Below, piece by piece: positions 1 to 64,000 of a stretch of DNA of 64,000 nucleotides (the stretch's first letter is position 1; each line of letters begins with the position of its first letter). The stretch is from positions 62,001 to 126,000 of the forward strand of contig NZ_AYZI01000003.1 of NCBI RefSeq assembly GCF_001436645.1, given 5' to 3'. Below the pieces are notes generated by a model. It saw only the letters and a program-made list of their open reading frames with translations. It was not told the DNA's origin and searched no databases. Source of the stretch: Fructilactobacillus florum DSM 22689 = JCM 16035 (GTDB taxonomy: Bacteria; Bacillota; Bacilli; Lactobacillales; Lactobacillaceae). The position numbers and the translations under genes are program-made.

Positions 1-1337
<1,337 letters not shown>

Positions 1338-1385
1338 TATTTTAGACCTCTTAATTATCCAACAACGGTTATTTTCGATATTTCT

Positions 1386-1414
1386 ATTATATAATTAACC
1401 TATAGCAAATTGAA
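1386..1414 (-). promoter_or_regulatory. Candidate promoter of mod
   Basis: On the minus strand a perfect TATAAT (1386-1391) lies 17 bases from a weak TTCAAT (1409-1414). The start site would fall near 1379, giving a leader of about 42 bases. The -35 match is poor. Confidence 0.45.
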
Positions 1415-1419
1415 TCTTA

Positions 1420-1448
1420 TTTTTTACTAAGCCGTAAACTTCTATAAT
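1420..1448 (+). promoter_or_regulatory. Candidate promoter of the aldo/keto reductase
   Basis: A perfect TATAAT lies at 1443-1448 but there is no good -35 box at 16-18 bases, and transcription would start only a few bases before the AAGGAGG ribosome site. It is the only plausible -10 close to the gene. Confidence 0.33.
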
Positions 1449-1468
1449 AAAAACAAGGAGGTTTCATC

Positions 1469-2299
1469 ATGGAATACTATCAATTACAAAATGGCATGCA
1501 ACTACCAAAAATTGGATTTGGAACCTATAAATTAACTGGGACTAACGGAGCTCGAGCGATTACAACCGCAATTAACAACGGTTATCGACTCATAGATAGT
1601 GCTTACAACTATGAAAATGAGGGAGCCCTCGGCGTAGCGCTTCAAAATGCTGATATAGCACGCTCCCAGCTTACCATTACTTCCAAACTCCCTGGACGGT
1701 ATTATCACCGTGACCAAGCTATCACTGCTATTCAAGAATCACTCTACCGTAGCCGGCTGGATTATTTTGATTTATACCTGCTACACTGGCCCAATCCTAA
1801 GAGAGATCAGTACGTCGAAGCATGGCAAGCCTTGCTGGATGCCCAAAAATTTGGACTAGTCCGCGCCGTTGGAGTCTGTAACTTCCTGCCAGAACATCTT
1901 GACCGGCTCCAACAAGCAACTGGCGTGCTCCCCCAAATCAACCAAATTGAACTTCATCCTTATTTTAACCAGGCTCCGCAACGCGCTTATGATGAACAGC
2001 ATCAAATTCTCACCCAGGCCTGGAGTCCGCTGGGACGAGCCAGTGTTATGTTACAAGACCCGGTCTTAAACCAAATCGCTGATAAATATAAAGTTAGCGT
2101 GGCGCAAATAATCCTACGCTGGGATCTACAGCTAGGGGTGCTTCCGATTCCCAAGGCAATCCATTCAAGCAGACAATTAACTAATCTGGACGTTTTTAGT
2201 TTTACGCTTACCCCAGACGACATGGAGCGGATTAATCAACTTAGCAAACCAGATGGACGCACTCACCAACAGGATCCTGCTAGCTACGAAGAATTTTAA
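1469..2299 (+). CDS. Aldo/keto reductase (2,5-diketo-D-gluconate reductase type)
   Basis: NADPH-dependent cytosolic oxidoreductase of the AKR superfamily, 276 aa, the usual length for the bacterial AKR5-like group. The tetrad is visible in order: Asp and Tyr in RLIDSAYNYENE (about 41-52), Lys in TSKLPG (about 72), His in LYLLHWPNP (about 104). The C-terminal SPLGR and IPKAIHSSR stretches bind the cofactor. ATG 1469 follows a strong AAGGAGG. The gene stands alone with its own terminator, between the restriction gene and the conserved ribosomal block on the other strand. The substrate cannot be told from sequence. Confidence 0.9.
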   Translation: MEYYQLQNGMQLPKIGFGTYKLTGTNGARAITTAINNGYRLIDSAYNYENEGALGVALQNADIARSQLTITSKLPGRYYHRDQAITAIQESLYRSRLDYFDLYLLHWPNPKRDQYVEAWQALLDAQKFGLVRAVGVCNFLPEHLDRLQQATGVLPQINQIELHPYFNQAPQRAYDEQHQILTQAWSPLGRASVMLQDPVLNQIADKYKVSVAQIILRWDLQLGVLPIPKAIHSSRQLTNLDVFSFTLTPDDMERINQLSKPDGRTHQQDPASYEEF

Positions 2300-2307
2300 A
2301 GCTTCCA

Positions 2308-2336
2308 AAGATTAGCAAAGTGCTAGTCTTTTTTTA
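2308..2336 (+). terminator. Intrinsic terminator of the aldo/keto reductase gene
   Basis: Ten-base-pair stem (AAGATTAGCA with TGCTAGTCTT, one G-U pair), three-base loop, then a run of seven T. Confidence 0.85.
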
Positions 2337-2373
2337 TAAAAAAAAACGTCTTATCGTATAGATAGGACGTTTT
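2336..2373 (-). terminator. Intrinsic terminator after rplS
   Basis: Thirteen-pair stem (AAAACGTCYTATC against GATAGGACGTTTT, one wobble) with loop GTATA; on the minus strand it is followed by a long T run. It lies back to back with the terminator of the convergent reductase gene. Confidence 0.85.
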
Positions 2374-2398
2374 ACAAATATTGATACAAAAGTACTCT

Positions 2399-2758
2399 TT
2401 AACGTTTTTTGAATGATTGTTTGATCCGAGCAGCTTTTCCTTGCCGGTCGCGCAGGTAGTAAAGTTTCGAACGACGAACCTTACCGTGGCGAATAACCTC
2501 GACCTTATCAACTCGTGGTGAGTTAACAGGAAAAATCCGCTCAACTCCAATCCCATTACTGATCTTACGAACCGTATAGGTAGCTTGGATACCGGCCCCA
2601 CGACGTTTGATTACAACCCCCGTGAAATCCTGTAACCGTTCATTGTCACCTTCGACCACTTTAACGGAAACCGTTACAGTATCTCCAGCTCGAAAATCAG
2701 GAATATCAGAACGAAGCTGTGCTTGGTTAATCTTTTCGATTAATTGATTCTGGCGCAT
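2399..2758 (-). CDS. rplS: 50S ribosomal protein L19
   Basis: Large-subunit protein at the 30S-50S interface. 119 aa, typical family length. Recognisable are the middle block [10 protein letters not shown] (about 41-50), [18 protein letters not shown] (about 71-88) and the basic end [16 protein letters not shown]. It is the last gene of the trmD group. A 110-base spacer with its own promoter and two hairpins precedes it, so it can be expressed apart from trmD. Confidence 0.97.
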
Positions 2759-2828
2759 ATTCTCTTCTCCTAACTAGCATTCTTATCTTCACGACAGCGG
2801 AATACTGTTGATTTTAGTTTTACAACTA
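2759..2828 (-). ncRNA. Candidate L19 (rplS) leader RNA
   Basis: The putative transcript start lies near 2828, about 70 bases before rplS. The leader begins with a seven-pair hairpin (TTTAGTT, loop GTAA, AACTAAA) and has a second small one (CAG...CTG). L19 leaders are a known Firmicute class at this position. I judge by position and hairpins, not by a covariance match. Confidence 0.4.
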
Positions 2829-2834
2829 AACACA

Positions 2835-2863
2835 ATAATATCATATTAAAAATCTAAACGCAA
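2835..2863 (-). promoter_or_regulatory. Candidate promoter of rplS
   Basis: Minus strand: TTGCGT (2858-2863), 17-base spacer, TATTAT (2835-2840) preceded by TGA, an extended -10. It lies just after the trmD stop. Confidence 0.5.
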
Positions 2864-2868
2864 AGATC

Positions 2869-3615
2869 TTACGAATTTTCTGCTCTAATTTCTGCTAAAA
2901 ATCGTTTTGCTTGTTCAGACAACTGTTGTTCGTGGATTAGATCTGGACGCTTCAAGTAGGTTTTTCGGATAGATTCTTTAAGTCGCCAAGCGGCAATTTT
3001 CTGATGATCACCGCTTCGTAATACTGCTGGAACCTCCTGCCCACGGAAAACTGCTGGTCTAGTATATTGTGGTGCCTCCAACAATGATTGTGAAAATGAA
3101 TCATCAGCCGCCGACTGTTCATTCCCCAAAACTCCCGGCAACAATCGACAGATGGCATCAATCATTACCAGAGTTGGTAACTCACCACCCGTTAAAACAT
3201 AATCACCAATTGAATATTCATCAGTGACAACTTGCTTAATGCGCTCATCGTATCCTTCGTAATGACCACACAAGAAGGTTAAATGGTCTTCTTGGGCTAA
3301 CTCTGCTGCCGCCTGCTGATCAAAGCTTTTCCCCCCGGGATCCGTTAAAATTACCCGGCCGGTTGAATAACCTTCATGCTCAGCTGTCTCCTGCGTGCTG
3401 ACCACCGCATCACAAATTGGTTGCGGTTGTAAAAGCATGCCAGCTCCACCTCCGTAAGGCGTATCATCAACATTATGGTGTTTATTAGTCGAGAAATCAC
3501 GAAAATTAGTGATTGCCACCCGTAGTAAATCACGATCTAGCGCCTTACCTAAGATGGAATCATGCAGAGGACCGTTTAACATCTCTGGAAAAAGGCTTAA
3601 AATATCGATTTTCAT
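2869..3615 (-). CDS. trmD: tRNA (guanine-N1)-methyltransferase
   Basis: Methylates G37 of tRNAs that read CNN codons and so prevents frameshifting; uses AdoMet held in a trefoil knot. 248 aa, normal length. Visible are YGGGAGML (about 55-62), [11 protein letters not shown] (about 115-125) and [12 protein letters not shown] (about 136-147), the knot region. Its ATG overlaps the last base of the rimM stop codon at 3615, so the two are translationally coupled. Confidence 0.97.
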
Positions 3616-4130
3616 TATTCTAATCCTTCTAATAAATCAACCACAATCCGACTTTGCTCCAAATCGACCTGCTTAATTACCTGATCAATTTTTGGTAACA
3701 GCAAATCTGATTGATCAGGGCGTTCTACAACCCAGACATCATTGGGACCTAGATCCAAAATTTCTTTGACCTGCCCCAGCTTCCGATTATTTAAATCATA
3801 GACTGGTAATCCAATAATTTGATGATAGTAATAAGCCCCTGGCTCTAATTCGTCGTTGACCTGCTGATCCATACGGATCTTTAAGAGTGCTGGCTTTAAA
3901 AACTCAACATCATTGATGGAATCATACCCAGAAAAATGGAGGATTACAAGCTGCTTATGCCGACGCATTCCATCGATTTGCAGTACTACCGGTTTGCCCT
4001 GTTTAGGAAAAGCTGTCACTTCGGCCCCAATTTGAAACCGTTGTGCAACAAAATCCGTAATTACTTGGACTCGAACTTCGCCGCGTAAACCCTGTGTATT
4101 TACGATTTCGCCAATTTCAAGATATTCCAT
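3615..4130 (-). CDS. rimM: 16S rRNA processing/30S maturation factor RimM
   Basis: Binds S19 and helps fold the 3' domain of 16S rRNA. 171 aa. The N-terminal RimM domain starts with [16 protein letters not shown] (about 6-21). The PRC-barrel half contains [12 protein letters not shown] and [10 protein letters not shown] (about 103-139). It lies directly upstream of trmD in the usual pair and 57 bases after khpA, with a terminator-like hairpin in the gap. Confidence 0.95.
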
Positions 4131-4142
4131 TTGTTCACCTAT

Positions 4143-4185
4143 CTCAAAAAACTCCCACTAAAACCTAGGTTTATGTGAGAGTTTT
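4143..4185 (-). terminator. Intrinsic terminator between khpA and rimM
   Basis: Minus strand: 18-base arms, three internal mismatches or wobbles, starting AAAACTC and closing GAGTTTT, then six T. It falls inside what is usually one operon, and rimM starts only 12 bases later, so rimM-trmD would depend on read-through or on an undetected promoter. Confidence 0.7.
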
Positions 4186-4187
4186 TG

Positions 4188-4433
4188 CTATTTACCATCA
4201 TTAATGATTAATTTTACGCGCTTATCATCTTGTACGTGAACACTATAAACCAGTGCTCGTACCGTTTGTGCGACTCGCCCATGTTTCCCGATTACTCGGC
4301 CGACATCCTTAGGATTGGTTGACAAAATAAATTCGTGAAACTCAGGTGATTCCCGATGGCGAATGTTAACTTCGTCAGGAAATTTAACCAATGGTTTAAC
4401 GATTGTCATTATTAAATTATCAAAATTTATCAT
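4188..4433 (-). CDS. khpA: KH-domain RNA-binding protein KhpA
   Basis: Small single-KH RNA-binding protein that partners with KhpB/EloR in Firmicutes and affects cell elongation and small RNAs. 81 aa. The KH signature is seen as VGRVIGKHGRVAQTVRAL (about 43-60), with the GKHG loop that grips nucleic acid. The start at 4433 lies only six bases after the rpsP stop and has no clear ribosome site; an in-frame ATG eight codons on (4409) is an alternative. It follows rpsP as in related genomes. Confidence 0.92.
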   Translation of the reverse strand: MINFDNLIMTIVKPLVKFPDEVNIRHRESPEFHEFILSTNPKDVGRVIGKHGRVAQTVRALVYSVHVQDDKRVKLIINDGK

Positions 4434-4439
4434 GATTAA

Positions 4440-4718
4440 TTATTTCTTGCTTGCGAGTTTAGCCTCATGAAGTTGTTTCATGATTCCCGCTTTCGATAAA
4501 ATGTTACGCACCGTATCGGATGGTTGCGCACCCTTTTGTAACCAATCCATAATCGAATCAGCCTTCAAAGTAACCTGTTCGGTCTCTTTTAGTGGGTTGT
4601 AAGTCCCAACATTTTCAATAAAACGACCATCACGAGGACTCCGTGAATCGGCTACCACGATTCGATAAAATGGGTTTTTCTTTGATCCCATACGTTTTAA
4701 ACGAATTTTTACTGACAT
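4440..4718 (-). CDS. rpsP: 30S ribosomal protein S16
   Basis: Small-subunit protein needed for early 30S assembly. I place the start at ATG 4718 ([11 protein letters not shown]): GGAGG lies eight bases upstream, whereas a longer reading from GTG 4727 would overlap that site. 92 aa, usual length. Recognisable are [21 protein letters not shown] and the turn [12 protein letters not shown]. It has its own promoter in the 82-base gap after ffh. Confidence 0.96.
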
Positions 4719-4754
4719 TCTTGCCACCTCCTATCAAATTTCTTCACGCTCATA

Positions 4755-4783
4755 ATTTTAACAGGCTTTTACCCCAATGTAAA
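4755..4783 (-). promoter_or_regulatory. Promoter of rpsP-khpA
   Basis: Minus strand: TTTACA (4778-4783), 17 bases, TAAAAT (4755-4760), each five of six to consensus. The -35 box overlaps a small hairpin (TGTAAAG with CTTTACA) just after the ffh stop. Confidence 0.62.
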
Positions 4784-4800
4784 GGTTTTTTCTTTACAGG

Positions 4801-6240
4801 TTATTTTTTGCGTTTCTTAGTTCGTTTGCGCTTGTTTTTTTTGATTTTTCGACTCATGCGTTTCATCGCTAAATTGGAAAGTTTTCCCATCCCCTTACTC
4901 ATCCCCGTTGCATTCATCATTTGTTCCATGCCACCCATGTTTCCATTTGAAACCTGGTTCATCATTTTTTTCATTTCATTGAACTGCTTGATCAGCCGGT
5001 TAACGGTTTGAATTGGTTGCGCCGAACCGCGAGCAATTCGGCGACGCCGAGACGGGTTCAAGAGATCCGGATTCTCACGTTCCTGGTTAGTCATCGAATA
5101 GATAATTGCCTTGATTTTGTCAAGCTCATGCGGATCCATGTCAACATTTTTCAAGGCGGGATTATTTGCCATTCCTGGAATCATCCCGATCAGGTCTTTA
5201 ATCGATCCCATGCGCTGCAACTGTTCAAGTTGATCGACAAAGTCATCAAAATCAAAAGAATTCTCTTTGATTTTTTCATTTAGCTGACGGGCTTTCTTTT
5301 CGTCAATCGTCTGCTGCGTCTTTTCGACTAACGACAGCACATCACCCATTCCTAAAATTCGTGAAGCCATTCGGTCAGGATGGAAAACATCCAAATCAGC
5401 TAACTTTTCTCCCTGTCCGGTATATAAAATTGGTTTGCCTGTGACCGCTTTGATTGAAAGTGCTGCACCACCACGGGTATCACCATCTAATTTAGTTAAA
5501 ATTACTCCCGTAATATCGAGCGCGTCGTTAAAACCTTCTGCTGTCTGAACCGCATTTTGTCCAGTCATTGCATCAACGACCAGTAAGGTATCCGTTGGGT
5601 GAACAGCTGCTTTAATCTTTTTCAATTCATCCATCAATGAATCATCAATTTGTAACCGACCCGCGGTATCAATAAAAACGTAGTCATTGTGATTAGCCTG
5701 AGCTGCTTTAACCCCATCAATAGCAATCTGAACCGGATCAACATCCGTCCCCTCAGCAAAAACGGGAACATCAATTTGCGCTCCCACTTGTTGCAGTTGC
5801 TCGATGGCAGCAGGTCGATAAACATCGGCCGCAATCAGTAATGGTCGTGCTTGCTTTTCTTGTTTTAGTTTTCGCGCTAATTTCCCAACGGTGGTCGTTT
5901 TACCGGCTCCTTGCAATCCAGCCATCATCACAATGGTTGGAATCTTGGGCGCCGTGGTTAATTCAGTGGTCGCTCCCCCCATCATTTCCGTTAATTGTTC
6001 ATCGACAATTTTAATGATTTGTTGTCCGGGGTTTAATCCCTCTAAAACATTTTCTCCGTTGGCCTGCTCTTCAACCTGCTTTACAAATTTTCGAACCACC
6101 GCAAAGTTTACATCAGCATCAAGCAATGCTAGACGGACTTCTCGCATCGTACTTCGCAAATCTGCTTCGCTAATTTTACCCTTGCCGCGTAGATTCCTAA
6201 AGGCGGTTTGTAATCGCTCGCTTAATCCTTCGAATGCCAT
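4801..6240 (-). CDS. ffh: Signal recognition particle GTPase Ffh (SRP54)
   Basis: Binds signal sequences of nascent membrane proteins together with 4.5S RNA and docks to FtsY. 479 aa. N domain up to about 95; G domain with GLQGAGKTTT (108-117), DTAGR (about 190) and TKLDGDTRGG (about 247-256). The methionine-rich M domain lies from about 300, ending in MKKMMNQ, MGGMEQMM and a lysine/arginine tail. It forms one cluster with ylxM and ftsY, which supply its partner and probable regulator. Confidence 0.98.
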   Translation of the reverse strand: MAFEGLSERLQTAFRNLRGKGKISEADLRSTMREVRLALLDADVNFAVVRKFVKQVEEQANGENVLEGLNPGQQIIKIVDEQLTEMMGGATTELTTAPKIPTIVMMAGLQGAGKTTTVGKLARKLKQEKQARPLLIAADVYRPAAIEQLQQVGAQIDVPVFAEGTDVDPVQIAIDGVKAAQANHNDYVFIDTAGRLQIDDSLMDELKKIKAAVHPTDTLLVVDAMTGQNAVQTAEGFNDALDITGVILTKLDGDTRGGAALSIKAVTGKPILYTGQGEKLADLDVFHPDRMASRILGMGDVLSLVEKTQQTIDEKKARQLNEKIKENSFDFDDFVDQLEQLQRMGSIKDLIGMIPGMANNPALKNVDMDPHELDKIKAIIYSMTNQERENPDLLNPSRRRRIARGSAQPIQTVNRLIKQFNEMKKMMNQVSNGNMGGMEQMMNATGMSKGMGKLSNLAMKRMSRKIKKNKRKRTKKRKK

Positions 6241-6249
6241 GGTTGTCTC

Positions 6250-6612
6250 CTACTCCTCATCAATTTTTTCTAATTGTTTAATCAATGGAATCACCCGGGA
6301 ACTCACGGTTGAATCTACGTCGATTTCCCGTTGTAACTGGTCTAGAATCTGGCTACGTGCCTGAAATTTAGCATACAAATGCATTTTAGTCTCATAGTCT
6401 TCTAACGTTTGTTCGGTTCGTCGCAGATTATCATAAACTGCCTGCCGGCTAACCGCAAAATTTTCAGAAATTTCTCCAAGCGACAAATCATCAGCATAAT
6501 ATTGGCTCACATAGGCAGCTTGTTTTGCTGTTAATAGTGGGCCGTAAAATTCATATAGTGCATTAATCCGATTATCTTTGGCTAACTTAACATCAAATTG
6601 TTCACTATTCAT
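6250..6612 (-). CDS. ylxM: YlxM family SRP-associated helix-turn-helix protein
   Basis: 120 aa, sigma-70 region-4-like fold. Residues about 16-65 carry the helix-turn-helix with LTAKQAAYVSQYYADDLSLGE and FAVSRQAVYDNLRR. In streptococci the homologue modulates SRP GTPase activity; that role here is inferred. The start overlaps the end of ftsY by eight bases, and it sits nine bases before ffh, so the three genes are coupled. Confidence 0.92.
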   Translation of the reverse strand: MNSEQFDVKLAKDNRINALYEFYGPLLTAKQAAYVSQYYADDLSLGEISENFAVSRQAVYDNLRRTEQTLEDYETKMHLYAKFQARSQILDQLQREIDVDSTVSSRVIPLIKQLEKIDEE

Positions 6613-7867
6613 GGGTTGGTTCCTTTAATAATCCTTTAAACAAACCATCAACAAATTCCTGGGGATCAAAAGGTTGCAGGTCTGAAACTCCTTCTCCAAG
6701 CCCAACGTATTTAACGGGAATTCCTAGTTCGCTCTTAATGGCTAAGATAATCCCACCGCGAGCCGTCCCGTCAAGCTTAGTCAGCACAATTCCAGTAATT
6801 TTTGCAACTCCTTGAAATTGTTCGGCCTGTGATAATGCATTTTGCCCAATAGTGGCATCAATTACCAGTAAAACTTCTTGTGGGGCCGTAGGAATCTCAC
6901 GTTGAATAATCTTATTCATTTTAGCCAATTCGTTCATCAGGTTAACCTTGTTTTGCAACCGACCAGCCGTATCAACAAACAAAATGTCATAGTGTTCGCG
7001 TTTAGCCCGTTCCACTGCATCATACACCACAGAAGCTGGATCACTTCCCTCAGGCTTTTTCACAATATCAACTTGGTCACGACGAGCCCATTCATCCAAT
7101 TGTTCAATTGCTCCCGCTCGAAAGGTGTCGGCCGCTGCGACTAGTACTTTTTTACCAGCTACGCGATATTGATTTGCCAATTTCCCGATTGTCGTCGTCT
7201 TGCCAGCACCATTCACCCCAATCAACAAAATCACTGTTGGACCATCAGGATTTAACGTTAATTCCTGCTGTCCGGCGGTAGAATCGTCATACATTTCAAT
7301 TAGCTTCTCAACGATAAAGTTTTGAACCGCTGCCGGTTGCTTAAGATTGTTTAACTTAACAGCGTCACGTAATTCATCACTAATTTGAGTTGACATCTTT
7401 ACGCCGACATCCGCTTGAATCAGGGTATCTTCTAAGTCATCAAAAAATGACTCATCAACTGAGCGAAAACTGGCAAACAGCCGATTTAGCTGTTGACCAA
7501 AAGCAGACCGCGACTTTGAAAGACCGTGCTCATAGGTTTTTTCTGTTGTTTTCGGTTTACTTTCACTTTGACTCTCAACTACGCTAGAACTTTCGCTAGT
7601 ACTTTGACTGGTAGTTTGGCTACTCTGTGATCCGAAAGTACTTTGGCTAGTCGCCGAACTAAGCTTTTCACTAGATTGAGCTGCGGTCTTAGAACCAGAT
7701 TCTGCAGGAGCTGTAACTTCAGTACTCGTTGATTTTGTCGTACTGACACTGTCAGCTTCACTTTCTGATGATACTGGTGTGCCCTGGCTCTTGGAATCAG
7801 CTTCAACTGGCTGGTCTTGCTGTGTGACCGTGCTATTTTTTTTCTTAAAAATATCAAACAATCCCAT
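6605..7867 (-). CDS. ftsY: Signal recognition particle receptor FtsY
   Basis: Membrane-associated GTPase that receives Ffh-ribosome complexes. I use ATG 7867 (MGLFDIF), which has AAGGAG eight bases away; an ATG two codons earlier is too close to that site. 420 aa. A low-complexity acidic Ser/Thr/Gln-rich A region spans about 10-115, then the N domain, then GVNGAGKTTTIGK (about 218-230), DTAGR (about 300) and TKLDGTARGG (about 364-373). The A region is longer and more Ser-rich than in many Firmicutes. It sits 16 bases after smc. Confidence 0.97.
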   Translation of the reverse strand: MGLFDIFKKKNSTVTQQDQPVEADSKSQGTPVSSESEADSVSTTKSTSTEVTAPAESGSKTAAQSSEKLSSATSQSTFGSQSSQTTSQSTSESSSVVESQSESKPKTTEKTYEHGLSKSRSAFGQQLNRLFASFRSVDESFFDDLEDTLIQADVGVKMSTQISDELRDAVKLNNLKQPAAVQNFIVEKLIEMYDDSTAGQQELTLNPDGPTVILLIGVNGAGKTTTIGKLANQYRVAGKKVLVAAADTFRAGAIEQLDEWARRDQVDIVKKPEGSDPASVVYDAVERAKREHYDILFVDTAGRLQNKVNLMNELAKMNKIIQREIPTAPQEVLLVIDATIGQNALSQAEQFQGVAKITGIVLTKLDGTARGGIILAIKSELGIPVKYVGLGEGVSDLQPFDPQEFVDGLFKGLLKEPTHE

Positions 7868-7883
7868 TATCATTGCTCCTTAT

Positions 7884-10800
7884 TTAGTTACTACCCTTCA
7901 GATCAACCGCTACTAGTTTGGAAACTCCTGAATCCTGCATTGTAACTCCATACAACTGGTCAGCATAAATCATCGTTTCTTTCCGATGAGTAATTACAAT
8001 AAATTGTGTGCGGGCTTTAAGTTGTTTCATATAGCGCGCAAACCGATCAACATTAGCTGGATCGAGTGCCGATTCTGCCTCGTCCAGAATTACAAACGGT
8101 ACAGCTCGAACTCGGATAATCGCAAATAATAGTGCCAGTGCTGTGAGCGATTTTTCACCACCCGACAATAAATTAAGACTCCGAAAACGTTTCCCCGGAG
8201 GTTGAACCTTAATATCAATGCCCGTGGTTAACATTTCAGTTGGGTTTTCTAATACTAATCGGGCCTCTCCGCCCCCAAACATCTCACGAAAAACCTGACT
8301 AAACTCCTGTGCCACCGCCACAAAGGTTGCTTTGAATTTTTCCTTAACGGTTTGATCCATCTTATTCATAACTGACAGTAATTTTTGTCGAGCAACTAAC
8401 AAATCATCAAGCTGGGACTGCATAAAATCCATCCGTTTTTTAGTCTCACGAAAAGCTTGGATTGCCCCTAGGTTAACTGGTTCAAGCTCCGTCAGGCGAG
8501 TTTTCAATTGTTTAATTTTAGTGGTCAATTGTGTTGAATCAACCTGTTTGGTTGGCAATTCGTCCATTTTCTGCGATAACTCTGTTTGCTTTTCGTGGAG
8601 AGCTTGAAGTCGCTGCTTGGTTTCTTTCAATTGCTGCGTCTGTTGTTGTCTTTGTTCCCCGGTCTGTAACAGAAGCTGCTGTTGTTGATCGATCGTTTTC
8701 TCTAAATCATGTTCTTGTGCTTGTAGCATTTCGATGGTAGCTTTTCCCTGCTTAAGTTGCACTTCAAGATCAGTAATCACCTGCTGAAGTTTAGCAATTT
8801 GGGGATCTGGCGTTGCTCTAATTTGTTCGAGCTCCGTCGTCAAATCCTGTAAGCGACGTTGTAAATTATGTTGCTGTTGTTGCTGCGCCTGTTGTTGCTG
8901 AGTTCGTTGTTGTTGGTCGTGCTCTAACTGACGGAAACGTTCCTGGGCTAACATCAGCTGTTGTTTAGTTGTATTTAATTGAGCTTGTTGTTCAGCTAAC
9001 GCCGTCCGCTTGGTACTCAACTGCTGCTGTTGTTCTTTAGTCAAGGACTGCTGTTTTAGCTGCTGCTCCTTTAAATCGTTGATTTCTAAAACCAGCTGAG
9101 CGCGTTGGCTGGTTGCCTGGTCCGTTGTTGTTTGATTCTGTAATAACAATTTTACCGCTTGATAGTCGCGCTTTTGTTGCTGAACTAACTGTTGCTGCTG
9201 AACCACGGCAGCTTTTGCAATCTCAACCTCCGACCGTAATTTGACAACCGCTTGGAACTTAGCTTCTCGAGTTTCTTGCCATTGTTGCTGGCGAGTTTGA
9301 AATGCTGTTAGGTCAGTTTCAGCTTGGCGAACTGCTGTTTGTAATGTTTGCGTCTGCTGCTGCAATTGCTGGAGTTGTTCCCGTTGCTGCAACAAACCCG
9401 TTGTTTTTTGTTGATTTTTTCCACCAGTAATTGAGCCCCCCGCATTAACCACATCACCGTTCAAACTAACCACGCGATAGCGGTGTTCAATTGCTTTGCT
9501 GATACTGGTGGCTTGGGCCAAGTCCGTTGCAATAATTACGTTCCCAAGTAAATGTTGCTTTACTTGGTTTAAATCTGCTGGCATGTCGACTAACTCACTT
9601 GCTACTCCGACAAACCCCGGCTGTTTCTGTAATTTACGAGCAACAGTAGGAGATAATAAACGAACTCGCAGTGCATTTTTAGGTAATACGGTTGCTCGTC
9701 CTTGATGTTCTCGATTTAGAAACCGAATGGCAGCTTGGGCAGCTGCAACATCGGCAACAATTACTTGCTGCAGGGCACTTCCAAGTGCCGTTTCCATCGC
9801 TGTAACGTACTGCTTTGGGACCTTGAGAAAATCAGTTACAATGCCTAAAACCCCGGGCAGCTGAGTCCGATGTGCTAACAGACTCCTAGTTCCTCGATAA
9901 AGATTCTTATGACCAGTAACAATTGATTGTAAATTTTGTGACTGAGCCCGCTGTTGTTGAAACTCCTGCTGCTTAGCCAGAAGCTGTTGTTCTAACCGTT
10001 GTTGTTCATGTATCCATGAATCACGTTGTGTCTCTAGTTCTGCAAGCTGAGTTTCTTCAGTTTGTAGTTGCTGACGTAGTTTACTGTGCGCCTGTACTTT
10101 ATCCTGATAGTTACTGTGCGCCTGCTGCAGTTTTTCTTTAACTAAAGCAAGCTTCTGGGTCTGAGCTTTGTGGTTTGCAGCATCCTGCTGTGCTGCTTTA
10201 TCTAGACTTTGTAACTCATTTTCCTTCTTGGTCAGCGTTTGCATGATTACAATGTAAGCTTGCTGAGTATCTGCTAATTTTTGTTCCAAGTGCTTAATCT
10301 GTTGCGGTTGGAGCTGTTGTTGCTGCTCAGTCACCTTGCCCTTCAAATGCTCTAGCTCCTGCTGTTGCTGCTGAGATTGTACCTGTTGTTGCTGTCGCAC
10401 TGCTTGAACCTGCTCCAATTGTTGCTTACTAGTTGCTACTGCATCTTGTAACTCGGATTGTTGTTTTGATAAAAATTGGCGCCGTTGGTGGCGTAAGCGC
10501 TGCTGACTTTGTGCTTCTTCAACTAACTTGGTTTCTGCCAACTGTTGTTGATGTAAATCATCCAAATGCTGTTGGTGGTCGCTGGCTTGTTCGGATAGCG
10601 TTTGTTTTTGTAACTGAAGCTTTTTTACGTCAGCAACAAGTTGATTTTGCTGGTGCTCGGTCGTCTTTGTCTGTGCTTGTAACTGTCGTTGCTGTTGTTC
10701 TACCGCCGAAGTAGCAACTTGTAATTGCTGATATTGCAGTTTTCGCAACTCGTGTTGTTGTTGCAGATATATTGCTGCCGTCTCCTGTTGCTTTTCAAGA

Positions 10801-11411
10801 GGACCCAATTGTTTTTGTAGCTCATTCACAATATCTGTAATGCGATCCACGTTCGCCTGGGTTTCTGCTAGTCGATTTTTAGATTCTTGTTTTTGTTTTT
10901 TATATCGATAAACACCAGCAGCCGTCTCAATTACCGCCCGGCGCTGATTCAAATTCTCATCTAAAATTGCATCGACATTTCCCTGTGAAATAATTGAAAG
11001 AGAGCCCTCTCCCAGACCAGTATCTAACAGCAGTTGGTTAATTTCGCGGAGCAAACACTCGCGATTATTAAGTAAATAAATACTTTCCCCACTACGATAA
11101 TATTTTCTAGTAATTTTTACTTCGGAAAAATCTGATTGCAACCAGTGAGTAGAGTTATCAAACAGCAAGCTGACCTCAGCTCGATTCAAGGGATGACGAT
11201 TTTTTGAACCAGAAAAAATAACATCCTTCATCCGATTACTACGCATGCTTTTGACCGACTGTTCGCCCAGTGCCCAACGAACTGCTTCAATGATATTGCT
11301 CTTACCACTACCATTTGGACCAACAACCCCCGTCAGTCCTGCCTCAAAATTAATGGTGGTTGGGTCCGCAAAGGACTTAAATCCGGCAATTTGAATTGAT
11401 TTTAATTTCAA
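7884..11411 (-). CDS. smc: Chromosome segregation ATPase SMC
   Basis: Condensin subunit, works with ScpAB to compact and segregate the chromosome. 1175 aa. Walker A GPNGSGKS at 31-38; hinge around 505-660 (GVLGIVTDFLKV onward); C-terminal signature LSGGEKSLTALALL and Walker B VILDEAESALDP near 1085-1120. The two coiled-coil arms are unusually rich in glutamine with many QQQQ runs. Start is TTG 11411 with GGGGA upstream. It lies 17 bases after rnc and before ftsY, as in related genomes. Confidence 0.98.
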   Translation of the reverse strand: MKLKSIQIAGFKSFADPTTINFEAGLTGVVGPNGSGKSNIIEAVRWALGEQSVKSMRSNRMKDVIFSGSKNRHPLNRAEVSLLFDNSTHWLQSDFSEVKITRKYYRSGESIYLLNNRECLLREINQLLLDTGLGEGSLSIISQGNVDAILDENLNQRRAVIETAAGVYRYKKQKQESKNRLAETQANVDRITDIVNELQKQLGPLEKQQETAAIYLQQQHELRKLQYQQLQVATSAVEQQQRQLQAQTKTTEHQQNQLVADVKKLQLQKQTLSEQASDHQQHLDDLHQQQLAETKLVEEAQSQQRLRHQRRQFLSKQQSELQDAVATSKQQLEQVQAVRQQQQVQSQQQQQELEHLKGKVTEQQQQLQPQQIKHLEQKLADTQQAYIVIMQTLTKKENELQSLDKAAQQDAANHKAQTQKLALVKEKLQQAHSNYQDKVQAHSKLRQQLQTEETQLAELETQRDSWIHEQQRLEQQLLAKQQEFQQQRAQSQNLQSIVTGHKNLYRGTRSLLAHRTQLPGVLGIVTDFLKVPKQYVTAMETALGSALQQVIVADVAAAQAAIRFLNREHQGRATVLPKNALRVRLLSPTVARKLQKQPGFVGVASELVDMPADLNQVKQHLLGNVIIATDLAQATSISKAIEHRYRVVSLNGDVVNAGGSITGGKNQQKTTGLLQQREQLQQLQQQTQTLQTAVRQAETDLTAFQTRQQQWQETREAKFQAVVKLRSEVEIAKAAVVQQQQLVQQQKRDYQAVKLLLQNQTTTDQATSQRAQLVLEINDLKEQQLKQQSLTKEQQQQLSTKRTALAEQQAQLNTTKQQLMLAQERFRQLEHDQQQRTQQQQAQQQQQHNLQRRLQDLTTELEQIRATPDPQIAKLQQVITDLEVQLKQGKATIEMLQAQEHDLEKTIDQQQQLLLQTGEQRQQQTQQLKETKQRLQALHEKQTELSQKMDELPTKQVDSTQLTTKIKQLKTRLTELEPVNLGAIQAFRETKKRMDFMQSQLDDLLVARQKLLSVMNKMDQTVKEKFKATFVAVAQEFSQVFREMFGGGEARLVLENPTEMLTTGIDIKVQPPGKRFRSLNLLSGGEKSLTALALLFAIIRVRAVPFVILDEAESALDPANVDRFARYMKQLKARTQFIVITHRKETMIYADQLYGVTMQDSGVSKLVAVDLKGSN

Positions 11412-11428
11412 AATAAATTCCCCGCAAC

Positions 11429-12139
11429 TTACTGCAATTTTTGATCCTGAATTCCTAATTTATCAAGGGCTGCCTTGGCAGCAGCTTGCTCGGCAGCTTT
11501 TTTCGAGTGTCCCTCACCTGTCCCCAATGATTCCTGATTAATGACCACGACCACTTTGAACTGGCGATCATTATCCGGACCATCTTCATCTAGCAATTGA
11601 TAGTCAATGGCTACCGGACCGTTAATTTGAATAGCTTCTTGTAGTTCAGTTTTATGGTCGAAAAATTCGTCAAACCAGCCTTCATCCAGTTTCGGGAAAA
11701 TTACTAGTTGACAGAAATGCTGGACCGTGGCGAGACCTTGATCAAGATAGACTGCCCCAATAAATGATTCAAAAATATCACATAAAAGTGAGTCACGATT
11801 TCTGGCTCCGGCTTTTTCTTCACCTTTACCTAATCGAATATATTTTTCAAAATTACATTCGCGCGCAAAGCGACTAAAACTATGCCGGTTAACCATTGCT
11901 GCTCGCAACCGAGTCAATCGACCTTGAGGCATCTCCGGATACCGTTCAAAAATATAATCTGAAACTACCAGTTGGTAAACTGCATCACCTAGAAATTCTA
12001 ATCGTTCATAAAACTTGAGTCCCTGATCGGGATGTTCATTCACATACGAAGCTTGGGTAAAGGCTTCATCTAATAATTTTTCATCATTAAATTTAATTCC
12101 ATATTGTTGAGCCAACATATCATCAAATTCCTTTTGCAC
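11429..12139 (-). CDS. rnc: Ribonuclease III
   Basis: Cleaves double-stranded RNA, processing rRNA precursors and regulatory RNA. 236 aa. Catalytic domain with ERLEFLGDAV (about 44-53) and DIFESFIGAVYLD (about 122-134), whose acidic residues bind magnesium; dsRNA-binding domain from about 160 with the GHSKKAAEQAAA motif. Start is GTG 12139, seven bases after AGGAGAGG. First gene of rnc-smc-ftsY-ylxM-ffh, with its own promoter. Confidence 0.97.
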   Translation of the reverse strand: MQKEFDDMLAQQYGIKFNDEKLLDEAFTQASYVNEHPDQGLKFYERLEFLGDAVYQLVVSDYIFERYPEMPQGRLTRLRAAMVNRHSFSRFARECNFEKYIRLGKGEEKAGARNRDSLLCDIFESFIGAVYLDQGLATVQHFCQLVIFPKLDEGWFDEFFDHKTELQEAIQINGPVAIDYQLLDEDGPDNDRQFKVVVVINQESLGTGEGHSKKAAEQAAAKAALDKLGIQDQKLQ

Positions 12140-12162
12140 AACGCAACCTCTCCTTCATGCAT

Positions 12163-12188
12163 ATTTAATGCATAGTATAGCATTAAAT
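12163..12188. promoter_or_regulatory. Extended -10 promoter inside a 26-bp dyad, upstream of rnc
   Basis: Minus strand: TGC followed by TATACT (12174-12179), an extended -10 element; no good -35. The box lies in the centre of a perfect inverted repeat with nine-base arms ATTTAATGC (12163-12171) and GCATTAAAT (12180-12188), spaced by eight bases. Such a dyad over a -10 could be an operator; no regulator is visible nearby. Confidence 0.5.
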
Positions 12189-12190
12189 TA

Positions 12191-12218
12191 AAAACCCCAT
12201 CAGTTGCGATGGAGTTTT
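12191..12218 (-). terminator. Intrinsic terminator after the acyl carrier protein gene
   Basis: Minus strand: AAAACTCCATC, six-base loop, GATGGGGTTTT (one wobble), followed by T residues. It separates plsX-acp from rnc. Confidence 0.8.
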
Positions 12219-12220
12219 CT

Positions 12221-12481
12221 TTATTTTTTCTTTGGCTTAGTAGCAGTATTTGTAACAATTAATGTCACTAAATCACGAACCGTTTGAATCTTTTCAGCAC
12301 TATCATTTGGAACTACGTCACCAAACTCATCTTCAATTTCAACGATAAACCGAGCTAAGTCGACAAAATCGGCTCCCAAATCCTGCCTAAATTTGGTGGT
12401 GCCTTGTACTTGATCTTTTTGAATATTAAAATCTAGACTAATTAAATTCGCCACTTTTGGAAAAACCTGTGCTTCGTCCAT
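12221..12481 (-). CDS. Acyl carrier protein-like protein lacking the carrier serine
   Basis: 86 aa with the length and three-helix pattern of an acyl carrier protein: FRQDLGAD (31-38) and EIEDEFG (49-55) match helix II and its surroundings, and AEKIQTV the later part. The signature DSLD reads DFVD here: residue 39 is Phe (codon TTT, 12365-12367) where the serine for 4'-phosphopantetheine should be. The usual recognition Glu six positions after the preceding Asp is Arg44. A lysine-rich tail TKPKKK ends the protein. It cannot carry acyl groups in the known way. Position between plsX and rnc is the classical acpP site. Function as carrier is lost or changed; another ACP must serve fatty acid synthesis. 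Confidence 0.85.
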   Translation of the reverse strand: MDEAQVFPKVANLISLDFNIQKDQVQGTTKFRQDLGADFVDLARFIVEIEDEFGDVVPNDSAEKIQTVRDLVTLIVTNTATKPKKK

Positions 12482-12491
12482 AATTGGCCTC

Positions 12492-13523
12492 CTATTTTTC
12501 TGTTGCCTGCTTTGTCACAGCACTTTTAAGTAGATATTCTTTAACCGCCTCAGTATACCCAGAGGAAGCAATCTCATAAGCATGATCTAAGCAATTTTTA
12601 AACATCTTAGCAGTACTGTTACCGTGACCCTTAATCACCGGTGATTGTAATCCTAACAGGACGGCACCGCCATAGCGCGTATAGTCCATTTTTTTGGCAA
12701 TTGCTTGCAATGGTCGTTTTAGCAACAGTGCTCCAAGTTTACCACGTAATCCACTAGTTTTAATACCTGTTTTAAGCATATTAATCACTGCCAAAGCACT
12801 GCCTTCGGTAGCTTTTAAGGCAACGTTTCCAGAAAAGCCATCGGTCACGACCACATCAGCCACCCCATTCAACAGGTACCGCGATTCAATATTTCCAATG
12901 AAATTAATTTCACCATTTTCGCCCATCTGTACTAACATGTCATGCATTTTTTGATGAGCGATGTCACCTTTGTCGGCCTCACTTCCATTATTAATCAAGC
13001 CAACCCGCGGATGTTTTACTTTGCGCACATTCTCAGCATAAAAGGTACCGAGTGTTGCATACTGACGAATATTATCTAACTTTGCATCAGCGTTTGCACC
13101 AGCATCAATCATCGTAAATCCGATTTCATTATCGATCACTGGCATCGTAACGGTTAAACCAGGACGATCAATTCCCTTAATTCGTCCAATCATTAATAGC
13201 CCAACCACCATCAGTGCTCCAGTACTTCCAGCCGAAACAAGGGCATCCGCCGCGCCATTTTTCACTGCCAGCGCTGCTTGCACGATACTAGAATCGCGTT
13301 TGCCCTTTACAGCTCGAACCGGTTCGTCTTCCATGGTGATCATCTCTGTCGTCGGTTTGATTTTAATCCGAGTTGAATCCTTCAGTTGCGCTTGCAACTG
13401 CTGTTCGTCACCAAACAATAAAATTTCTAGGTCTTGGTGCTGATCGCGAGCCAGTTCGGCTCCCGCTACCATTGCCTCGGGGGCGTGATCGCCACCCATG
13501 GCATCAACAGCCAATCTAATCAT
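12492..13523 (-). CDS. plsX: Phosphate acyltransferase PlsX
   Basis: Converts acyl-ACP to acyl-phosphate for phospholipid synthesis, peripheral to the membrane. Start at ATG 13523 (MIRLAVDAMGGDHAP), six bases after AAGGAG; a longer TTG start would overlap recG. 343 aa. Motifs: AVDAMGGDHAP (5-15), GSTGALM (about 103-109), TVTMPVID, and TDGFSGNVALK (about 226-236). The recG stop lies ten bases upstream and the odd ACP gene ten bases downstream. Confidence 0.96.
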   Translation of the reverse strand: MIRLAVDAMGGDHAPEAMVAGAELARDQHQDLEILLFGDEQQLQAQLKDSTRIKIKPTTEMITMEDEPVRAVKGKRDSSIVQAALAVKNGAADALVSAGSTGALMVVGLLMIGRIKGIDRPGLTVTMPVIDNEIGFTMIDAGANADAKLDNIRQYATLGTFYAENVRKVKHPRVGLINNGSEADKGDIAHQKMHDMLVQMGENGEINFIGNIESRYLLNGVADVVVTDGFSGNVALKATEGSALAVINMLKTGIKTSGLRGKLGALLLKRPLQAIAKKMDYTRYGGAVLLGLQSPVIKGHGNSTAKMFKNCLDHAYEIASSGYTEAVKEYLLKSAVTKQATEK

Positions 13524-13533
13524 AAAAAACTCC

Positions 13534-15564
13534 TTAATCAAATGCAGTATTGTTGTTTAAAGTTGAAAGTCGTGCAGCTAAATGCTGATTTTCAGGTTGG
13601 TGCGTCCATTGTTGATCATCTGTAATCTGTGCGGCAACGGTTTGGGCGACACTCAGAATTTTAACATCTGCAATCGGATCACCAACTTGAAAAGTCGGCA
13701 ACCCTGATTGTTGTTTTCCTAAAAGATCCCCAGGACCCCTTAATTCTAAATCTTTTTGTGCAATAAAGAAACCGTCATTTGACGCACTAATAACATTCAT
13801 CCGTTCCGTTCCAACCTTGTTTTTAGGGTCAGCAATCAGAATGCAATACGACTGCTGACTTCCGCGTCCGACTCGTCCTCGAAGCTGATGAAGTTGCGCC
13901 AAACCAAAATGATCAGCATCAAAAATCACCATAACACTGGCATTGGAAACATCCACTCCAACTTCAATTACCGTTGTTGACACCAAAATTTGTAGCTGAT
14001 TATTTTTAAAATCAGCCATCACCTGATTTTTTTCTGCATCTTTTAGCTGTCCGTGCAATAGTCCCACGCGATATTCATCTGCAAACGCCCGCTGAAAGGT
14101 TTCATATGTATCTTGGACGTTTCGCATGTCCACCGCTTCTGACTCAGCAATCAATGGCACAACTACATAGATTTGCTGATTTTGTTGCAGCTTCTTTTTA
14201 ACAAATCGCAGCATAGAATCCAGTTGGTTGCTTCGAATCCAAGTCGTTTTAATGGGTTTCCGTCCCCCCGGGAGCTCGTCAATCACCGAAATATCCATTT
14301 CTCCATAAGCAGTAATCGACAGCGTCCGTGGAATCGGCGTAGCAGTCATCGATAAAACATTAGTTGCAGGTCCCTTTTCCCGCATCTCGCGACGCTGGTT
14401 TACACCAAATCGATGCTGTTCATCAATTACCGCTAAGCCAAGTTCATGATATTTGACGGTTGGTTGAAAGAGCGCGTGAGTCCCCACGATGACATTGATT
14501 TCACCACTCTTAATTCGTGGTAATAACTGATTGCGAGCAGTTTTAGCCGTATCACCAGTTAACAATGCTATTCTAACCGGCTGATTGGCAAACAATTGCG
14601 CCAAGCCATTCGCATGCTGCTCTGCTAAAATCTCAGTTGGAGCCAATAAGACCGCCTGTTTATGAGCCAGGACGGTCGCTAAAATCGCAATCGCGGCAAC
14701 AATCGTCTTGCCACTTCCTACATCTCCTTGCAACAGACGGTTCATTGGAAATGGGCGGTGTAGGTCAGCAACAATTTCTGAGACCACCCGCTGTTGCGCA
14801 GCTGTTAACTGGTACGGAAGCTGGTTTAAAAATGGTTGGAGGGTTAATTTATCAGTCATAATTTGGGCTTTAGGGGTTTGTTTTCGATGATGTTTTGCCG
14901 TTTGCAGTCGCATCTGAAACAGAAAAAATTCATCAAATTTAGCGGTTCTACGAGCAGTTTGGATTTCAATTTCATTTTTTGGAAAATGCAAGTACTTGAT
15001 GACCGTCGCCAACGGTTCCAAACGATACTTTTCCCTAATTTTAGTCGGAACAAAGTCCACAATCACATTCCGATATTCAGAATATGTGGTCTGAATCAAA
15101 TCTCGCAGTTGTTTTTGGGTGATTTGTCGATTCACCGGATAGATCCCTTGAAGACCTGTTTGCTGCTGTGGTTGAATGATTTTCATCCCCGTCATTGTCA
15201 TGCGGGCAGTATTAATTTTCCCATAAACTAATACCTCGGCGCCTGGCTGTAACTGTTTTTTTAACCACGCTTGATTAAAAAAACTAACCGGAATGATATC
15301 TTTTCCAACTTGCAAACGAAATAATAACCGATTTCGTCGTTTTCCAAAATAATTAACCGTCGGAGAGTTCGCAATGGTACCTTTCAAAGTAACGGATTGC
15401 TGGTCATGTAGCTGGTGAAGATTTTGAATTTTAAAATCATCATATCGAAAGGGATAGTATGTTAATAAATCAAAAACGGTCATAATCCCCAAATCGCGCA
15501 AAGCCATGCTTCGTTTGGGTCCTACGCCCTTGAGAGCTGCGACTGGATCATCGATTGATTGCAT
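13534..15564 (-). CDS. recG: ATP-dependent DNA helicase RecG
   Basis: Remodels stalled replication forks and Holliday junctions. I choose ATG 15564 (MQSIDDPVAALKGVG), because a longer frame to 15624 would start inside the preceding terminator; length is then 676 aa, normal. OB-fold wedge domain about 50-150; Walker A LLQGDVGSGKT (about 280-290); DEQH box VIDEQHRFG (about 378-386); TATPIPRT (about 410); C-terminal helicase domain with QLRGRVGRG (about 556-564). Confidence 0.96.
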   Translation of the reverse strand: MQSIDDPVAALKGVGPKRSMALRDLGIMTVFDLLTYYPFRYDDFKIQNLHQLHDQQSVTLKGTIANSPTVNYFGKRRNRLLFRLQVGKDIIPVSFFNQAWLKKQLQPGAEVLVYGKINTARMTMTGMKIIQPQQQTGLQGIYPVNRQITQKQLRDLIQTTYSEYRNVIVDFVPTKIREKYRLEPLATVIKYLHFPKNEIEIQTARRTAKFDEFFLFQMRLQTAKHHRKQTPKAQIMTDKLTLQPFLNQLPYQLTAAQQRVVSEIVADLHRPFPMNRLLQGDVGSGKTIVAAIAILATVLAHKQAVLLAPTEILAEQHANGLAQLFANQPVRIALLTGDTAKTARNQLLPRIKSGEINVIVGTHALFQPTVKYHELGLAVIDEQHRFGVNQRREMREKGPATNVLSMTATPIPRTLSITAYGEMDISVIDELPGGRKPIKTTWIRSNQLDSMLRFVKKKLQQNQQIYVVVPLIAESEAVDMRNVQDTYETFQRAFADEYRVGLLHGQLKDAEKNQVMADFKNNQLQILVSTTVIEVGVDVSNASVMVIFDADHFGLAQLHQLRGRVGRGSQQSYCILIADPKNKVGTERMNVISASNDGFFIAQKDLELRGPGDLLGKQQSGLPTFQVGDPIADVKILSVAQTVAAQITDDQQWTHQPENQHLAARLSTLNNNTAFD

Positions 15565-15583
15565 TCCTTCACCCCCTGTCACT

Positions 15584-15621
15584 AAAAAAGCAGCTAATTC
15601 AAGGGAATTAGCCGCTTTTTT
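15584..15621 (-). terminator. Intrinsic terminator after fakA
   Basis: Arms of 17 bases, AAAAAAGCRGCTAATTC and its complement with one wobble, loop of four, A and T runs on both sides. recG starts only 20 bases on and shows no promoter of its own. Confidence 0.82.
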
Positions 15622-15642
15622 CAAATAAAACTAGCTGACTGG

Positions 15643-17340
15643 TTATTCCACTGCAACAATCAACGGATAAACTGGCTGGTCTCCTTGATGGATTTCAACT
15701 TCAAGCTCCGAATCCTGCTTCAGAGCAAATTCTTCAATCTGCTTAGCATCTTGTTCGCTAGCCCCTTGCCCGTAGATGATGGTTACATTCTCACTATCAG
15801 CATCCAACATCTTTTTAACTGTTTTAGTAGCGGCAACATCGAGCTCATCAGAGATAACTTGGATTTCACCATCAATAATGCCCATGTACTGACCTTTTTT
15901 GATATCAAAACCATTAATTTGCGTATCACGTACCGCTGCCGTCAATTGACCACTTTTGACCATCTCCAAAGAACTATCCATGTTTTTTTGGTTAGTAACT
16001 AAACTAGCCTCGGGATTAAGCGAAAACATGGCTGTCAGTCCTTGTGGAATCGTTTTAGTATGAACAACCTTCATTGGAATATCAGTTAACTTTTCCGCTT
16101 GTTCGGCTGCCAAAAAAATATTCTTATTGTTTGGTAACACCAATGCCTGTTTGGCATGTGATTGATTAACAGCTTTAACAATGTCCTCGGTGCTAGGATT
16201 CATAGTTTGTCCCCCGCTGATAATGGAGGTTACTCCCACACTGCGGAACAATTTTTCCATTCCTTGACCAGTTACAATTGCAATTATAGCTAGATCACGA
16301 GGTTGTTCACTTTTTTCAGGTTGTTGCTTTGGCTGATCAGCAGCATCCGTTTCCATAATCGTCGCTTGCTGATCTCTCATGTTATCAATCTTAATGTTTA
16401 CAAGATCACCAAACTGCTGTCCCCAAGCTAAAACCTTCCCTGGTTGTTCAGTATGCACATGAACCTTTGCCACTTCATCATCATTAATTACCAGTAAGGA
16501 ATCCCCTAACGGTGCCAAATAATTATAGAAGGTGTCATAATCAAATTTTTTATCAGCCGCCTTGCCCTTACCAAAACGTACTGTCATCTGCGTACAGTAT
16601 CCATAAACAATGTCGGCAGGATTTAGTTGTCCCTGCGCACTTTCATGATGGTCTTGATTAACTAGTTGATCCATTTTATTAGATTCAACATTAAACTTAG
16701 CCCGAACATCATTAGAAGGCTGTCGCTGGTTAAGCACATCAGCAAACGCTTGTAGCACAAATACCAGACCCTGTCCGCCTGAATCTACCACTCCAACTTG
16801 TTTTAGCACTGGTAATAAATCTGGCGTTTTCTGTAGCGCTAAATCTGCTGCTTTCGCAATTTCATCAGCAACTTCGGAAAGATTATCAGTTTTCTCAGCA
16901 GTCCGCTGTCCCGCATTGGCGGCATATCGAATAACCGTTAAAATCGTACCTTCCGTTGGCTTCATCACTGATTGATAGGCTGTTTTGGCGCCTGCCGTGA
17001 TCGCTTCAGCAAAATCAACCGTTGAGAGCGTTGTCTTGTCAGCCACATCCTTGGAAAAACCGCGAAAAATCTGAGATAAAATAACACCAGAATTGCCACG
17101 AGCACCCATCAAGAGGCCCTTTGCTAATGCTTGAGCCTGTTCACCAATCTTGGTGGTAGAGGAAGCAGCGACGTACTTAGCGCCGCTTGCAAAGGATAAA
17201 TTCATATTGGTTCCAGTATCACCGTCTGGCACTGGAAAAACATTTAGTGAGTTAATAAACTCCGCATTATTTTTTAGCACGACCGCTGCCGCTTGAACCA
17301 TTTGGTCGAACTCTTTAGTAGTAATCTTAGTTACTGACAC
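15643..17340 (-). CDS. fakA: Fatty acid kinase catalytic subunit FakA (DhaL/DegV-like, YloV)
   Basis: Phosphorylates fatty acids bound by FakB, feeding host or medium lipids to PlsX/PlsY. 565 aa. N-terminal DAK2/DhaL domain with VPDGDTGTNMNLS (about 36-48, metal and ATP binding) and GARGNSGVILSQI (about 77-89); middle domain; C-terminal DegV-like region. GTG start 17340 after GGAGA. It sits downstream of the Asp23-type gene as in B. subtilis yloU-yloV. Confidence 0.93.
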   Translation of the reverse strand: MSVTKITTKEFDQMVQAAAVVLKNNAEFINSLNVFPVPDGDTGTNMNLSFASGAKYVAASSTTKIGEQAQALAKGLLMGARGNSGVILSQIFRGFSKDVADKTTLSTVDFAEAITAGAKTAYQSVMKPTEGTILTVIRYAANAGQRTAEKTDNLSEVADEIAKAADLALQKTPDLLPVLKQVGVVDSGGQGLVFVLQAFADVLNQRQPSNDVRAKFNVESNKMDQLVNQDHHESAQGQLNPADIVYGYCTQMTVRFGKGKAADKKFDYDTFYNYLAPLGDSLLVINDDEVAKVHVHTEQPGKVLAWGQQFGDLVNIKIDNMRDQQATIMETDAADQPKQQPEKSEQPRDLAIIAIVTGQGMEKLFRSVGVTSIISGGQTMNPSTEDIVKAVNQSHAKQALVLPNNKNIFLAAEQAEKLTDIPMKVVHTKTIPQGLTAMFSLNPEASLVTNQKNMDSSLEMVKSGQLTAAVRDTQINGFDIKKGQYMGIIDGEIQVISDELDVAATKTVKKMLDADSENVTIIYGQGASEQDAKQIEEFALKQDSELEVEIHQGDQPVYPLIVAVE

Positions 17341-17374
17341 TATTATCTAATCTCCCTTTATAATTCAAGCACCA

Positions 17375-17737
17375 TTAGTCGTTTAAAACTCGAACGCCTT
17401 GAACAATCACGTTAACTGCATCAACAGTGATGCCCAGCATCGAATCCAAATTGTACTTAACTTTATCTTGAACCGTACGACAAACTTCAGAAATTTTGGT
17501 GCCATAACTGACAATGATGTTAACATCAACTTGAATCTGGTCTTCAATTTGTCGTACAACAACGCCACGCGAATAGGCATCACGTCGCAAAATTTCATTC
17601 ATATTATCTTTTAACTGGTTTTTGCTGGCCATGCCAACGACTCCATAATTATCAGTCGCGGCTCCCCCAACGACGGTTGCAATTACATCATTATTGATGC
17701 TGATCAATCCGTACTGAGTGTTCATCTTTACAGTCAT
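17375..17737 (-). CDS. Asp23/Gls24 family envelope stress protein (YloU)
   Basis: Small alkaline-shock family protein, cytoplasmic or membrane-anchored by partners; exact role unknown. Start ATG 17737 with GGAG nine bases upstream, 120 aa; a longer frame to 17944 would cross the divergent rpmB start. The Asp23 fold is seen in VIATVVGGAATDNYGVVGM and in the repeating VDVNIIVSYG and VTVDAVNV-like strands. It precedes fakA with a 34-base gap. Confidence 0.92.
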   Translation of the reverse strand: MTVKMNTQYGLISINNDVIATVVGGAATDNYGVVGMASKNQLKDNMNEILRRDAYSRGVVVRQIEDQIQVDVNIIVSYGTKISEVCRTVQDKVKYNLDSMLGITVDAVNVIVQGVRVLND

Positions 17738-17840
17738 CACATGCAACTCCTTTATTATGCCTATAATTACGATACTCAATCTTAACATATTATAACCGAT
17801 AAGCCAAAAAGTTCCCACTCCATAACTGTCAAGTAATATT

Positions 17841-17867
17841 GCTTGAAACAATCTTTGCATTTCAAGC
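17841..17867. repeat. Short inverted repeat in the yloU-rpmB divergent region
   Basis: GCTTGAAA (17841-17848) and TTTCAAGC (17860-17867) are perfect eight-base arms around an 11-base loop. The rest of the 190-base intergenic region between yloU and rpmB holds their start signals; a TATAAT for yloU is possible at 17789-17794 on the minus strand. Confidence 0.4.
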
Positions 17868-17889
17868 AGAGCTGTGGTAAATTTACAAT
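17861..17889 (+). promoter_or_regulatory. Candidate promoter of rpmB
   Basis: TTCAAG (17861-17866), 17 bases, TACAAT (17884-17889). The -10 is good, the -35 weak, and it overlaps the inverted repeat arm. Confidence 0.35.
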
Positions 17890-17929
17890 ATAGCTTGATA
17901 CGCTTTATTTCAGCAAGGGAGGGATTACA

Positions 17930-18115
17930 TTGGCTAAAGATCATTTAACTGGCAAACGAACCCACTTTGGGAACCGACGCTCACACGCATTAAACGCATC
18001 GCGTCGGAGCTGGAAGCCCAATTTGCAAAAAGTCCGTATCTTAGTAGACGGCAAACCAAAGCGCGTTTGGTTGAGTGCTAGAACCTTACGTTCTGGAAAA
18101 TTCAAACGAGTTTAA
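17930..18115 (+). CDS. rpmB: 50S ribosomal protein L28
   Basis: Large-subunit protein, 61 aa. Starts at TTG 17930 after AAGGGAGGG, giving [19 protein letters not shown]. The family pattern [13 protein letters not shown] and the C-terminal [12 protein letters not shown] are clear. It has no CxxC zinc pairs, so it is the zinc-independent form. It is divergent from yloU and has its own terminator. Confidence 0.96.
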
Positions 18116-18128
18116 TCTTAATAACATT

Positions 18129-18171
18129 AAAAAAAGAATGGAACTGCATGATGCAGTTCCATTCTTTTTTT
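18129..18171. terminator. Bidirectional terminator between rpmB and thiN
   Basis: Perfect 21-base arms (AAAAAAAGAATGGAACTGCAT and its complement) around one base, with A and T runs on each side. It serves rpmB on the plus strand and thiN on the minus strand; the thiN stop codon overlaps its edge. Confidence 0.92.
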
Positions 18172-18814
18172 AATCACAACTTTGTAATACCAACATGATT
18201 CCCCGATCAAAAGTAAAACTAGCCTGATTTGTTAAAAACTCATTTGACGAAAAAGACGTCGGATGTTGCACCGAAAAGCTATCCAACTGATATTTTTCAT
18301 CTGGCAATGACAATACTAATGGTTCTAAGGCGACAAAATCCAGGTATTTCATTCCGGGGACTTTGGTAATTTGATGGGTGCCCGGCAGATAAAAACGTCC
18401 CCAATTTTGGCGGTCGATCAACTCCAAGCGATTTGCTAATGGGCGAATTGCTGGTTTATACACCATCAAAAGATTCGTTAGGAGCTGATCCAACCGCCCT
18501 CCAGAAAAGCCAAAAAGTCTAAATCGATCCGGTTGGTAGGTTTTAGCTGCAAACTGAAGAGCCAGTTCTGTATCAGTTTCATCTTTGATTGGTTCTGAGC
18601 GACGAATTGTTTTGATTTGATTTTGTAACTGTTGAAATTCTGAGGCAGAGACCGAGTCAAAATCACCAACGGCGGCACGAGGTGAGATTCCCATCTTTAG
18701 TAGCGACAAAGCGCCCCGATCAATGCCAACAGCTACTCCCTGCTGAAACTGACTGGCGATATCTGTGGGCCAATTAGCTGCAGGCCCCCCACTTAATAAA
18801 TTGACTATTTTCAT
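18170..18814 (-). CDS. thiN: Thiamine pyrophosphokinase
   Basis: Transfers pyrophosphate from ATP to thiamine, making the cofactor from imported thiamine. 214 aa. Family marks: GVDRGAL-type motif GIDRGALSLL (about 31-40), AVGDFDS (about 48-54), KDETDTELAL (about 76-85) and GFSGGRLDQLL (about 100-110). Last gene of the rsgA-rpe-thiN group, eight bases after rpe. Confidence 0.94.
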   Translation of the reverse strand: MKIVNLLSGGPAANWPTDIASQFQQGVAVGIDRGALSLLKMGISPRAAVGDFDSVSASEFQQLQNQIKTIRRSEPIKDETDTELALQFAAKTYQPDRFRLFGFSGGRLDQLLTNLLMVYKPAIRPLANRLELIDRQNWGRFYLPGTHQITKVPGMKYLDFVALEPLVLSLPDEKYQLDSFSVQHPTSFSSNEFLTNQASFTFDRGIMLVLQSCD

Positions 18815-18822
18815 TTCAAAAC

Positions 18823-19482
18823 CTAGTGGTTAGTGGCTGATTTAAGTGCGGCAATTTTGGCAGCTGGCTTACTGGCATTGAATACATATGAACCAGCAAC
18901 AGCAACGTCAGCTCCTGCGTCATAAGCAGGCTGAACCGTCTGATCATTAATTCCACCATCAATCTCAATTTGATAATGGTAGGCATCATTTTCAACTCGC
19001 AAACGATCTAATTCGGCTATTTTGGTAACCATCTCTGGCAAAAATTTTTGTCCCCCAAAACCTGGATTAACCGTCATCACCAAGACTTGATCAACTAAAT
19101 AGAGGACTGGTTCAATCATACTAACCGGCGTCCCAGGATTTAGTACAACTTCGGCTTTAATTCCAGCGGCTTTAATTAATTGGAGCGCCCGATGAATATG
19201 TGGCGTCGCTTCGACATGTACACCAATCAAGTCCGCTCCAGCTTTTGCAAAAGTTTCAACATAGCGTTCGGGATTTTCAATCATCAAATGACAATCGAGT
19301 TCCATGTTTGTAATTGGGCGGATTGCACTAACCCAATTGGGACCATATGAAATCGCTGGAACAAACACTCCATCCATCACGTCAATATGCAGTACTTCTG
19401 CTCCCGCTTGATCAACTGTTTCAATTGATTGCTGTAAATTAATATAATCAGCACTTAAAATTGATGGTGCTACTTTAATCAT
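18823..19482 (-). CDS. rpe: Ribulose-phosphate 3-epimerase
   Basis: Interconverts ribulose 5-phosphate and xylulose 5-phosphate, feeding the phosphoketolase or pentose phosphate route. 219 aa TIM barrel. Motifs: APSILSADY (5-13), HIDVMDGVFVP (about 33-43), VMTVNPGFGGQKF (about 135-147) and IEIDGGIN (about 171-178). ATG overlaps the rsgA stop as ATGA with AAGGGAG upstream, so it is coupled. Confidence 0.96.
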   Translation of the reverse strand: MIKVAPSILSADYINLQQSIETVDQAGAEVLHIDVMDGVFVPAISYGPNWVSAIRPITNMELDCHLMIENPERYVETFAKAGADLIGVHVEATPHIHRALQLIKAAGIKAEVVLNPGTPVSMIEPVLYLVDQVLVMTVNPGFGGQKFLPEMVTKIAELDRLRVENDAYHYQIEIDGGINDQTVQPAYDAGADVAVAGSYVFNASKPAAKIAALKSATNH

Positions 19483-20390
19483 GACTGACTCCCTTTCTTC
19501 CTGCGATATACCGGTTTTTGTTGTTGCAACGTTTGGTATTCTTGTACGTAATTTTTATACCGACTCTGTAAAATTGTACCATTTTTAACCTCTGACTTAA
19601 CAGCACATTGTGGCTCATTTATGTGCTGGCATTCTCGATATTTACATTGGGGCGCAACTCTTACAAACTCTGGAAAATAATTTTTTAGTACTTTGACAGA
19701 AATATTCAAAGTATCAAATGAAGAAAATCCGGGTGTGTCAGCGATTAAACCATGATTAATCTTCTGCAAAGAAACTTTTCTAGTCGTATGCTTCCCGCGT
19801 CCTAAAACTTGGGATATTTCACCAGTAGCTAAGCGTAGGTCGGGCTCCAATTGGTTTAGCAGCGTTGATTTCCCCGCTCCAGTCTGACCCAAAACAACGG
19901 TTTGTTTTTTGGTTAATCGCGCCCGCAGCTGCGCTAAAACATCGTCTACATCAGCTAAAAAAACTGGATAACCAATCAGCGTCTGGTACTGGTTAATTTT
20001 AGTGAGAAAGTGCGCCCGAGTTTCAGGAGCCACCAAATCAAGCTTTGAAAAATAGAGCAGTGGTGAAATATGTTCTTTTTCAAGTGCAACTAACTCTTTA
20101 TCCAATAAAATATCGGAAAATTCTGGTTCAACAATGGAAGTCACGACAATTGCCTGATCAGTATTTGCAATTGGAGGACGAACTAATTCATTTCTACGAG
20201 GAAGTATCGATCGAATATAGCCGTCTTTTTCACCATTTGAACTAAACTCAACCAGATCCCCAACGAGTGGTTTCACGTCACGCTTGCGAAAATTACCACG
20301 GGCTCTAGTTCGATATAACTTATCCCCTACCAAAACATCATAAAAACCACTTAATGATTGCTGAATTTTACCAGTTTTAACTTCATTCAT
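19479..20390 (-). CDS. rsgA: Small ribosomal subunit biogenesis GTPase RsgA
   Basis: Circularly permuted GTPase that tests and releases late 30S subunits. 303 aa. OB fold in the first 65 residues; permuted order shows FSKLDLV (G4) before GQTGAGKSTLLNQL (G1) and DTPGFSSF (G3); zinc-binding C-terminus with CKYRECQH and CAVK. Its ATG overlaps the end of rsmB by eight bases. No kinase/phosphatase pair lies between them. Confidence 0.96.
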   Translation of the reverse strand: MNEVKTGKIQQSLSGFYDVLVGDKLYRTRARGNFRKRDVKPLVGDLVEFSSNGEKDGYIRSILPRRNELVRPPIANTDQAIVVTSIVEPEFSDILLDKELVALEKEHISPLLYFSKLDLVAPETRAHFLTKINQYQTLIGYPVFLADVDDVLAQLRARLTKKQTVVLGQTGAGKSTLLNQLEPDLRLATGEISQVLGRGKHTTRKVSLQKINHGLIADTPGFSSFDTLNISVKVLKNYFPEFVRVAPQCKYRECQHINEPQCAVKSEVKNGTILQSRYKNYVQEYQTLQQQKPVYRRKKGSQS

Positions 20391-21726
20391 GAGTTTTCCT
20401 TCTTAATCGCGCCACAAAAAATCCATCTGAACCAAAGTCATCCGGATAAATGCTCAGCGCGGCTTGGTCACGATCCGGTAGCAAATTAAAAGTCGTAGGC
20501 ACCCGTTCCTCATAGAAATTTGGATGTTGCTCTAGAAACTGAGCAATAATTTCCTGATTTTCTTGTTTAAAAATTGTACAGGTGCTATAGATTAGAATGC
20601 CGCCAGGTTGTAAAAACTGACTAGCATTCGCTAAAATTTGTTGTTGCACTTGCGCTAACTTTGTAACATCGGCAGGGTGCTTTGCATATCTTATTTCTGG
20701 TTTACGGCGTAATAAACCTAATCCAGAACAAGGTGCGTCAACCAAAATCCTTTGAAAGGTTTTGTCGCCTAATAACGAGGACAACTGGCGTGCGTCAGCA
20801 GTAGCAACCTCGATCTGATTATCCACTCCAAGTCGATTGGCATTTTGTTTGATTTTTTGTAATTTTTTAGCATGCAGGTCCAAGGCCAGCACCCGTCCCG
20901 TTGTTAGCGATTCAGCAATCTGGGTCGTTTTCCCACCCGGAGCGGCACAGGTATCTAAAACATTATCATCCGTTCTAACGGCAAGTGCTTGTACCGGTAA
21001 CATCGCACTCTCATCTTGAATTGTATACGCTCCGCTGCTAAATAAATCGGTCTTAACTGCTGCTTGGTTACTAACCACTAGGGCATGATCAGCGACTCGA
21101 CTCGGTGCTACCTGAAAGCCCCTCTTCTCAAGCTCAGTTGTAACTTGCTCCATGGAACTAACTTTAGAATTAACGCGGATACTTTGTCGCGCCGGCTGAT
21201 TGATAACTGCTAAAATACGCTTCGTTTTAGTTATCCCCACTTCTGCCACTAGCCGTTTAATAATCCACTCAGGAACACTGGCCGTTATCGACAGATACGT
21301 AACTGAGTCCTGCGTAGCTTTGATTGGCGGCACCCCGGTCCGCTGAACGTGATGTAAAACACCTGTAACTAGGCGACGAATCCCATCATGGCCACGTTGT
21401 TTTGCAATTTTAATCGACTCGTCGAAGATCGCTCGATTCGGAACTTTATCCAGGTACGTCATCTGATACAGGGCGGTTGCCAACAACTCCCGAACCCAGG
21501 TTGGAAGTTCGCTCGGACGCGCAACAAGTTGATTAATGTAATAATCTAGTGTTAGCTGGTGTTGTAAAACGCCATACACAATTCTCGTATATAGTCGAAC
21601 ATCTTTGTCACTAAGCTCTGATTCTTTAATAACATGGTCAACCTGAACGTTTGAATAGGCTCCTTGAACCACTCGTTCCAGGGTCGTGACCGCTAAGAAA
21701 CGAGGATTTTTTTGATTATTTATCAA
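20383..21726 (-). CDS. rsmB: 16S rRNA (cytosine-967-C5)-methyltransferase RsmB
   Basis: Methylates C967 of 16S rRNA using AdoMet. I start at TTG 21726, six bases after GGGAGGAG and overlapping the fmt stop; 447 aa, normal. NusB-like RNA-binding domain about 10-130; methyltransferase part with DTCAAPGGKTTQIAE (about 250-264), LVDAPCSGLGLLRRKPE (about 315-331; the Cys is a catalytic one) and IYSTCT (about 383). It forms fmt-rsmB-rsgA-rpe-thiN. Confidence 0.94.
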   Translation of the reverse strand: MINNQKNPRFLAVTTLERVVQGAYSNVQVDHVIKESELSDKDVRLYTRIVYGVLQHQLTLDYYINQLVARPSELPTWVRELLATALYQMTYLDKVPNRAIFDESIKIAKQRGHDGIRRLVTGVLHHVQRTGVPPIKATQDSVTYLSITASVPEWIIKRLVAEVGITKTKRILAVINQPARQSIRVNSKVSSMEQVTTELEKRGFQVAPSRVADHALVVSNQAAVKTDLFSSGAYTIQDESAMLPVQALAVRTDDNVLDTCAAPGGKTTQIAESLTTGRVLALDLHAKKLQKIKQNANRLGVDNQIEVATADARQLSSLLGDKTFQRILVDAPCSGLGLLRRKPEIRYAKHPADVTKLAQVQQQILANASQFLQPGGILIYSTCTIFKQENQEIIAQFLEQHPNFYEERVPTTFNLLPDRDQAALSIYPDDFGSDGFFVARLRRKTHE

Positions 21727-22660
21727 GCAATTCTCCTCCCGACACCAACTCCTGATGACCATTAAGATAAGCACTAATATCTTGTTGTGGTTTCCCAGCT
21801 GGTTGTACTGTTTTCAAACTCAAAATGGTTCCTTGCCCCGCAGCTACACAAAGCGCATGCTTACTACGACTGACAATTGTTCCTGGTGTTGCCGTGGTTT
21901 TTTCTTGCAACGGGACTGCCTGCCAGATCTTCAACCGTTGTCCCTTTACGAGCAGATAAGCTCCTGGATGTGGTCGTAAAGCCCGAATTTTTCGATCTAC
22001 CACCATCGCTGGTTGCGTCAAATCAAGTTGTTCATCTTCTCGTTTTAACGTCGGAGCTAGAACTACTTGACTTTCATCTTGAGCAACTGGAGTAATCGTC
22101 TGATTAATTACTTTGGGAAGCGTCGCTAGTAACAAATCGCACCCGACCTGACTTAGTTTCTGAAACAAAGTCCCCGTATCATCATTTTGTGTAATCGGGA
22201 TACTAGCTTGAGCTAGCATCTCACCAGCATCCATTGCTTTCACCATGTACATAATCGTAATCCCCGTCTCAGCATCACCATTAAGTAACGCATATTGAAC
22301 CGGGGCTCCCCCACGGTATTTTGGCAACAGAGAGCCGTGGACATTGATGGCTCCGATACGAGCAGCTTGAAGTAATTTTTCTGGTAAAAACTGCCCATAG
22401 GCTGCCGTGATAATAAAATCTGGCTGCCAAGCAATTATCTGATTCATTGCGGAACTTTGCGTTAACTTTTCTGGTTGTAAAACCGGCAACCCAAGCTTTT
22501 CTGCTGCCTGTTTAACTGGAGAAGCAGCTAGTTGTCTTTTTCTTCCAACGGGTCGATCTGGTTGCGTTACTACCCCCAAGATCTGATACTGGTCGGCCAG
22601 CGCCTGTAAAATTGGAACACTAAAGCTTGGGGTTCCCATAAAAACAATTCGTTTCGCCAT
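21716..22660 (-). CDS. fmt: Methionyl-tRNA formyltransferase
   Basis: Formylates initiator Met-tRNA with 10-formyl-THF. 314 aa. Motifs: FMGTPSFSVPIL (7-18), the catalytic Asn-His pair in NVHGSLLPKYRGGAPV (about 106-121) and the C-terminal OB-like domain from about 205. Lies eight bases after priA; no peptide deformylase gene sits next to it. Confidence 0.96.
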   Translation of the reverse strand: MAKRIVFMGTPSFSVPILQALADQYQILGVVTQPDRPVGRKRQLAASPVKQAAEKLGLPVLQPEKLTQSSAMNQIIAWQPDFIITAAYGQFLPEKLLQAARIGAINVHGSLLPKYRGGAPVQYALLNGDAETGITIMYMVKAMDAGEMLAQASIPITQNDDTGTLFQKLSQVGCDLLLATLPKVINQTITPVAQDESQVVLAPTLKREDEQLDLTQPAMVVDRKIRALRPHPGAYLLVKGQRLKIWQAVPLQEKTTATPGTIVSRSKHALCVAAGQGTILSLKTVQPAGKPQQDISAYLNGHQELVSGGELLDK

Positions 22661-22668
22661 GTTACCTC

Positions 22669-25071
22669 CTACATAAAACTAATTGGATCCGGATCAATTG
22701 CAATCTGAACACCAGTACGACTAATTTGTTGCGCATGTTGCTGGATGTGTTCCAAACTAGCATGCAACTTGGGATCCTGTTTGTATTTAATAATTAACTG
22801 ATAGTAATACCGCTTGTTAATTCGAGCAATTGGACGAGGGGTCGGTCCTAGTAAGATAGTGGTTTTAGCAAGCTGTGCTTGCAATTCTTCTTGGAGTTGA
22901 AATGCTAATTGAGCAGCTTCCCGAGCCTGAGGTGCGTTAACTGTCAATTTAACTGTGAAGTAATAGGGCGGATAACCAGACAAATGTCGTAATCGCATTT
23001 CGTGACGAAAAAAACTCTCATAGTCATGTTGTTGTGCATACCGAATCGCATAGTGATCTGGATTATAGGTTTGAATAATAACTTGTCCCGGTTTTTCGGC
23101 TCGTCCAGCTCGTCCAGCGACCTGGGTCAGCAACTCAAACGTCCGCTCACTCGCTCGAAAATCAGGTAACTCTAATCCTGTATCAGCATTTAAAACTCCC
23201 ACTAACGTCACGTTGGGAAAATCCAATCCCTTAGCAATCATCTGCGTGCCTAATAAAATGTCTGTTTGCTGCTGACCAAATTTTCGGAGGATTTCCGCCA
23301 AGGAACCCTTCTTTTTAGTCGTATCGACATCCATCCGGGCAATTCGTGCTTGAGGGACAAGTGTTGCTAACTGCTGAACTGCTTTTTCAGTCCCGGTTCC
23401 AAAATAGCGAATCTGGTGACTATGGCAGTTCGGACAAGTCTTAGGAATCTGAGTTTCATATCCACAGTAATGACACTTCATGGTTTTAGTGTCTAAGTGC
23501 ATGGTTAGCGAAATATCGCAGTTGGGACATTGCAAAACATACCCACAATCCCGACACAGCATGAAAGACGAAAATCCCCGTCGATTCAATAACAACACAA
23601 TTTGCTCGTGGCTGGCAAGCTTTTCTTTAATGGCTGTTAGCAACGGTTCTGAAAACAACTCAGTTGGAGCTGCTGCTTGTTTCGTCATATCAACAACCTG
23701 AGTCTGTGGTAATTTTTGTTGATTAATTCTAGTTGGCAACCGTAATAATTGGTAGCGCCCCTTTTCAGCGCGTGCTCGTGATTCTAACGACGGGGTTGCA
23801 CTACCTAAAACTACGGGACAATGATGATACCGTGCCCGCCAAAAAGCTACCGAGCGAGTTTGGTAGCGAGGATTATCTTCTTGTTTATAGCTAGCATCAT
23901 GTTCTTCATCTAAAATAATAATCCCTAGTCGTTGTAAGGGGGCAAAAACAGCGGAACGGGCTCCCACAACTACCTGTGCTGCTCCATTACGGATCCTTCG
24001 CCATTCATCGTACTTTTCACCATTAGCTAATCCGCTATGAATAATTGCGACCTGCGTCCCAAACCGCTGTTTGACGCGCCGCACCATCTGTGGTGTTAAT
24101 GCAATCTCTGGAACTAGCATCAAGGCCTGTTTCCCTAACTCCAGCGCTCGTTGGATGGTCTGCAAATATACTTCTGTTTTTCCAGAACCAGTTACCCCTT
24201 CTAGTAAAAACGGACGACTTACTTCAGCTGTAATCGCTGCTTGAATTGCGGTCACTGCTCGTTGCTGATCACTCGTCAACTTTTTAGCCGCATCTCGGAC
24301 GTATTGCTGAAGTTCAGGAGCCCGACGCTGCTCAACCATCATTTTTTTTAACCAGCCCCGTTTAACAAAGCTTTGCACCGCACTCCGAGATAATCCAGCT
24401 GTTTGTAACAAGGTTTGCTGCACAAACCTTGTTTGTTGATGTTGTTTCAAGTAAGCTAACAGCTTTTGCTGTTCCGTAGCGTTAGCTCGCAACTGCGATG
24501 CTACTGTTGTAAAATCAGTAATTTGGTTTTCCAAAACCGTAATGAGTTTGGCACGGGCCTGGTTATGAACCTGATACTTAATCGTAAGTGCACCTTGTTG
24601 TCGTAATTTTTGAATTTTTCTCCGTTCTGCTGGCGAAAAATCCACTTTAGTTAGTTCGACTGGAACTTGCAGTGGTAATTTCGACCGCAGTTTTTCATCA
24701 GTTAACACCTGATTAGCTGTTGCAATGGTCTGATATTTGGCTTTCATTACATTGGGGAGCATCGTTAAAAGGCAGCTAATTTGAAATGAAAAGGTCGTTT
24801 TTGCCATCCAGTTAGCTAGTTTTAATAATTCTGGCGTCAACACCGGTTCTTCGTCTAAGTAGCCACTGACCATTTTTAAAGCAGGTTGAGCCGTGCTGGT
24901 CACTTCAACCTTGATAATAAACCCCTCTACCAGCCGGTCTCCCTTTCCAAAGGGTACTACCACCCGCATTCCTGGGGCTGCATGGTCACACAAATCAGCT
25001 GGCAACAAGTATGAATATGGCGTATTAGTTTGTAGGGTTGGAACATCTACAATCACCTCAGCAACCTTCAT
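22669..25071 (-). CDS. priA: Primosomal protein N' (PriA helicase)
   Basis: Restarts replication at forks and D-loops. Start ATG 25071 with GGAGG six bases upstream; 800 aa. N-terminal 3'-DNA-binding domain (VDVPTLQTNTPYSYLLP); Walker A EGVTGSGKTEVYL (about 293-305); DEEH box IILDEEHDAS (about 388-397); zinc site of paired cysteines CRDCGY, CPNC, CHYCGY and CPNC (about 515-560); VAGRAGRAEKPG (about 662-673). Confidence 0.97.
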   Translation of the reverse strand: MKVAEVIVDVPTLQTNTPYSYLLPADLCDHAAPGMRVVVPFGKGDRLVEGFIIKVEVTSTAQPALKMVSGYLDEEPVLTPELLKLANWMAKTTFSFQISCLLTMLPNVMKAKYQTIATANQVLTDEKLRSKLPLQVPVELTKVDFSPAERRKIQKLRQQGALTIKYQVHNQARAKLITVLENQITDFTTVASQLRANATEQQKLLAYLKQHQQTRFVQQTLLQTAGLSRSAVQSFVKRGWLKKMMVEQRRAPELQQYVRDAAKKLTSDQQRAVTAIQAAITAEVSRPFLLEGVTGSGKTEVYLQTIQRALELGKQALMLVPEIALTPQMVRRVKQRFGTQVAIIHSGLANGEKYDEWRRIRNGAAQVVVGARSAVFAPLQRLGIIILDEEHDASYKQEDNPRYQTRSVAFWRARYHHCPVVLGSATPSLESRARAEKGRYQLLRLPTRINQQKLPQTQVVDMTKQAAAPTELFSEPLLTAIKEKLASHEQIVLLLNRRGFSSFMLCRDCGYVLQCPNCDISLTMHLDTKTMKCHYCGYETQIPKTCPNCHSHQIRYFGTGTEKAVQQLATLVPQARIARMDVDTTKKKGSLAEILRKFGQQQTDILLGTQMIAKGLDFPNVTLVGVLNADTGLELPDFRASERTFELLTQVAGRAGRAEKPGQVIIQTYNPDHYAIRYAQQHDYESFFRHEMRLRHLSGYPPYYFTVKLTVNAPQAREAAQLAFQLQEELQAQLAKTTILLGPTPRPIARINKRYYYQLIIKYKQDPKLHASLEHIQQHAQQISRTGVQIAIDPDPISFM

Positions 25072-25088
25072 CAGCAACCTCCTTGTGA

Positions 25089-26297
25089 TTAATCGTCAAA
25101 TAATTTAACGGCGACTTCTAGTAATTTTTGGGCTACTTGCAATTTTGACTCAATCGGGGTCGTTACTTCTAGACCAGCCGCTGTCAGGATCGTGACCTGG
25201 TTTTTATCACTATCAAAACCGATCTCTGGATTTGATACGTCATTTATAGCAATCAAATCTAAATGTTTTTGTTGTAATTCACGCCGACCGGCAGCAATCA
25301 CATCGTCGGTTTCAGCTGCAAATCCGCAAACCAATTGATCAGGTCGTTTTTTGCGTGCTACTTGTTCTAAAATATCCGGTGTGTGAACTAGCGTTACTGC
25401 TAATTGATCATGCTGCCGTCGTTTAATTTTCTTTGTGGCTGGTTGCAGAGGTTTAAAGTCGCTAACTGCTGCCGCCATCACCAATAAATTAGCGGTTGCA
25501 AAATGTTGCTGCACCGCTGTAGCTAATTGCTCCGTCGTCGTTACAGGAACCACCTTAACTCCTGCGGGGGCAGCTAACTGCGTATTCGCGGCAATCAGCG
25601 TCACCTGCGCCCCACGTTCACGTGCCGCAGCGGCTACTGCAAATCCCATCTTTCCAGAGGATCGGTTTGAAATAAACCGAATTGGATCTAAGGGCTCCCG
25701 AGTTGCTCCAGCTGTAACTACTAAGTTTAATTTTTTCCAATCGGTTAGTTGCTTCGTTTCGACAAGTTTGGCTGCGATTGCAGTCATGATTGCCTTTTGA
25801 TCACTCATGCGACCTGGCGCGGCATAGCCCTCTGCCAACATCCCTGTTACGGGGCCAACCATATCAACCTGCTGATTTTTCAATGTTGCTACATTGGATT
25901 GGGTCGCTGCATTCTGCCACATCACATCATTCATCGCTGGTACCATGAGTTTTAACCCGGTCGTTGCTAACCACGTCGTCAGTGCAAAATTATCAGCAAT
26001 CCCATGCGCTGCTTTAGCGATAAAATCAGCGGAAGCAGGTACTACTACCGCTAAATCAGCCCATTGGGCTAACTCAACATGTTCAATCCCTGAAGTAGCC
26101 CGAAAGTAGTCATCATCGTCATAGACAGCGGCCGGCGCCACTGCTTGAAATAGTTCTTTGGTAACAAAGCGTTCTGCAAAGGGGGTCAGCACTACCCGCA
26201 CCGTTGCTCCTGCTGCTTGCAAACGGCGTAGTAAACTAATTGCTTTGTAACTGGCGACACTGCCAGTAACGTATAACACAATTTTTTTTCCGTGCAT
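25089..26297 (-). CDS. coaBC: Bifunctional phosphopantothenoylcysteine decarboxylase/phosphopantothenate-cysteine ligase
   Basis: Two steps of coenzyme A synthesis. 402 aa. CoaC flavoprotein half with GSVASYKAISLLR (about 12-24), catalytic His in GIEHVELAQWAD and the PAMNDVMW motif (about 120-127). CoaB half with TAGATREPLDPIRFISNRSSG (about 194-214, shown by its first and last residues) and GFAAET (about 309-314). It sits just before priA with rpoZ and gmk upstream, the usual set. Confidence 0.95.
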   Translation of the reverse strand: MHGKKIVLYVTGSVASYKAISLLRRLQAAGATVRVVLTPFAERFVTKELFQAVAPAAVYDDDDYFRATSGIEHVELAQWADLAVVVPASADFIAKAAHGIADNFALTTWLATTGLKLMVPAMNDVMWQNAATQSNVATLKNQQVDMVGPVTGMLAEGYAAPGRMSDQKAIMTAIAAKLVETKQLTDWKKLNLVVTAGATREPLDPIRFISNRSSGKMGFAVAAAARERGAQVTLIAANTQLAAPAGVKVVPVTTTEQLATAVQQHFATANLLVMAAAVSDFKPLQPATKKIKRRQHDQLAVTLVHTPDILEQVARKKRPDQLVCGFAAETDDVIAAGRRELQQKHLDLIAINDVSNPEIGFDSDKNQVTILTAAGLEVTTPIESKLQVAQKLLEVAVKLFDD

Positions 26298-26324
26298 TCA
26301 CATTTCCCCCTCTTAACCTGCTTA

Positions 26325-26330
26325 ATTATA
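26325..26330 (-). promoter_or_regulatory. Candidate -10 box upstream of coaBC
   Basis: A perfect TATAAT on the minus strand about 30 bases before the coaBC start, in the 110-base gap after rpoZ. No good -35 stands at 17 bases; an upstream TTGACT has a different, weaker -10. The rest of the gap shows nothing clear. Confidence 0.4.
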
Positions 26331-26407
26331 ACGTATCAATCTGCATAATATTAAAAAAGGCCATTACACAGTCAAAAGCTGCGTACTGACCATCAATTTC
26401 TTAAATG

Positions 26408-26608
26408 TTAACGCAAGTTAGCCTCAATTTTGAGTACTCCTGCTGCAATTTCTTCTAAAGCTTTGCCGACTGATTTACTGTTTTTGTACTGAGCCAGCAA
26501 TGGAGCTGCTCCCTGATCTAACTCTTCTGCTCGCTTACTAGCCAACATCACTAGGGAGTAACGGGAATCAACAATTTTTAATAATTCATCAATCGATGGA
26601 TATAGCAT
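26408..26608 (-). CDS. rpoZ: RNA polymerase omega subunit
   Basis: Small RNA polymerase subunit that chaperones beta'. 66 aa. Pattern [25 protein letters not shown] at the N-terminus (described by ends) and the [10 protein letters not shown] stretch (about 48-57) are typical of the family. Its ATG overlaps the gmk stop (TAATG) with GGAGATGA upstream. Confidence 0.95.
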
Positions 26609-27225
26609 TAAATCTCATCTCCTAAACTAGTTAAATAATCAGGCATAACCCGATTAACTTTTAAACGTTCACTTTTAACGATGTTTTTAATTTCTGCAAC
26701 TGCATTACTAATTTTATCATTAACAACCGCATAATCATAATTTTGCATCATTCGGATTTCCTTTGAAGCAGTTTGAATCCGCTTATTAATAACCGTCAGG
26801 TCATCGGTTCCCCGGTGCAGCAATCGACTCCGCAATTCCTTAATATCTGGAGGAGTTAAAAAGATATAGACTCCGTCAGGACAGTTTGCTCGGACCTGTA
26901 AAGCCCCATTGACTTCAATTTCCAAGAAAACATCATGCCCCGCATCTAACTGCTGGTTCACATATTTTAATGGGGTGCCATAGTAATTGTCAACGTACTT
27001 CGCATACTCTAACATTTCCCCATTTTTAATGTGCTCTTCAAACGCTTGCTTACTAACAAAATAATAATCGACTCCATTTTGTTCTCCAGAACGAGGCGTT
27101 CTAGTGGTCATGGAGATTGAATAATTAAAATCAACCTGTGGATCTTCAAATAAAGCCTTACGAACGGTTCCCTTTCCCACGCCCGATGGACCAGAAAGTA
27201 CGATCAACATCCCTCGTTTTGCCAA
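26608..27225 (-). CDS. gmk: Guanylate kinase
   Basis: Phosphorylates GMP to GDP. 205 aa. P-loop [10 protein letters not shown] (12-21); GMP site [18 protein letters not shown] (about 40-57); EIEVNGA (about 100-106). It starts at TTG 27225 eight bases after GGAG. Coupled to rpoZ. Confidence 0.97.
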
Positions 27226-27259
27226 TAGCTTGCTCCTTTATTTTTGCTAATTAATGCTT

Positions 27260-27288
27260 ATTATCCCGCTTTTTAAAAACGGCTGCAA
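27260..27288 (-). promoter_or_regulatory. Promoter of gmk-rpoZ
   Basis: Minus strand: TTGCAG (27283-27288), 17 bases, GATAAT (27260-27265). The spacer CCGTTTTTAAAAAGCGG is itself nearly palindromic. Confidence 0.6.
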
Positions 27289-27294
27289 CTCAAA

Positions 27295-28995
27295 TTAAAG
27301 TGCTTTTTTGGCTTGATCAGCTAAATTTAGTAATTCTTGGGCGTGCTCGAGGGTAAGCTTGGTAACCGTTGTTCCCGCCAACATCCGAGCCAACTCCTGC
27401 ACCCGCTCTTGACCCGTCAATCCCTGAATCGTTGTTTCTGTGCGATTATGGTGATCAACGTGCTTAGCAATGTAATATTGATGATCCGCCATCGCTGCCA
27501 CTTGAGGTAAATGGGTGATACAGAGAGCCTGTGATTGCTGGCTAATGCGGTGAATTTTATCCGCAATCGCTTGAGCAACTCGCCCAGAAACCCCCGTATC
27601 AACTTCATCAAAAATAATTGAAGTCACACCCTGAATTTTAGAGAAAATGGTTTTTAAAGCCAGCATGATACGAGATAGCTCGCCCCCGGATGCAATCTTA
27701 TTTAGAGGTAACTTTGCTTCACCAGGATTAGTCCGTAAATAAAATTCAATTTGGTCCGCACCTCGCTCATTTAATTGTCCTTGAGCAAGCGAGTGTTGTA
27801 CCACCGAGAATTCTGTTTTTTCCATATACAGATCCCTTAATTGATGGTGCACAGCTGCTTCTAATTGCCGTGCTCCTTGGGCCCGCAACTTAGTCAATTG
27901 CTGTGCTTGGTTAACTAAATCCTGGCGTTTTTTTGCTACCAACTGCTCGAGATCTTGATCAGAACTCGCACTAGATTGCATATCAGCCAACTCACCAGTT
28001 ATTTTAGTGTGATAATCCAAAATCTGTTGAACGGAGTCCCCATATTTATGTTTCAATTCAAAAATAATGTTTAGACGGGCTTCAACCACATTTAGACGTT
28101 CCGGATCGTATTCTAGAGAATCTAACTGATTCGAAAGCTCGCTCTCCGCATCTTGTAACATATAATAGGCTCCCTGAATATTTTCAGAAATCTTTTTGAA
28201 AGCTGGATCCAGCGTTTCAATGTTACTAACGGCACTAACAGCATTTCCAATCATATCTAACGGAGCAAAATTATCATCGCCTTCCAAATCAGCGAGCCCT
28301 TGGCTAAGATTTTCGTTGATTGTTTGAAAGTTAGTCAACCGCTCTCGTTCAGCTAGTAACTCGGTTTCCTCGTGTTCATGTAAATCTGCCTGTTCAATTT
28401 CGTGGGCTTGATATTTGAGCATGTCTAAGCGCTGAGCCCACTCTTTTTCATTCGCCTGCTTGTGCTGCTGCTGGCGTCGTAACTTAAGATACTGCTGGTA
28501 TTGTTGCTGGTACTTTGTTAACAGTGGCTTCAGCTGTGAGCCTAGATATTCATCTAACAAAGGCAAGTGCTGTTCGCTGTGCATCAAGGCTTGGTGTTCA
28601 TTTTGTCCATAAATATCAACTAAAGTTTCCCCAACCTGTTTTAACGTATTGGTATTAACCAGCATCCCATTAATACGACAAATATTGCGACCATTTCGAT
28701 ATAATTCCCGCTGTAAAATCACACTGTCATCATCGTGATTGATCCCAAACTGATCAAGTTTTTGTGCAGTTAAGCCCGCTGAATCAACCTGAAAAAGTCC
28801 CTGTAGGATGGCTTTGTTGGCTCCGGTTCGAATAAAATGTTGTGATCCACGACCACCGGCTAAGAGTCCCACCGCATCGATGATAATGGATTTTCCGGCT
28901 CCCGTTTCCCCCGTTAAAACCGTCATCCCAGTGCTGAAATCAACGTGTAATTTTTCGATAATTGCGAAATCAGTAATTGAAATTTCCTGTAACAA
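27295..28995 (-). CDS. recN: DNA repair protein RecN
   Basis: SMC-like ATPase that acts early at double-strand breaks. 566 aa. Walker A LTGETGAGKSIIIDA (about 28-42); long coiled coil in the middle (about 150-380); signature ASGGELSRIMLALK (about 435-448) and Walker B IIFDEVDTGVSG (about 462-473). Start is TTG 28995 after GGGGGTGA. Lies 21 bases after tlyA; the arginine repressor gene usually found there is missing. Confidence 0.96.
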   Translation of the reverse strand: MLQEISITDFAIIEKLHVDFSTGMTVLTGETGAGKSIIIDAVGLLAGGRGSQHFIRTGANKAILQGLFQVDSAGLTAQKLDQFGINHDDDSVILQRELYRNGRNICRINGMLVNTNTLKQVGETLVDIYGQNEHQALMHSEQHLPLLDEYLGSQLKPLLTKYQQQYQQYLKLRRQQQHKQANEKEWAQRLDMLKYQAHEIEQADLHEHEETELLAERERLTNFQTINENLSQGLADLEGDDNFAPLDMIGNAVSAVSNIETLDPAFKKISENIQGAYYMLQDAESELSNQLDSLEYDPERLNVVEARLNIIFELKHKYGDSVQQILDYHTKITGELADMQSSASSDQDLEQLVAKKRQDLVNQAQQLTKLRAQGARQLEAAVHHQLRDLYMEKTEFSVVQHSLAQGQLNERGADQIEFYLRTNPGEAKLPLNKIASGGELSRIMLALKTIFSKIQGVTSIIFDEVDTGVSGRVAQAIADKIHRISQQSQALCITHLPQVAAMADHQYYIAKHVDHHNRTETTIQGLTGQERVQELARMLAGTTVTKLTLEHAQELLNLADQAKKAL

Positions 28996-29016
28996 ATCAT
29001 CACCCCCTCAAAAAGA

Positions 29017-29841
29017 TTAGCCAACTGTTCGAAGCGTCTGATAAGCCCGTTGTTGCACCGCTTTAATTGTATGCTGGCTACGATTTTCTGGTTGTGAACT
29101 TGATTGTAGATGTAATAAAAATTCAATATTCCCATGACCACCTGTAACTGGTGAGAAATCTAAATCCAAAACTGTAAAGCCAGCAGCCACTGCCAGTTCC
29201 ATCACATGTTCCAACACGGCTTGATGTGTCGCCGGATCTTTTACAATTCCGCGTTTTCCAACCTTACTTTTCCCAGCCTCAAACTGTGGCTTAACTAGGG
29301 CGACCACTTCACCATGAGGTTGCAAAATCTGCTTAAGGGGTGGAAAAATTAACTCTAGTGAAATAAAGGAGACATCGATTGAGGCAAAACTAGGCACCCC
29401 TTCCGTAAAATCAGCCCGCTTGCTATAACGAAAATTAGTGTTCTCCATAACAATCACACGAGGATCCGTCCGCAGTTTCCAGACCAACTGATTAGTTCCA
29501 ACATCAAGTGCATAGCTTTTAATCGCTCCTTGTTGGAGCATGACATCCGTAAAGCCGCCCGTTGAAGATCCGATATCCAAAACCACCTGATTCTTAACCG
29601 AAAGTGGAAAAACCTGAAAAGCCTTAGCTAGTTTCAGACCACCGCGACTAACATAGGGCAGTGCCGTTCCCTTCAAATGTAAAGAAATGTCTCTGGAAAT
29701 CTTAACGCCGGGCTTATCCAAGCGTTCTTCATTTTTTCCCAACACCTCGCCGGCCATGATTGCCCGTTTAGCTTGTTCCCTGCTAGGAAACAACCCTTGC
29801 TGGACGGCCAGCAGATCAACTCGTTCTTTTTCATTTGCCAT
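29017..29841 (-). CDS. tlyA: TlyA family rRNA (cytidine-2'-O)-methyltransferase
   Basis: Methylates rRNA ribose in the mycobacterial homologue; in lactobacilli the role is inferred. 274 aa. S4 RNA-binding domain in residues 5-65 (RVDLLAVQQGLFPSREQAK); FtsJ-like methyltransferase with VSRGGLKL (about 64-71) and LDIGSSTGGFTDVMLQ (about 88-103), then VALVKPQFEAG (about 186-196). Eleven bases after ispA. Confidence 0.94.
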   Translation of the reverse strand: MANEKERVDLLAVQQGLFPSREQAKRAIMAGEVLGKNEERLDKPGVKISRDISLHLKGTALPYVSRGGLKLAKAFQVFPLSVKNQVVLDIGSSTGGFTDVMLQQGAIKSYALDVGTNQLVWKLRTDPRVIVMENTNFRYSKRADFTEGVPSFASIDVSFISLELIFPPLKQILQPHGEVVALVKPQFEAGKSKVGKRGIVKDPATHQAVLEHVMELAVAAGFTVLDLDFSPVTGGHGNIEFLLHLQSSSQPENRSQHTIKAVQQRAYQTLRTVG

Positions 29842-29851
29842 TAATTTTTAC

Positions 29852-30709
29852 CTATATTTTAAAGTATGAGAAGAATGCTTGCAGTAATTCTGGGTGAGGA
29901 CAATCCTTAAGCGATGCTAAGGCCGTCTGTCCAGCAGTGATGGCTTGTTTTAGGCTTGCAACGGCTTGGCTACTTCCCAACCGATTCATGTAAGTATTTT
30001 TACCGGCATCTTCGTCACCGTTTTCACTATCTTTAATATCATCATAAATCTGAAAAGCCAGACCAAATTGCTCAGCGAAAATTGCTAGGGCCTGGTGCTC
30101 AGTTTTACTAACCCCAACTAGGAGCGCACCCGCTATCACACAATAATGAAACAACTCTCCCGTTTTTTGTCGATCCAGTTGCGCCAGTTCATCCGCATTT
30201 AGTGGCTGAGTTGCTGTCACATCGGTTACCTGTCCCGCTACCATTCCGAGCGGCCCAGCTGCAAGAGCTAGCTGACGCACCAAGGCAATGGCCACCTTTG
30301 GTTTCAATGATAGTGATGCTAACCAACCAAACGACAGGGTTAAAAGACCGTCGCCCGCCAAAACAGCAGTTGCTTGGTCAAATTGCTTATGGTTGGCAAG
30401 TCGACCACGTCGCATATCACTATCGTCCATTTCAGGCAGATCATCATGAATTAGCGAATAGGTGTGTAATAATTCAACGGCACTTGCCGCCTGCACGACC
30501 TCCTCGGTAATTGGATGCTGATAAGCTGCGATAACTGCCAACGTTAATAGCGGACGTAGCCGTTTCCCGCCGGCAAAAACAGAATAGCGCATCGCAGCTT
30601 CCAGCCGTTGATTAGCAGCGTTATTAGTTAGTTCGGCTTGCAAAGCCTGTTCAATTTTTGGCCGATATGTTTGTTCAAACTGGTGTAGATTTGTTCCTGA
30701 AGTTGTCAT
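29852..30709 (-). CDS. ispA: Polyprenyl synthetase (farnesyl/geranyl diphosphate synthase type)
   Basis: Joins isopentenyl diphosphate to allylic diphosphates for undecaprenol and quinone side chains. 285 aa. First Asp-rich motif DDLPEMDDSDMRRG (about 84-97), second DDIKDSENGD (about 223-232), and GGKRLRPLL (about 47-55). Start overlaps the xseB stop by one base. Confidence 0.93.
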   Translation of the reverse strand: MTTSGTNLHQFEQTYRPKIEQALQAELTNNAANQRLEAAMRYSVFAGGKRLRPLLTLAVIAAYQHPITEEVVQAASAVELLHTYSLIHDDLPEMDDSDMRRGRLANHKQFDQATAVLAGDGLLTLSFGWLASLSLKPKVAIALVRQLALAAGPLGMVAGQVTDVTATQPLNADELAQLDRQKTGELFHYCVIAGALLVGVSKTEHQALAIFAEQFGLAFQIYDDIKDSENGDEDAGKNTYMNRLGSSQAVASLKQAITAGQTALASLKDCPHPELLQAFFSYFKI

Positions 30710-31002
30710 TAGAACGGATCCGCCTCATCATCGGTCTGGTCATCGTGACCGTTGCTATTATCGGCTGCCTGGTCATATCCCCGATCACGCTTAAAGGGAA
30801 CTTCTTCACCAGAACTTGTTTCCATTTTTGCCAAAGTTTGTTTCGCATTGGTTAGGGTTTTTTCAAGTTTATTACTTAACTCAACGCCCTTTTGATATTC
30901 CGTCAATGCTTTTTCCAGCGGAATATCACCAGTTTGCAATTCTTCAACGATCTTTTCCAAATTTTGCATGTTTGCTTCAAATGAAGCTTCTTCTGCTACC
31001 AT
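30709..31002 (-). CDS. xseB: Exodeoxyribonuclease VII small subunit
   Basis: Small subunit that tethers and regulates XseA. 97 aa, slightly longer than usual because of an acidic C-terminal tail (DQTDDEADPF). The family core is SFEANMQNLEKIVEELQTGD and the helix LEKALTEYQKGVEL. Lies one base after the xseA stop. Confidence 0.95.
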   Translation of the reverse strand: MVAEEASFEANMQNLEKIVEELQTGDIPLEKALTEYQKGVELSNKLEKTLTNAKQTLAKMETSSGEEVPFKRDRGYDQAADNSNGHDDQTDDEADPF

Positions 31003-31003
31003 A

Positions 31004-32350
31004 CTAATCCACCTTTTTTGAATTAATTTCCTTTACAACTGCCGAAACAGTTCCATCACTAAAGTTAATTTGCAAAGGAGCTCCGGGCTCTAACTGCTTC
31101 ACTGATTTAACCAATCGTTGTTGTTGATCACGAACCAGACTATAGCCACGTTGCATCACTTTAAGCGGACTCAGGTGATGCAGTGCTCGTTGCTGGTTAT
31201 TTAATCTCACCTCAGAGCGTTCTACCTGTCGAATAATTCCTTGAGTGAGATTCTGCTGTAAATTATCTAGGTGCTCGGCTTGCATCTGACACGCCGGTTC
31301 GGGGGAAACCGACCTTAGGTTATTTACTAACTGATTTAACGAATCCACTCGTTTGGAAAAATCAGTTTGAAAACTTTGTGATAGCTTTTCCAACAACAAA
31401 TCCCGTTGCTGAACATACCCTTCATACAACCGCTCGGGATGCTGTAGCACATAAGATTTTTTAACTTGTTCCAACCGTTGCTGGTGGAGTTGCACTACAC
31501 TATTAATCAAATTATCAAGCTGTTGTCGCTTGGTTCTAATTTGGGCTAACACATCCAACAAGACTGGTGAAGCCAATACTCCTGCCTGAGTTGGGGTTGA
31601 AGCGCGCACATCCGCAACTAAATCAGCAATTGTATTATCCGTTTGGTGCCCAACAGAAGAAATCACTGGAACCCGGCTTGCAAAAATTGCTTGGGCTACC
31701 ACTTCCTCATTGAAAGGCCATAAATCTTCGATCGAGCCCCCACCCCGACCAATAATCAACGTATCAAAAGTACCAGCTTGATTCACCCGTTCAATTTGTT
31801 TAGCGATAGTTGCTGCGGCCTGATCTCCTTGCACAGCTGCTGGAAATAACACCACTTGAATCAACGGATCACGCTTGCGAACGGCATCGATAATATCACG
31901 AATCACGGCCCCACTTTCTGAGGTAACCACCGCAATGCGTTTTGGATAAGCTGGTAATGGTTGCTTATGAGATTGTGCAAATAATCCCGCTTGCTCTAAC
32001 TTGCGCTTTAATTGTACATAGGCTGCATAAAGATTTCCAACCCCATCTGGTTCCATGGAGTCTAGATAAATTTGGTACTGACCACTTCGTTCAAAGGTCG
32101 ATACTCGTCCAGTGACTAAAACCTTCATGCCTTCTTCGGGTTGAAATTTTATTTTGCTAAAAGCGCCTTTCCACATGACCGCACTAATGACTGCCTGACT
32201 ATCTTTCAAACTAAAGTATTGATGCCCAGGGCGTTTTCGCCAATTAGAGATTTCTCCAATTAGGTAAACCCGATGGAGATATGGATCCTGTTCAAACTTT
32301 TGTTTAATGTATTGATTTAAAGCACTCACCGTTAGATACTCGTGTGCCAT
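31004..32350 (-). CDS. xseA: Exodeoxyribonuclease VII large subunit
   Basis: Degrades single-stranded DNA to oligonucleotides. Start ATG 32350 (MAHEYLTVSALNQYIK), six bases after GGGAGG; 448 aa. N-terminal OB fold (GEISNWRKRPGHQYFSLKD); catalytic domain with TSESGAVIRDI (about 144-154), GRGGGSIEDLWPFNEE (about 195-210) and SSVGHQTDNTIAD (about 225-237). The folD stop is just upstream. Confidence 0.96.
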   Translation of the reverse strand: MAHEYLTVSALNQYIKQKFEQDPYLHRVYLIGEISNWRKRPGHQYFSLKDSQAVISAVMWKGAFSKIKFQPEEGMKVLVTGRVSTFERSGQYQIYLDSMEPDGVGNLYAAYVQLKRKLEQAGLFAQSHKQPLPAYPKRIAVVTSESGAVIRDIIDAVRKRDPLIQVVLFPAAVQGDQAAATIAKQIERVNQAGTFDTLIIGRGGGSIEDLWPFNEEVVAQAIFASRVPVISSVGHQTDNTIADLVADVRASTPTQAGVLASPVLLDVLAQIRTKRQQLDNLINSVVQLHQQRLEQVKKSYVLQHPERLYEGYVQQRDLLLEKLSQSFQTDFSKRVDSLNQLVNNLRSVSPEPACQMQAEHLDNLQQNLTQGIIRQVERSEVRLNNQQRALHHLSPLKVMQRGYSLVRDQQQRLVKSVKQLEPGAPLQINFSDGTVSAVVKEINSKKVD

Positions 32351-32351
32351 C

Positions 32352-33203
32352 CTATTCCTCCCACTCACACATTGCGACGGTCTGTTGCATCAACATTGCA
32401 ATCGTCATGGGTCCAACGCCACCGGGAACCGGCGTTAAAAATCCCACTTGTGACAGTTCATCATCATAAGCAACATCACCAATCAAATGCTGATCTTGAT
32501 CTAAGTTTTGACCCACATCAACGACACAAGCTCCCTGCTTAAAGTCTGCAGTTGTTACGGTGCCTGAGTGACCGGTGGCTACAATTACGACATCAGCATT
32601 CTTAGTGTAAGTGCGTAGGTTAATCGTTTGTTGGTGAAGAATTGAAACGCTCGCATTGGCATTCAGTAAAAGCGCTAGCAATGGTTTGCCAACGATTGCA
32701 CTTCGACCAATCACCACCACTTGTTTTCCCGCCAATGGAATTCGGTAATGATTTAGCAAGGTCATAATCCCTAAGGGGGTACAAGCGACTGGATAGTTTC
32801 CCGGTAGATTTAAAAATAACTTTCCAACGTTAACTGGATGAAAACCATCAACATCCTTACGAGGAGCAATGGTCGCAATTATTCGGTCAAATCGCAACTC
32901 ACCTGGCAGCGGTGCCTGCACCAAAATAGCATTAATCTTCTGATTTTCATTTAATTGGTTAATTTGCTTAATTATTGCAGCTTCAGTTGTGGTCGCAGAA
33001 AACCGATATAATTCCGAATGGATTCCCAGCCGTTGCGCCTGACGTTCTTTCATACGAACGTATCGTTCACTGGCAGGATTTTCACCAACGATCAAAACAG
33101 CTAATCCAGGGGTCCGTCCTTGTTGTGCTAGGTGTTCCACCCGTTGCTTGGTTGCTTGATTAATCAATTGGGCTACTACCCGTCCATCTATCCTTTCCAC
33201 CAT
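32352..33203 (-). CDS. folD: Bifunctional methylenetetrahydrofolate dehydrogenase/cyclohydrolase
   Basis: Interconverts methylene-, methenyl- and 10-formyl-THF, supplying purines and Fmt. 283 aa. Catalytic region YVRMKERQAQRLGI (about 47-60, with Lys and Tyr); VQAPLPGEL (about 96-104; families usually have VQLPLP); PCTPLG-like VACTPLGIM (about 138-146); NADP site GRSAIVGKPL (about 164-173). Strong GGAGGGTG before ATG 33203. The 90-base upstream gap holds promoter-like boxes I cannot choose between. Confidence 0.95.
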   Translation of the reverse strand: MVERIDGRVVAQLINQATKQRVEHLAQQGRTPGLAVLIVGENPASERYVRMKERQAQRLGIHSELYRFSATTTEAAIIKQINQLNENQKINAILVQAPLPGELRFDRIIATIAPRKDVDGFHPVNVGKLFLNLPGNYPVACTPLGIMTLLNHYRIPLAGKQVVVIGRSAIVGKPLLALLLNANASVSILHQQTINLRTYTKNADVVIVATGHSGTVTTADFKQGACVVDVGQNLDQDQHLIGDVAYDDELSQVGFLTPVPGGVGPMTIAMLMQQTVAMCEWEE

Positions 33204-33270
33204 TCAATTCCACCCTCCTTTTCTAATATTTTTAGTTTAGCATACTATCAAATTACGCGGATAGGAGAAC

Positions 33271-33295
33271 AAAAAAAGAACCTTAGAAAGGTTCT
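33271..33295 (-). terminator. Intrinsic terminator after nusB
   Basis: AGAACCTT, three-base loop, AAGGTTCT, then seven T on the minus strand; it overlaps the nusB stop. Confidence 0.85.
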
Positions 33296-33695
33296 ATTTA
33301 ATGCTACGATCCAAGACGGCATTAACAAAGTTTACCGTTTGCTCATCACTATATTTTTTGGCAAGCTCAAGCGCCTCATTAATGGCCACCTTAGGGGGTA
33401 AATCAGTTACAAATTTAATTTCAAACAAAGCCAGCTCTAAGATGACAAGAGCTGGACGACTAATCCGATCTAACTGCCAGCCACTAGCTAGATATTCCTG
33501 CAATTGCTGACGTAACTCTGGCTGATGTTCATGGACCCCCTTAACTAATTCCTGAAAATACGGGGGCACGATCGCTTGGTTATCATCAGCTGCCAACTGT
33601 TGATAAAACTCCTGTGCATCAAGTTCCGGGTTGCTCTCCTGAGCAAATAAGGTTTGAAAAGCTCGCTCACGAATCTGATGACGATTAATTTTCAC
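33294..33695 (-). CDS. nusB: Transcription antitermination factor NusB
   Basis: Binds boxA RNA with S10 in rRNA antitermination. 133 aa from GTG 33695 (M-KINRHQIRERAFQTLFA), which overlaps the yqhY stop; an ATG four codons earlier (33707) is possible. All-helical fold with ILELALFEI, the family's VAINEALELAKKY (about 100-112) and FVNAVLD near the end. Confidence 0.93.
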   Translation of the reverse strand: MKINRHQIRERAFQTLFAQESNPELDAQEFYQQLAADDNQAIVPPYFQELVKGVHEHQPELRQQLQEYLASGWQLDRISRPALVILELALFEIKFVTDLPPKVAINEALELAKKYSDEQTVNFVNAVLDRSIK

Positions 33696-34122
33696 GGTCA
33701 CCACCATCAATTGTAAATAATTGATCCAGATCCACTTTCGGTGTTTTCTCTGGAACAATTCCTTCTACATGTACGTTGACAGTCGCCACCTGCAAATCAG
33801 TCATAAACAAGAGCTGTTGGCGAACTTGATCTTGGATTTTTAATGCAATCTTTGGAACCGAAACGCCATAATCCAAGTAAACGAAAACATCAACATTTAA
33901 ATTCTGGTCTTCGTCAAACCGCAATGTAATTCCTTGACTACGTTCTTTTCGACCAAAAATCCCCTTCACACTAGCAGAAAAGGTCCCTTGCATCCGATTA
34001 ACTCCCTCAACATGGTTAGCCGCAATGCCAGCAATCACTTCAATAACCTGAGGTGCTACCTCGATCTGACCGAGGTCATTTTCTTTCGTTGTTAACTTCA
34101 TAAATTGTTCATCTGCTGCCAT
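33685..34122 (-). CDS. Asp23/Gls24 family protein (YqhY)
   Basis: Second Asp23-family protein of the window, 145 aa. In B. subtilis the homologue affects acetyl-CoA carboxylase activity; here only family membership is seen. Pattern QVIEVIAGIAANHVEGV (about 23-39) and VDVFVYLDYGVSVPKIA (about 81-97) matches the YloU protein elsewhere in this window. Strong GGGAGG before ATG. Lies between efp and nusB as usual. Confidence 0.92.
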   Translation of the reverse strand: MAADEQFMKLTTKENDLGQIEVAPQVIEVIAGIAANHVEGVNRMQGTFSASVKGIFGRKERSQGITLRFDEDQNLNVDVFVYLDYGVSVPKIALKIQDQVRQQLLFMTDLQVATVNVHVEGIVPEKTPKVDLDQLFTIDGGDREN

Positions 34123-34158
34123 GATTGTAACCTCCCATCTGAATCTTGAGGAATCTGC

Positions 34159-34725
34159 TTATTTGCCCCGAGAAATATACGTTCCATCAGTTGAATTAAT
34201 CACTAACTTGTCACCCTGGTTAACAAAAAATGGTACTTGCAAAGTGAGACCGGTCGTCATTGTGGCTGGCTTCGAGCCACCAGAAGCCGTATCACCCTTA
34301 ATTCCAGGCTCCGTTTCAGCAACCTCCAGAGTGACGGTCTTTGGAACATCAATTCCAATAGTTTCACCCTCATATTGCATGATCTGAACTTCCATGTTGG
34401 GTTGCAAGTATTTCATTGCTCCCTCAGCTGCCTCACGTGGAATTGTAATTTGATCGTAAGTCTCCACGTTCATAAATACTAATCCATTTCCATCATCATA
34501 CAAATACTGCATTGTACTTGTATCAATTTCGGCTTTGTCGACTTTAGCACCTGAACGGAAGGTTTTTTCTTGAACGGCACCGGTTCGCAAGTTCTTAAGC
34601 TTAGTTCTAACAAAGGCGCCCCCCTTGCCGGGTTTTACATGTTGAAAATCAATAATTTTCCAAATCGCATTTTCAAAACCAATGGTAAGTCCTGTCTTAA
34701 ATTTTGCAGTTGAAATCGTAGCCAT
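34159..34725 (-). CDS. efp: Elongation factor P
   Basis: Rescues ribosomes stalled at polyproline. Start ATG 34725 ([10 protein letters not shown]) with GGAGG; 188 aa. Three-domain fold: KOW-like N-terminus with the loop [12 protein letters not shown] (about 29-40; the tip Lys32-like position is KPGKGGA, a Lys at position 34), then the two OB domains ending [16 protein letters not shown]. The lysine is unmodified or modified by an unknown route here; no modification genes are nearby. Confidence 0.95.
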
Positions 34726-34749
34726 CGTCAAGCCTCCTAAATTATTTAT

Positions 34750-34779
34750 ATCATAGCAAGTTACCCGGTAAAAAGGCAA
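34750..34779 (-). promoter_or_regulatory. Promoter of efp-yqhY-nusB
   Basis: Minus strand: TTGCCT (34774-34779), 18 bases, TATGAT (34750-34755), directly after the rpmA terminator. Confidence 0.58.
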
Positions 34780-34796
34780 GCCTGCCACTGACAAGT

Positions 34797-34823
34797 AAAA
34801 AGGACCTACTAGCCAGCAGGTCC
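34797..34823 (-). terminator. Intrinsic terminator after rpmA
   Basis: GGACCT with AGGTCC plus two more pairs around a short loop, then five T on the minus strand. Confidence 0.82.
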
Positions 34824-34836
34824 AATTTAAACTTAT

Positions 34837-35133
34837 TTACTTAGTAGCAGTTTCAGCTTCTGGATAAACAGAAACCTGCCGTTTGTCTCTACCCATACGT
34901 TCGAAACGAACAATGCCGTCCACTAATGCGAATAAAGTATCATCTGAACCGCGTTTTACATTTTTACCGGGGTAAATATGCGTCCCGCGTTGCCGATAAA
35001 TAATCGAACCAGTCGTTACCGCAGATCCGTCAGCTGCCTTAGTTCCTAGTCGCCGACCAGCAGAATCACGTCCGTTGGATGAGGAACCACCAGTTTTATG
35101 GTGAGAGAAGAATTGTAGATCCATTTTTAACAT
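34837..35133 (-). CDS. rpmA: 50S ribosomal protein L27 with cleavable N-terminus
   Basis: L27 reaches the peptidyl transferase centre. Start ATG 35133, with GGAGGTG upstream; 98 aa. The first nine residues MLKMDLQFF form the Firmicute-type leader that is removed so that the mature protein starts at Ser10 (SHHKTGGSS). The neighbour prp encodes the protease. The rest ([29 protein letters not shown]) is typical. Confidence 0.97.
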
Positions 35134-35152
35134 TAGGAATACACCTCCATAT

Positions 35153-35476
35153 TTATGATTGTAATGTAACATAGTCTTGATATTCATTAGCAATTTCAGC
35201 TAAACCAAGTTGTAAATTCTGTAATAGAATCTGACCTCGCTGATTCTTTTGTTCAACCGCTGATAATTGAACGGCCAGATAACCACCTTGGGTTTCATTT
35301 TGGTCAATTTGTGGATGCAATCCAGCAATTTGACTCAAACTGTTAGCCGTAGTAATCGTTAGCGCTGAAACGGCTGCACAAACAATATCTTGCCCGTAAG
35401 CAGCGGCATCAGCATGACCAGTAATCACAAAGCCACTCAAACCGTACTTGGTTTTTTTAATCTGGGCTTTAATCAT
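35153..35476 (-). CDS. prp: Ribosomal-processing cysteine protease Prp
   Basis: Cleaves the N-terminal leader of L27. 107 aa. Catalytic pair is visible: His21 in ITGHAD and Cys33 in [12 protein letters not shown]. It lies between rplU and rpmA, 5 and 19 bases from them, so enzyme and substrate are co-transcribed. Confidence 0.95.
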
Positions 35477-35481
35477 GCCGG

Positions 35482-35790
35482 TTAGGCGTTAATCTTTTCA
35501 ATCTTAAGTTTAGTATATGGTTGCCGATGTCCTTTTTTGGACTGAGCTCCCTTTTTAGGTTTGTAGCGGAAAATCGTAATCTTTTTGTCTTTGCCCTGTT
35601 TTTCAACAGTAGCCTCAACCGTAGCTCCGGAAACAACTGGAGTTCCTACTTGGGCATGATCACCACCAACAAACACGACTTGATCAAACACAACCTGATC
35701 ACCAGCTTGTGCCTCTAATTTTTCAACAAAAATCGAATCGCCTTCGGCAACTTTATACTGTTTACCACCTGTAACAATAATTGCGTACAT
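35482..35790 (-). CDS. rplU: 50S ribosomal protein L21
   Basis: Large-subunit protein binding 23S rRNA, 102 aa. Marks: [18 protein letters not shown] (1-18), VTFDQV-like [13 protein letters not shown], and the basic C-terminus [16 protein letters not shown]. First gene of rplU-prp-rpmA, preceded by a structured leader and a strong promoter. Confidence 0.97.
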
Positions 35791-35903
35791 ACAAATGCAC
35801 CTCCTTGGAATAAAATCTGCTTAGACTCGCCAGAAATAAGTGTCACTTGGAACTTAAAACTCATCCTGAGCGGTTGTAGCTGTGGAAGTCCACAAGTACA
35901 ACG
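35791..35903 (-). ncRNA. Candidate L21 (rplU) leader RNA
   Basis: About 113 bases from the predicted start site to rplU. It carries a strong hairpin TTGTA-TGTGGA with TCCACA-TACAA (35880-35901 region) followed by a second segment CGCTCAGGATGAG. L21 leaders are known in Firmicutes at this place. Assignment rests on position and hairpin only. Confidence 0.42.
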
Positions 35904-35909
35904 TCTCAT

Positions 35910-35938
35910 AGTATAACAAACAACTGACACATCGTCAA
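35910..35938 (-). promoter_or_regulatory. Promoter of rplU-prp-rpmA
   Basis: Minus strand: TTGACG (35933-35938), 17 bases, TATACT (35910-35915). The -35 box lies within the arm of the tRNA terminator. Confidence 0.78.
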
Positions 35939-35982
35939 AATAAAAAGAACTTGGTAACAAGTTCTTTTTATTTTGACGATGT
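35929..35982 (-). terminator. Terminator of tRNA-Arg, a 25-bp perfect inverted repeat
   Basis: Arms 35929-35953 and 35958-35982 are exact complements around loop GTAA; inner part AAAAAGAACTTG...CAAGTTCTTTTT then T-rich. The right arm runs two or three bases into the tRNA 3' end. Confidence 0.85.
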
Positions 35983-36053
35983 CGCAGGAGCGATTCGAAC
36001 GCTCGACCCACGGTTTAGAAGACCGTTGCTCTATCCAACTGGGCTACTGCGAC
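35980..36053 (-). tRNA. tRNA-Arg (anticodon TCT)
   Basis: Read on the minus strand: acceptor GTCGCAG pairs with CTGCGAC; D arm GCCC-AGTTGGAT-AGAGC; anticodon stem ACGGT/ACCGT with loop CTTCTAA, so anticodon TCT (reads AGA/AGG); T arm GAGCG-TTCGAAT-CGCTC; discriminator A. CCA is not encoded. 74 bases. Confidence 0.95.
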
Positions 36054-36075
36054 AAATTAAAAATTAACAAACTTG

Positions 36076-36104
36076 ATTATATTAATTTCTACGCTAGAAG
36101 TCAA
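36076..36104 (-). promoter_or_regulatory. Promoter of tRNA-Arg
   Basis: Minus strand: TTGACT (36099-36104), 17 bases, TATAAT (36076-36081). Confidence 0.83.
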
Positions 36105-36118
36105 TAATTTATGTGAGG

Positions 36119-36640
36119 TTATTCCCCTTCATGATTTACCATCTGTGCCGTTTTTTCAGTTACCTGTGCTAATAATTCAGCAACCAAGGCCTCTGGTTGA
36201 TACCCATCATCAACTAAGCCCCATTTCAAAAACAATTGCCAAGCATGCTGAAAGCAATCTTGATCGTGCTGATAGTAGGCTTTTAACAACATATTTTTGA
36301 TTGCTAAATATAAAGTAATCTGTTTGGGATTATCATCAACTGGAAGTTGCTGGATCTTAGCAAGCCCGGTTGACGACAGCTGTATTTGTTGGTTCCAGTG
36401 CAACAACGTTGCTAACAACACAAAAGTTTTCAGTGCTTCCAGGTACGCCTGCTTGGCAGTGCGTCCAGAATTTGTGCTACCACCCCCTAGACGCTTCGTC
36501 TTGGCAAAATCGGCCAAGTTAAGATCTAAATCAAAAAGTGCCGCTGCAAGATGTTGTCCCGTGCCCCAAGCTCGTTGTTGTTTTGTATCAACCGTGCGAT
36601 AGTAATTGATAATAGCGGTCTGTAATTTTTCAAACTCCAC
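36119..36640 (-). CDS. Uncharacterised protein, mostly helical
   Basis: 173 aa; I do not recognise the family. No signal peptide, membrane segment or known catalytic motif is visible. The N-terminal half is MEFEKLQTAIINYYRTVDTK, then an acidic/hydrophobic LFDLDLNLADFAKTK and a glycine-rich GGGSTNSG loop (about 52-59); the rest looks like helices rich in Leu, Gln and His. GTG 36640 lies one base after the miaA stop with GGAG eight bases before, so it is co-translated with miaA. Confidence 0.8.
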   Translation of the reverse strand: MEFEKLQTAIINYYRTVDTKQQRAWGTGQHLAAALFDLDLNLADFAKTKRLGGGSTNSGRTAKQAYLEALKTFVLLATLLHWNQQIQLSSTGLAKIQQLPVDDNPKQITLYLAIKNMLLKAYYQHDQDCFQHAWQLFLKWGLVDDGYQPEALVAELLAQVTEKTAQMVNHEGE

Positions 36641-36641
36641 G

Positions 36642-37559
36642 TCAAAAACTCCAATCTGTAATCAAAGATTCAATTTTTGCTAATTGTTCCGGTTGTTCAT
36701 AAAGTTGAAACCAGTGAACATTCATTTTATTACGGTACCAAGTCAGTTGACGTTTAGCATAGTGCCTCGTATCTTTTTTAATCTGCTCTACCGTTGCTGG
36801 TAAAGATTGTTGCCGCTTAAAATATGCTTCAAATTCATGATACCCAATTCCGTGACTAGCAGGTAGGCTACTGCCCCCTTGTTCCTGAAGCCACTGATTT
36901 TCTGCTAAGAGTCCCTGCTGCATCATCACCTCGACTCGCTGATTAATTCGTTGATACAATTTCGACCGATCACCAGTTAGACCAACTAAACCTGCATCGT
37001 AAGCAGATCCATGATTTACCTGTTCACTCGGACGTTTGTGGGTGGTATTCCAAATTTCTAAAGCACGAAAAAGCCGACGTTGGTTGGTTGGTGCGATTTT
37101 TTGCGCTGTCAGCGGATCAATTTGATAAAGTTCATCCCATAGCGACTGTAGTCCTTGGGTTTGACTCCGTTCTAACAGCTGTTGCTGGACACGGCGATCA
37201 GTGCTCTGCTCGCCACCAAATGCTAACCCATCCAAAAGGGCTTGCAAATAATAACCTGTCCCGCCAGCGATAATTGGTAACCGGTGACGTTCATGGATCT
37301 CGGTAATGAGTCGACGCGCCGCCGTTACAAATTGTGTAACGGAATATTGCTGATCAACGTTAATGATATCAATAAGATGATGAGGGACTCCTTGCCGTTT
37401 CGAAGGGGGGATTTTAGCAGTTCCTACATCAAGATGGCGATATACCTGCATCGAATCTCCCGAAATAATTTCGCCCTGATATTTTTGTGCTAAATGAACT
37501 GCGAGATCGCTTTTTCCGACTGCAGTTGGTCCTACTATGGCTAGGACTTTAATTGTCAT
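36642..37559 (-). CDS. miaA: tRNA dimethylallyltransferase
   Basis: Adds the isopentenyl group to A37 of tRNAs reading UNN codons. 305 aa. P-loop GPTAVGKSDLAV (10-21); SGDSMQVYRHLDVGTAK (about 35-51) with the catalytic Asp; GGTGYYLQALL (about 99-109); RRLFRALEI (about 160-168). GGAG precedes ATG 37559. Divergent from the DUF3042 gene. Confidence 0.96.
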   Translation of the reverse strand: MTIKVLAIVGPTAVGKSDLAVHLAQKYQGEIISGDSMQVYRHLDVGTAKIPPSKRQGVPHHLIDIINVDQQYSVTQFVTAARRLITEIHERHRLPIIAGGTGYYLQALLDGLAFGGEQSTDRRVQQQLLERSQTQGLQSLWDELYQIDPLTAQKIAPTNQRRLFRALEIWNTTHKRPSEQVNHGSAYDAGLVGLTGDRSKLYQRINQRVEVMMQQGLLAENQWLQEQGGSSLPASHGIGYHEFEAYFKRQQSLPATVEQIKKDTRHYAKRQLTWYRNKMNVHWFQLYEQPEQLAKIESLITDWSF

Positions 37560-37647
37560 TAAACATCACTCCTGCCTGAAATTTTGAACTGGATATCTGC
37601 TTAAAACTATTGCATAATAGATGATGAATCCAGAAGGGGGAATTATC

Positions 37648-37824
37648 ATGAATAAATTTGGTAAAGGTTTTGCTGCCGGTGTAGCAACTGTAGTTGGTTT
37701 AACAGCTGGAGCATTATTTTCTTTTAAAAAACGAGTTGTCAAACCAATTGAAGAACAATCCCAAAAAGAAGAAGAAAATCGAAAAAAAGTTCAGCGAAAA
37801 GCCGGTTCTTCTCACTTAGGTTAA
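37648..37824 (+). CDS. DUF3042 family small membrane-anchored protein
   Basis: 58 aa from ATG 37648, preceded by GAAGGGGG. One N-terminal hydrophobic helix with small residues (GFAAGVATVVGLTAGALFSF), then KKRVVKPIEE and a charged tail ending in KAGSSHLG. Matches the DUF3042 pattern of lactobacilli; function unknown. Stands alone on the plus strand with its own terminator. A weak promoter (TGGATA, 17, CATAAT) may lie at 37590-37618. Confidence 0.85.
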   Translation: MNKFGKGFAAGVATVVGLTAGALFSFKKRVVKPIEEQSQKEEENRKKVQRKAGSSHLG

Positions 37825-37831
37825 GATTAAT

Positions 37832-37859
37832 AAAAAAGAACTCTTCAGAGTTCTTTTTT
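37832..37859. terminator. Bidirectional terminator between DUF3042 gene and rhodanese gene
   Basis: AAAAAAGAACTCT against AGAGTTCTTTTTT, perfect arms, T run on both strands. Confidence 0.88.
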
Positions 37860-37860
37860 A

Positions 37861-38283
37861 TTAATCTTTTTTAATCTTGCCATCCCACCGTTGATAGCCT
37901 TCGTTCAAAATACTGATCTGTTGGTACCCCTGCTTATGCAATAACTTGGCAGCTCGGATGCTCAATGTCTTTGTTTGGTCATACAAAAAAACAGGTAAGT
38001 CTGGACGCAATTCGTGATAGACTGTCCGAAAACTAGCATAAGGAATGTTTCGTGCACCAAGGATATGACCTGCCGCAAAGCTCTTGGATTCTCGCAAATC
38101 AATTACTTGGGCTGTACGAATCCCCTTTTGAAAGTCTGCTTCCGACAAAAAGTTAACATACCGCTGTAACAAAAACTTTTGTAAATAACGATACCCAGAC
38201 CAGCCTGCCATAATAATCACAATAACTACTAAGGTGGTGGTCAATGATGATAAGAAACCGGCTGCAATAATCAAATTAATCAC
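37861..38283 (-). CDS. Membrane-anchored rhodanese-like protein without the catalytic cysteine
   Basis: 140 aa; an N-terminal transmembrane helix (about 10-28) and one rhodanese domain (about 45-138) with VIDLRESKSFAAGHILGARNIP and LNEGYQRW. At the active loop, where Cys is expected after the VYL-like strand, the sequence is VFLYDQTKTLS: Asp102 replaces it. So sulfur transfer is unlikely and a binding role is inferred. It sits 11 bases after glcK in the glcK-yqgQ-gluP cluster, as in related genomes. Confidence 0.88.
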   Translation of the reverse strand: MINLIIAAGFLSSLTTTLVVIVIIMAGWSGYRYLQKFLLQRYVNFLSEADFQKGIRTAQVIDLRESKSFAAGHILGARNIPYASFRTVYHELRPDLPVFLYDQTKTLSIRAAKLLHKQGYQQISILNEGYQRWDGKIKKD

Positions 38284-38294
38284 TCCATTTATTT

Positions 38295-39257
38295 TTAACG
38301 GAATTGAAGTGCCATGGAAGCGGCTCCAATTACCCCAGCATCATTCCCTAATTCAGCTAACCGTAACTTAGTTGAATTTCTAATTGATGGGAAAGCATTG
38401 TCTTGAAAGTATTTAGTAGTCGGTTGTAATAAGGTATTCCCAGCACTAGAAACTCCCCCACCAATAATGATACTAGCTGGATTCAAGGTGTTTCCGATTG
38501 AAGAAAGTGCTAGACCAAGGTAAAAACAAACCCGATCGACAACCTGATTAGCTAAAATATCACCATTATCGGCTAAATAAAAGACTAGTTTAGAAGTAAT
38601 CTTTTCATCGGTCTGCTCCAACTCAGCTAATCGTGACGTTCCATGAAAGGACTGCGCCATATCAGCAGCTAACCGAACCACGCCCGTTGCCGAGGCATAC
38701 GTTTCCAAACAACCTCGTTTGCCACAAGTACATTGATATCCATCAGGTTGAACTGCAATATGTCCAACTTCTCCGGCTCCACCATTAACACCGTGCAACA
38801 GTTTACCGTTGGCAATGACGCCGCCCCCGACACCCGTTCCTAGGGTCACAAAGACCACATCTTCTTCGGCACTACCGGCACCCTTCCAATATTCACCTAA
38901 TGCAGCCACATTAGCGTCATTATCAACTGCAAACGGCAAACCTAATTCATCTTGAATTTCTTGGCGGATTGGTTGGGATGTCCGCCAATTAAGGTTGAAC
39001 GCCTCAGAAACCGAGCCGTTATTCCGATCAACTGCTCCAGGAGTTCCCATACCGATACCGATAAAGTCATCTGGTGTTCGACCAGCGTCTTCGATATGCT
39101 TTCGAATCGAAGCAATTACATTCGGCATAATATGACTTCCTTCGTCACTAATGTCCGTTAAAATCCGCCATTTATCTAAAACTTCGCCATTCTCATCGAG
39201 AAACGCCATCTTAGTCGTGGTCCCGCCTAGATCGATTCCGATTAGTTTCTTGGACAT
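38295..39257 (-). CDS. glcK: ROK family glucokinase
   Basis: Phosphorylates glucose with ATP. Start ATG 39257 (MSKKLIGIDLGGTTTK) with GGAGG; 320 aa. ATP site GIDLGGTTTKMAF (6-18); ROK signature with zinc cysteines CTCGKRGCLE (about 176-185); DNDANVAALGE (about 103-113) holds the catalytic Asp; GTGVGGG (about 134-140). Lies after yqgQ. Confidence 0.95.
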   Translation of the reverse strand: MSKKLIGIDLGGTTTKMAFLDENGEVLDKWRILTDISDEGSHIMPNVIASIRKHIEDAGRTPDDFIGIGMGTPGAVDRNNGSVSEAFNLNWRTSQPIRQEIQDELGLPFAVDNDANVAALGEYWKGAGSAEEDVVFVTLGTGVGGGVIANGKLLHGVNGGAGEVGHIAVQPDGYQCTCGKRGCLETYASATGVVRLAADMAQSFHGTSRLAELEQTDEKITSKLVFYLADNGDILANQVVDRVCFYLGLALSSIGNTLNPASIIIGGGVSSAGNTLLQPTTKYFQDNAFPSIRNSTKLRLAELGNDAGVIGAASMALQFR

Positions 39258-39273
39258 GTTAAAAGCCTCCAGT

Positions 39274-39480
39274 TTATTCGTTAGTTTTTTGGACCTCAAT
39301 TCGATGTTCATGGTTTAAAACTAGTTTAGCTTGCATAAAGTCTTGATCGGTAATCACCCGCGCTTCGTGCAGATGATCAAGTTCCAATGCCATCACTTCA
39401 ATGTCCCAAATTCGTTTTCCTACATAAACATAAATTCCAAATTTTTTTAAAAGTTGTTGCACATCATACAACGTTTTCAT
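39274..39480 (-). CDS. yqgQ: YqgQ family protein (DUF910)
   Basis: 68 aa from ATG 39480 (MKTLYDVQQLLKKFG); an ATG nine codons earlier (39507) is possible, and neither has a strong ribosome site. The family pattern is FGIYVYVGKRIWDIEVMALEL. Function unknown; it is commonly found between gluP and glcK, as here. Confidence 0.88.
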   Translation of the reverse strand: MKTLYDVQQLLKKFGIYVYVGKRIWDIEVMALELDHLHEARVITDQDFMQAKLVLNHEHRIEVQKTNE

Positions 39481-39518
39481 AAAAATTACATCCCAAATCT
39501 TGGACATACCCTTTTATT

Positions 39519-40187
39519 TCAAGCCATTCCAATGTAGCACAAGACTATTATACCAATAAATAAAACGTTTGCATAAAAAAATCTAGTTTTTTTAGCTAGT
39601 TTAACTAGGGAGGGAACCCCCACGACAAATGCTAAACAAAATCCTGTCAATAAACCACCTAGATGCCCCCAAATGTCAATTTGCGGAACAAAGAAATCGG
39701 TCAGTAGATTAAGCCCAACAAATACGGCAAACGTAATTCCGGTTTCAGTAATCAAAAGGTTACCTCGCACTACTAGTGAAAGCATTAAAAAAACACCAAG
39801 TAACCCAAAAATAGCGGTACTGCTTCCTGCTGAAATCACATTTCCAGCAGCAAAACTAAACAAATTACCACCAATTCCACTTCCTAAAAACAACACAAGA
39901 TAGCGAAAATGACCCACCGTTTTTTCAAGTAGATTGCCAACATAGAACAAAGTCAAACAATTAAGTAAGAGATGTTGAAGTCCAATGTGCAAAAAAATGG
40001 GGGTTACCAACCGCCACCACTGTCCAGCTTGAATCAGTGGGTTTGACTGAGCACCATATCGTAATAAAACCGCAGCACTGTCAGAACCACCGCTAAGTGT
40101 GAGCAGGCCAAACATAACAAACATGATTAAGATCAAAGTAATATTTATGTATGGCTGTTGCTGCCAGTCCGAAAACAAATCATGCAT
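39519..40187 (-). CDS. gluP: Rhomboid family intramembrane serine protease (GluP/YqgP-like)
   Basis: Cleaves membrane proteins within the bilayer. Start ATG 40187 (MHDLFSDW), eight bases after GAGGAG; 222 aa with six or so membrane helices. Catalytic pair: Ser123 in the GSSTAIFG motif and His175 in IWGHLGGLL; HIGLQHLLLN (about 67-76) is the conserved His-rich helix. Shorter than B. subtilis GluP because the N- and C-terminal soluble parts are missing. Confidence 0.93.
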   Translation of the reverse strand: MHDLFSDWQQQPYINITLILIMFVMFGLLTLSGGSDSAAVLLRYGAQSNPLIQAGQWWRLVTPIFLHIGLQHLLLNCLTLFYVGNLLEKTVGHFRYLVLFLGSGIGGNLFSFAAGNVISAGSSTAIFGLLGVFLMLSLVVRGNLLITETGITFAVFVGLNLLTDFFVPQIDIWGHLGGLLTGFCLAFVVGVPSLVKLAKKTRFFYANVLFIGIIVLCYIGMA

Positions 40188-40192
40188 CGTCG

Positions 40193-40732
40193 TCACTCCT
40201 CACTGGTGAAAATTTGGTGCACCGGGATGTCAAATCGATTGGAACGCCATTCTTGCGTTGGAAAGACCTGAAAGGGACGGGCCAAGGCGATGGTGTTTTG
40301 CCGATAATCCCGCAAGTACCTATCAAAATAACCGCCACCATAACCAATTCGCTGCCCCGTTGCCAAACAAAAAGCAATCCCTGGAACCACCATCAAATCA
40401 ATTTGTGACTTAGAAACCACGGTTCCACCAACTGGTTCTAAAACTCCAAATTTTGTTCGCTGCAATCCTGTTTGCGATGATAAGACCACAAACTCCATTT
40501 GCCGCTGAGGTCCAGTCTTAGGAATCACCATCCGTTTCCCCGATCCTTGGCCAGCTGTAATTAGTGGCTGAGTCGGGATTTCAACCCCAAAACTCAGTGT
40601 TATTCCAATTGTTTGTGCCCGTTGCCATTGTGGTGAATCCAATACCTTTTGCAGCAAGTTCCGTTGCCCCTGTGCTGAAAAAGGATTCTCATGCAATCGA
40701 GCTAGTACCTGGGTGCGAATTACTGTTTTCAT
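40193..40732 (-). CDS. 5-formyltetrahydrofolate cyclo-ligase
   Basis: Converts 5-formyl-THF to methenyl-THF with ATP. Start ATG 40732 after AGGA; 179 aa. Motifs: FGVEIPTQPLI (about 47-57) and the ATP/folate site RIGYGGGYFDRYL (about 130-142), preceded by VPGIAFC. Lies five bases before gluP. Confidence 0.94.
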   Translation of the reverse strand: MKTVIRTQVLARLHENPFSAQGQRNLLQKVLDSPQWQRAQTIGITLSFGVEIPTQPLITAGQGSGKRMVIPKTGPQRQMEFVVLSSQTGLQRTKFGVLEPVGGTVVSKSQIDLMVVPGIAFCLATGQRIGYGGGYFDRYLRDYRQNTIALARPFQVFPTQEWRSNRFDIPVHQIFTSEE

Positions 40733-40748
40733 AAGCTTTCCTTCTAAC

Positions 40749-40780
40749 AAAAAAGCTCTCGGTCTAAGAGCCGAAAGCTT
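40749..40780 (-). terminator. Intrinsic terminator after rpmG
   Basis: AAGCTTTCGG, eight-base loop, CCGAGAGCTT (one wobble), then six T on the minus strand. Confidence 0.82.
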
Positions 40781-40928
40781 ATTTTGTTTCTCGATGCAAT
40801 GTTACTTTTCGCTCACGAGGACAATATTTTTCTAATTCTAAACGATCGGGATTGTTACGACGATTTTTAGAAGTTAAGTAATTGCGTTCGTGGCATTCAG
40901 TACACTCCATTGTGATGTGAATCCGCAT
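40779..40928 (-). CDS. rpmG: 50S ribosomal protein L33
   Basis: 49 aa, too short for most automatic cut-offs. Starts at ATG 40928 with GGAGG nine bases before. Translation shows [17 protein letters not shown] at the start, [21 protein letters not shown], and the end TLHRETK. The first Cys pair (CTEC) is present but the second is only CPRE, so zinc binding may be partial. Family identity is clear. Confidence 0.93.
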
Positions 40929-40980
40929 GTTAATTACCTCCAAATCCTTTTAAAAATTTCAGTTAATAATAACACGTTTT

Positions 40981-40989
40981 AGTATAGCA
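40981..40989 (-). promoter_or_regulatory. Extended -10 promoter of rpmG
   Basis: Minus strand TGC-TATACT, no clear -35, about 45 bases before the start codon. The stretch between it and the pbp stop has an imperfect hairpin (41024-41047) without a T run. Confidence 0.5.
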
Positions 40990-41048
40990 CGACCTCCATT
41001 TAATTACCACTGCCGATCTTCATTAATGTTAAGCAATTTTGCTTGACA

Positions 41049-43112
41049 CTATTTACCAGGAGCATTTTGAACATCACTCCAGTAAGCTTTGTAAATATCT
41101 TTTGCCAAGTTAGTGTTGTTGCTCTCTGCGTCAATAGGCAAATTTGGCATGGCAATTGCAATCACAACCTGCGGATTAGTTGATGGTGAATAAGATGCTA
41201 GGCTTAAAGTAACCGTTTGTTGCCCATTATAGAAAGTTTGTGCTGTTCCCGTCTTTGCAGAAACTTCTGGAGAAATATCTGACAATGCGCCCCCCGTTTT
41301 ATACTTATTATTTCCATGAACAACCTGATAAAAACCACGAGTAATCACGTTGCTCTCCGCGGGCGTCATCGGTACTTGATTGAGCGTTTGGGGCATAATC
41401 GTATTCTTAACGGCACCCAATTCCCCATTTTTAGGATTCGTAGCTCGCACATTTTGGACAATATGTGGCTTCATTCGATAACCACCATTTGCAATGGTTG
41501 ACATGTACTGCGCTAGCTGCAACGTGGTATATCCATCGTAATTCCCAAATGATTCATCAAGCGCCTTCCCGATATTCGCAAACCCACCGGGTCCCTCAAT
41601 TCCAGCTGATTCGCCTGGTAAGTCAATTCCAGTTTTGACGCCTAGTCCAAATTGATTGAAGAAACCACGCTGAATATTAAAACTATCAGGACTCATGTTC
41701 AATGGGGCTCCTGGAACATAGTTAAATTTAGCTTCTTTCATCGCTAGCTGCATCATGTACGAGTTGGAAGAAACTTCCAATGCTGTCGAAGCATCCACTG
41801 GCATGTTGGCATTCCCATTTTTATTAAACCACGATGTTTTAATCGTTCCACCATTTTTAATGGGCATATCCGTTAGCGTGCTACTAGTTGGGGTAATAAC
41901 ATTTGAACGTAGCGCACCGTACACGGTTGCCCCCTTCACAACTGAACCCATCGTAATCGCCGTGTTGATATTTCCAATATCATTTTCAGTAACTTTATTA
42001 GTTTTTGGATCCCGATCAACTCCGGCCATTCCGATGATACCGCCTGTATGGGGATTCATAGCAACCGCATAAGTTCCTGTTGCGTTGCCACCAGCTTGTG
42101 CCCCCTTGACCAATTTTTGTAAATCTGATTGAAATTTAGCATTAATGGTCAGTTGCAGGTTGTCTCCCGGGTTGCCTTTATATTTTTGAACTTGTTTAAT
42201 GATTTGGTTATTACTATTGAGTTTGATGTCTGTTTGCGACTTGGACCCTCGCAACACCGGTTCATAGCTCTCTTCCAAATTACTATTCCCAACCGATTCA
42301 TTTTGTGAGTATCCTTGCGCTAATAACTGATTAACTCGGTTATCTGGTAACCCCGTTTTATTCGAGGTTACCGTTCCAGTGATCGTTTTAATCCCATCAC
42401 CATCAGGATATTCTCGCATCCAATTGGTACCTACTTGAACCCCGGGCATCTCTGAACTATGTTCCCCAACTTCTGCAACTTCCTGGTTAGAAACCCGATC
42501 ATACTTAATGTAAGTAGTCGAAAGACGGTAAGCCCCACTCATAGAATTGAAAATTGCAGCTTTATTTTTTAGATCAGCCGTAAAGGGAACTACATCTCCG
42601 GTTTTGACCAATTTGACCGCCGCTGCTTGTTGCTGATCTGGATCCAACTGAGCATAATTTTTAATCCGATTTTTTAATTTTTCCTGATTTTTTGGATTTG
42701 CAACGTAATACTGCGCTATTTGCTTCTTAGTCAAGCGATCGGTTGGCACCTTAATTATGTTCCCAAGGCGAGTTGCAGTTTGATACATGTCTACTGTCTT
42801 CACCTTAGGGCCCTTTGTGTAGGTAATCGCCCGTTCTGGCTTATTTCCCACCAACAATTTCCCAGTGGCATCATAAATCTGCCCACGGGGCACGTTCCCA
42901 TAAGTCGTCGAGTTATTGGTTTGATTAACCGTCGATTTAAAATAATTTCCCTGAATTAGCTGCAAATCTGCTAGCTTCCAAATCAAGACCGCAAATAAGA
43001 CGCCCACTAATATAAAAATTAAGTTTAGTCGGAATGGAATCTTGCTACTTGCCAGCTCTGGTTGATTCGCCCGTGTTCTTTTTTTAAAAAACCTGCCAAA
43101 AAAATTCCCCAC
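41049..43112 (-). CDS. Class B penicillin-binding protein (PBP2b/PBP2 type transpeptidase)
   Basis: Monofunctional DD-transpeptidase of cell-wall synthesis. 687 aa: one N-terminal membrane anchor (about 27-49), dimerisation/pedestal domain (about 60-310, with PRGQIYDATGKLLVGN), and transpeptidase domain with active Ser390 in SVVK (390-393), SSN (448-450) and KTGTAQ (620-625). GTG start 43112 after AAGGGGAA. Elongation-type rather than division-type is inferred because no PASTA repeats and no division genes adjoin. Confidence 0.93.
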   Translation of the reverse strand: MGNFFGRFFKKRTRANQPELASSKIPFRLNLIFILVGVLFAVLIWKLADLQLIQGNYFKSTVNQTNNSTTYGNVPRGQIYDATGKLLVGNKPERAITYTKGPKVKTVDMYQTATRLGNIIKVPTDRLTKKQIAQYYVANPKNQEKLKNRIKNYAQLDPDQQQAAAVKLVKTGDVVPFTADLKNKAAIFNSMSGAYRLSTTYIKYDRVSNQEVAEVGEHSSEMPGVQVGTNWMREYPDGDGIKTITGTVTSNKTGLPDNRVNQLLAQGYSQNESVGNSNLEESYEPVLRGSKSQTDIKLNSNNQIIKQVQKYKGNPGDNLQLTINAKFQSDLQKLVKGAQAGGNATGTYAVAMNPHTGGIIGMAGVDRDPKTNKVTENDIGNINTAITMGSVVKGATVYGALRSNVITPTSSTLTDMPIKNGGTIKTSWFNKNGNANMPVDASTALEVSSNSYMMQLAMKEAKFNYVPGAPLNMSPDSFNIQRGFFNQFGLGVKTGIDLPGESAGIEGPGGFANIGKALDESFGNYDGYTTLQLAQYMSTIANGGYRMKPHIVQNVRATNPKNGELGAVKNTIMPQTLNQVPMTPAESNVITRGFYQVVHGNNKYKTGGALSDISPEVSAKTGTAQTFYNGQQTVTLSLASYSPSTNPQVVIAIAMPNLPIDAESNNTNLAKDIYKAYWSDVQNAPGK

Positions 43113-43163
43113 AATGTTCCCCTTCGCATCGTCAGCTGCTTACTTAGCCATTAATTATCTCTT

Positions 43164-43192
43164 ATTATTGCATTCTCGGCGTTGTCCCGCAA
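43164..43192 (-). promoter_or_regulatory. Candidate promoter of the penicillin-binding protein gene
   Basis: Minus strand: TTGCGG (43187-43192), 17 bases, AATAAT (43164-43169) with TG just before. Confidence 0.42.
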
Positions 43193-43220
43193 TGATTGCT
43201 TGTCACTAATTCTCCACACA

Positions 43221-43253
43221 AAAAGCTCGCTACCAAGACGGTCAACGAGCTTT
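43221..43253 (-). terminator. Intrinsic terminator after greA
   Basis: AAGCTCG with CGAGCTTT plus inner pairs, loop GTCTT, five T on the minus strand. Confidence 0.8.
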
Positions 43254-43260
43254 AAAAAGT

Positions 43261-43737
43261 TTACTTAACGGAGACAATTTTTACGTGCATAACTCCATCA
43301 GGAATCTCAATGTCGACTGTTTCTCCTAATTTTCGACCCAACAACCCCTTGGCAATTGGCGAATCATTTGAAACTTTCCCCGCTAGTGGATCCGCCTCAG
43401 CCGCTCCGACGATTTGGTAAGTTTCAACTTCCCCGTCAGGAATTTCCTGAAATTGGATGGTTTTCCCAACCCCAACTTCATCTTGATCAGTTTGTTCATC
43501 GTCAACGACTTCTGCAAACTGTAACATATGTTCCACAGTATTAATCCTGCTCTCTAGTAAAGCCTGTTCATTTTTTGCTGACTTGTATTCAGAATTTTCT
43601 GATAAGTCACCATAACTTCGCGCAATTTTAATTTGTTCAATGACGTGCGGACGCTGGGTGGTCTTTAAATCTTCTAATTCGGCTTCCAGCTTGATCTTAC
43701 CTTCTTTAGTCATTGGATAAACTTGATCTTCAGCCAT
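43261..43737 (-). CDS. greA: Transcription elongation factor GreA
   Basis: Stimulates RNA cleavage by backtracked RNA polymerase. 158 aa. N-terminal coiled coil with [18 protein letters not shown] and the tip acidic residues in [21 protein letters not shown]-terminal FKBP-like domain with [26 protein letters not shown] precedes ATG 43737, and it has its own promoter. Confidence 0.96.
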
Positions 43738-43768
43738 TTTTCCACCTCAATTGTTTTATTCAGTTTAG

Positions 43769-43797
43769 AATTTATCACGAAAACCGGCAGCTGGCAA
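43769..43797 (-). promoter_or_regulatory. Promoter of greA
   Basis: Minus strand: TTGCCA (43792-43797), 17 bases, TAAATT (43769-43774) preceded by TGA. Confidence 0.62.
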
Positions 43798-43804
43798 ACA
43801 AAAG

Positions 43805-44464
43805 TTATCGGTCAGTGGCAACTGAGGTGGTTGTTTTTGCCAAAATTGCTTGGATTTTGGTCGTTAACAGATCAATTGCAACAACATTTTTTCCCCCGCG
43901 CGGAATAATGATATCAGCATAGCGCTTCGATGGCTCCACAAATTGTTGATACATTGGTCGGACGGTTGTTAAATATTGTTGAATCACCATTTCAAGTGTC
44001 CGACCACGTTCCTTCGTATCCCGTTCAATTCGGCGAATCAACCGAATATCATCATCAGTATCTACAAAAGCTTTAATATCCATCAAATCACGAAGCCGGG
44101 GCTCATTTAATGTTAAGATTCCTTCTAAAATAATAACATCGGTCGGCTGTTGACAGATGGTTTGGGTGCTTCGAGTAAATTGAGTGTAGTCATACACCGG
44201 TTTTTTTATAGCTTGATAATGTAACAAGTCCTGTAGTTGTTCGATCAATAAATCATCATCAAAAGCATCCGGATGATCATAATTAACTTGTTTTCTTGCA
44301 GCCATGGATAATTCAGCTTGATCTCGATAATAAGAATCCTGCTGAATAATTGCAATGGAGTGGCCTGATAGCCGTTCTAAAATGGCCCGACTAACAGTTG
44401 TTTTCCCACTACTTGATCCACCAGTTACTCCAATGATAACTGGACGTTTCTTCATACTTGTCAT
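43805..44464 (-). CDS. udk: Uridine kinase
   Basis: Phosphorylates uridine and cytidine with ATP/GTP for salvage. 219 aa. P-loop [15 protein letters not shown] (about 12-26); DSYYRDQ (about 43-49); NYDHPDAFD (about 59-67); [12 protein letters not shown] (about 140-151). AAAGGA before ATG 44464; lies between pheT and greA. Confidence 0.95.
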
Positions 44465-44487
44465 CGCTGTTTCCTTTCACTTGCAGC

Positions 44488-46899
44488 TTAGCGGATTGTG
44501 GCCTGAAATTCAGTTTTTAGGGCCGTAGTGATTTTTTCGATTTTTTGGTTAATTATCTCATCTTGAAGAGTTGCTTGTGGATTAGAAAAAGTCAGTGAAT
44601 AAGCGAGTGAACGTTGATCTTTGGGAATACGGTTACCAGCATACACATCAAAAAGAGTCAGACTTTGCAAATAAGCCCCCGCTTTGTCGGTAATTACAGC
44701 TTCAATCGCCGCATTGGAAACCTGCTCTCCAACTAACATTGCAATGTCTCGTTTGATACTAGGATAAGCACTGATTGGTTGATAATGCTGCACTTGTTTA
44801 GGAGCAAGGGCTAGTTTTTCTAAATCCAACTCAAAAACATAGGTAGGTTTAATGTGGAATGATTGGGCAATAAGGGGATGAACCTGCCCAATTAATCCCA
44901 CCAATTGATCTGCTAACCACACCTCTGCGGTTTGATTGGGGTGGAGTTGCTTAACCGTACTAGTAGGTTTGTACTGGATGGTTCCCGCCAAGTTTAAACT
45001 AGCTAAATACTGTTCAACTAGACCCTTAAGCTGGAAAAAGTCTACCGGTTCCGCGCTCGTTGCCCAGTTGGCAGACGCCAAGGAGCCAGAAACAGCTCCG
45101 GCAAGGTGCTCTTTTTCAATCGGACGGACTTGCGCTTGTGTCCGAAAAAAAACACGACCTTGTTCATATAGTGATACATTTTGAACTCCACGAGCTTGAT
45201 TATATGAAATATCATCCAATAATCCAGCGATGAGATTTTGTCGTAGCACGGCATGATCACTGCTCATTGGCCATTTCATGCTGGTTTCGACACTTGGTTC
45301 CCAATTAAACATGGTGGCTTTGGCTGCCGTTGTCAGCGAATACGAAATGGCATGACTAAACCCCAAACCTTCCATCGTTCGCCGGGTCTGTCGTAACAAC
45401 CGCTGTTTCTCAGTCAAGCGCCCTTGGGTCGTGTTAGTTACCGGTAGCGTAGTTGGAATATGATCATAACCATAAATCCGCGCAATTTCTTCATATAAGT
45501 CGGCAGGAAGCTTAAGATCCCAACAACGCGTTGGAACCGTCACCACCAGTTGTGTTGCAGTTGGCGTTACTTCAAAGCCCAGTCGTTTGAACAGCTGTTC
45601 AATTTCCACTGGTTGTAGACTAGTTCCTAACACCTGATTAATTTTAAGTGGAGTTACAGTAATCTTAGTTTCAGAAACCGGGGTCTGCTGTCCAACAACA
45701 GTTCCTTGGCTCGCCGTTCCAGCAGCAATTTGTTGTAATAACCCGGCAGCATAGTTTAACGCCTTAGTAACATTGCCTTGATCAATTCCTCGCTCAAATC
45801 GTTGGGAAGCATCGGTATGCAGTCCTTCTTTTTGCGCCATTTTTCGCGTTGCAACGCTTGAAAAAGCAGCTGCTTCCAGCACGATTTGTTGCGTCTTAGC
45901 GGTTACTTTAGTTGCTTCACCGCCCATTAAACCGGCTAAGGCTACCGGACCAGCCTGATCAGCAATCACAACATCGTTATCATCTAAGTCGCGCTGCGTG
46001 CCGTCCAAAGTAACTAGTTGTTCCGTTGATTGGGCTCGACGAACTTGTAAGTTTTTCCCGGTAATTTTTTCTAAATCGTAAGCATGGAGCGGTTGACCTA
46101 GTTTTAGCATGACATAGTTAGTCACATCGACCACATTATTAATTGGTTTAATTCCTGCATTCCAGAGCTTGATTTGTAACCACAAAGGACTCGAAGCAAC
46201 GGTCACATTTTTAACCACCTGTAACTGATATTGAGTAGCGAGCTCCATCGGTGCAGCTGCTGAAATATCAGTAGCACTACTTTGCTGCCCTAGGGCTGGT
46301 GCTGGCGTCTCATCAAAGATCACCGGCTGGTTTAATATCGCTGCCAAATCATAGACAACTCCCCGTAAACTCAGCATGTCACCACGGTTAGGAGTAACGT
46401 CTAAATCAAGCAGTGACTCATCCATTCCAAGATAATGATAAATTTCGTCCCCTAGCTGGGCATCATCTGGTAGAAAGTAAATTCCATCCTTCCACTCATC
46501 AGGAACGATTTCCTCATCAAATCCAATCTCATCTAAAGCACAGAGCATCCCATCCGATTTAACTCCGCGCATTTTAGCCTTCTTGATTTTTTGGTTTCCA
46601 GCTACGCGAGCCCCTGGCAAAGCCACAATTACTTTTTTACCGACGGTCACATTAGGAGCTCCACAAACAATTTGCTGAACGATGCCAGCACCAACGGCTA
46701 CCTGACAAATATTCAAGTGGCCCGCATCAGGATGTTTAACAACTGATTCAATCTCACCAACCACTAACTTTTTCAGTCCAGCTTGGCGCTGGGTAACGCT
46801 ATCAACCTCAACAGAAGTTCGCTCAATTTTTTCACCTAATTCAGTGGGGGTCAGATCAATTTGAAGGTATTTGGTCAACCATTCGTACGATAGTAACAT
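44488..46899 (-). CDS. pheT: Phenylalanyl-tRNA synthetase beta subunit
   Basis: Charges tRNA-Phe with PheS, alpha2beta2. 803 aa. N-terminal tRNA-binding (OB) domain GEIESVVKHPDAGHLNICQV (about 48-67); B3/B4 editing domain (about 200-380); B5 domain; C-terminal ferredoxin-like anticodon domain with YQPISAYPSIKRDIAML (about 706-722). Follows pheS by 15 bases under the same T-box. Confidence 0.97.
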   Translation of the reverse strand: MLLSYEWLTKYLQIDLTPTELGEKIERTSVEVDSVTQRQAGLKKLVVGEIESVVKHPDAGHLNICQVAVGAGIVQQIVCGAPNVTVGKKVIVALPGARVAGNQKIKKAKMRGVKSDGMLCALDEIGFDEEIVPDEWKDGIYFLPDDAQLGDEIYHYLGMDESLLDLDVTPNRGDMLSLRGVVYDLAAILNQPVIFDETPAPALGQQSSATDISAAAPMELATQYQLQVVKNVTVASSPLWLQIKLWNAGIKPINNVVDVTNYVMLKLGQPLHAYDLEKITGKNLQVRRAQSTEQLVTLDGTQRDLDDNDVVIADQAGPVALAGLMGGEATKVTAKTQQIVLEAAAFSSVATRKMAQKEGLHTDASQRFERGIDQGNVTKALNYAAGLLQQIAAGTASQGTVVGQQTPVSETKITVTPLKINQVLGTSLQPVEIEQLFKRLGFEVTPTATQLVVTVPTRCWDLKLPADLYEEIARIYGYDHIPTTLPVTNTTQGRLTEKQRLLRQTRRTMEGLGFSHAISYSLTTAAKATMFNWEPSVETSMKWPMSSDHAVLRQNLIAGLLDDISYNQARGVQNVSLYEQGRVFFRTQAQVRPIEKEHLAGAVSGSLASANWATSAEPVDFFQLKGLVEQYLASLNLAGTIQYKPTSTVKQLHPNQTAEVWLADQLVGLIGQVHPLIAQSFHIKPTYVFELDLEKLALAPKQVQHYQPISAYPSIKRDIAMLVGEQVSNAAIEAVITDKAGAYLQSLTLFDVYAGNRIPKDQRSLAYSLTFSNPQATLQDEIINQKIEKITTALKTEFQATIR

Positions 46900-46914
46900 T
46901 TACAGTCATCCTTC

Positions 46915-47952
46915 CTAGTCAAACTGGGTCAAAAATTTAAGATTATTTAGATAAAAGTCACGAATATCAGTAACACCATATTTGAGCATTGCCAGTCGAT
47001 CCGGTCCTACTCCAAAGGCAAAACCACCATATTCTTGGTTATCAACCCCGGCCATTTTTAGCACGTTAGGATGCACCATCCCGGCCCCTAGCACTTCAAT
47101 CCAGCCGGATCCCTTACAAACTAGGCAACCTTTTCCATCACAATTCATACAGGTCATGTCGACTTCAACTGATGGTTCGGTAAAAGGAAAGTAGCTGGGT
47201 CGCAATCGCATCTCAAGCCGATCACCGAACATTTCTTTTAACATTTGAGCCAGCGTTCCCTTGAGGTCCGCCATGGTAATGTGATGGTCAATCACAATTC
47301 CCTCTACTTGGTGAAATTGGTGAGAATGCGTCGGATCATCGGTATCACGTCGAAAGACAACCCCAGGAGAGATCATTTTTAGCGGCCCCTTTGAAAAATC
47401 ATGTTTCTCCAACGTACGGGCTTGCATCGGCGATGTTTGCGTTCGCATCAAGATTTCTGAAGTAATGTAAAAAGTATCCTGCATATCGCGCGCTGGATGA
47501 TCCTTCGGTAAATTCATCATTTCAAAGTTATAACGTTCCTCTTCAACCTCCGGACCAGTTAGAACTTGATAACCCATTCCAATGAAAATATCTTCAATTT
47601 CATCGATGATTCTTTGAATCACATGCGGGTGCCCAACTGGATAATTTTTACCCGGTAAGGTCACATCAATTGCTTCATCCACTAACTTTCGATCAAGTGC
47701 TGCGGTGGCTAATTGTTGTTGCTTTTCCGTAATTAGACTTTGCAACTGATCACGAACCGTATTAGAAAGCTTCCCGGCTGCTGGGCGTTCCGCAGCTGGT
47801 AAATTAACAATTTCTCGCAATGCCTGAGTAATTTGTCCTTTTTTGCCGAGAAATTTAACTTTTAAATCATTCAGCTGTTGTTCGCTGGTAACTTCCTTTA
47901 TTTTCTCAATCCCCTGTTGTTTGATTTGTTCTAAATCGGTCTCTAAACTCAT
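46915..47952 (-). CDS. pheS: Phenylalanyl-tRNA synthetase alpha subunit
   Basis: Catalytic subunit, class II synthetase. 345 aa. N-terminal coiled coil for tRNA; motif 2 region VVFRRDTDDPTHSHQFHQVEG (about 201-221, given by its ends and middle); FPFTEPSVEVD (about 253-263); motif 3 FGVGPDRLAMLKYG (about 315-328). A CxxC-type zinc-like insert CMNCDGKGCLVC lies at about 266-277. GGGG precedes ATG 47952. Confidence 0.97.
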   Translation of the reverse strand: MSLETDLEQIKQQGIEKIKEVTSEQQLNDLKVKFLGKKGQITQALREIVNLPAAERPAAGKLSNTVRDQLQSLITEKQQQLATAALDRKLVDEAIDVTLPGKNYPVGHPHVIQRIIDEIEDIFIGMGYQVLTGPEVEEERYNFEMMNLPKDHPARDMQDTFYITSEILMRTQTSPMQARTLEKHDFSKGPLKMISPGVVFRRDTDDPTHSHQFHQVEGIVIDHHITMADLKGTLAQMLKEMFGDRLEMRLRPSYFPFTEPSVEVDMTCMNCDGKGCLVCKGSGWIEVLGAGMVHPNVLKMAGVDNQEYGGFAFGVGPDRLAMLKYGVTDIRDFYLNNLKFLTQFD

Positions 47953-47974
47953 TTTTAAACCCCTCTTTTTAGAT

Positions 47975-48193
47975 TAAAAAAGCCTCATCCCGACTAGGGA
48001 CGAAGCTTCGCGTTACCACCCAAATTCATGTCAAGTTGACATGCACTTTTGTGATGAATAACGCCATCAATCGGACAATGTTAGGAATGTCTACTAACGA
48101 ACAGCGAATTCAGCACCCCTCTGGTTAGTTTCAGCGTTTCTAACCTCTCTGTGGTTCCAATCAGTGCTTACTACCTCTCTCGTTTTTGTAACT
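47975..48193 (-). ncRNA. T-box leader (phenylalanine) of pheST
   Basis: About 220-base untranslated leader. The T-box sequence GGGTGGTAACGCG lies at 48009-48021 (minus strand), followed by a terminator AAGCTTCGTCCC/GGGATGAGGCTT (47980-48008) with T run. A likely specifier codon TTC (48106-48108) in GAATTC fits Phe. Known mechanism: uncharged tRNA-Phe stabilises the antiterminator and lets pheST be transcribed. Confidence 0.92.
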
Positions 48194-48199
48194 ACCATG

Positions 48200-48228
48200 A
48201 CTATAAAACAAACTAGATTAACGGTCAA
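48200..48228 (-). promoter_or_regulatory. Promoter of pheST
   Basis: Minus strand: TTGACC (48223-48228), 17 bases, TATAGT (48200-48205). It overlaps the 3' end of the HxlR gene. Confidence 0.8.
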
Positions 48229-48574
48229 GCTCTTCATCACCATCACACCACTTATCGGCCCACCCGTGGACTTCCGACATAATTGGCGCTAAATCGCGTC
48301 CTTTTTCAGTTAATTCATATTTAATCAGGGAAGAGTCCTGAAACGTTTTTCTTACAATCAAATCCAACTCGCGTAGTTCCTTCAGACGAGCAGTTAATAC
48401 CCGATCGCTACAGTTCTCAATTTTTTCTGAGATTTCACAAAACCGTAAAGAATCACCAATTAACAGTGCTTCAATAATCATCCCATTCCATTTTTTGCCC
48501 AACATTTGAAAGGCTTCTTGGAACCGAGTACACAAAAATTCTCCATTGTCACTTGCTGTTTTAACTGCTGGCAT
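48218..48574 (-). CDS. HxlR family transcriptional regulator
   Basis: Winged helix regulator of the MarR-like HxlR family, often redox- or aldehyde-responsive. 118 aa from ATG 48574, nine bases after GAGG; a start five codons earlier (48589) would overlap the upstream stop as ATGA. HxlR marks: Cys near the start in LCTRF, LGKKWNGMIIEALL, RFCEISEKIENCSDRVLTARLKEL and YELTEKGRDL. Co-transcribed after the HD-domain gene; target unknown. Confidence 0.9.
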   Translation of the reverse strand: MPAVKTASDNGEFLCTRFQEAFQMLGKKWNGMIIEALLIGDSLRFCEISEKIENCSDRVLTARLKELRELDLIVRKTFQDSSLIKYELTEKGRDLAPIMSEVHGWADKWCDGDEELDR

Positions 48575-48585
48575 AGTTACCATCC

Positions 48586-49086
48586 TCATTTCTTTTTATT
48601 TTGTGAAGCTTTAAAAACATGCTTAAACTTATTTTCAAGCGGTTCCATAAATTCATGGGCAGCCGCATAATCATCGACCAGCGAAACGATTACACTTTCT
48701 TTATATTTGGGGCGAGCTAGAGTCAATCCCCACATATGTTTCAAGATGATATCTTCTTCTTTAGGCGTTAATTTAGTGATTTTTTGGGCATTGCGTAGTG
48801 CGACCCGCGGGTGAATATAGGCATGTGACCCAACATCAAATTTAGTGGTTCGCCAATCATAATAAAATAGATCATGTAGTAACCCACCCCGTGCAGCAGC
48901 CCGTGCATCTAAGTTTAATTTTTTTGCAATCTTATAACTTTCAAATGAAACATAGATACAATGTCTGAGTCTGGTTGAATGATGATGTTGGGTATAATTT
49001 GCTAATTTTTGAACCGCTGGATTTTCCAACAGATCAGAAACATTAGCAACATAGTCTGGACAATCCTGCCATCGTTTTGAAACCAT
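48586..49086 (-). CDS. HD domain protein
   Basis: Metal-dependent phosphohydrolase of the HD superfamily, substrate unknown. 166 aa from ATG 49086 (MVSKRWQDC), nine bases after GAGGA. Metal ligands: His in TRLRHCIYVS, the HD pair in GGLLHDLFYYDW (about 69-80) and a later Asp in SLVDDYAA. Its stop overlaps the alternative ATG of the HxlR gene. Confidence 0.88.
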   Translation of the reverse strand: MVSKRWQDCPDYVANVSDLLENPAVQKLANYTQHHHSTRLRHCIYVSFESYKIAKKLNLDARAAARGGLLHDLFYYDWRTTKFDVGSHAYIHPRVALRNAQKITKLTPKEEDIILKHMWGLTLARPKYKESVIVSLVDDYAAAHEFMEPLENKFKHVFKASQNKKK

Positions 49087-49105
49087 CACATCATCTCCTC
49101 TACAG

Positions 49106-49876
49106 CTAAGTTTGATGTAGTTGGAACATTAGAATTGCAGCAGCAACGGCCACATTAAGTGATTCTGCCTGACCAGTAATTGGAATATATAAATTATTAG
49201 TAGTCTGGCGCAACAACTCTGGTTGCATCCCATTTCCTTCATTTCCCATTACCAAAGCAAAATCTGAAATCGGTTGAACATCACAATAATTCTGAGCATT
49301 AGGATCAAGCGCCGTCCCGAAAACCGGAAAATTTTGCTGGTGCAACCGTTTAACCAGTGGCAGCAAATCCGTCCGAAAGAGTTGTAGATGAAACTGACTC
49401 CCCTGCATTGCCCGCAAAACCTTGTCATTATATTGACTAGCCGTGCCGTCTCCAAAAATAACTCCAGTAAAACCAGCTGCATCAGCAGTTCGAACCATTG
49501 TTCCAATATTACCAGGATCTTGGACATCATCTAAAAGTAACCACGCACCCTGTAGCGATTGGGGAAACTGTCGTTGCTTTGGAATATTTACCACTGCAAA
49601 AATCCCTTGAGGGGTACTCGTGGCACCGAGTTCCTTTGCAACTTCATTTGAAATTACTGTCACATTTTTATCATGAAGTGCCGCTTGATGTTGTAATAGT
49701 TGCTGATCGGTCGCTAAAATCAGATTAATCTGAGTTGTAGGCAGGTGCTGGAGCGCTTCTCCCACTAAATGCCAACTTTCTAATAAATACTGGTTGGCTT
49801 TCTTTCGACCTGCGGGAGTCGTTAGTTTCTTGATTGCCTTTACGGTTGGATTTTTTTTGGAATCGATTCTGTTCAT
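49106..49876 (-). CDS. TrmH/SpoU family RNA 2'-O-methyltransferase
   Basis: AdoMet-dependent ribose methyltransferase with a knotted fold; rRNA or tRNA target not known. ATG 49876 (MNRIDSKKNP) after GGGAGAG; 256 aa. N-terminal substrate domain (KKANQYLLESWHLVGEAL); motif 1 LLDDVQDPGNIGTMVRTADA (about 112-131), motif 2 ALVMGNEGNGM (about 203-213), motif 3 IPITGQAESLNVAVAA (about 225-240). It usually lies next to pheST, as here. Confidence 0.92.
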   Translation of the reverse strand: MNRIDSKKNPTVKAIKKLTTPAGRKKANQYLLESWHLVGEALQHLPTTQINLILATDQQLLQHQAALHDKNVTVISNEVAKELGATSTPQGIFAVVNIPKQRQFPQSLQGAWLLLDDVQDPGNIGTMVRTADAAGFTGVIFGDGTASQYNDKVLRAMQGSQFHLQLFRTDLLPLVKRLHQQNFPVFGTALDPNAQNYCDVQPISDFALVMGNEGNGMQPELLRQTTNNLYIPITGQAESLNVAVAAAILMFQLHQT

Positions 49877-49961
49877 AAAGCGCTCTCCCACTATCCTTTT
49901 TAGCTTAGTTAATTTTACCACATTTATCTAAAATTCCATTAAAATTATAGTAGTTTTATTG

Positions 49962-49991
49962 CTGAAAAATCATTAATATTTGCCTTATAAT
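49962..49991 (+). promoter_or_regulatory. Candidate promoter of yidC
   Basis: CTGAAA (49962-49967), 18 bases, TATAAT (49986-49991). The divergent gene may use TATAAT on the minus strand at 49944-49949, with a weak -35. Confidence 0.48.
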
Positions 49992-50068
49992 CGCTTCACC
50001 AATTGCAGTCCCCAACTATTTAAGGTAAGCTAAACCAGTATGACTAATTATCAAAGGAGCTACTGCCT

Positions 50069-51010
50069 ATGAAAAAAAAACGCAAAATAACCCTGATAAG
50101 TATCGCACTCCTAGCTGCTATTACATTAAGTGGCTGCGTTCGAACTGATGCAAAGGGTCATCCTTATGGTTTTGTTTATGATTATCTGGCCATTCCCGGA
50201 CAAAAAATCATGGATTGGCTCGCTCAATTCGTGGGTGGCTACGGCTGGTCTCTGATTGTCATTACCGTCCTGGTTCGACTTTGTTTGTTGCCAGTAATGA
50301 TTAGTCAGTTAAAGAAATCCACCATTCAGCAAGAAAAGATGAATTTGATTAAGCCACAGCTGACCAAACTTCAGAAATTGATTCGACAAACAAAAGATCA
50401 AGCTGAACAAGTCGCCCTTAACCAGCAAATGATGCAACTTTACCGGGATAATAATATCAGCATGACGGGCGGTATTGGTTGTTTACCGCTCTTAATCCAG
50501 TTGCCAATCTTTGCGGCACTCTATGCAGCCATTCGGTATTCACCAGAACTTTCCCATTCCGTCTTCTTGGGGATCCAGTTAGGTCAACGTAGCATTCTGC
50601 TAGCGATTCTTTCCCTGGTGGTTTATGCCGTTCAAGGCTATCTCGCTATTCAAGGCATGCCTAAATCTCAACGAAAACAAATGGGCGCCATGATGTTGAT
50701 TAGCCCCATTATGATTTTCTTCGTAACTCTTTCGTCCCCGGCAGGGCTCGGAATTTACTTTTTTATTGGTGGAGTGTTCGCAATCGTCCAACAATTAATT
50801 GTTAATGCCTATCGCCCTCGGATTATTAAAAATATTCAAGCTGAAACGGCGAAAAATCCGCCTAAAGTGGTATTACCAGATTCAATTGAACAAATTGAAG
50901 CAAACGTCGAGGCAGCTGCCAAAGCGGAAACAATTTCGAAGCCAGCAGATAATCAATCAGAAAAAAATCGAGTTCGTAACCAAAACAAACAGCACCGTCC
51001 TAAGCAATAA
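50069..51010 (+). CDS. yidC: Membrane protein insertase YidC/OxaA (lipoprotein form)
   Basis: Inserts membrane proteins, with SRP and SecYEG or alone. 313 aa. Lipoprotein signal: basic start, hydrophobic core and lipobox LSGC with Cys23. Five membrane helices; the core has VVRLCLLPVMISQLKK-like text with the conserved Arg in VLVRLCLLP, MQLYRDNNIS and GIGCLPLLIQLPIF. A charged tail (about 270-313) may bind ribosomes. AAGGAG precedes ATG 50069. Confidence 0.95.
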   Translation: MKKKRKITLISIALLAAITLSGCVRTDAKGHPYGFVYDYLAIPGQKIMDWLAQFVGGYGWSLIVITVLVRLCLLPVMISQLKKSTIQQEKMNLIKPQLTKLQKLIRQTKDQAEQVALNQQMMQLYRDNNISMTGGIGCLPLLIQLPIFAALYAAIRYSPELSHSVFLGIQLGQRSILLAILSLVVYAVQGYLAIQGMPKSQRKQMGAMMLISPIMIFFVTLSSPAGLGIYFFIGGVFAIVQQLIVNAYRPRIIKNIQAETAKNPPKVVLPDSIEQIEANVEAAAKAETISKPADNQSEKNRVRNQNKQHRPKQ

Positions 51011-51036
51011 CAAAAATATTTCCAATCTGAACAAGT

Positions 51037-51085
51037 AATCCCCCGATAGTTATGAAATCTCAATTAACTGTTGGGGGATTTTTTA
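51037..51085 (+). terminator. Intrinsic terminator of yidC
   Basis: AATCCCCC and AGTTA arms pair with TAACT and GGGGGATT around a 12-base loop, then six T. Confidence 0.85.
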
Positions 51086-51109
51086 TGTCTAAATAAAGTA
51101 TTGGTAGTA

Positions 51110-51217
51110 ATAAAATAGGCAGCCGATTGCTAGAAAAATATCAGCAACCGACCGCCTAATTACGGTAATCATTTTAAATGGTAAAAGTAATCGTGTACCT
51201 AACTGAGCAGGCACCGT
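51110..51217 (-). terminator. Possible terminator after the Bax-inhibitor gene
   Basis: In the gap before 51218, minus strand, GGTTGCT pairs with AGCAATC around an 11-base loop, followed by only a broken T run. Weak call; nothing else is visible here. Confidence 0.3.
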
Positions 51218-51916
51218 TTAATTATTATCGTTACTCATTCCAAGTAGTTGAACTAGAATCTGGAAAATATTCAAAATGTCCAAGTAGATGTTAAGCGCCC
51301 CAATTGTACTGAACTTTTGTAATTTTGTCTCAGAGTCAACGTATTCAGCATATTTACGAACACTTTGCGTATCCATCACAATGAAAACGGCAAAGATAAC
51401 TAACATTACAACGTCAATAATGATGTATAAAGTGGGAATTCTCAAGAGAACAGCTACCACACTCAACACAATCGCTGCCAATAACCCCCACGTCAAGTAC
51501 GAACTAAACCGTAGATAATCTTTAGTCGTTCGATTAGCATAGAAGGTCAACCCACCAAACATCACAGCAGTTCCTAAAAATGCAAGTCCAATTGTATCCA
51601 TCCGGTAATAAATCAGGATTGGGCTTAAGGATACTCCGAACAAGACGGTCATCAAATAGTAAATCGTGTTGGTTGTCGAAGCACTCGTCTTTTCATCGTT
51701 AACTGAGTGACCCAGTGCCAACATCAGTCCCAAAGCAACCAATAAAATCAATAATGAACTTCCAAGTCCCATCGAAGTTACAAAACTTCTCATAAAAGTG
51801 GACATCAATAACATAACAATTCCAGTTACTACTAAACCGCCACAAACCTTTTGATAAGTTTTAGCAACTAACCGTTGCGCTAACTCAGCGGTGTTTCCAA
51901 ACATTTCTCCGTTCAT
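51218..51916 (-). CDS. Bax inhibitor-1/YccA family membrane protein
   Basis: 232 aa from ATG 51916 after AAAGGGTG. Seven hydrophobic helices; BI-1 family marks include GSSLLILLVALGLMLA, the helix LGTAVMFGGLTFYANRTTKD and the C-terminal VFIVMDTQSVRKYAE followed by ALNIYLDILNIFQILVQLLG. Homologues form pH-sensitive calcium leak channels; role in lactobacilli not known. Own transcription unit between yidC and gshA. Confidence 0.93.
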   Translation of the reverse strand: MNGEMFGNTAELAQRLVAKTYQKVCGGLVVTGIVMLLMSTFMRSFVTSMGLGSSLLILLVALGLMLALGHSVNDEKTSASTTNTIYYLMTVLFGVSLSPILIYYRMDTIGLAFLGTAVMFGGLTFYANRTTKDYLRFSSYLTWGLLAAIVLSVVAVLLRIPTLYIIIDVVMLVIFAVFIVMDTQSVRKYAEYVDSETKLQKFSTIGALNIYLDILNIFQILVQLLGMSNDNN

Positions 51917-51985
51917 CGCTAACACCCTTTCTGATCTTTATTAAGATTGGAATCAATTATAACATGAATCAATCATAATTCCTAA

Positions 51986-53407
51986 CTAGTAACCTAGACG
52001 ATTTAAATCGGCATCCGAATGTAACACCGTCTTTTTTCCGCTAGGTAATTGAACCTCGAGCCAACCACCTTCAATCAGCTTCATTGGGAGACCAACTTGA
52101 TGAAGTTTGATATAACTTTGCCGCAAGTTCGCTGGAACTTGGGGAAAATTAGTCGATGCGGGACTTGTTTGAAATTGTTTCCGATACCCTTGACCTTGGT
52201 GCAAGGCAAAAGCAGTTAATGAACCGTGCTCAATTTTTTTAAGTAAACGTCCACTAACCGTTTGGTGGGGATGATCTAGGGCTGATTGCAGCCACTGAAG
52301 CGTTGAAATTAAATCAGGCTGTAGTTTTACTGGTGCAGAAGAAATTAATTTTTCAAAGCGCTGCAGCAGTCGAATTGTCTGCTGAAACTGATCCGTGGTG
52401 AGTGGCTGCTGTGGATGTTGTAAAGCAACTTCCTCGTTTTTTTGTTCCGCCGCCGCCAGTTCCGAAACGGTCCATTCATGTTGTTGGCTAAGTGCATCTG
52501 CCACTAAAAACTGAAGAAAATACAAACTCTTAGCAGAAACTCCCGTTGCTACAAAAGGATCATCATCAAGAATTCTAAACTCTAAATATTCAATCCCTTT
52601 CGTTTGTAAATCGGCCAGTTCCGCCCCTTTCAAGCGAACGGGTCCATAAAATTCACTCATTCCAGCTAGTTGTTTAGTCGCAATCAGTTGCTGTAAATCA
52701 GCAATAAATTTAGTCAAATTGGCATATGAAGCTCTTACGTTCGCTCGATTTGCAAATCCATATGAACTCGACCGAAAAGATCGGACAGGTGCCAAAGACC
52801 GTAATTGTTTTGGTAGGTCATCCGCTGGATTCTCACTAACCGGCGCAGCCCCAAAAAAATAAGTTACCAGCCACCGATAGCCCACGATTTGTTGCGCAAT
52901 TAAAAACAACAAGCGATTTTTAGCTGTGACTGTTGATGTCAAATGGTGTTGCTGTTGAAAATCAGCTATCGTAGCATCCAGCGGTGAATAATTGACATGA
53001 ACCCCACAAATAATGTGGTGAAACGGACCATAATGTTTTAATAACCAGTTTCGATACTTCAAATACCAGTCCCGATGAAAAGTATTCTTTAAAAACACAA
53101 CATCCGATTCCTGCAACCGTGGTGGCATTGACAAGCCCCAGATAATTTCTTGAGGTTGTAAATTCAGCTGTAGGATCGCCTGTAAACTACGTAAATTTGC
53201 CAAAGCACCTACTACTGAATCCTGTGGAGCTGTGATTAATTCTTCCATACTTTCAGAAAAATCCGTCTGAAAATACGGCTGGGAACGACGGTCACCGAGC
53301 GCTTGCGGATGCGGAGCACGAGATAACGTTTTGGTATTAAGATCCACGCGGTGTTCCTCAATTTCAATTCCTAAGTGACCCTCAAATAAACCCGTAAGCG
53401 TTTTCAT
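51986..53407 (-). CDS. gshA: Glutamate-cysteine ligase homologue, copy 1
   Basis: Joins glutamate and cysteine, the first step of glutathione synthesis. Start ATG 53407 (MKTLTGLFEGHLG), eight bases after GGAGGG; 473 aa, the stand-alone length; no GshB or GshAB fusion domain. Family motifs: DFSESMEELITAP (50-62), GVHVNYSP (about 132), FGAAPVSEN (about 190), SFRSSSYGFANR (about 213) and EYLEFRILDDDPF (about 275-287). It is 30-50 percent alike by eye to the neighbouring copy. A long leader precedes it. Confidence 0.88.
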   Translation of the reverse strand: MKTLTGLFEGHLGIEIEEHRVDLNTKTLSRAPHPQALGDRRSQPYFQTDFSESMEELITAPQDSVVGALANLRSLQAILQLNLQPQEIIWGLSMPPRLQESDVVFLKNTFHRDWYLKYRNWLLKHYGPFHHIICGVHVNYSPLDATIADFQQQHHLTSTVTAKNRLLFLIAQQIVGYRWLVTYFFGAAPVSENPADDLPKQLRSLAPVRSFRSSSYGFANRANVRASYANLTKFIADLQQLIATKQLAGMSEFYGPVRLKGAELADLQTKGIEYLEFRILDDDPFVATGVSAKSLYFLQFLVADALSQQHEWTVSELAAAEQKNEEVALQHPQQPLTTDQFQQTIRLLQRFEKLISSAPVKLQPDLISTLQWLQSALDHPHQTVSGRLLKKIEHGSLTAFALHQGQGYRKQFQTSPASTNFPQVPANLRQSYIKLHQVGLPMKLIEGGWLEVQLPSGKKTVLHSDADLNRLGY

Positions 53408-53631
53408 GAGTGCTACCCTCCAAAATAAAAAATTTTCGTCCCACCACCCCAACCTAAATTAAGGGTATGAGCCGAAAATCACTAGTATTACCACCAAAAA
53501 TTTTAAATACTTTCACAGCTATTCACTCGATCATGATCAAAATCAATATCAGAACGATAACCGGCACTAGTTTGAACTTTTTCAGTGTTCCAGACCTTTT
53601 TTATTGAGACTTCCCACTGACCTTAATATTG
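53408..53631 (-). ncRNA. Candidate cis-regulatory leader RNA of gshA copy 1 (class not recognised)
   Basis: Untranslated leader of about 224 bases by promoter position. TCAGTG (53615-53620) pairs with CACTGA (53582-53587). Heptamer ACTAGTG occurs twice (53565-53571 and 53480-53486) and can pair with itself; the second copy overlaps a competing helix AGTATT/AATACT (53506-53511 with 53484-53489). ATTTTCG (53473-53479) with CGAAAAT (53432-53438) forms the base of a hairpin followed by six T, just before the ribosome site. GGTGGTAATAC resembles a T-box but lacks the GCG end and stem I. Confidence 0.4.
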
Positions 53632-53637
53632 CTAGTA

Positions 53638-53666
53638 ATTCTAGCGAGAAACCAGTAGTTCGTCAA
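53638..53666 (-). promoter_or_regulatory. Promoter of gshA copy 1
   Basis: Minus strand: TTGACG (53661-53666), 17 bases, TAGAAT (53638-53643), starting four bases after the stop of copy 2. Confidence 0.72.
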
Positions 53667-53669
53667 TAC

Positions 53670-55139
53670 TTAATTAACCTCTGCCCAATTAGTTAGATTC
53701 ACTGGCTTCGTAAAGTAATGCTGTCGTCCGTTAATAGTAACTTTCAAGTGCTGATCAACCGTAACCATTACTGGGAAACCTAACTGTAAAGCTTGGAGAT
53801 ACATTCCATGAAACTTAGTCGGAATTTCAGGCATGGCTTGGTCTGCCGTTTGGTTGGCATAACTAGTTTTAATTTGACAGCCACGAACTTGTGCATAGTG
53901 GGTAAGTGACTGCCCTCGCAAGAAGGGTAATAATTGGCCTGCCCGGGTTTGGTTAGGGTGTGCGATCGTCTGAGCCAAAAATTTTTGACTTGCTGCTAAC
54001 GATGACCGTAGCACTACCGGCGCTCGAGTGATTAAACCGGAGAGCCGGTGCTCGAGTTGGAGGGCTTGCTGATATAATTCAGGCGCAAGCGGGGTCTCTG
54101 GATGCGCAAGAGCAACGCTTTCATTGGCTTGCATGGCAGCTTGCAAATCGGCGGCAGTCCAGACTGGTCGATTTACAAGCGCATCCACAATCAACAAATG
54201 GACCAAATTTAGCGCCTCCGCTGAAATTCCATTGTTGCTGAACGGGTCGTCATCAAACAGCCTGAATTCAACGTACTGTGGTCCAGTTGCCTGTAACTTT
54301 GTAAGTGAATCCCCACCTTTCAACCGAACGGGACCATAAAATTCGCTGACACTAGCTAACTTTTGGGTAGCTACGGCCGCTTGTAAATCTCTAAAGAAAA
54401 TTGTTGGACTAGCATAAGAAATCTGAACTTCTGATCGATTAGCATAGCCATAGCTACTAGAACGCAGGGAGCGAACTGGAAACTGCTGGATTATCTTTGA
54501 CGGGAATTGACGGTTAGCATTTTCACTGACCGGCGTTGCTCCAAACAAATACGTAATCAACCAACGATAACCAACTAGTTGCTGGGCTAGAGAAAATAAC
54601 AACGCCGTTTGTGCTGCTTGCCGATCAGCATAGGAACCTTGCTGTTGAAAGGCGGAAATGATCGCGGCTGTAGGTGAGTAATTAATGTGAACTCCGGCAA
54701 TTATTTGTTGCAAGGATCCATACTTTTCCAACAAATAATTCAAATAATCAGCATACCATGGACGCCGTTTAGCACTACTCTTGACTAATTCTAAATCCCG
54801 ATCAGTAACCGCTGGTGGCATTGATAACGGCCACATGATTTCATCAGATCGTAATGATTGTTGCAATAATGATTGCAGCGTATGTAATTGGGATAAGGCT
54901 GCTTTCGTTGATGGCTGTGGAGTCGTCACTAATTCCTCCATGCTTTCGGTAAAATCACTTTGAAAGTATGGCTGGGTTCTGCGATCGCCCAAATTAGTGG
55001 GGTGTGGATAGCGCGACAGGCGTTGTTGCTTTAAATCATAGCGTTGTGCTTCAACTTCTAAACCAAATTTACCGGCAAACCAATTTGGATTGGAACTACT
55101 CGTACCCCGTTGTCTCTGCATCATTCCTAACCCCATCAT
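53670..55139 (-). CDS. gshA: Glutamate-cysteine ligase homologue, copy 2
   Basis: 489 aa as first ATG 55139; ATGs at 55124 and 55121 are also possible because the predicted transcript would begin near 55145. Same motif set as copy 1: DFTESMEELVT (about 67-77), GVHINYSP, FGATPVSEN, SLRSSSYGYANR and QYVEFRLFDDDPF. It is a paralogue, not a recent duplicate, given the many differences. No gshB is in the window, so glutathione or only gamma-glutamylcysteine may be the product. Confidence 0.87.
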   Translation of the reverse strand: MMGLGMMQRQRGTSSSNPNWFAGKFGLEVEAQRYDLKQQRLSRYPHPTNLGDRRTQPYFQSDFTESMEELVTTPQPSTKAALSQLHTLQSLLQQSLRSDEIMWPLSMPPAVTDRDLELVKSSAKRRPWYADYLNYLLEKYGSLQQIIAGVHINYSPTAAIISAFQQQGSYADRQAAQTALLFSLAQQLVGYRWLITYLFGATPVSENANRQFPSKIIQQFPVRSLRSSSYGYANRSEVQISYASPTIFFRDLQAAVATQKLASVSEFYGPVRLKGGDSLTKLQATGPQYVEFRLFDDDPFSNNGISAEALNLVHLLIVDALVNRPVWTAADLQAAMQANESVALAHPETPLAPELYQQALQLEHRLSGLITRAPVVLRSSLAASQKFLAQTIAHPNQTRAGQLLPFLRGQSLTHYAQVRGCQIKTSYANQTADQAMPEIPTKFHGMYLQALQLGFPVMVTVDQHLKVTINGRQHYFTKPVNLTNWAEVN

Positions 55140-55151
55140 TTTGTTTTTTAT

Positions 55152-55180
55152 AGTCTAGCAATTTAAAATTGGGTCGTCAA
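55152..55180 (-). promoter_or_regulatory. Candidate promoter of gshA copy 2
   Basis: Minus strand: TTGACG (55175-55180), 17 bases, TAGACT (55152-55157). The start site would be within 6-25 bases of the possible start codons. Confidence 0.5.
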
Positions 55181-55196
55181 ACTACTGCACCCCAAC

Positions 55197-55239
55197 AAAA
55201 AAAGAATTCCGAAAACCCATGGTGTTTTCGAAATTCTTT
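55197..55239 (-). terminator. Intrinsic terminator after rpmF
   Basis: Arms of 16 bases from AAAGAATT to GAAAAC and complement (one wobble), loop of seven, then seven T on the minus strand. Confidence 0.85.
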
Positions 55240-55249
55240 GTTCAAATGA

Positions 55250-55432
55250 TTAGTTGTTTTTTTGTGCGACAACTTCTTTGCCGTTGTAATAACCACAACT
55301 TGGACATACGTAATGTGATTTACGTAGCTCACCACAATTAGGACAAGGAGACATCCCCGGTACATTTAATTTGATGTGTCCCCGTCGCATATCACGCCGA
55401 GCTTTTGATGTTTTTCGTTTTGGAACTGCCAT
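55250..55432 (-). CDS. rpmF: 50S ribosomal protein L32
   Basis: 60 aa from ATG 55432 after [23 protein letters not shown] start, then zinc site [22 protein letters not shown] with all four cysteines (about 30-48). Always coupled with DUF177 in this family; 41 bases after it. Confidence 0.97.
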
Positions 55433-55473
55433 TTGCAAAACCTCCCTTAAATTTAATTTCCACAAGTGAATTA

Positions 55474-56028
55474 TTAATGCTTGTCTGGCTTGTCAGTATA
55501 AAAACCCTGTAAGTCGGCAAGCCGTGGATCAACCTGATTAGTCCGCGCTCGTTGCTTTCGATATTCATCCTCAGAAACGACCTTCCAGTCTTCACCAGCC
55601 GGCATATCTGCACCTGCTCGTTCTGAAGGCGTAAGAACTTGCATCGGAATTTGTACAAGTACGTTGTCAACAACCGCCGTTTCAAAATCAATTGTGCCAG
55701 AATCATCAACTATCAGCACAATTTCATTATTTTCGTAGCGCCGTAAAGCTGCCTCGGCTGCAACATAAATTTCTGTCACATGAAAATCCAATGGCAAGGT
55801 AACTGGAATCAACGAGCGACTCGAAGGAACTGTTACCGAACCACTAATATCAGCATCGACAATTACATCGCCTTGATCAGCTCGTGCAACCACTGATACC
55901 TCAAAGGCGGTGGCACTGATAATCTCATCCGGATAACGTGCTTGTAGCTGCTTTTGGATTGTCAGAGTTGCTTGCTCTGTAAATGGTTGCTTGACGTAGC
56001 CTTGTAATTTTTCAAACGACCACTTCAT
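55474..56028 (-). CDS. yceD: DUF177 protein (YceD family)
   Basis: 184 aa from ATG 56028 ([15 protein letters not shown]) after GGAGGGG. YceD homologues are linked to rRNA (23S) accumulation and always precede rpmF. Family text: [14 protein letters not shown]-like [18 protein letters not shown] and the end motif [10 protein letters not shown] (about 168-177). Operon with rpmF. Confidence 0.9.
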
Positions 56029-56055
56029 CTTAACCCCTCCAGTCCAACGAAGCCA

Positions 56056-56084
56056 ATTATACGAATTTTCTTTTTCGATGTCAA
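56056..56084 (-). promoter_or_regulatory. Consensus promoter of DUF177-rpmF
   Basis: Minus strand: TTGACA (56079-56084), 17 bases, TATAAT (56056-56061), both perfect. It overlaps the stop of the preceding gene. Confidence 0.92.
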
Positions 56085-57238
56085 GGTCTACTCCTTGATG
56101 GAGTATCATCAATTCGAATTGGCTGCCGATACAAGTCCTGTCGCAGATGGGTGACTTGTTCAGTTAATAACCCAGCCTTCCACTCCAACCACAATTGGTG
56201 TTGCAATGCCCTTTTACTAACCCGCGTAATCATTGGCAAATCAGTCTGTCCATGAACTTGATGTAGGTAAGCTTGCCCCTTTGCCGTCATTCCCAAGATT
56301 CGAATACTGGCTGGTTGGTGCTCAAGGATCTGATCAGTAACTTGTAAGAGCGTGTACACCGCCAGCCGCTGTAACCGAGCATATGTATACCGCTTAGTTT
56401 TTGCTTTATTCAAAAAATCTTGAAAACTAACAGCCTGTAGCGCCGCCTGCTGCAACCGTTGCTCCAAACCTTCGGTCATTTGGTAAATCCGCCGTAATTG
56501 GGCTAATGAACTCTGCGTCAACTGATACTGCAAGAGTGGCCAAAATGCATTCCAACTAATGGCTGGTTGTGATTGCAGTGCGGTAGCGGTCACTGGCATT
56601 GCTTGACTCGCCTGCTGTAATTCTCCTTCGTAAATGGACTGCCGAATTGCGGTTCCACTAGCAATGGTACCCGCAATCGTCGCATCATTATGATGACTTT
56701 TAAGTCGTGGAAGTGGAACTAAATGCAACGGTTGCTGCAACTTTCCTACTGCTTGAGCATACCAAAAACCTAACGTATCATTAGGCTCGTCCAACTGCAA
56801 GCCGTGCTGCTGTAACAAATCTTTCTGGAAATTAGCAGCAAATGGGGCATTATAAGTAGTCTGAACAGAACTAGTAGTCAGTTTCCAAGTCGAAAACCTA
56901 GTGAAATTCCAATCGGGATGTTCACAACCAAAGGCTAAAAACTGGCAGTGTAACGCAGCCAGGCGCTGAATTGCTTGTTCCGCGAAAATACTAGCTGGTT
57001 GAACTGCAGAGCCCACGGGCAACTCGATTACGAGATCAACCCCGGCTTGTAATGCCCACCGGGCTCGCGTCCATTTGTCAAAAATTGCCGGTTCCCCCCG
57101 CTGCATCCAGTTACTACTCATAACCGCAACGGTTACGTCGGCATTGGTTTGCAGCCGGGCTTGCCGTACTTGCCAAGCGTGCCCATTATGAAAAGGATCG
57201 TACTCTGTTACAATCCCAACTGCCGTGAGCGCTGTCAT
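56081..57238 (-). CDS. tmcAL: tRNA(Met) cytidine acetate ligase (YlbM)
   Basis: Forms ac4C34 in elongator tRNA-Met using acetate and ATP. 385 aa. Nucleotidyltransferase-like N-terminus GIVTEYDPFHNGHAWQVR (8-25) with the HxGH-type HNGH; VIELPVGSAVQPA (about 70-82). Start ATGA overlaps the methyltransferase stop. Confidence 0.92.
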   Translation of the reverse strand: MTALTAVGIVTEYDPFHNGHAWQVRQARLQTNADVTVAVMSSNWMQRGEPAIFDKWTRARWALQAGVDLVIELPVGSAVQPASIFAEQAIQRLAALHCQFLAFGCEHPDWNFTRFSTWKLTTSSVQTTYNAPFAANFQKDLLQQHGLQLDEPNDTLGFWYAQAVGKLQQPLHLVPLPRLKSHHNDATIAGTIASGTAIRQSIYEGELQQASQAMPVTATALQSQPAISWNAFWPLLQYQLTQSSLAQLRRIYQMTEGLEQRLQQAALQAVSFQDFLNKAKTKRYTYARLQRLAVYTLLQVTDQILEHQPASIRILGMTAKGQAYLHQVHGQTDLPMITRVSKRALQHQLWLEWKAGLLTEQVTHLRQDLYRQPIRIDDTPSRSRP

Positions 57239-57978
57239 GCGTTCCTCTTTTCTGCTACCACAAACCAGCGGGTTGTGGTTGGAGTTGGCTCGTTTTCCCC
57301 AAAATCACTGGTGACGATCACATGTGAAAAACCCGCAGCCTGTAACAGTCGCCGATAAGTGGTAAGCGGATAAGTACGTTCATGGTGCAACTCTTCATAA
57401 CGGGCAAAGGCTTGCTTAGCCGGTTCATACTTAAAAAAAACTAGTTCGTGATCAACCGAATGTTCCTGTTTACCAGCGTAACTACTCCACAAAAAAGCTT
57501 GTTCCTCATCATGGTAATTATACATATAGCCTGGATACTTCTGGTCTGTTTGATAAGGAGTAATGACATCAAACAAAAATTTACCACCACTCTCGAGATG
57601 TTGATAGACTTGTTGAAAAACTTGTTGCATCTCAGCTTGATTAGCCAGATAACAAAGCGAATCATCGAAACAAGTTATAGCAGAAAACTGGGGAAAATCA
57701 GTTAAGTCCAGCATATTTGCTTGAACTAGCAAAACATTTTCACTGCCAGCAGCTTGTAAATGCTGATCAGCAAGCGATAGCATTTCAAACGACAGATCAC
57801 AACCGGTCACAGTAAAGCCTGCGGATTGCAAACGAACCAATAATTGACCCGTTCCGCATGCTACATCTAGAACGGAAGCTGGCAAGGGAACTGTTTGTTG
57901 GACAAACCTTAACCAGCGATCGTACAGCCGTTCATCAAACAACTGATCATAGAAGCTAGCAAATTCAGCATAAATCAT
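57235..57978 (-). CDS. Class I SAM-dependent methyltransferase
   Basis: 247 aa, substrate unknown; constant neighbour of rsfS in this order group. Motif I VLDVACGTGQLL (about 36-47), GCDLSFEMLSLA (about 58-69), acidic TCFDDSLCYL (about 103-112) and FDVITPY. Lies three bases after rsfS and overlaps tmcAL. Confidence 0.9.
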   Translation of the reverse strand: MIYAEFASFYDQLFDERLYDRWLRFVQQTVPLPASVLDVACGTGQLLVRLQSAGFTVTGCDLSFEMLSLADQHLQAAGSENVLLVQANMLDLTDFPQFSAITCFDDSLCYLANQAEMQQVFQQVYQHLESGGKFLFDVITPYQTDQKYPGYMYNYHDEEQAFLWSSYAGKQEHSVDHELVFFKYEPAKQAFARYEELHHERTYPLTTYRRLLQAAGFSHVIVTSDFGENEPTPTTTRWFVVAEKRNA

Positions 57979-57981
57979 GAG

Positions 57982-58341
57982 TTAATCCTCTGTTACCCAG
58001 GCTGAAATATCTTCGTTAGTCGCATCAGCCCATAACTTCTCTAGCTTGTAAAATTCTCGCGTTTCCGTTGTAAAAATATGCACCAGAACGTCGCCTAAAT
58101 CTAATAAAATCCACTTGGACTGATCCTTTCCTTCCAAGTGCTCCACTTTAATTTTTTGAATTGCCAATTCGTCAATAACGTGGTCAGCAATCGCTTTTAC
58201 CTGTCGACTTGAACTTGCATCCATAATGACAAAATAACGCCCAACGATACTCAATTTTTCAATATTTAAAACTTCAATGTTGTGCGCGCGCCGATCATCG
58301 GCGGCAGTTACTACTGTTTTTAAAATTGCTTGATTATCCAT
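57982..58341 (-). CDS. rsfS: Ribosomal silencing factor RsfS
   Basis: Binds L14 and blocks subunit joining when nutrients are short. 119 aa from ATG 58341 after GAGA. Family text: VTAADDRRAHNIEVLN, YFVIMDASSSRQVKAIADHV and WILLDLGDVLVHIF. Between yqeK and the methyltransferase. Confidence 0.95.
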   Translation of the reverse strand: MDNQAILKTVVTAADDRRAHNIEVLNIEKLSIVGRYFVIMDASSSRQVKAIADHVIDELAIQKIKVEHLEGKDQSKWILLDLGDVLVHIFTTETREFYKLEKLWADATNEDISAWVTED

Positions 58342-58356
58342 AAATTCTCCCATTGA

Positions 58357-58956
58357 TTATGACTTAGGTACCAAAGCATTATATGCTTCAAGCGCAGCCG
58401 GATAAATTGCTTGTCCCCGCTCAATCAAAAAGGTCATTGTTTGCTGATTCTGAAAAACAACTCCCTCATCTAAACTAGCCTGGGTTTTAGCACGGGCCAT
58501 TTCAACCCCGGAAAATGAGCGGTTAGGCTCAAGATAGTCAGCCATATACACAATTTTGTCATACACACTCATGACCGGTGCTGCAATTGTATGATATTTC
58601 ACTGCGTTTAAAATCCGAATATCATTAATTCCCAATTCCTGTTGCACTAACAAATAGCCGACATAACCGTGCCAAATCGCACGACTATACTTTAATAATT
58701 CTGGATCAAGCTGAAACCGCCGAATCAAGCCTTGAAACTCAGCCACATCCCGTTGCTTAGCATAGTCGTGGACTAACCCAGCTAACCCAGCAATCGTTTG
58801 ATCAGCTCCGTTAGCAGCTGCTAACTCTCGGGCGGTAGCTTCCACACGAACACAGTGATCAAAACGATTTTTATCAAGATGTTTTTTCAATTTCGAAATA
58901 ATTACGGCTCGTGAATCAGCGGCGTATTGTTCATAATGATCAGGTTCTAGACTCAT
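58357..58956 (-). CDS. yqeK: Bis(5'-nucleosyl)-tetraphosphatase YqeK (HD domain)
   Basis: Hydrolyses Ap4A symmetrically in this family. 199 aa. HD motif ligands: RFDHCVRVEATARELA (about 32-47), GLVHDYAKQ (about 65-73), AIWHGYVG (about 93-100) and KIVYMADYLEPNR (about 138-150). Overlaps the end of nadD by 17 bases. Confidence 0.93.
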   Translation of the reverse strand: MSLEPDHYEQYAADSRAVIISKLKKHLDKNRFDHCVRVEATARELAAANGADQTIAGLAGLVHDYAKQRDVAEFQGLIRRFQLDPELLKYSRAIWHGYVGYLLVQQELGINDIRILNAVKYHTIAAPVMSVYDKIVYMADYLEPNRSFSGVEMARAKTQASLDEGVVFQNQQTMTFLIERGQAIYPAALEAYNALVPKS

Positions 58957-59527
58957 ATAAATTATGCTCCTTGATATATTTTCTAACCGTTTCTGGGACT
59001 AAATAGCGAATTTTCTCATGATGACGGATTTTATTGCGAATCATTGTCGAAGAAATTTCAATTTCCGGAACCGTAACCCACACAACCGCTTCCTGTAGTG
59101 CTTGTGGCACTGAGGTGCGCGGTCGCCGGACCCCCACAAATTGAACCAGTTGTCGAAGTTCGTCGCTACGATGCCAAGTCGGCAGATCAGCCACCATATC
59201 GCTCCCAATAATAAAATAATACGTAGCGGTGGGATGCTCGTCTTGCAATTTTCTCATGGTGTCATAACTGTAACTAATCCCCGTCCGCTCCAGTTCAGCT
59301 GTTTCTAACTGAAAATCCGGATTATCTTGAATGGCTAATTGCACCATCCGTTTTCGATCAGGAGCAGCAATTGCGCTTTTATGCTGATGGTGCGGCGGCA
59401 AATAGTTTGGTAAAAAACGTACTTGATCTAGGTGGAGCTGATCTAACACCTGCTCCGCCATGATAAGATGACCAAGATGAATCGGATTAAAAGTACCGCC
59501 CAAAATTCCAATTTTCTCTGTTTCCAT
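58940..59527 (-). CDS. nadD: Nicotinate-nucleotide adenylyltransferase
   Basis: Makes deamido-NAD. 195 aa. GGTFNPIHLGHLIMAEQ (10-26) with the HxGH site; SYSYDTMRKL (about 83-92); IGSDMVADLPTWH (about 105-117) and the ISSTMIR motif (about 161-167). Between yhbY and yqeK. Confidence 0.96.
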   Translation of the reverse strand: METEKIGILGGTFNPIHLGHLIMAEQVLDQLHLDQVRFLPNYLPPHHQHKSAIAAPDRKRMVQLAIQDNPDFQLETAELERTGISYSYDTMRKLQDEHPTATYYFIIGSDMVADLPTWHRSDELRQLVQFVGVRRPRTSVPQALQEAVVWVTVPEIEISSTMIRNKIRHHEKIRYLVPETVRKYIKEHNLYESRT

Positions 59528-59536
59528 CAGCGACTC

Positions 59537-59863
59537 CTACAATTGAAAGACTCCATGTGAAATAGTACGACGCGCCGGATTGCTCGATTCACAAAACAGT
59601 AGCAACGTACGTCCTAACTCTTGCACCACCGTCAGTTGACTATGTTTAGTAATGTACGCGGCCACTTCGGTTGTCGTAACGGTCGCACTTTGCTGTAAGG
59701 AAATTTTGACAAGTTCACGCCGATCAACAGCTTGCACCACTTCTGAAAGCCACGCTTGATTCAAACCGTGCTTTCCAATTGAAAAAATCGGACGAAGTCG
59801 ATTCCCATGTGCCCGCAAAAAACGTTTTTGTTTCCCAGTTAATTTCAGTTGCCCTTGTACCAT
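59537..59863 (-). CDS. yhbY: RNA-binding protein YhbY (CRM domain)
   Basis: Associates with pre-50S ribosomes. 108 aa from ATG 59863, overlapping the yqeH stop (TAATG). CRM marks: LTGKQKRFLRAHGNRLRPI and the GKHGLN turn (about 31-36). Cluster with yqeH and nadD. Confidence 0.94.
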   Translation of the reverse strand: MVQGQLKLTGKQKRFLRAHGNRLRPIFSIGKHGLNQAWLSEVVQAVDRRELVKISLQQSATVTTTEVAAYITKHSQLTVVQELGRTLLLFCESSNPARRTISHGVFQL

Positions 59864-60993
59864 TAAAACATCGCCTTTCGTAACAAAACTGATACCCCAG
59901 CTGGAGCATAACCGGCCACCAAACAGCCCTTTGGAACTGTAACCCAACCCAATCCTTCAAAGACTAAATCACTCGTGTCGGTTACCTTAAATTCGTGGCG
60001 CTGTAATGGCTGCAATGTTTTATTCCCAGTCGGTGGGGTTAACAGCTCGCCCGCATGTTTAGCAAAAAAATCAGTCGCGTTTTCCAGCTTGGTACGATGA
60101 ACCATTACATTATTATCAGCAAAAACCGTGAAACCGCTTTTTTGTCCCTGAATAAAGTCAAAGCGACCCAGTGCCCCTAAAAATAAGGTCTGTCCCGGGT
60201 TTAACTGATATGAGCGCGGCTTAATTCTTTTTTGGGGGGTAACATATTTTAAATCAGCTGGCTGCAAATAATGAGCCATTTGACTTTCCTGAATAATCCC
60301 CGGTGTATCAATTAATTCTCGACCATTATCGAGCGGGATTTTAATCAAATCAAGCGTCGTCCCGGGAAATTTTGAAGTCGTAATGACATCCTTGATGCCG
60401 GAACTTTCCCGAATAATTTGATTGATTAATGTCGATTTCCCAACATTAGTAACCCCCACAACGTAGACGTCACGACCGTTGGCAGCTTGATTCACCGCTG
60501 CTAGCAACTGATCAACTGCTTGATTAGTTTTAGCAGATACTAGTTCGATTGCTACCGGACGTAATCCGGCTTGGTTAAGCATTTGCCGCAACCAATCCTT
60601 CATTTTCTTAGGTTTAAAAGAAGCCGGAAGTAAATCCACTTTATTACCAACTGCTAAAATCGGATTATCACCAACAAACCGTTGGAGTCCCGAAATCAAA
60701 CTACCATTTACATCAAAAATATCAATAACGTACACCACGAGGGCTTTGGTTTCTCTAATCCGGCTTAACAAGCGTAAAAATTCATCATCGGCTAATGCTA
60801 CTGGCTGGATTTCATTATAATGACGGAGCCGAAAACAACGTTGACAATATAGATCCCCGCCGGAAGCCAATCCCTTCTCTAAAGCTGATTTAGGGGTATA
60901 ACCAGCTGCATTAGGTGAGGTCGTCTGAATCAAAGCACCACACCCAATACACTGCAAGGGCTCCCTTGCCTGTTGCTCGAGTTCTTCAACCAT
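59863..60993 (-). CDS. yqeH: Ribosome biogenesis GTPase YqeH
   Basis: Circularly permuted GTPase for 30S assembly. 376 aa. N-terminal zinc finger CIGCG...CQRC (about 15-54); G4 NKVDLLP (about 114-120) comes before G1 GVTNVGKSTLINQ (about 173-185) and G3 DTPGI (about 222-226). ATG overlaps the yqeG stop (TAATG). Confidence 0.96.
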   Translation of the reverse strand: MVEELEQQAREPLQCIGCGALIQTTSPNAAGYTPKSALEKGLASGGDLYCQRCFRLRHYNEIQPVALADDEFLRLLSRIRETKALVVYVIDIFDVNGSLISGLQRFVGDNPILAVGNKVDLLPASFKPKKMKDWLRQMLNQAGLRPVAIELVSAKTNQAVDQLLAAVNQAANGRDVYVVGVTNVGKSTLINQIIRESSGIKDVITTSKFPGTTLDLIKIPLDNGRELIDTPGIIQESQMAHYLQPADLKYVTPQKRIKPRSYQLNPGQTLFLGALGRFDFIQGQKSGFTVFADNNVMVHRTKLENATDFFAKHAGELLTPPTGNKTLQPLQRHEFKVTDTSDLVFEGLGWVTVPKGCLVAGYAPAGVSVLLRKAMF

Positions 60994-61523
60994 TAATCAA
61001 TATCACCTTTCCATCCCAATTCGGGATATCGTTTTTTAAGTTGCCAGTAGACAATGGTTTCCAAACGACGATTGACCCGAGTTGGCAACAAATCAGTTTT
61101 AACTAGGGGACGAACCCAGATGCTAGCAATCCCACAGTTATTTGCAGCCCAAACATCGGTCAAAAGCTGATCACCAACCATAACCACCTGATCTTTACGG
61201 AGTGAAAACCTTTTCAACGTTCGCTTAATTCCAATGTTCATTGGTTTAAAGGCTCGAGCTACGAATGGTAATCCCAGGTCAGCTACCGCCCGACGCACTC
61301 GTTTGGGGTTATTATTTGAAATCACAATCACATTAATCCCATATTGCTGGAGTAAGCGAACCCAATGAAGAATATCTCTATTGCTACCCGCATGATTCCA
61401 AGGAATTAGCGTGTTGTCCAAATCCGTTAGAATCGTATCAATTCCATGCTGCTGTAATTTGTCGGGGGAAATATTATAGATGCTTTGAATCATCCATGTT
61501 GGTTTAAATGATGCTAACCTCAT
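60993..61523 (-). CDS. yqeG: YqeG family HAD phosphatase
   Basis: HAD-IIIA phosphatase. 176 aa. Motif I TDLDNTLIPW (about 33-42, catalytic Asp pair), motif II VISNN (about 70-74), motif III/IV VMVGDQLLTDVWAAN (about 113-127). First gene of yqeG-yqeH-yhbY-nadD-yqeK-rsfS; GGAG before ATG 61523. Confidence 0.94.
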   Translation of the reverse strand: MRLASFKPTWMIQSIYNISPDKLQQHGIDTILTDLDNTLIPWNHAGSNRDILHWVRLLQQYGINVIVISNNNPKRVRRAVADLGLPFVARAFKPMNIGIKRTLKRFSLRKDQVVMVGDQLLTDVWAANNCGIASIWVRPLVKTDLLPTRVNRRLETIVYWQLKKRYPELGWKGDID

Positions 61524-61593
61524 TCAACGTCTCCTTGTTGATAGCTTGCTTTTATTTTAAAACATTTACAGTTGCAATGGGAGATTTCAAGCT

Positions 61594-61630
61594 AAAAAAA
61601 CTTTCACCAACGGCTGCTGATGAAAGTTTT
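61594..61630 (-). terminator. Intrinsic terminator after rplT
   Basis: AAAACTTTCAYCA paired with TGRTGAAAGTTTT (one wobble), eight-base loop, seven T on the minus strand. Confidence 0.85.
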
Positions 61631-61645
61631 TGGCACACTCGAATT

Positions 61646-61999
61646 TTAAAGTGCTTTTTTGGCTGCATCAACCAAAGCGGCAAAGGCATCCGTATCATTG
61701 ACAGCTAAATCAGCCAACATTTTACGGTTGACATCAATGTTAGCTTCTTTCAGACCATGCATCAACTGACTGTAACTGATGTCGTTAATTCGGGCAGCAG
61801 CGTTAATCCGTGTAATCCATAGTTTCCGGAAATTACCTTTATTGTTCCGACGATCACGGAAAGCATATTCACGTGATTTCATCACTTGATTTTTAGCAGT
61901 TTTAAATAAACGATGCTTCCCGCCGCGGTATCCTTTAGCTAGCTTTAAAACTCGTTTACGCCGATTACGTGTGGTAGTTCCACCTTTAACTCGTGGCAT
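61646..61999 (-). CDS. rplT: 50S ribosomal protein L20
   Basis: Assembly protein of the large subunit and repressor of its own operon. 117 aa, normal. [19 protein letters not shown] start and [20 protein letters not shown] (about 79-98, given in part). 24 bases after rpmI. Confidence 0.97.
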
Positions 62000-62023
62000 G
62001 TCAAAATCCTCCTAGAAATTAAA

Positions 62024-62218
62024 TTATTTTTTCAAAAGTTCACTGTATGATTTAACCCAGATTGGATCAATCATGCGAGTTCCGCGCAAGTGACGACGTT
62101 GTTTCTTAGTTTTTCCGTGAAAACGGTGACTAGTAAAAGCATGGGCACTTTTTAAACCACCCTTAGCAGTTTTCTTGAACCGTTTGGCAACCGCCCGGTT
62201 TGATTTCATTTTTGGCAT
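62024..62218 (-). CDS. rpmI: 50S ribosomal protein L35
   Basis: 64 aa. [21 protein letters not shown] start and [17 protein letters not shown] middle are standard. 28 bases after infC. Confidence 0.97.
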
Positions 62219-62246
62219 TAGTTAGTCCTCCTCGTCGTGTTAAATG

Positions 62247-62771
62247 TTAATTTTTAGTTTTATTGGTAGGAGCCAGCATTAAAAACATACTACGTCCATC
62301 CATCTTAGCTCGTTGCGTTACAGTGGCAATGTCACTTAGGGCATCCGCCATCCGGTTCAATACCTGACGTCCAATTTCCTTATGTGTAATGGCACGTCCT
62401 TTAAATCGAATTGAAACGCGAACTTTTTCTCCCTTGCTCAAAAATTTCTGTGCATTTTTAAGCTTAGTATTGAAGTCGTTGGTATCAATCGTTGGACTCA
62501 ACCGAATTTCTTTTACGCCAACCGTTTTTTGTTTTTTTCTCGCTTCACGATCTTTTTTTTGCTGGTTGAAACGATATTTCCCATAATCTAGAATCTTGGC
62601 AACCGCTGGTTTAGCGTTAGGCGCCACTAACACTAAGTCAAGATTAGCTGCTTCAGCAATTTGAAGTGCTTCTTGCTTTGATTTTAGACCGAGCTTATTT
62701 CCCTGGTCATCAATTACCATCATCTCATGGGCACGAATGCTATCATTCACCGTCTGATCTCGTTTTGCTAT
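62247..62771 (-). CDS. infC: Translation initiation factor IF-3, apparent AUA start
   Basis: Keeps the 30S subunit free and checks start codons. Reading from ATA 62771 gives 174 aa, [23 protein letters not shown] lies nine bases before it and an in-frame TGA stands two codons upstream, so no ATG, GTG or TTG start is possible with that ribosome site. GTG 62750 lacks a site. Rare starts let IF-3 limit its own synthesis. Core text: [21 protein letters not shown] and [17 protein letters not shown]. Confidence 0.95.
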
Positions 62772-62925
62772 GGTCCTTCACCTCCAAATATTTTTAGCAG
62801 AAAAATAGCGGATCCTCTTAACAGAGAACCCGCTATTTCTATCAATAGTAGTTGATAGATTTTGCATCGAAAGCCCAGCAACTAAGCGTTACTCAGGCGA
62901 GAAGCGGGAAACTTCTGCTTTTAAC
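62772..62925 (-). ncRNA. L20-type leader RNA of infC-rpmI-rplT
   Basis: About 150-base leader. Minus-strand elements include CCCGCTT, TAACGC and a terminal terminator AAATAGCGG...CCGCTATTT (62803-62838) with T run, ending before the infC ribosome site. Known L20 leaders in Firmicutes attenuate this operon. Exact fold not computed. Confidence 0.62.
62801..62838 (-). terminator. Attenuator terminator in the infC leader
   Basis: 15-base arms, about 13 paired, six-base loop, five T. Confidence 0.8.
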
Positions 62926-62931
62926 TGTTTA

Positions 62932-62960
62932 AGCTTATCAAGAAATCAACTACTTGTCAA
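62932..62960 (-). promoter_or_regulatory. Promoter of infC-rpmI-rplT
   Basis: Minus strand: perfect TTGACA (62955-62960), 17 bases, TAAGCT (62932-62937) with TGA before it. Just after the thrS stop. Confidence 0.58.
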
Positions 62961-62966
62961 CTAAAG

Positions 62967-64000
62967 CTATTCATTTCTGGAGTAGGTTGCAATATCCTGC
63001 AAAATCTCTTTTTCAAAATCTGCCACTGAAAGTGACCGGCTGTCATTTTCACCGTACTTTCGCACAGAGACCGTCTGCTGTTGCTTTTCGTCATCACCTA
63101 CCACAATTGTGTATGGAATCTTGTGAGTTTGCGCATCTCGAATCAGATAGCCCATCTTTTCACCACGTTGATCAACTGATGACCGCAGTTTCAAGGCTGT
63201 AAACTGTTCATTCAAATGATGCGCATAATCACCGTGTTTTTCTTCACTGACCGGAATAATTTGAATTTGTTTGGGCGCCAACCAGGTTGGGAAAGCTCCT
63301 TTATAAATTTCAATTAGATAAGCTGTAAATCGTTCCATGGTTGAAACTAACCCTCGGTGAATCATAACCGGACGATGTTCTTGACCATCCTCACCAACAT
63401 ATTTCAAATCAAATCGTTCTGGTAACATGAAATCCAGTTGAATTGTGGATAACGTTTCCTCGTTGCCAAGCGCCGTCTTTGTTTGAACATCAAGCTTAGG
63501 ACCATAAAAAGCGGCTTCACCCTCGGCCTCGACATATTCAAGCCCCAAGTCATCCATGGCACCTTTCAGCATTGCTTGTGCCTTGTTCCACATCTCGTCA
63601 TCATCAAAATACTTTTCTGTATTTTGTGGGTCACGATAGCTTAGTCGGAACGTGTAATTGTCAATGTCAAAATCATGATAAACATCAACCATTAGGTTTA
63701 ATATCCGCTTGAATTCATCCTGAATCTGTTCGGGCGCAACAAAAGTATGCCCGTCATTGAGTGTCATCTCACGGACTCGTTGCAACCCACTCAGTGCACC
63801 AGATTTTTCATATCGATGCATCATGCCAAGTTCAGCAATACGTAATGGTAATTCACGGTAAGAACGAATGTGATGGTTATAAATTTGAATGTGGGAAGGA
63901 CAGTTCATTGGTCGTAATTCAAGTTGTTCCTCATCATCCATCGTCATTGGTGGAAACATATCTTCTCGATAATGATCCCAATGACCAGATTGTTTATAGA
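62967..64000 (-). CDS. thrS: Threonyl-tRNA synthetase, C-terminal part
   Basis: Charges tRNA-Thr; class II. About 344 codons lie in the window and the 5' part continues past the right edge. Visible: [15 protein letters not shown] at the edge, [26 protein letters not shown] (ends given), [11 protein letters not shown], motif 2-3 text [19 protein letters not shown], and the anticodon domain [15 protein letters not shown] to [20 protein letters not shown]. Confidence 0.95.

Follow-up and report, generated by a model that had tools for sequence, protein, structure and literature searches.

A serine-less acyl carrier protein gene downstream of plsX

The window, by which we mean the whole 64,000-nucleotide stretch of Fructilactobacillus florum DNA that was analyzed, contains on its minus strand the gene series fakA, recG, plsX, acp, rnc and smc, of which recG and smc were named by reading of their open reading frames and the other neighbors through Pfam matches. 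The features considered here are the following:

12221..12481, minus strand: Ser-less acyl carrier protein gene in the AcpB position, 86 aa, stop included in the coordinates (open reading frame, PF00550 and NF002150 matches, AlphaFold2 four-helix model, ACP matches in the PDB)
12365..12367, minus strand: Phe39 codon TTT (AAA on the plus strand) at the phosphopantetheine attachment position; Phe in 9/9 genus genes
12350..12352, minus strand: Arg44 codon CGG, replacing the recognition Glu of helix II; residues in the genus His 5, Arg 1, Lys 1, Gly 1, Glu 1
12492..13523, minus strand: plsX, acyl-ACP:phosphate acyltransferase, putative partner (PF02504, 331 bits; start taken at the second Met of the frame)
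11429..12139, minus strand: rnc, RNase III, neighbor disfavored as partner (PF14622, PF00035)
15643..17340, minus strand: fakA, fatty acid kinase subunit of the same neighborhood (PF13684, PF02734, PF21645)
12488..12493, minus strand: ribosome-binding site AGGAGG read from the sequence, overlapping the plsX stop codon (12492-12494)
12190..12214, minus strand: terminator-like stem and T run directly 3' of acp and ahead of rnc, by our reading of the sequence

Acyl carrier proteins (ACPs) are small proteins that normally carry growing fatty acids, and the Ser to which the phosphopantetheine group is attached is their defining residue. The acp frame between plsX and rnc is intact, and its product is recognized by the Pfam model PF00550 with 27.5 bits against a cut-off of 20.8 and by the NCBIfam model NF002150 with 76 bits against a cut-off of 66, the other 13 NCBIfam matches being below their own cut-offs where these are listed. 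The presence at the plsX-acp-rnc site of an intact acp with Phe39 and Arg44, as claimed by the original prediction, was borne out by the TTT and CGG codons read on the minus strand. Like AcpB of Enterococcus faecalis, the gene stands directly behind plsX, with only 10 nucleotides between the plsX stop and the acp ATG. The window protein is thus an AcpB-type ACP that lacks the residue by which ACPs are defined.

Distribution in Fructilactobacillus and related bacteria

The genus set consisted of the window genome (1.35 Mb) and nine relatives, giving ten Fructilactobacillus genomes. An acp gene was found behind plsX in nine of these, and all nine products, each detected by PF00550, have Phe39 at the start of helix II, where a holo-ACP has Ser. 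The codon is TTT in eight of the genes and TTC in one, and because the residue recurs in nine separate genomes through two different codons, a sequencing error is excluded as its source; we found no point in favor of an error of sequencing or assembly and give this explanation practically no weight. Nor is the window gene a single disrupted copy among Ser-bearing relatives, the other circumstance that was to have undone the original prediction: Phe39 is a genus-wide state and no strain oddity. In the tenth genome (G006) rnc directly follows plsX with no ACP frame between them, no Phe-type ACP match was recovered elsewhere in that genome, and its two ACP matches both bear the DSLD motif. Since this genome does without the gene, acp is dispensable in G006. 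A tree of PlsX and RNase III (13 rows, midpoint root) unites the ten genus members with support of 100/99 and places G006 inside a fork of eight (100/99), nested among Phe-bearing species. Given this nesting, the most parsimonious history has Phe replacing Ser a single time, at the root of the genus, with acp being lost later in G006.

A DNA pattern search for the motif D-L-x-A-D-F-[VIM]-D across 397 Lactobacillaceae genomes recovered nine, all of them Fructilactobacillus, that is one of 40 genera, and the corresponding residue behind plsX was Ser in all 19 genomes that were read from 19 other genera. In a sample of the window's phylum (109 genomes including that of the window) the plsX region was read in 89 of the remaining 108; an ACP-like frame was present in 18 of these regions, some of the frames lying well away from plsX, and Ser was retained in 18/18, indicating that the Ser-less state is not general. 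No Ser, Cys, Lys or Tyr that could act as a substitute attachment residue is invariant across the nine genus proteins, although Thr79, near the C-terminus, is. The earlier claim that the protein would not be chargeable in the known way accordingly follows from the missing Ser, with no invariant stand-in of these four kinds to offset it.

Selection on the gene

Alignment of the gene in close relatives and an estimate of dN/dS had been proposed as a check, and these reveal a purifying selection on the genus acp that is real but uneven. The close pair G004/G005 differs by 1 nonsynonymous and 17 synonymous changes (dN/dS 0.011) and the close pair G001/G008 by 5 and 8, respectively (13 changes; dN/dS 0.15). 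Together these two independent pairs have 31 changes, of which 6 are nonsynonymous, where site counts predict 79% (P = 1.8e-12, computed without correction for transition bias). Of the 82 full columns in the alignment of the nine genus genes, 24 do not vary, and the six-residue DLGADF at positions 34-39 forms the longest invariant run (permutation P = 0.02). The numbers of codons used beneath this run are 1 for Asp34, 3 for Leu35, 4 for Gly36, 3 for Ala37 and 2 each for Asp38 and Phe39. In contrast to this run, position 44 is variable in the genus. The constraint is termed uneven because the dN of acp exceeds that of plsX in 4/7 genus pairs, the largest values being those of G007/G003 (0.54 vs 0.27).

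These results bear on the suggestion of the original prediction that the gene is decaying, namely that ACP function was lost in the ancestor of the genus and that acp is a remnant on its way out, as in G006. The absence of the gene from one of the ten genomes and the raised dN relative to plsX would fit such a course. However, the same excess of dN over plsX is seen in one of two Ser-bearing outgroup pairs, the frame is open in 9/9 genomes, nonsynonymous changes are strongly depleted, the ribosome-binding site ahead of acp is kept in the genus, and Phe39 is unchanged while its own codon and those of its neighbors vary synonymously. We therefore regard decay as unlikely, the loss in G006 notwithstanding: the gene is kept by selection while its product is without the known phosphopantetheine site.

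Predicted fold and docking surface

An AlphaFold2 model of the window ACP, built with a 29-row alignment (mean pLDDT 79, pTM 0.62), has four helices, with helix II spanning residues 39-53. A fold search of the PDB with this model gave 387 matches with E up to 10. Among the 50 listed, the TM-scores by query are 0.70-0.84 and nearly all titles are those of an ACP or an ACP complex, the exceptions by visible title being 9gm6 (MukBEF) and the cysteine desulfurase complexes 5wlw and 8tvt; the Enterococcus ACP 2n50 is among the fold matches with 42% identity. In its family assignment and its predicted four-helix fold the protein agrees with holo-ACPs, from which it departs at the attachment residue. 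Preservation of the fold would also be expected if acyl groups were still handled noncovalently, with a fatty acid, an acyl-phosphate or the chain of another carrier held in the four-helix core. Against this, the literature searched yielded no precedent, and the invariant residues, Thr79 aside, give no hint of a new site of attachment, so that we hold noncovalent handling to be quite improbable.

The acidic helix II residues D38, D41, E48, E50 and E52 are invariant in the genus, and Glu44 is replaced in 8/9 proteins. The net charge is -4 in the window protein and ranges from -4 to -16 in the genus; the 16 Ser-bearing relatives compared have charges of -12 to -21. As Glu44 has been lost and the net charge is only -4, the docking surface usual for ACPs is predicted to be weakened in the window protein.

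Other acyl carrier proteins of the genus and the status of FabT

The window genome encodes two further ACPs, both with the DSLD motif. One lies in the fab-acc cluster, whose genes were named by reading, and thus answers the search for a second acp in the fab cluster that had been recommended. The other is found apart from the fab cluster, on contig C12 (locus L034, 10945-11849), where it is directly followed by a phosphopantetheinyl transferase-like gene with four NCBIfam matches, the best of them to HetI and AcpT and all below the cut-offs. A similar pair of a DSLD ACP and a transferase-like gene was read in G006 (L333, 9282-10135). Over the ten genus genomes all 19 other ACPs have DSLD, with one in G003 and two in each of the other nine. 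This fits the earlier proposal that the carrier role resides in another ACP, and de novo fatty acid synthesis would presumably use the DSLD proteins. With DSLD ACPs and the genes of fatty acid synthesis retained, the change seems to reflect specialization of one ACP out of several and not the disappearance of a pathway. As a separate observation, F. fructivorans (G007) has, by reading, two separate fab clusters (L330 and L331), each with fabZ, fabH and a DSLD ACP.

Acylated AcpB has been proposed as the ligand that FabT recognizes in E. faecalis (PMC6509188; PMC10449490). We searched for FabT with a query whose best NCBIfam match is FabT, albeit with 144 bits against a cut-off of 200, and chose E < 1e-20 as our threshold. 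No FabT-like protein was detected at this threshold in any of the ten genus genomes, in which the best match has an E-value of 1.6e-8 and five genomes have no match at all, against 15/29 non-genus genomes, the source genome of the query being among the 15. A fabT-like gene adjoins fabH in the fab clusters read from five other genomes (L322-L325, L328), and none was seen between fabZ and fabH in six genus clusters, namely those of the window genome, G001, G003 and G006 and both of G007. The fab clusters of G013 and G034 likewise have no fabT between fabZ and fabH, and their plsX-linked ACPs keep Ser. We considered and rejected loss of FabT as a sufficient cause of the loss of Ser, since the 14/29 non-genus genomes without FabT at E < 1e-20 retain Ser, as read behind plsX in nine and in the best-matching ACP in five (G012, G019, G020, G024, G033). 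Without FabT, AcpB may have been released from its carrier role, an effect that, given these 14 genomes, was at most permissive. Repeated loss of FabT in the Lactobacillaceae is possible, there being no match at this threshold in 10/10 genus genomes and 14/29 others.

A second Ser-less lineage in the Clostridia

A scan of named genomes recovered three Fructilactobacillus relatives and also the Clostridia MAG RGIG9149, in which an ACP located between plsX and rnc contains DLGADFID. Among 20 genomes of the family of this MAG (loci L113-L142) the best-matching ACP lacks Ser in all 20, with Glu in 16, Leu in 2, Val in 1 and Phe in 1, and the Glu of helix II at position 44 is usually kept. The 3-kb locus includes plsX and rnc in 18/20 and rnc alone in two (G433 and G434, the contig of the latter beginning nearby). 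Separate DSLD ACPs were found in 10/20 of the genomes (L124, L132, L133, L135-L141), at loci where neither plsX nor rnc was matched; eight of the other ten have a further ACP match whose sequence at the Ser site falls outside this count, and in G420 and G433 the Ser-less ACP is the only one found, G433 having been searched with the Ser-less query only. An AlphaFold2 model of a Glu-type representative (L114) is helical and ACP-like, with a pLDDT of 93. It may be speculated that the negative charge of Glu at the Ser position mimics the phosphate of phosphopantetheine, whose place it would occupy.

Selection on the Clostridia gene was estimated from 14 pairs with dS < 1.6, drawn from 12 of the 14 loci tried, in frames that include some upstream letters. 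dN/dS spans 0.10-0.53 in these, with the more distant pairs reaching 0.53, and is 0.10-0.19 in the five pairs with dN < 0.15 (L120/L123, L121/L123, L125/L126, L129/L130 and L115/L116), in which L123 is used twice. A sample of the order comprised 98 genomes, of which 95 have PlsX; 90 regions were read and 35 of them contain an ACP-like frame, with Ser in 26 and another residue in nine. Seven of these nine belong to the RGIG9149 family and were already counted above. The two outside it, with Ala in G474 (L156) and Pro in G450 (L178) near plsX, represent possible further losses. On the basis of taxonomy and of the Ser found in the intervening genomes sampled, the Clostridia case has apparently arisen independently of that in Fructilactobacillus.

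PlsX as the proposed partner

The nine genus genomes have 10-30 nt between plsX and acp, and three Ser-bearing outgroups have 50-82 nt. Immediately after acp and before rnc, a stem followed by a T-rich tail is seen in 9/9 genus genomes that have the gene, with the weakest tail in G003. In G006, which has no acp, the stem and T-rich tail stand after plsX. The terminator-like character of this element is a reading by eye from its positional conservation: a motif scan of the window listed the acp-rnc stem on the plus strand only (12197-12212), and its total of 7 stems is no excess over the 5.6 of shuffled sequences (s.d. 2.2). Stems behind acp are visible in the outgroups too, so that Fructilactobacillus is not alone in having acp set apart from rnc.

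These features, together with the selection on the gene, point to a phosphopantetheine-free AcpB that is retained for binding another protein, with PlsX as the likeliest candidate; of the roles offered by the original prediction, that of a structural or regulatory partner of PlsX is thus the one we favor. In the full form of this explanation, to which we give somewhat under an even chance, the plsX-coupled auxiliary ACP gave up its carrier role a single time, at the root of Fructilactobacillus, and persisted as an ACP body that docks on PlsX or adjusts it. The Ser-less protein would dock on PlsX through its conserved helix II, with Phe39 at the N-terminus of that helix possibly offering a hydrophobic contact where the stem of the prosthetic group would otherwise sit, by analogy with the contact of Phe113 with Isd11 in Plasmodium. 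Once docked, it may adjust the exchange of acyl groups by PlsX between acyl-phosphate, the product of the kinase of which FakA is a subunit, and a genuine ACP; alternatively, it may stabilize or position PlsX. Against this explanation, G006 does without the gene and its PlsX is not distinctive: it deviates at 8 of the columns on which the other nine agree, and other single genomes deviate at 0-15. The weakened docking surface also counts against it, as do the retention of Ser in the 14 non-genus genomes without a convincing FabT, the dN/dS of 0.15 on few changes in G001/G008, the excess of acp dN over that of plsX in 4/7 genus pairs and the dN/dS of up to 0.53 in the more distant Clostridia pairs. 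We also looked for co-change of PlsX with the ACP and saw no sign of it: nine PlsX columns are common to the nine Phe genomes and absent from three outgroups, and seven of the nine are shared by the ACP-less G006; the comparison was rejected as uninformative.

A retained Ser-less ACP body might instead have another ACP-binding protein as its main partner, such as PlsC, an enzyme of fatty acid synthesis (FASII), fatty acid kinase, RNase III, SMC or a cysteine desulfurase. ACPs have many partners, and that of the Plasmodium protein is the Isd11-Nfs1 complex (PMC8547962). In the Clostridia family it is rnc that occurs at the locus in 20/20 genomes, vs 18/20 for plsX, and at locus L039 the stop of acp marks the start of the rnc frame. 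In Fructilactobacillus, however, the terminator-like stem intervenes between acp and rnc in every genome with the gene and plsX is only 10-30 nt away; because of this stem RNase III and SMC are the less likely partners there. A main partner other than PlsX is, in our estimation, possible and somewhat doubtful.

Comparison with known systems

If two lineages so far apart each retain, by selection, a Ser-less ACP at one and the same locus, this would demonstrate a function proper to the ACP body itself, possibly exerted on PlsX; such an action on another partner has been shown for the mitochondrial ACP of the malaria parasite. More tentatively, phosphopantetheine-free ACPs could be a recurrent bacterial device, in which at least twice a plsX-linked ACP became a non-carrier subunit controlling PlsX and, through it, the division between chain elongation, membrane lipid and the uptake of outside fatty acids; we consider this conceivable and on balance unlikely. 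Any non-carrier role of AcpB becomes directly testable through the natural losses of the carrier residue (nine genus genomes) and of the gene (one). The case also cautions that products without the known attachment site continue to be scored as 'acyl carrier protein' by curated family models. The open-license literature searched contained no description of a plsX-linked ACP without Ser from bacteria, which is weak evidence of absence. Sake strains of F. fructivorans with accC1 mutations have C22-C30 fatty acids, reportedly by mechanisms not known (PMC12724224); we considered these chains as a consequence of a Ser-less ACP acting on PlsX, an idea made attractive by the long chains that follow loss of plsX in E. 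faecalis (PMC10449490), and as nothing links the two they are of use only as a possible read-out.

E. faecalis AcpB resembles the window protein in its position behind plsX and in its sequence family (PMC6509188). That report describes AcpA and AcpB as interacting differently with PlsX, and according to PMC10449490 loss of plsX leads to abnormally long acyl chains. E. faecalis AcpB carries phosphopantetheine and accepts acyl groups via PlsX and is proposed to work by way of FabT (PMC6509188), whereas the window ACP has Phe in place of the Ser, and unlike E. faecalis the Fructilactobacillus genomes have no convincing FabT match. The RGIG9149 family is like Fructilactobacillus in combining a Ser-less ACP that has plsX and rnc nearby (18/20) with separate DSLD ACPs (10/20), and differs in belonging to another class, in having mostly Glu at the site (16/20, with Phe in one) and in usually keeping Glu44. 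The closest precedent is the mitochondrial ACP of Plasmodium falciparum, a retained and otherwise ACP-like protein in which Ser is replaced by Phe; this residue, Phe113, is reported to contribute to the binding of Isd11, and the F113A substitution to weaken both this binding and the growth of the parasite (PMC8547962). In Plasmodium both the mitochondrial pathway of fatty acid synthesis and the modifying enzyme are gone; in contrast, the window genome keeps a fab-acc cluster, a DSLD ACP and a phosphopantetheinyl transferase-like gene.
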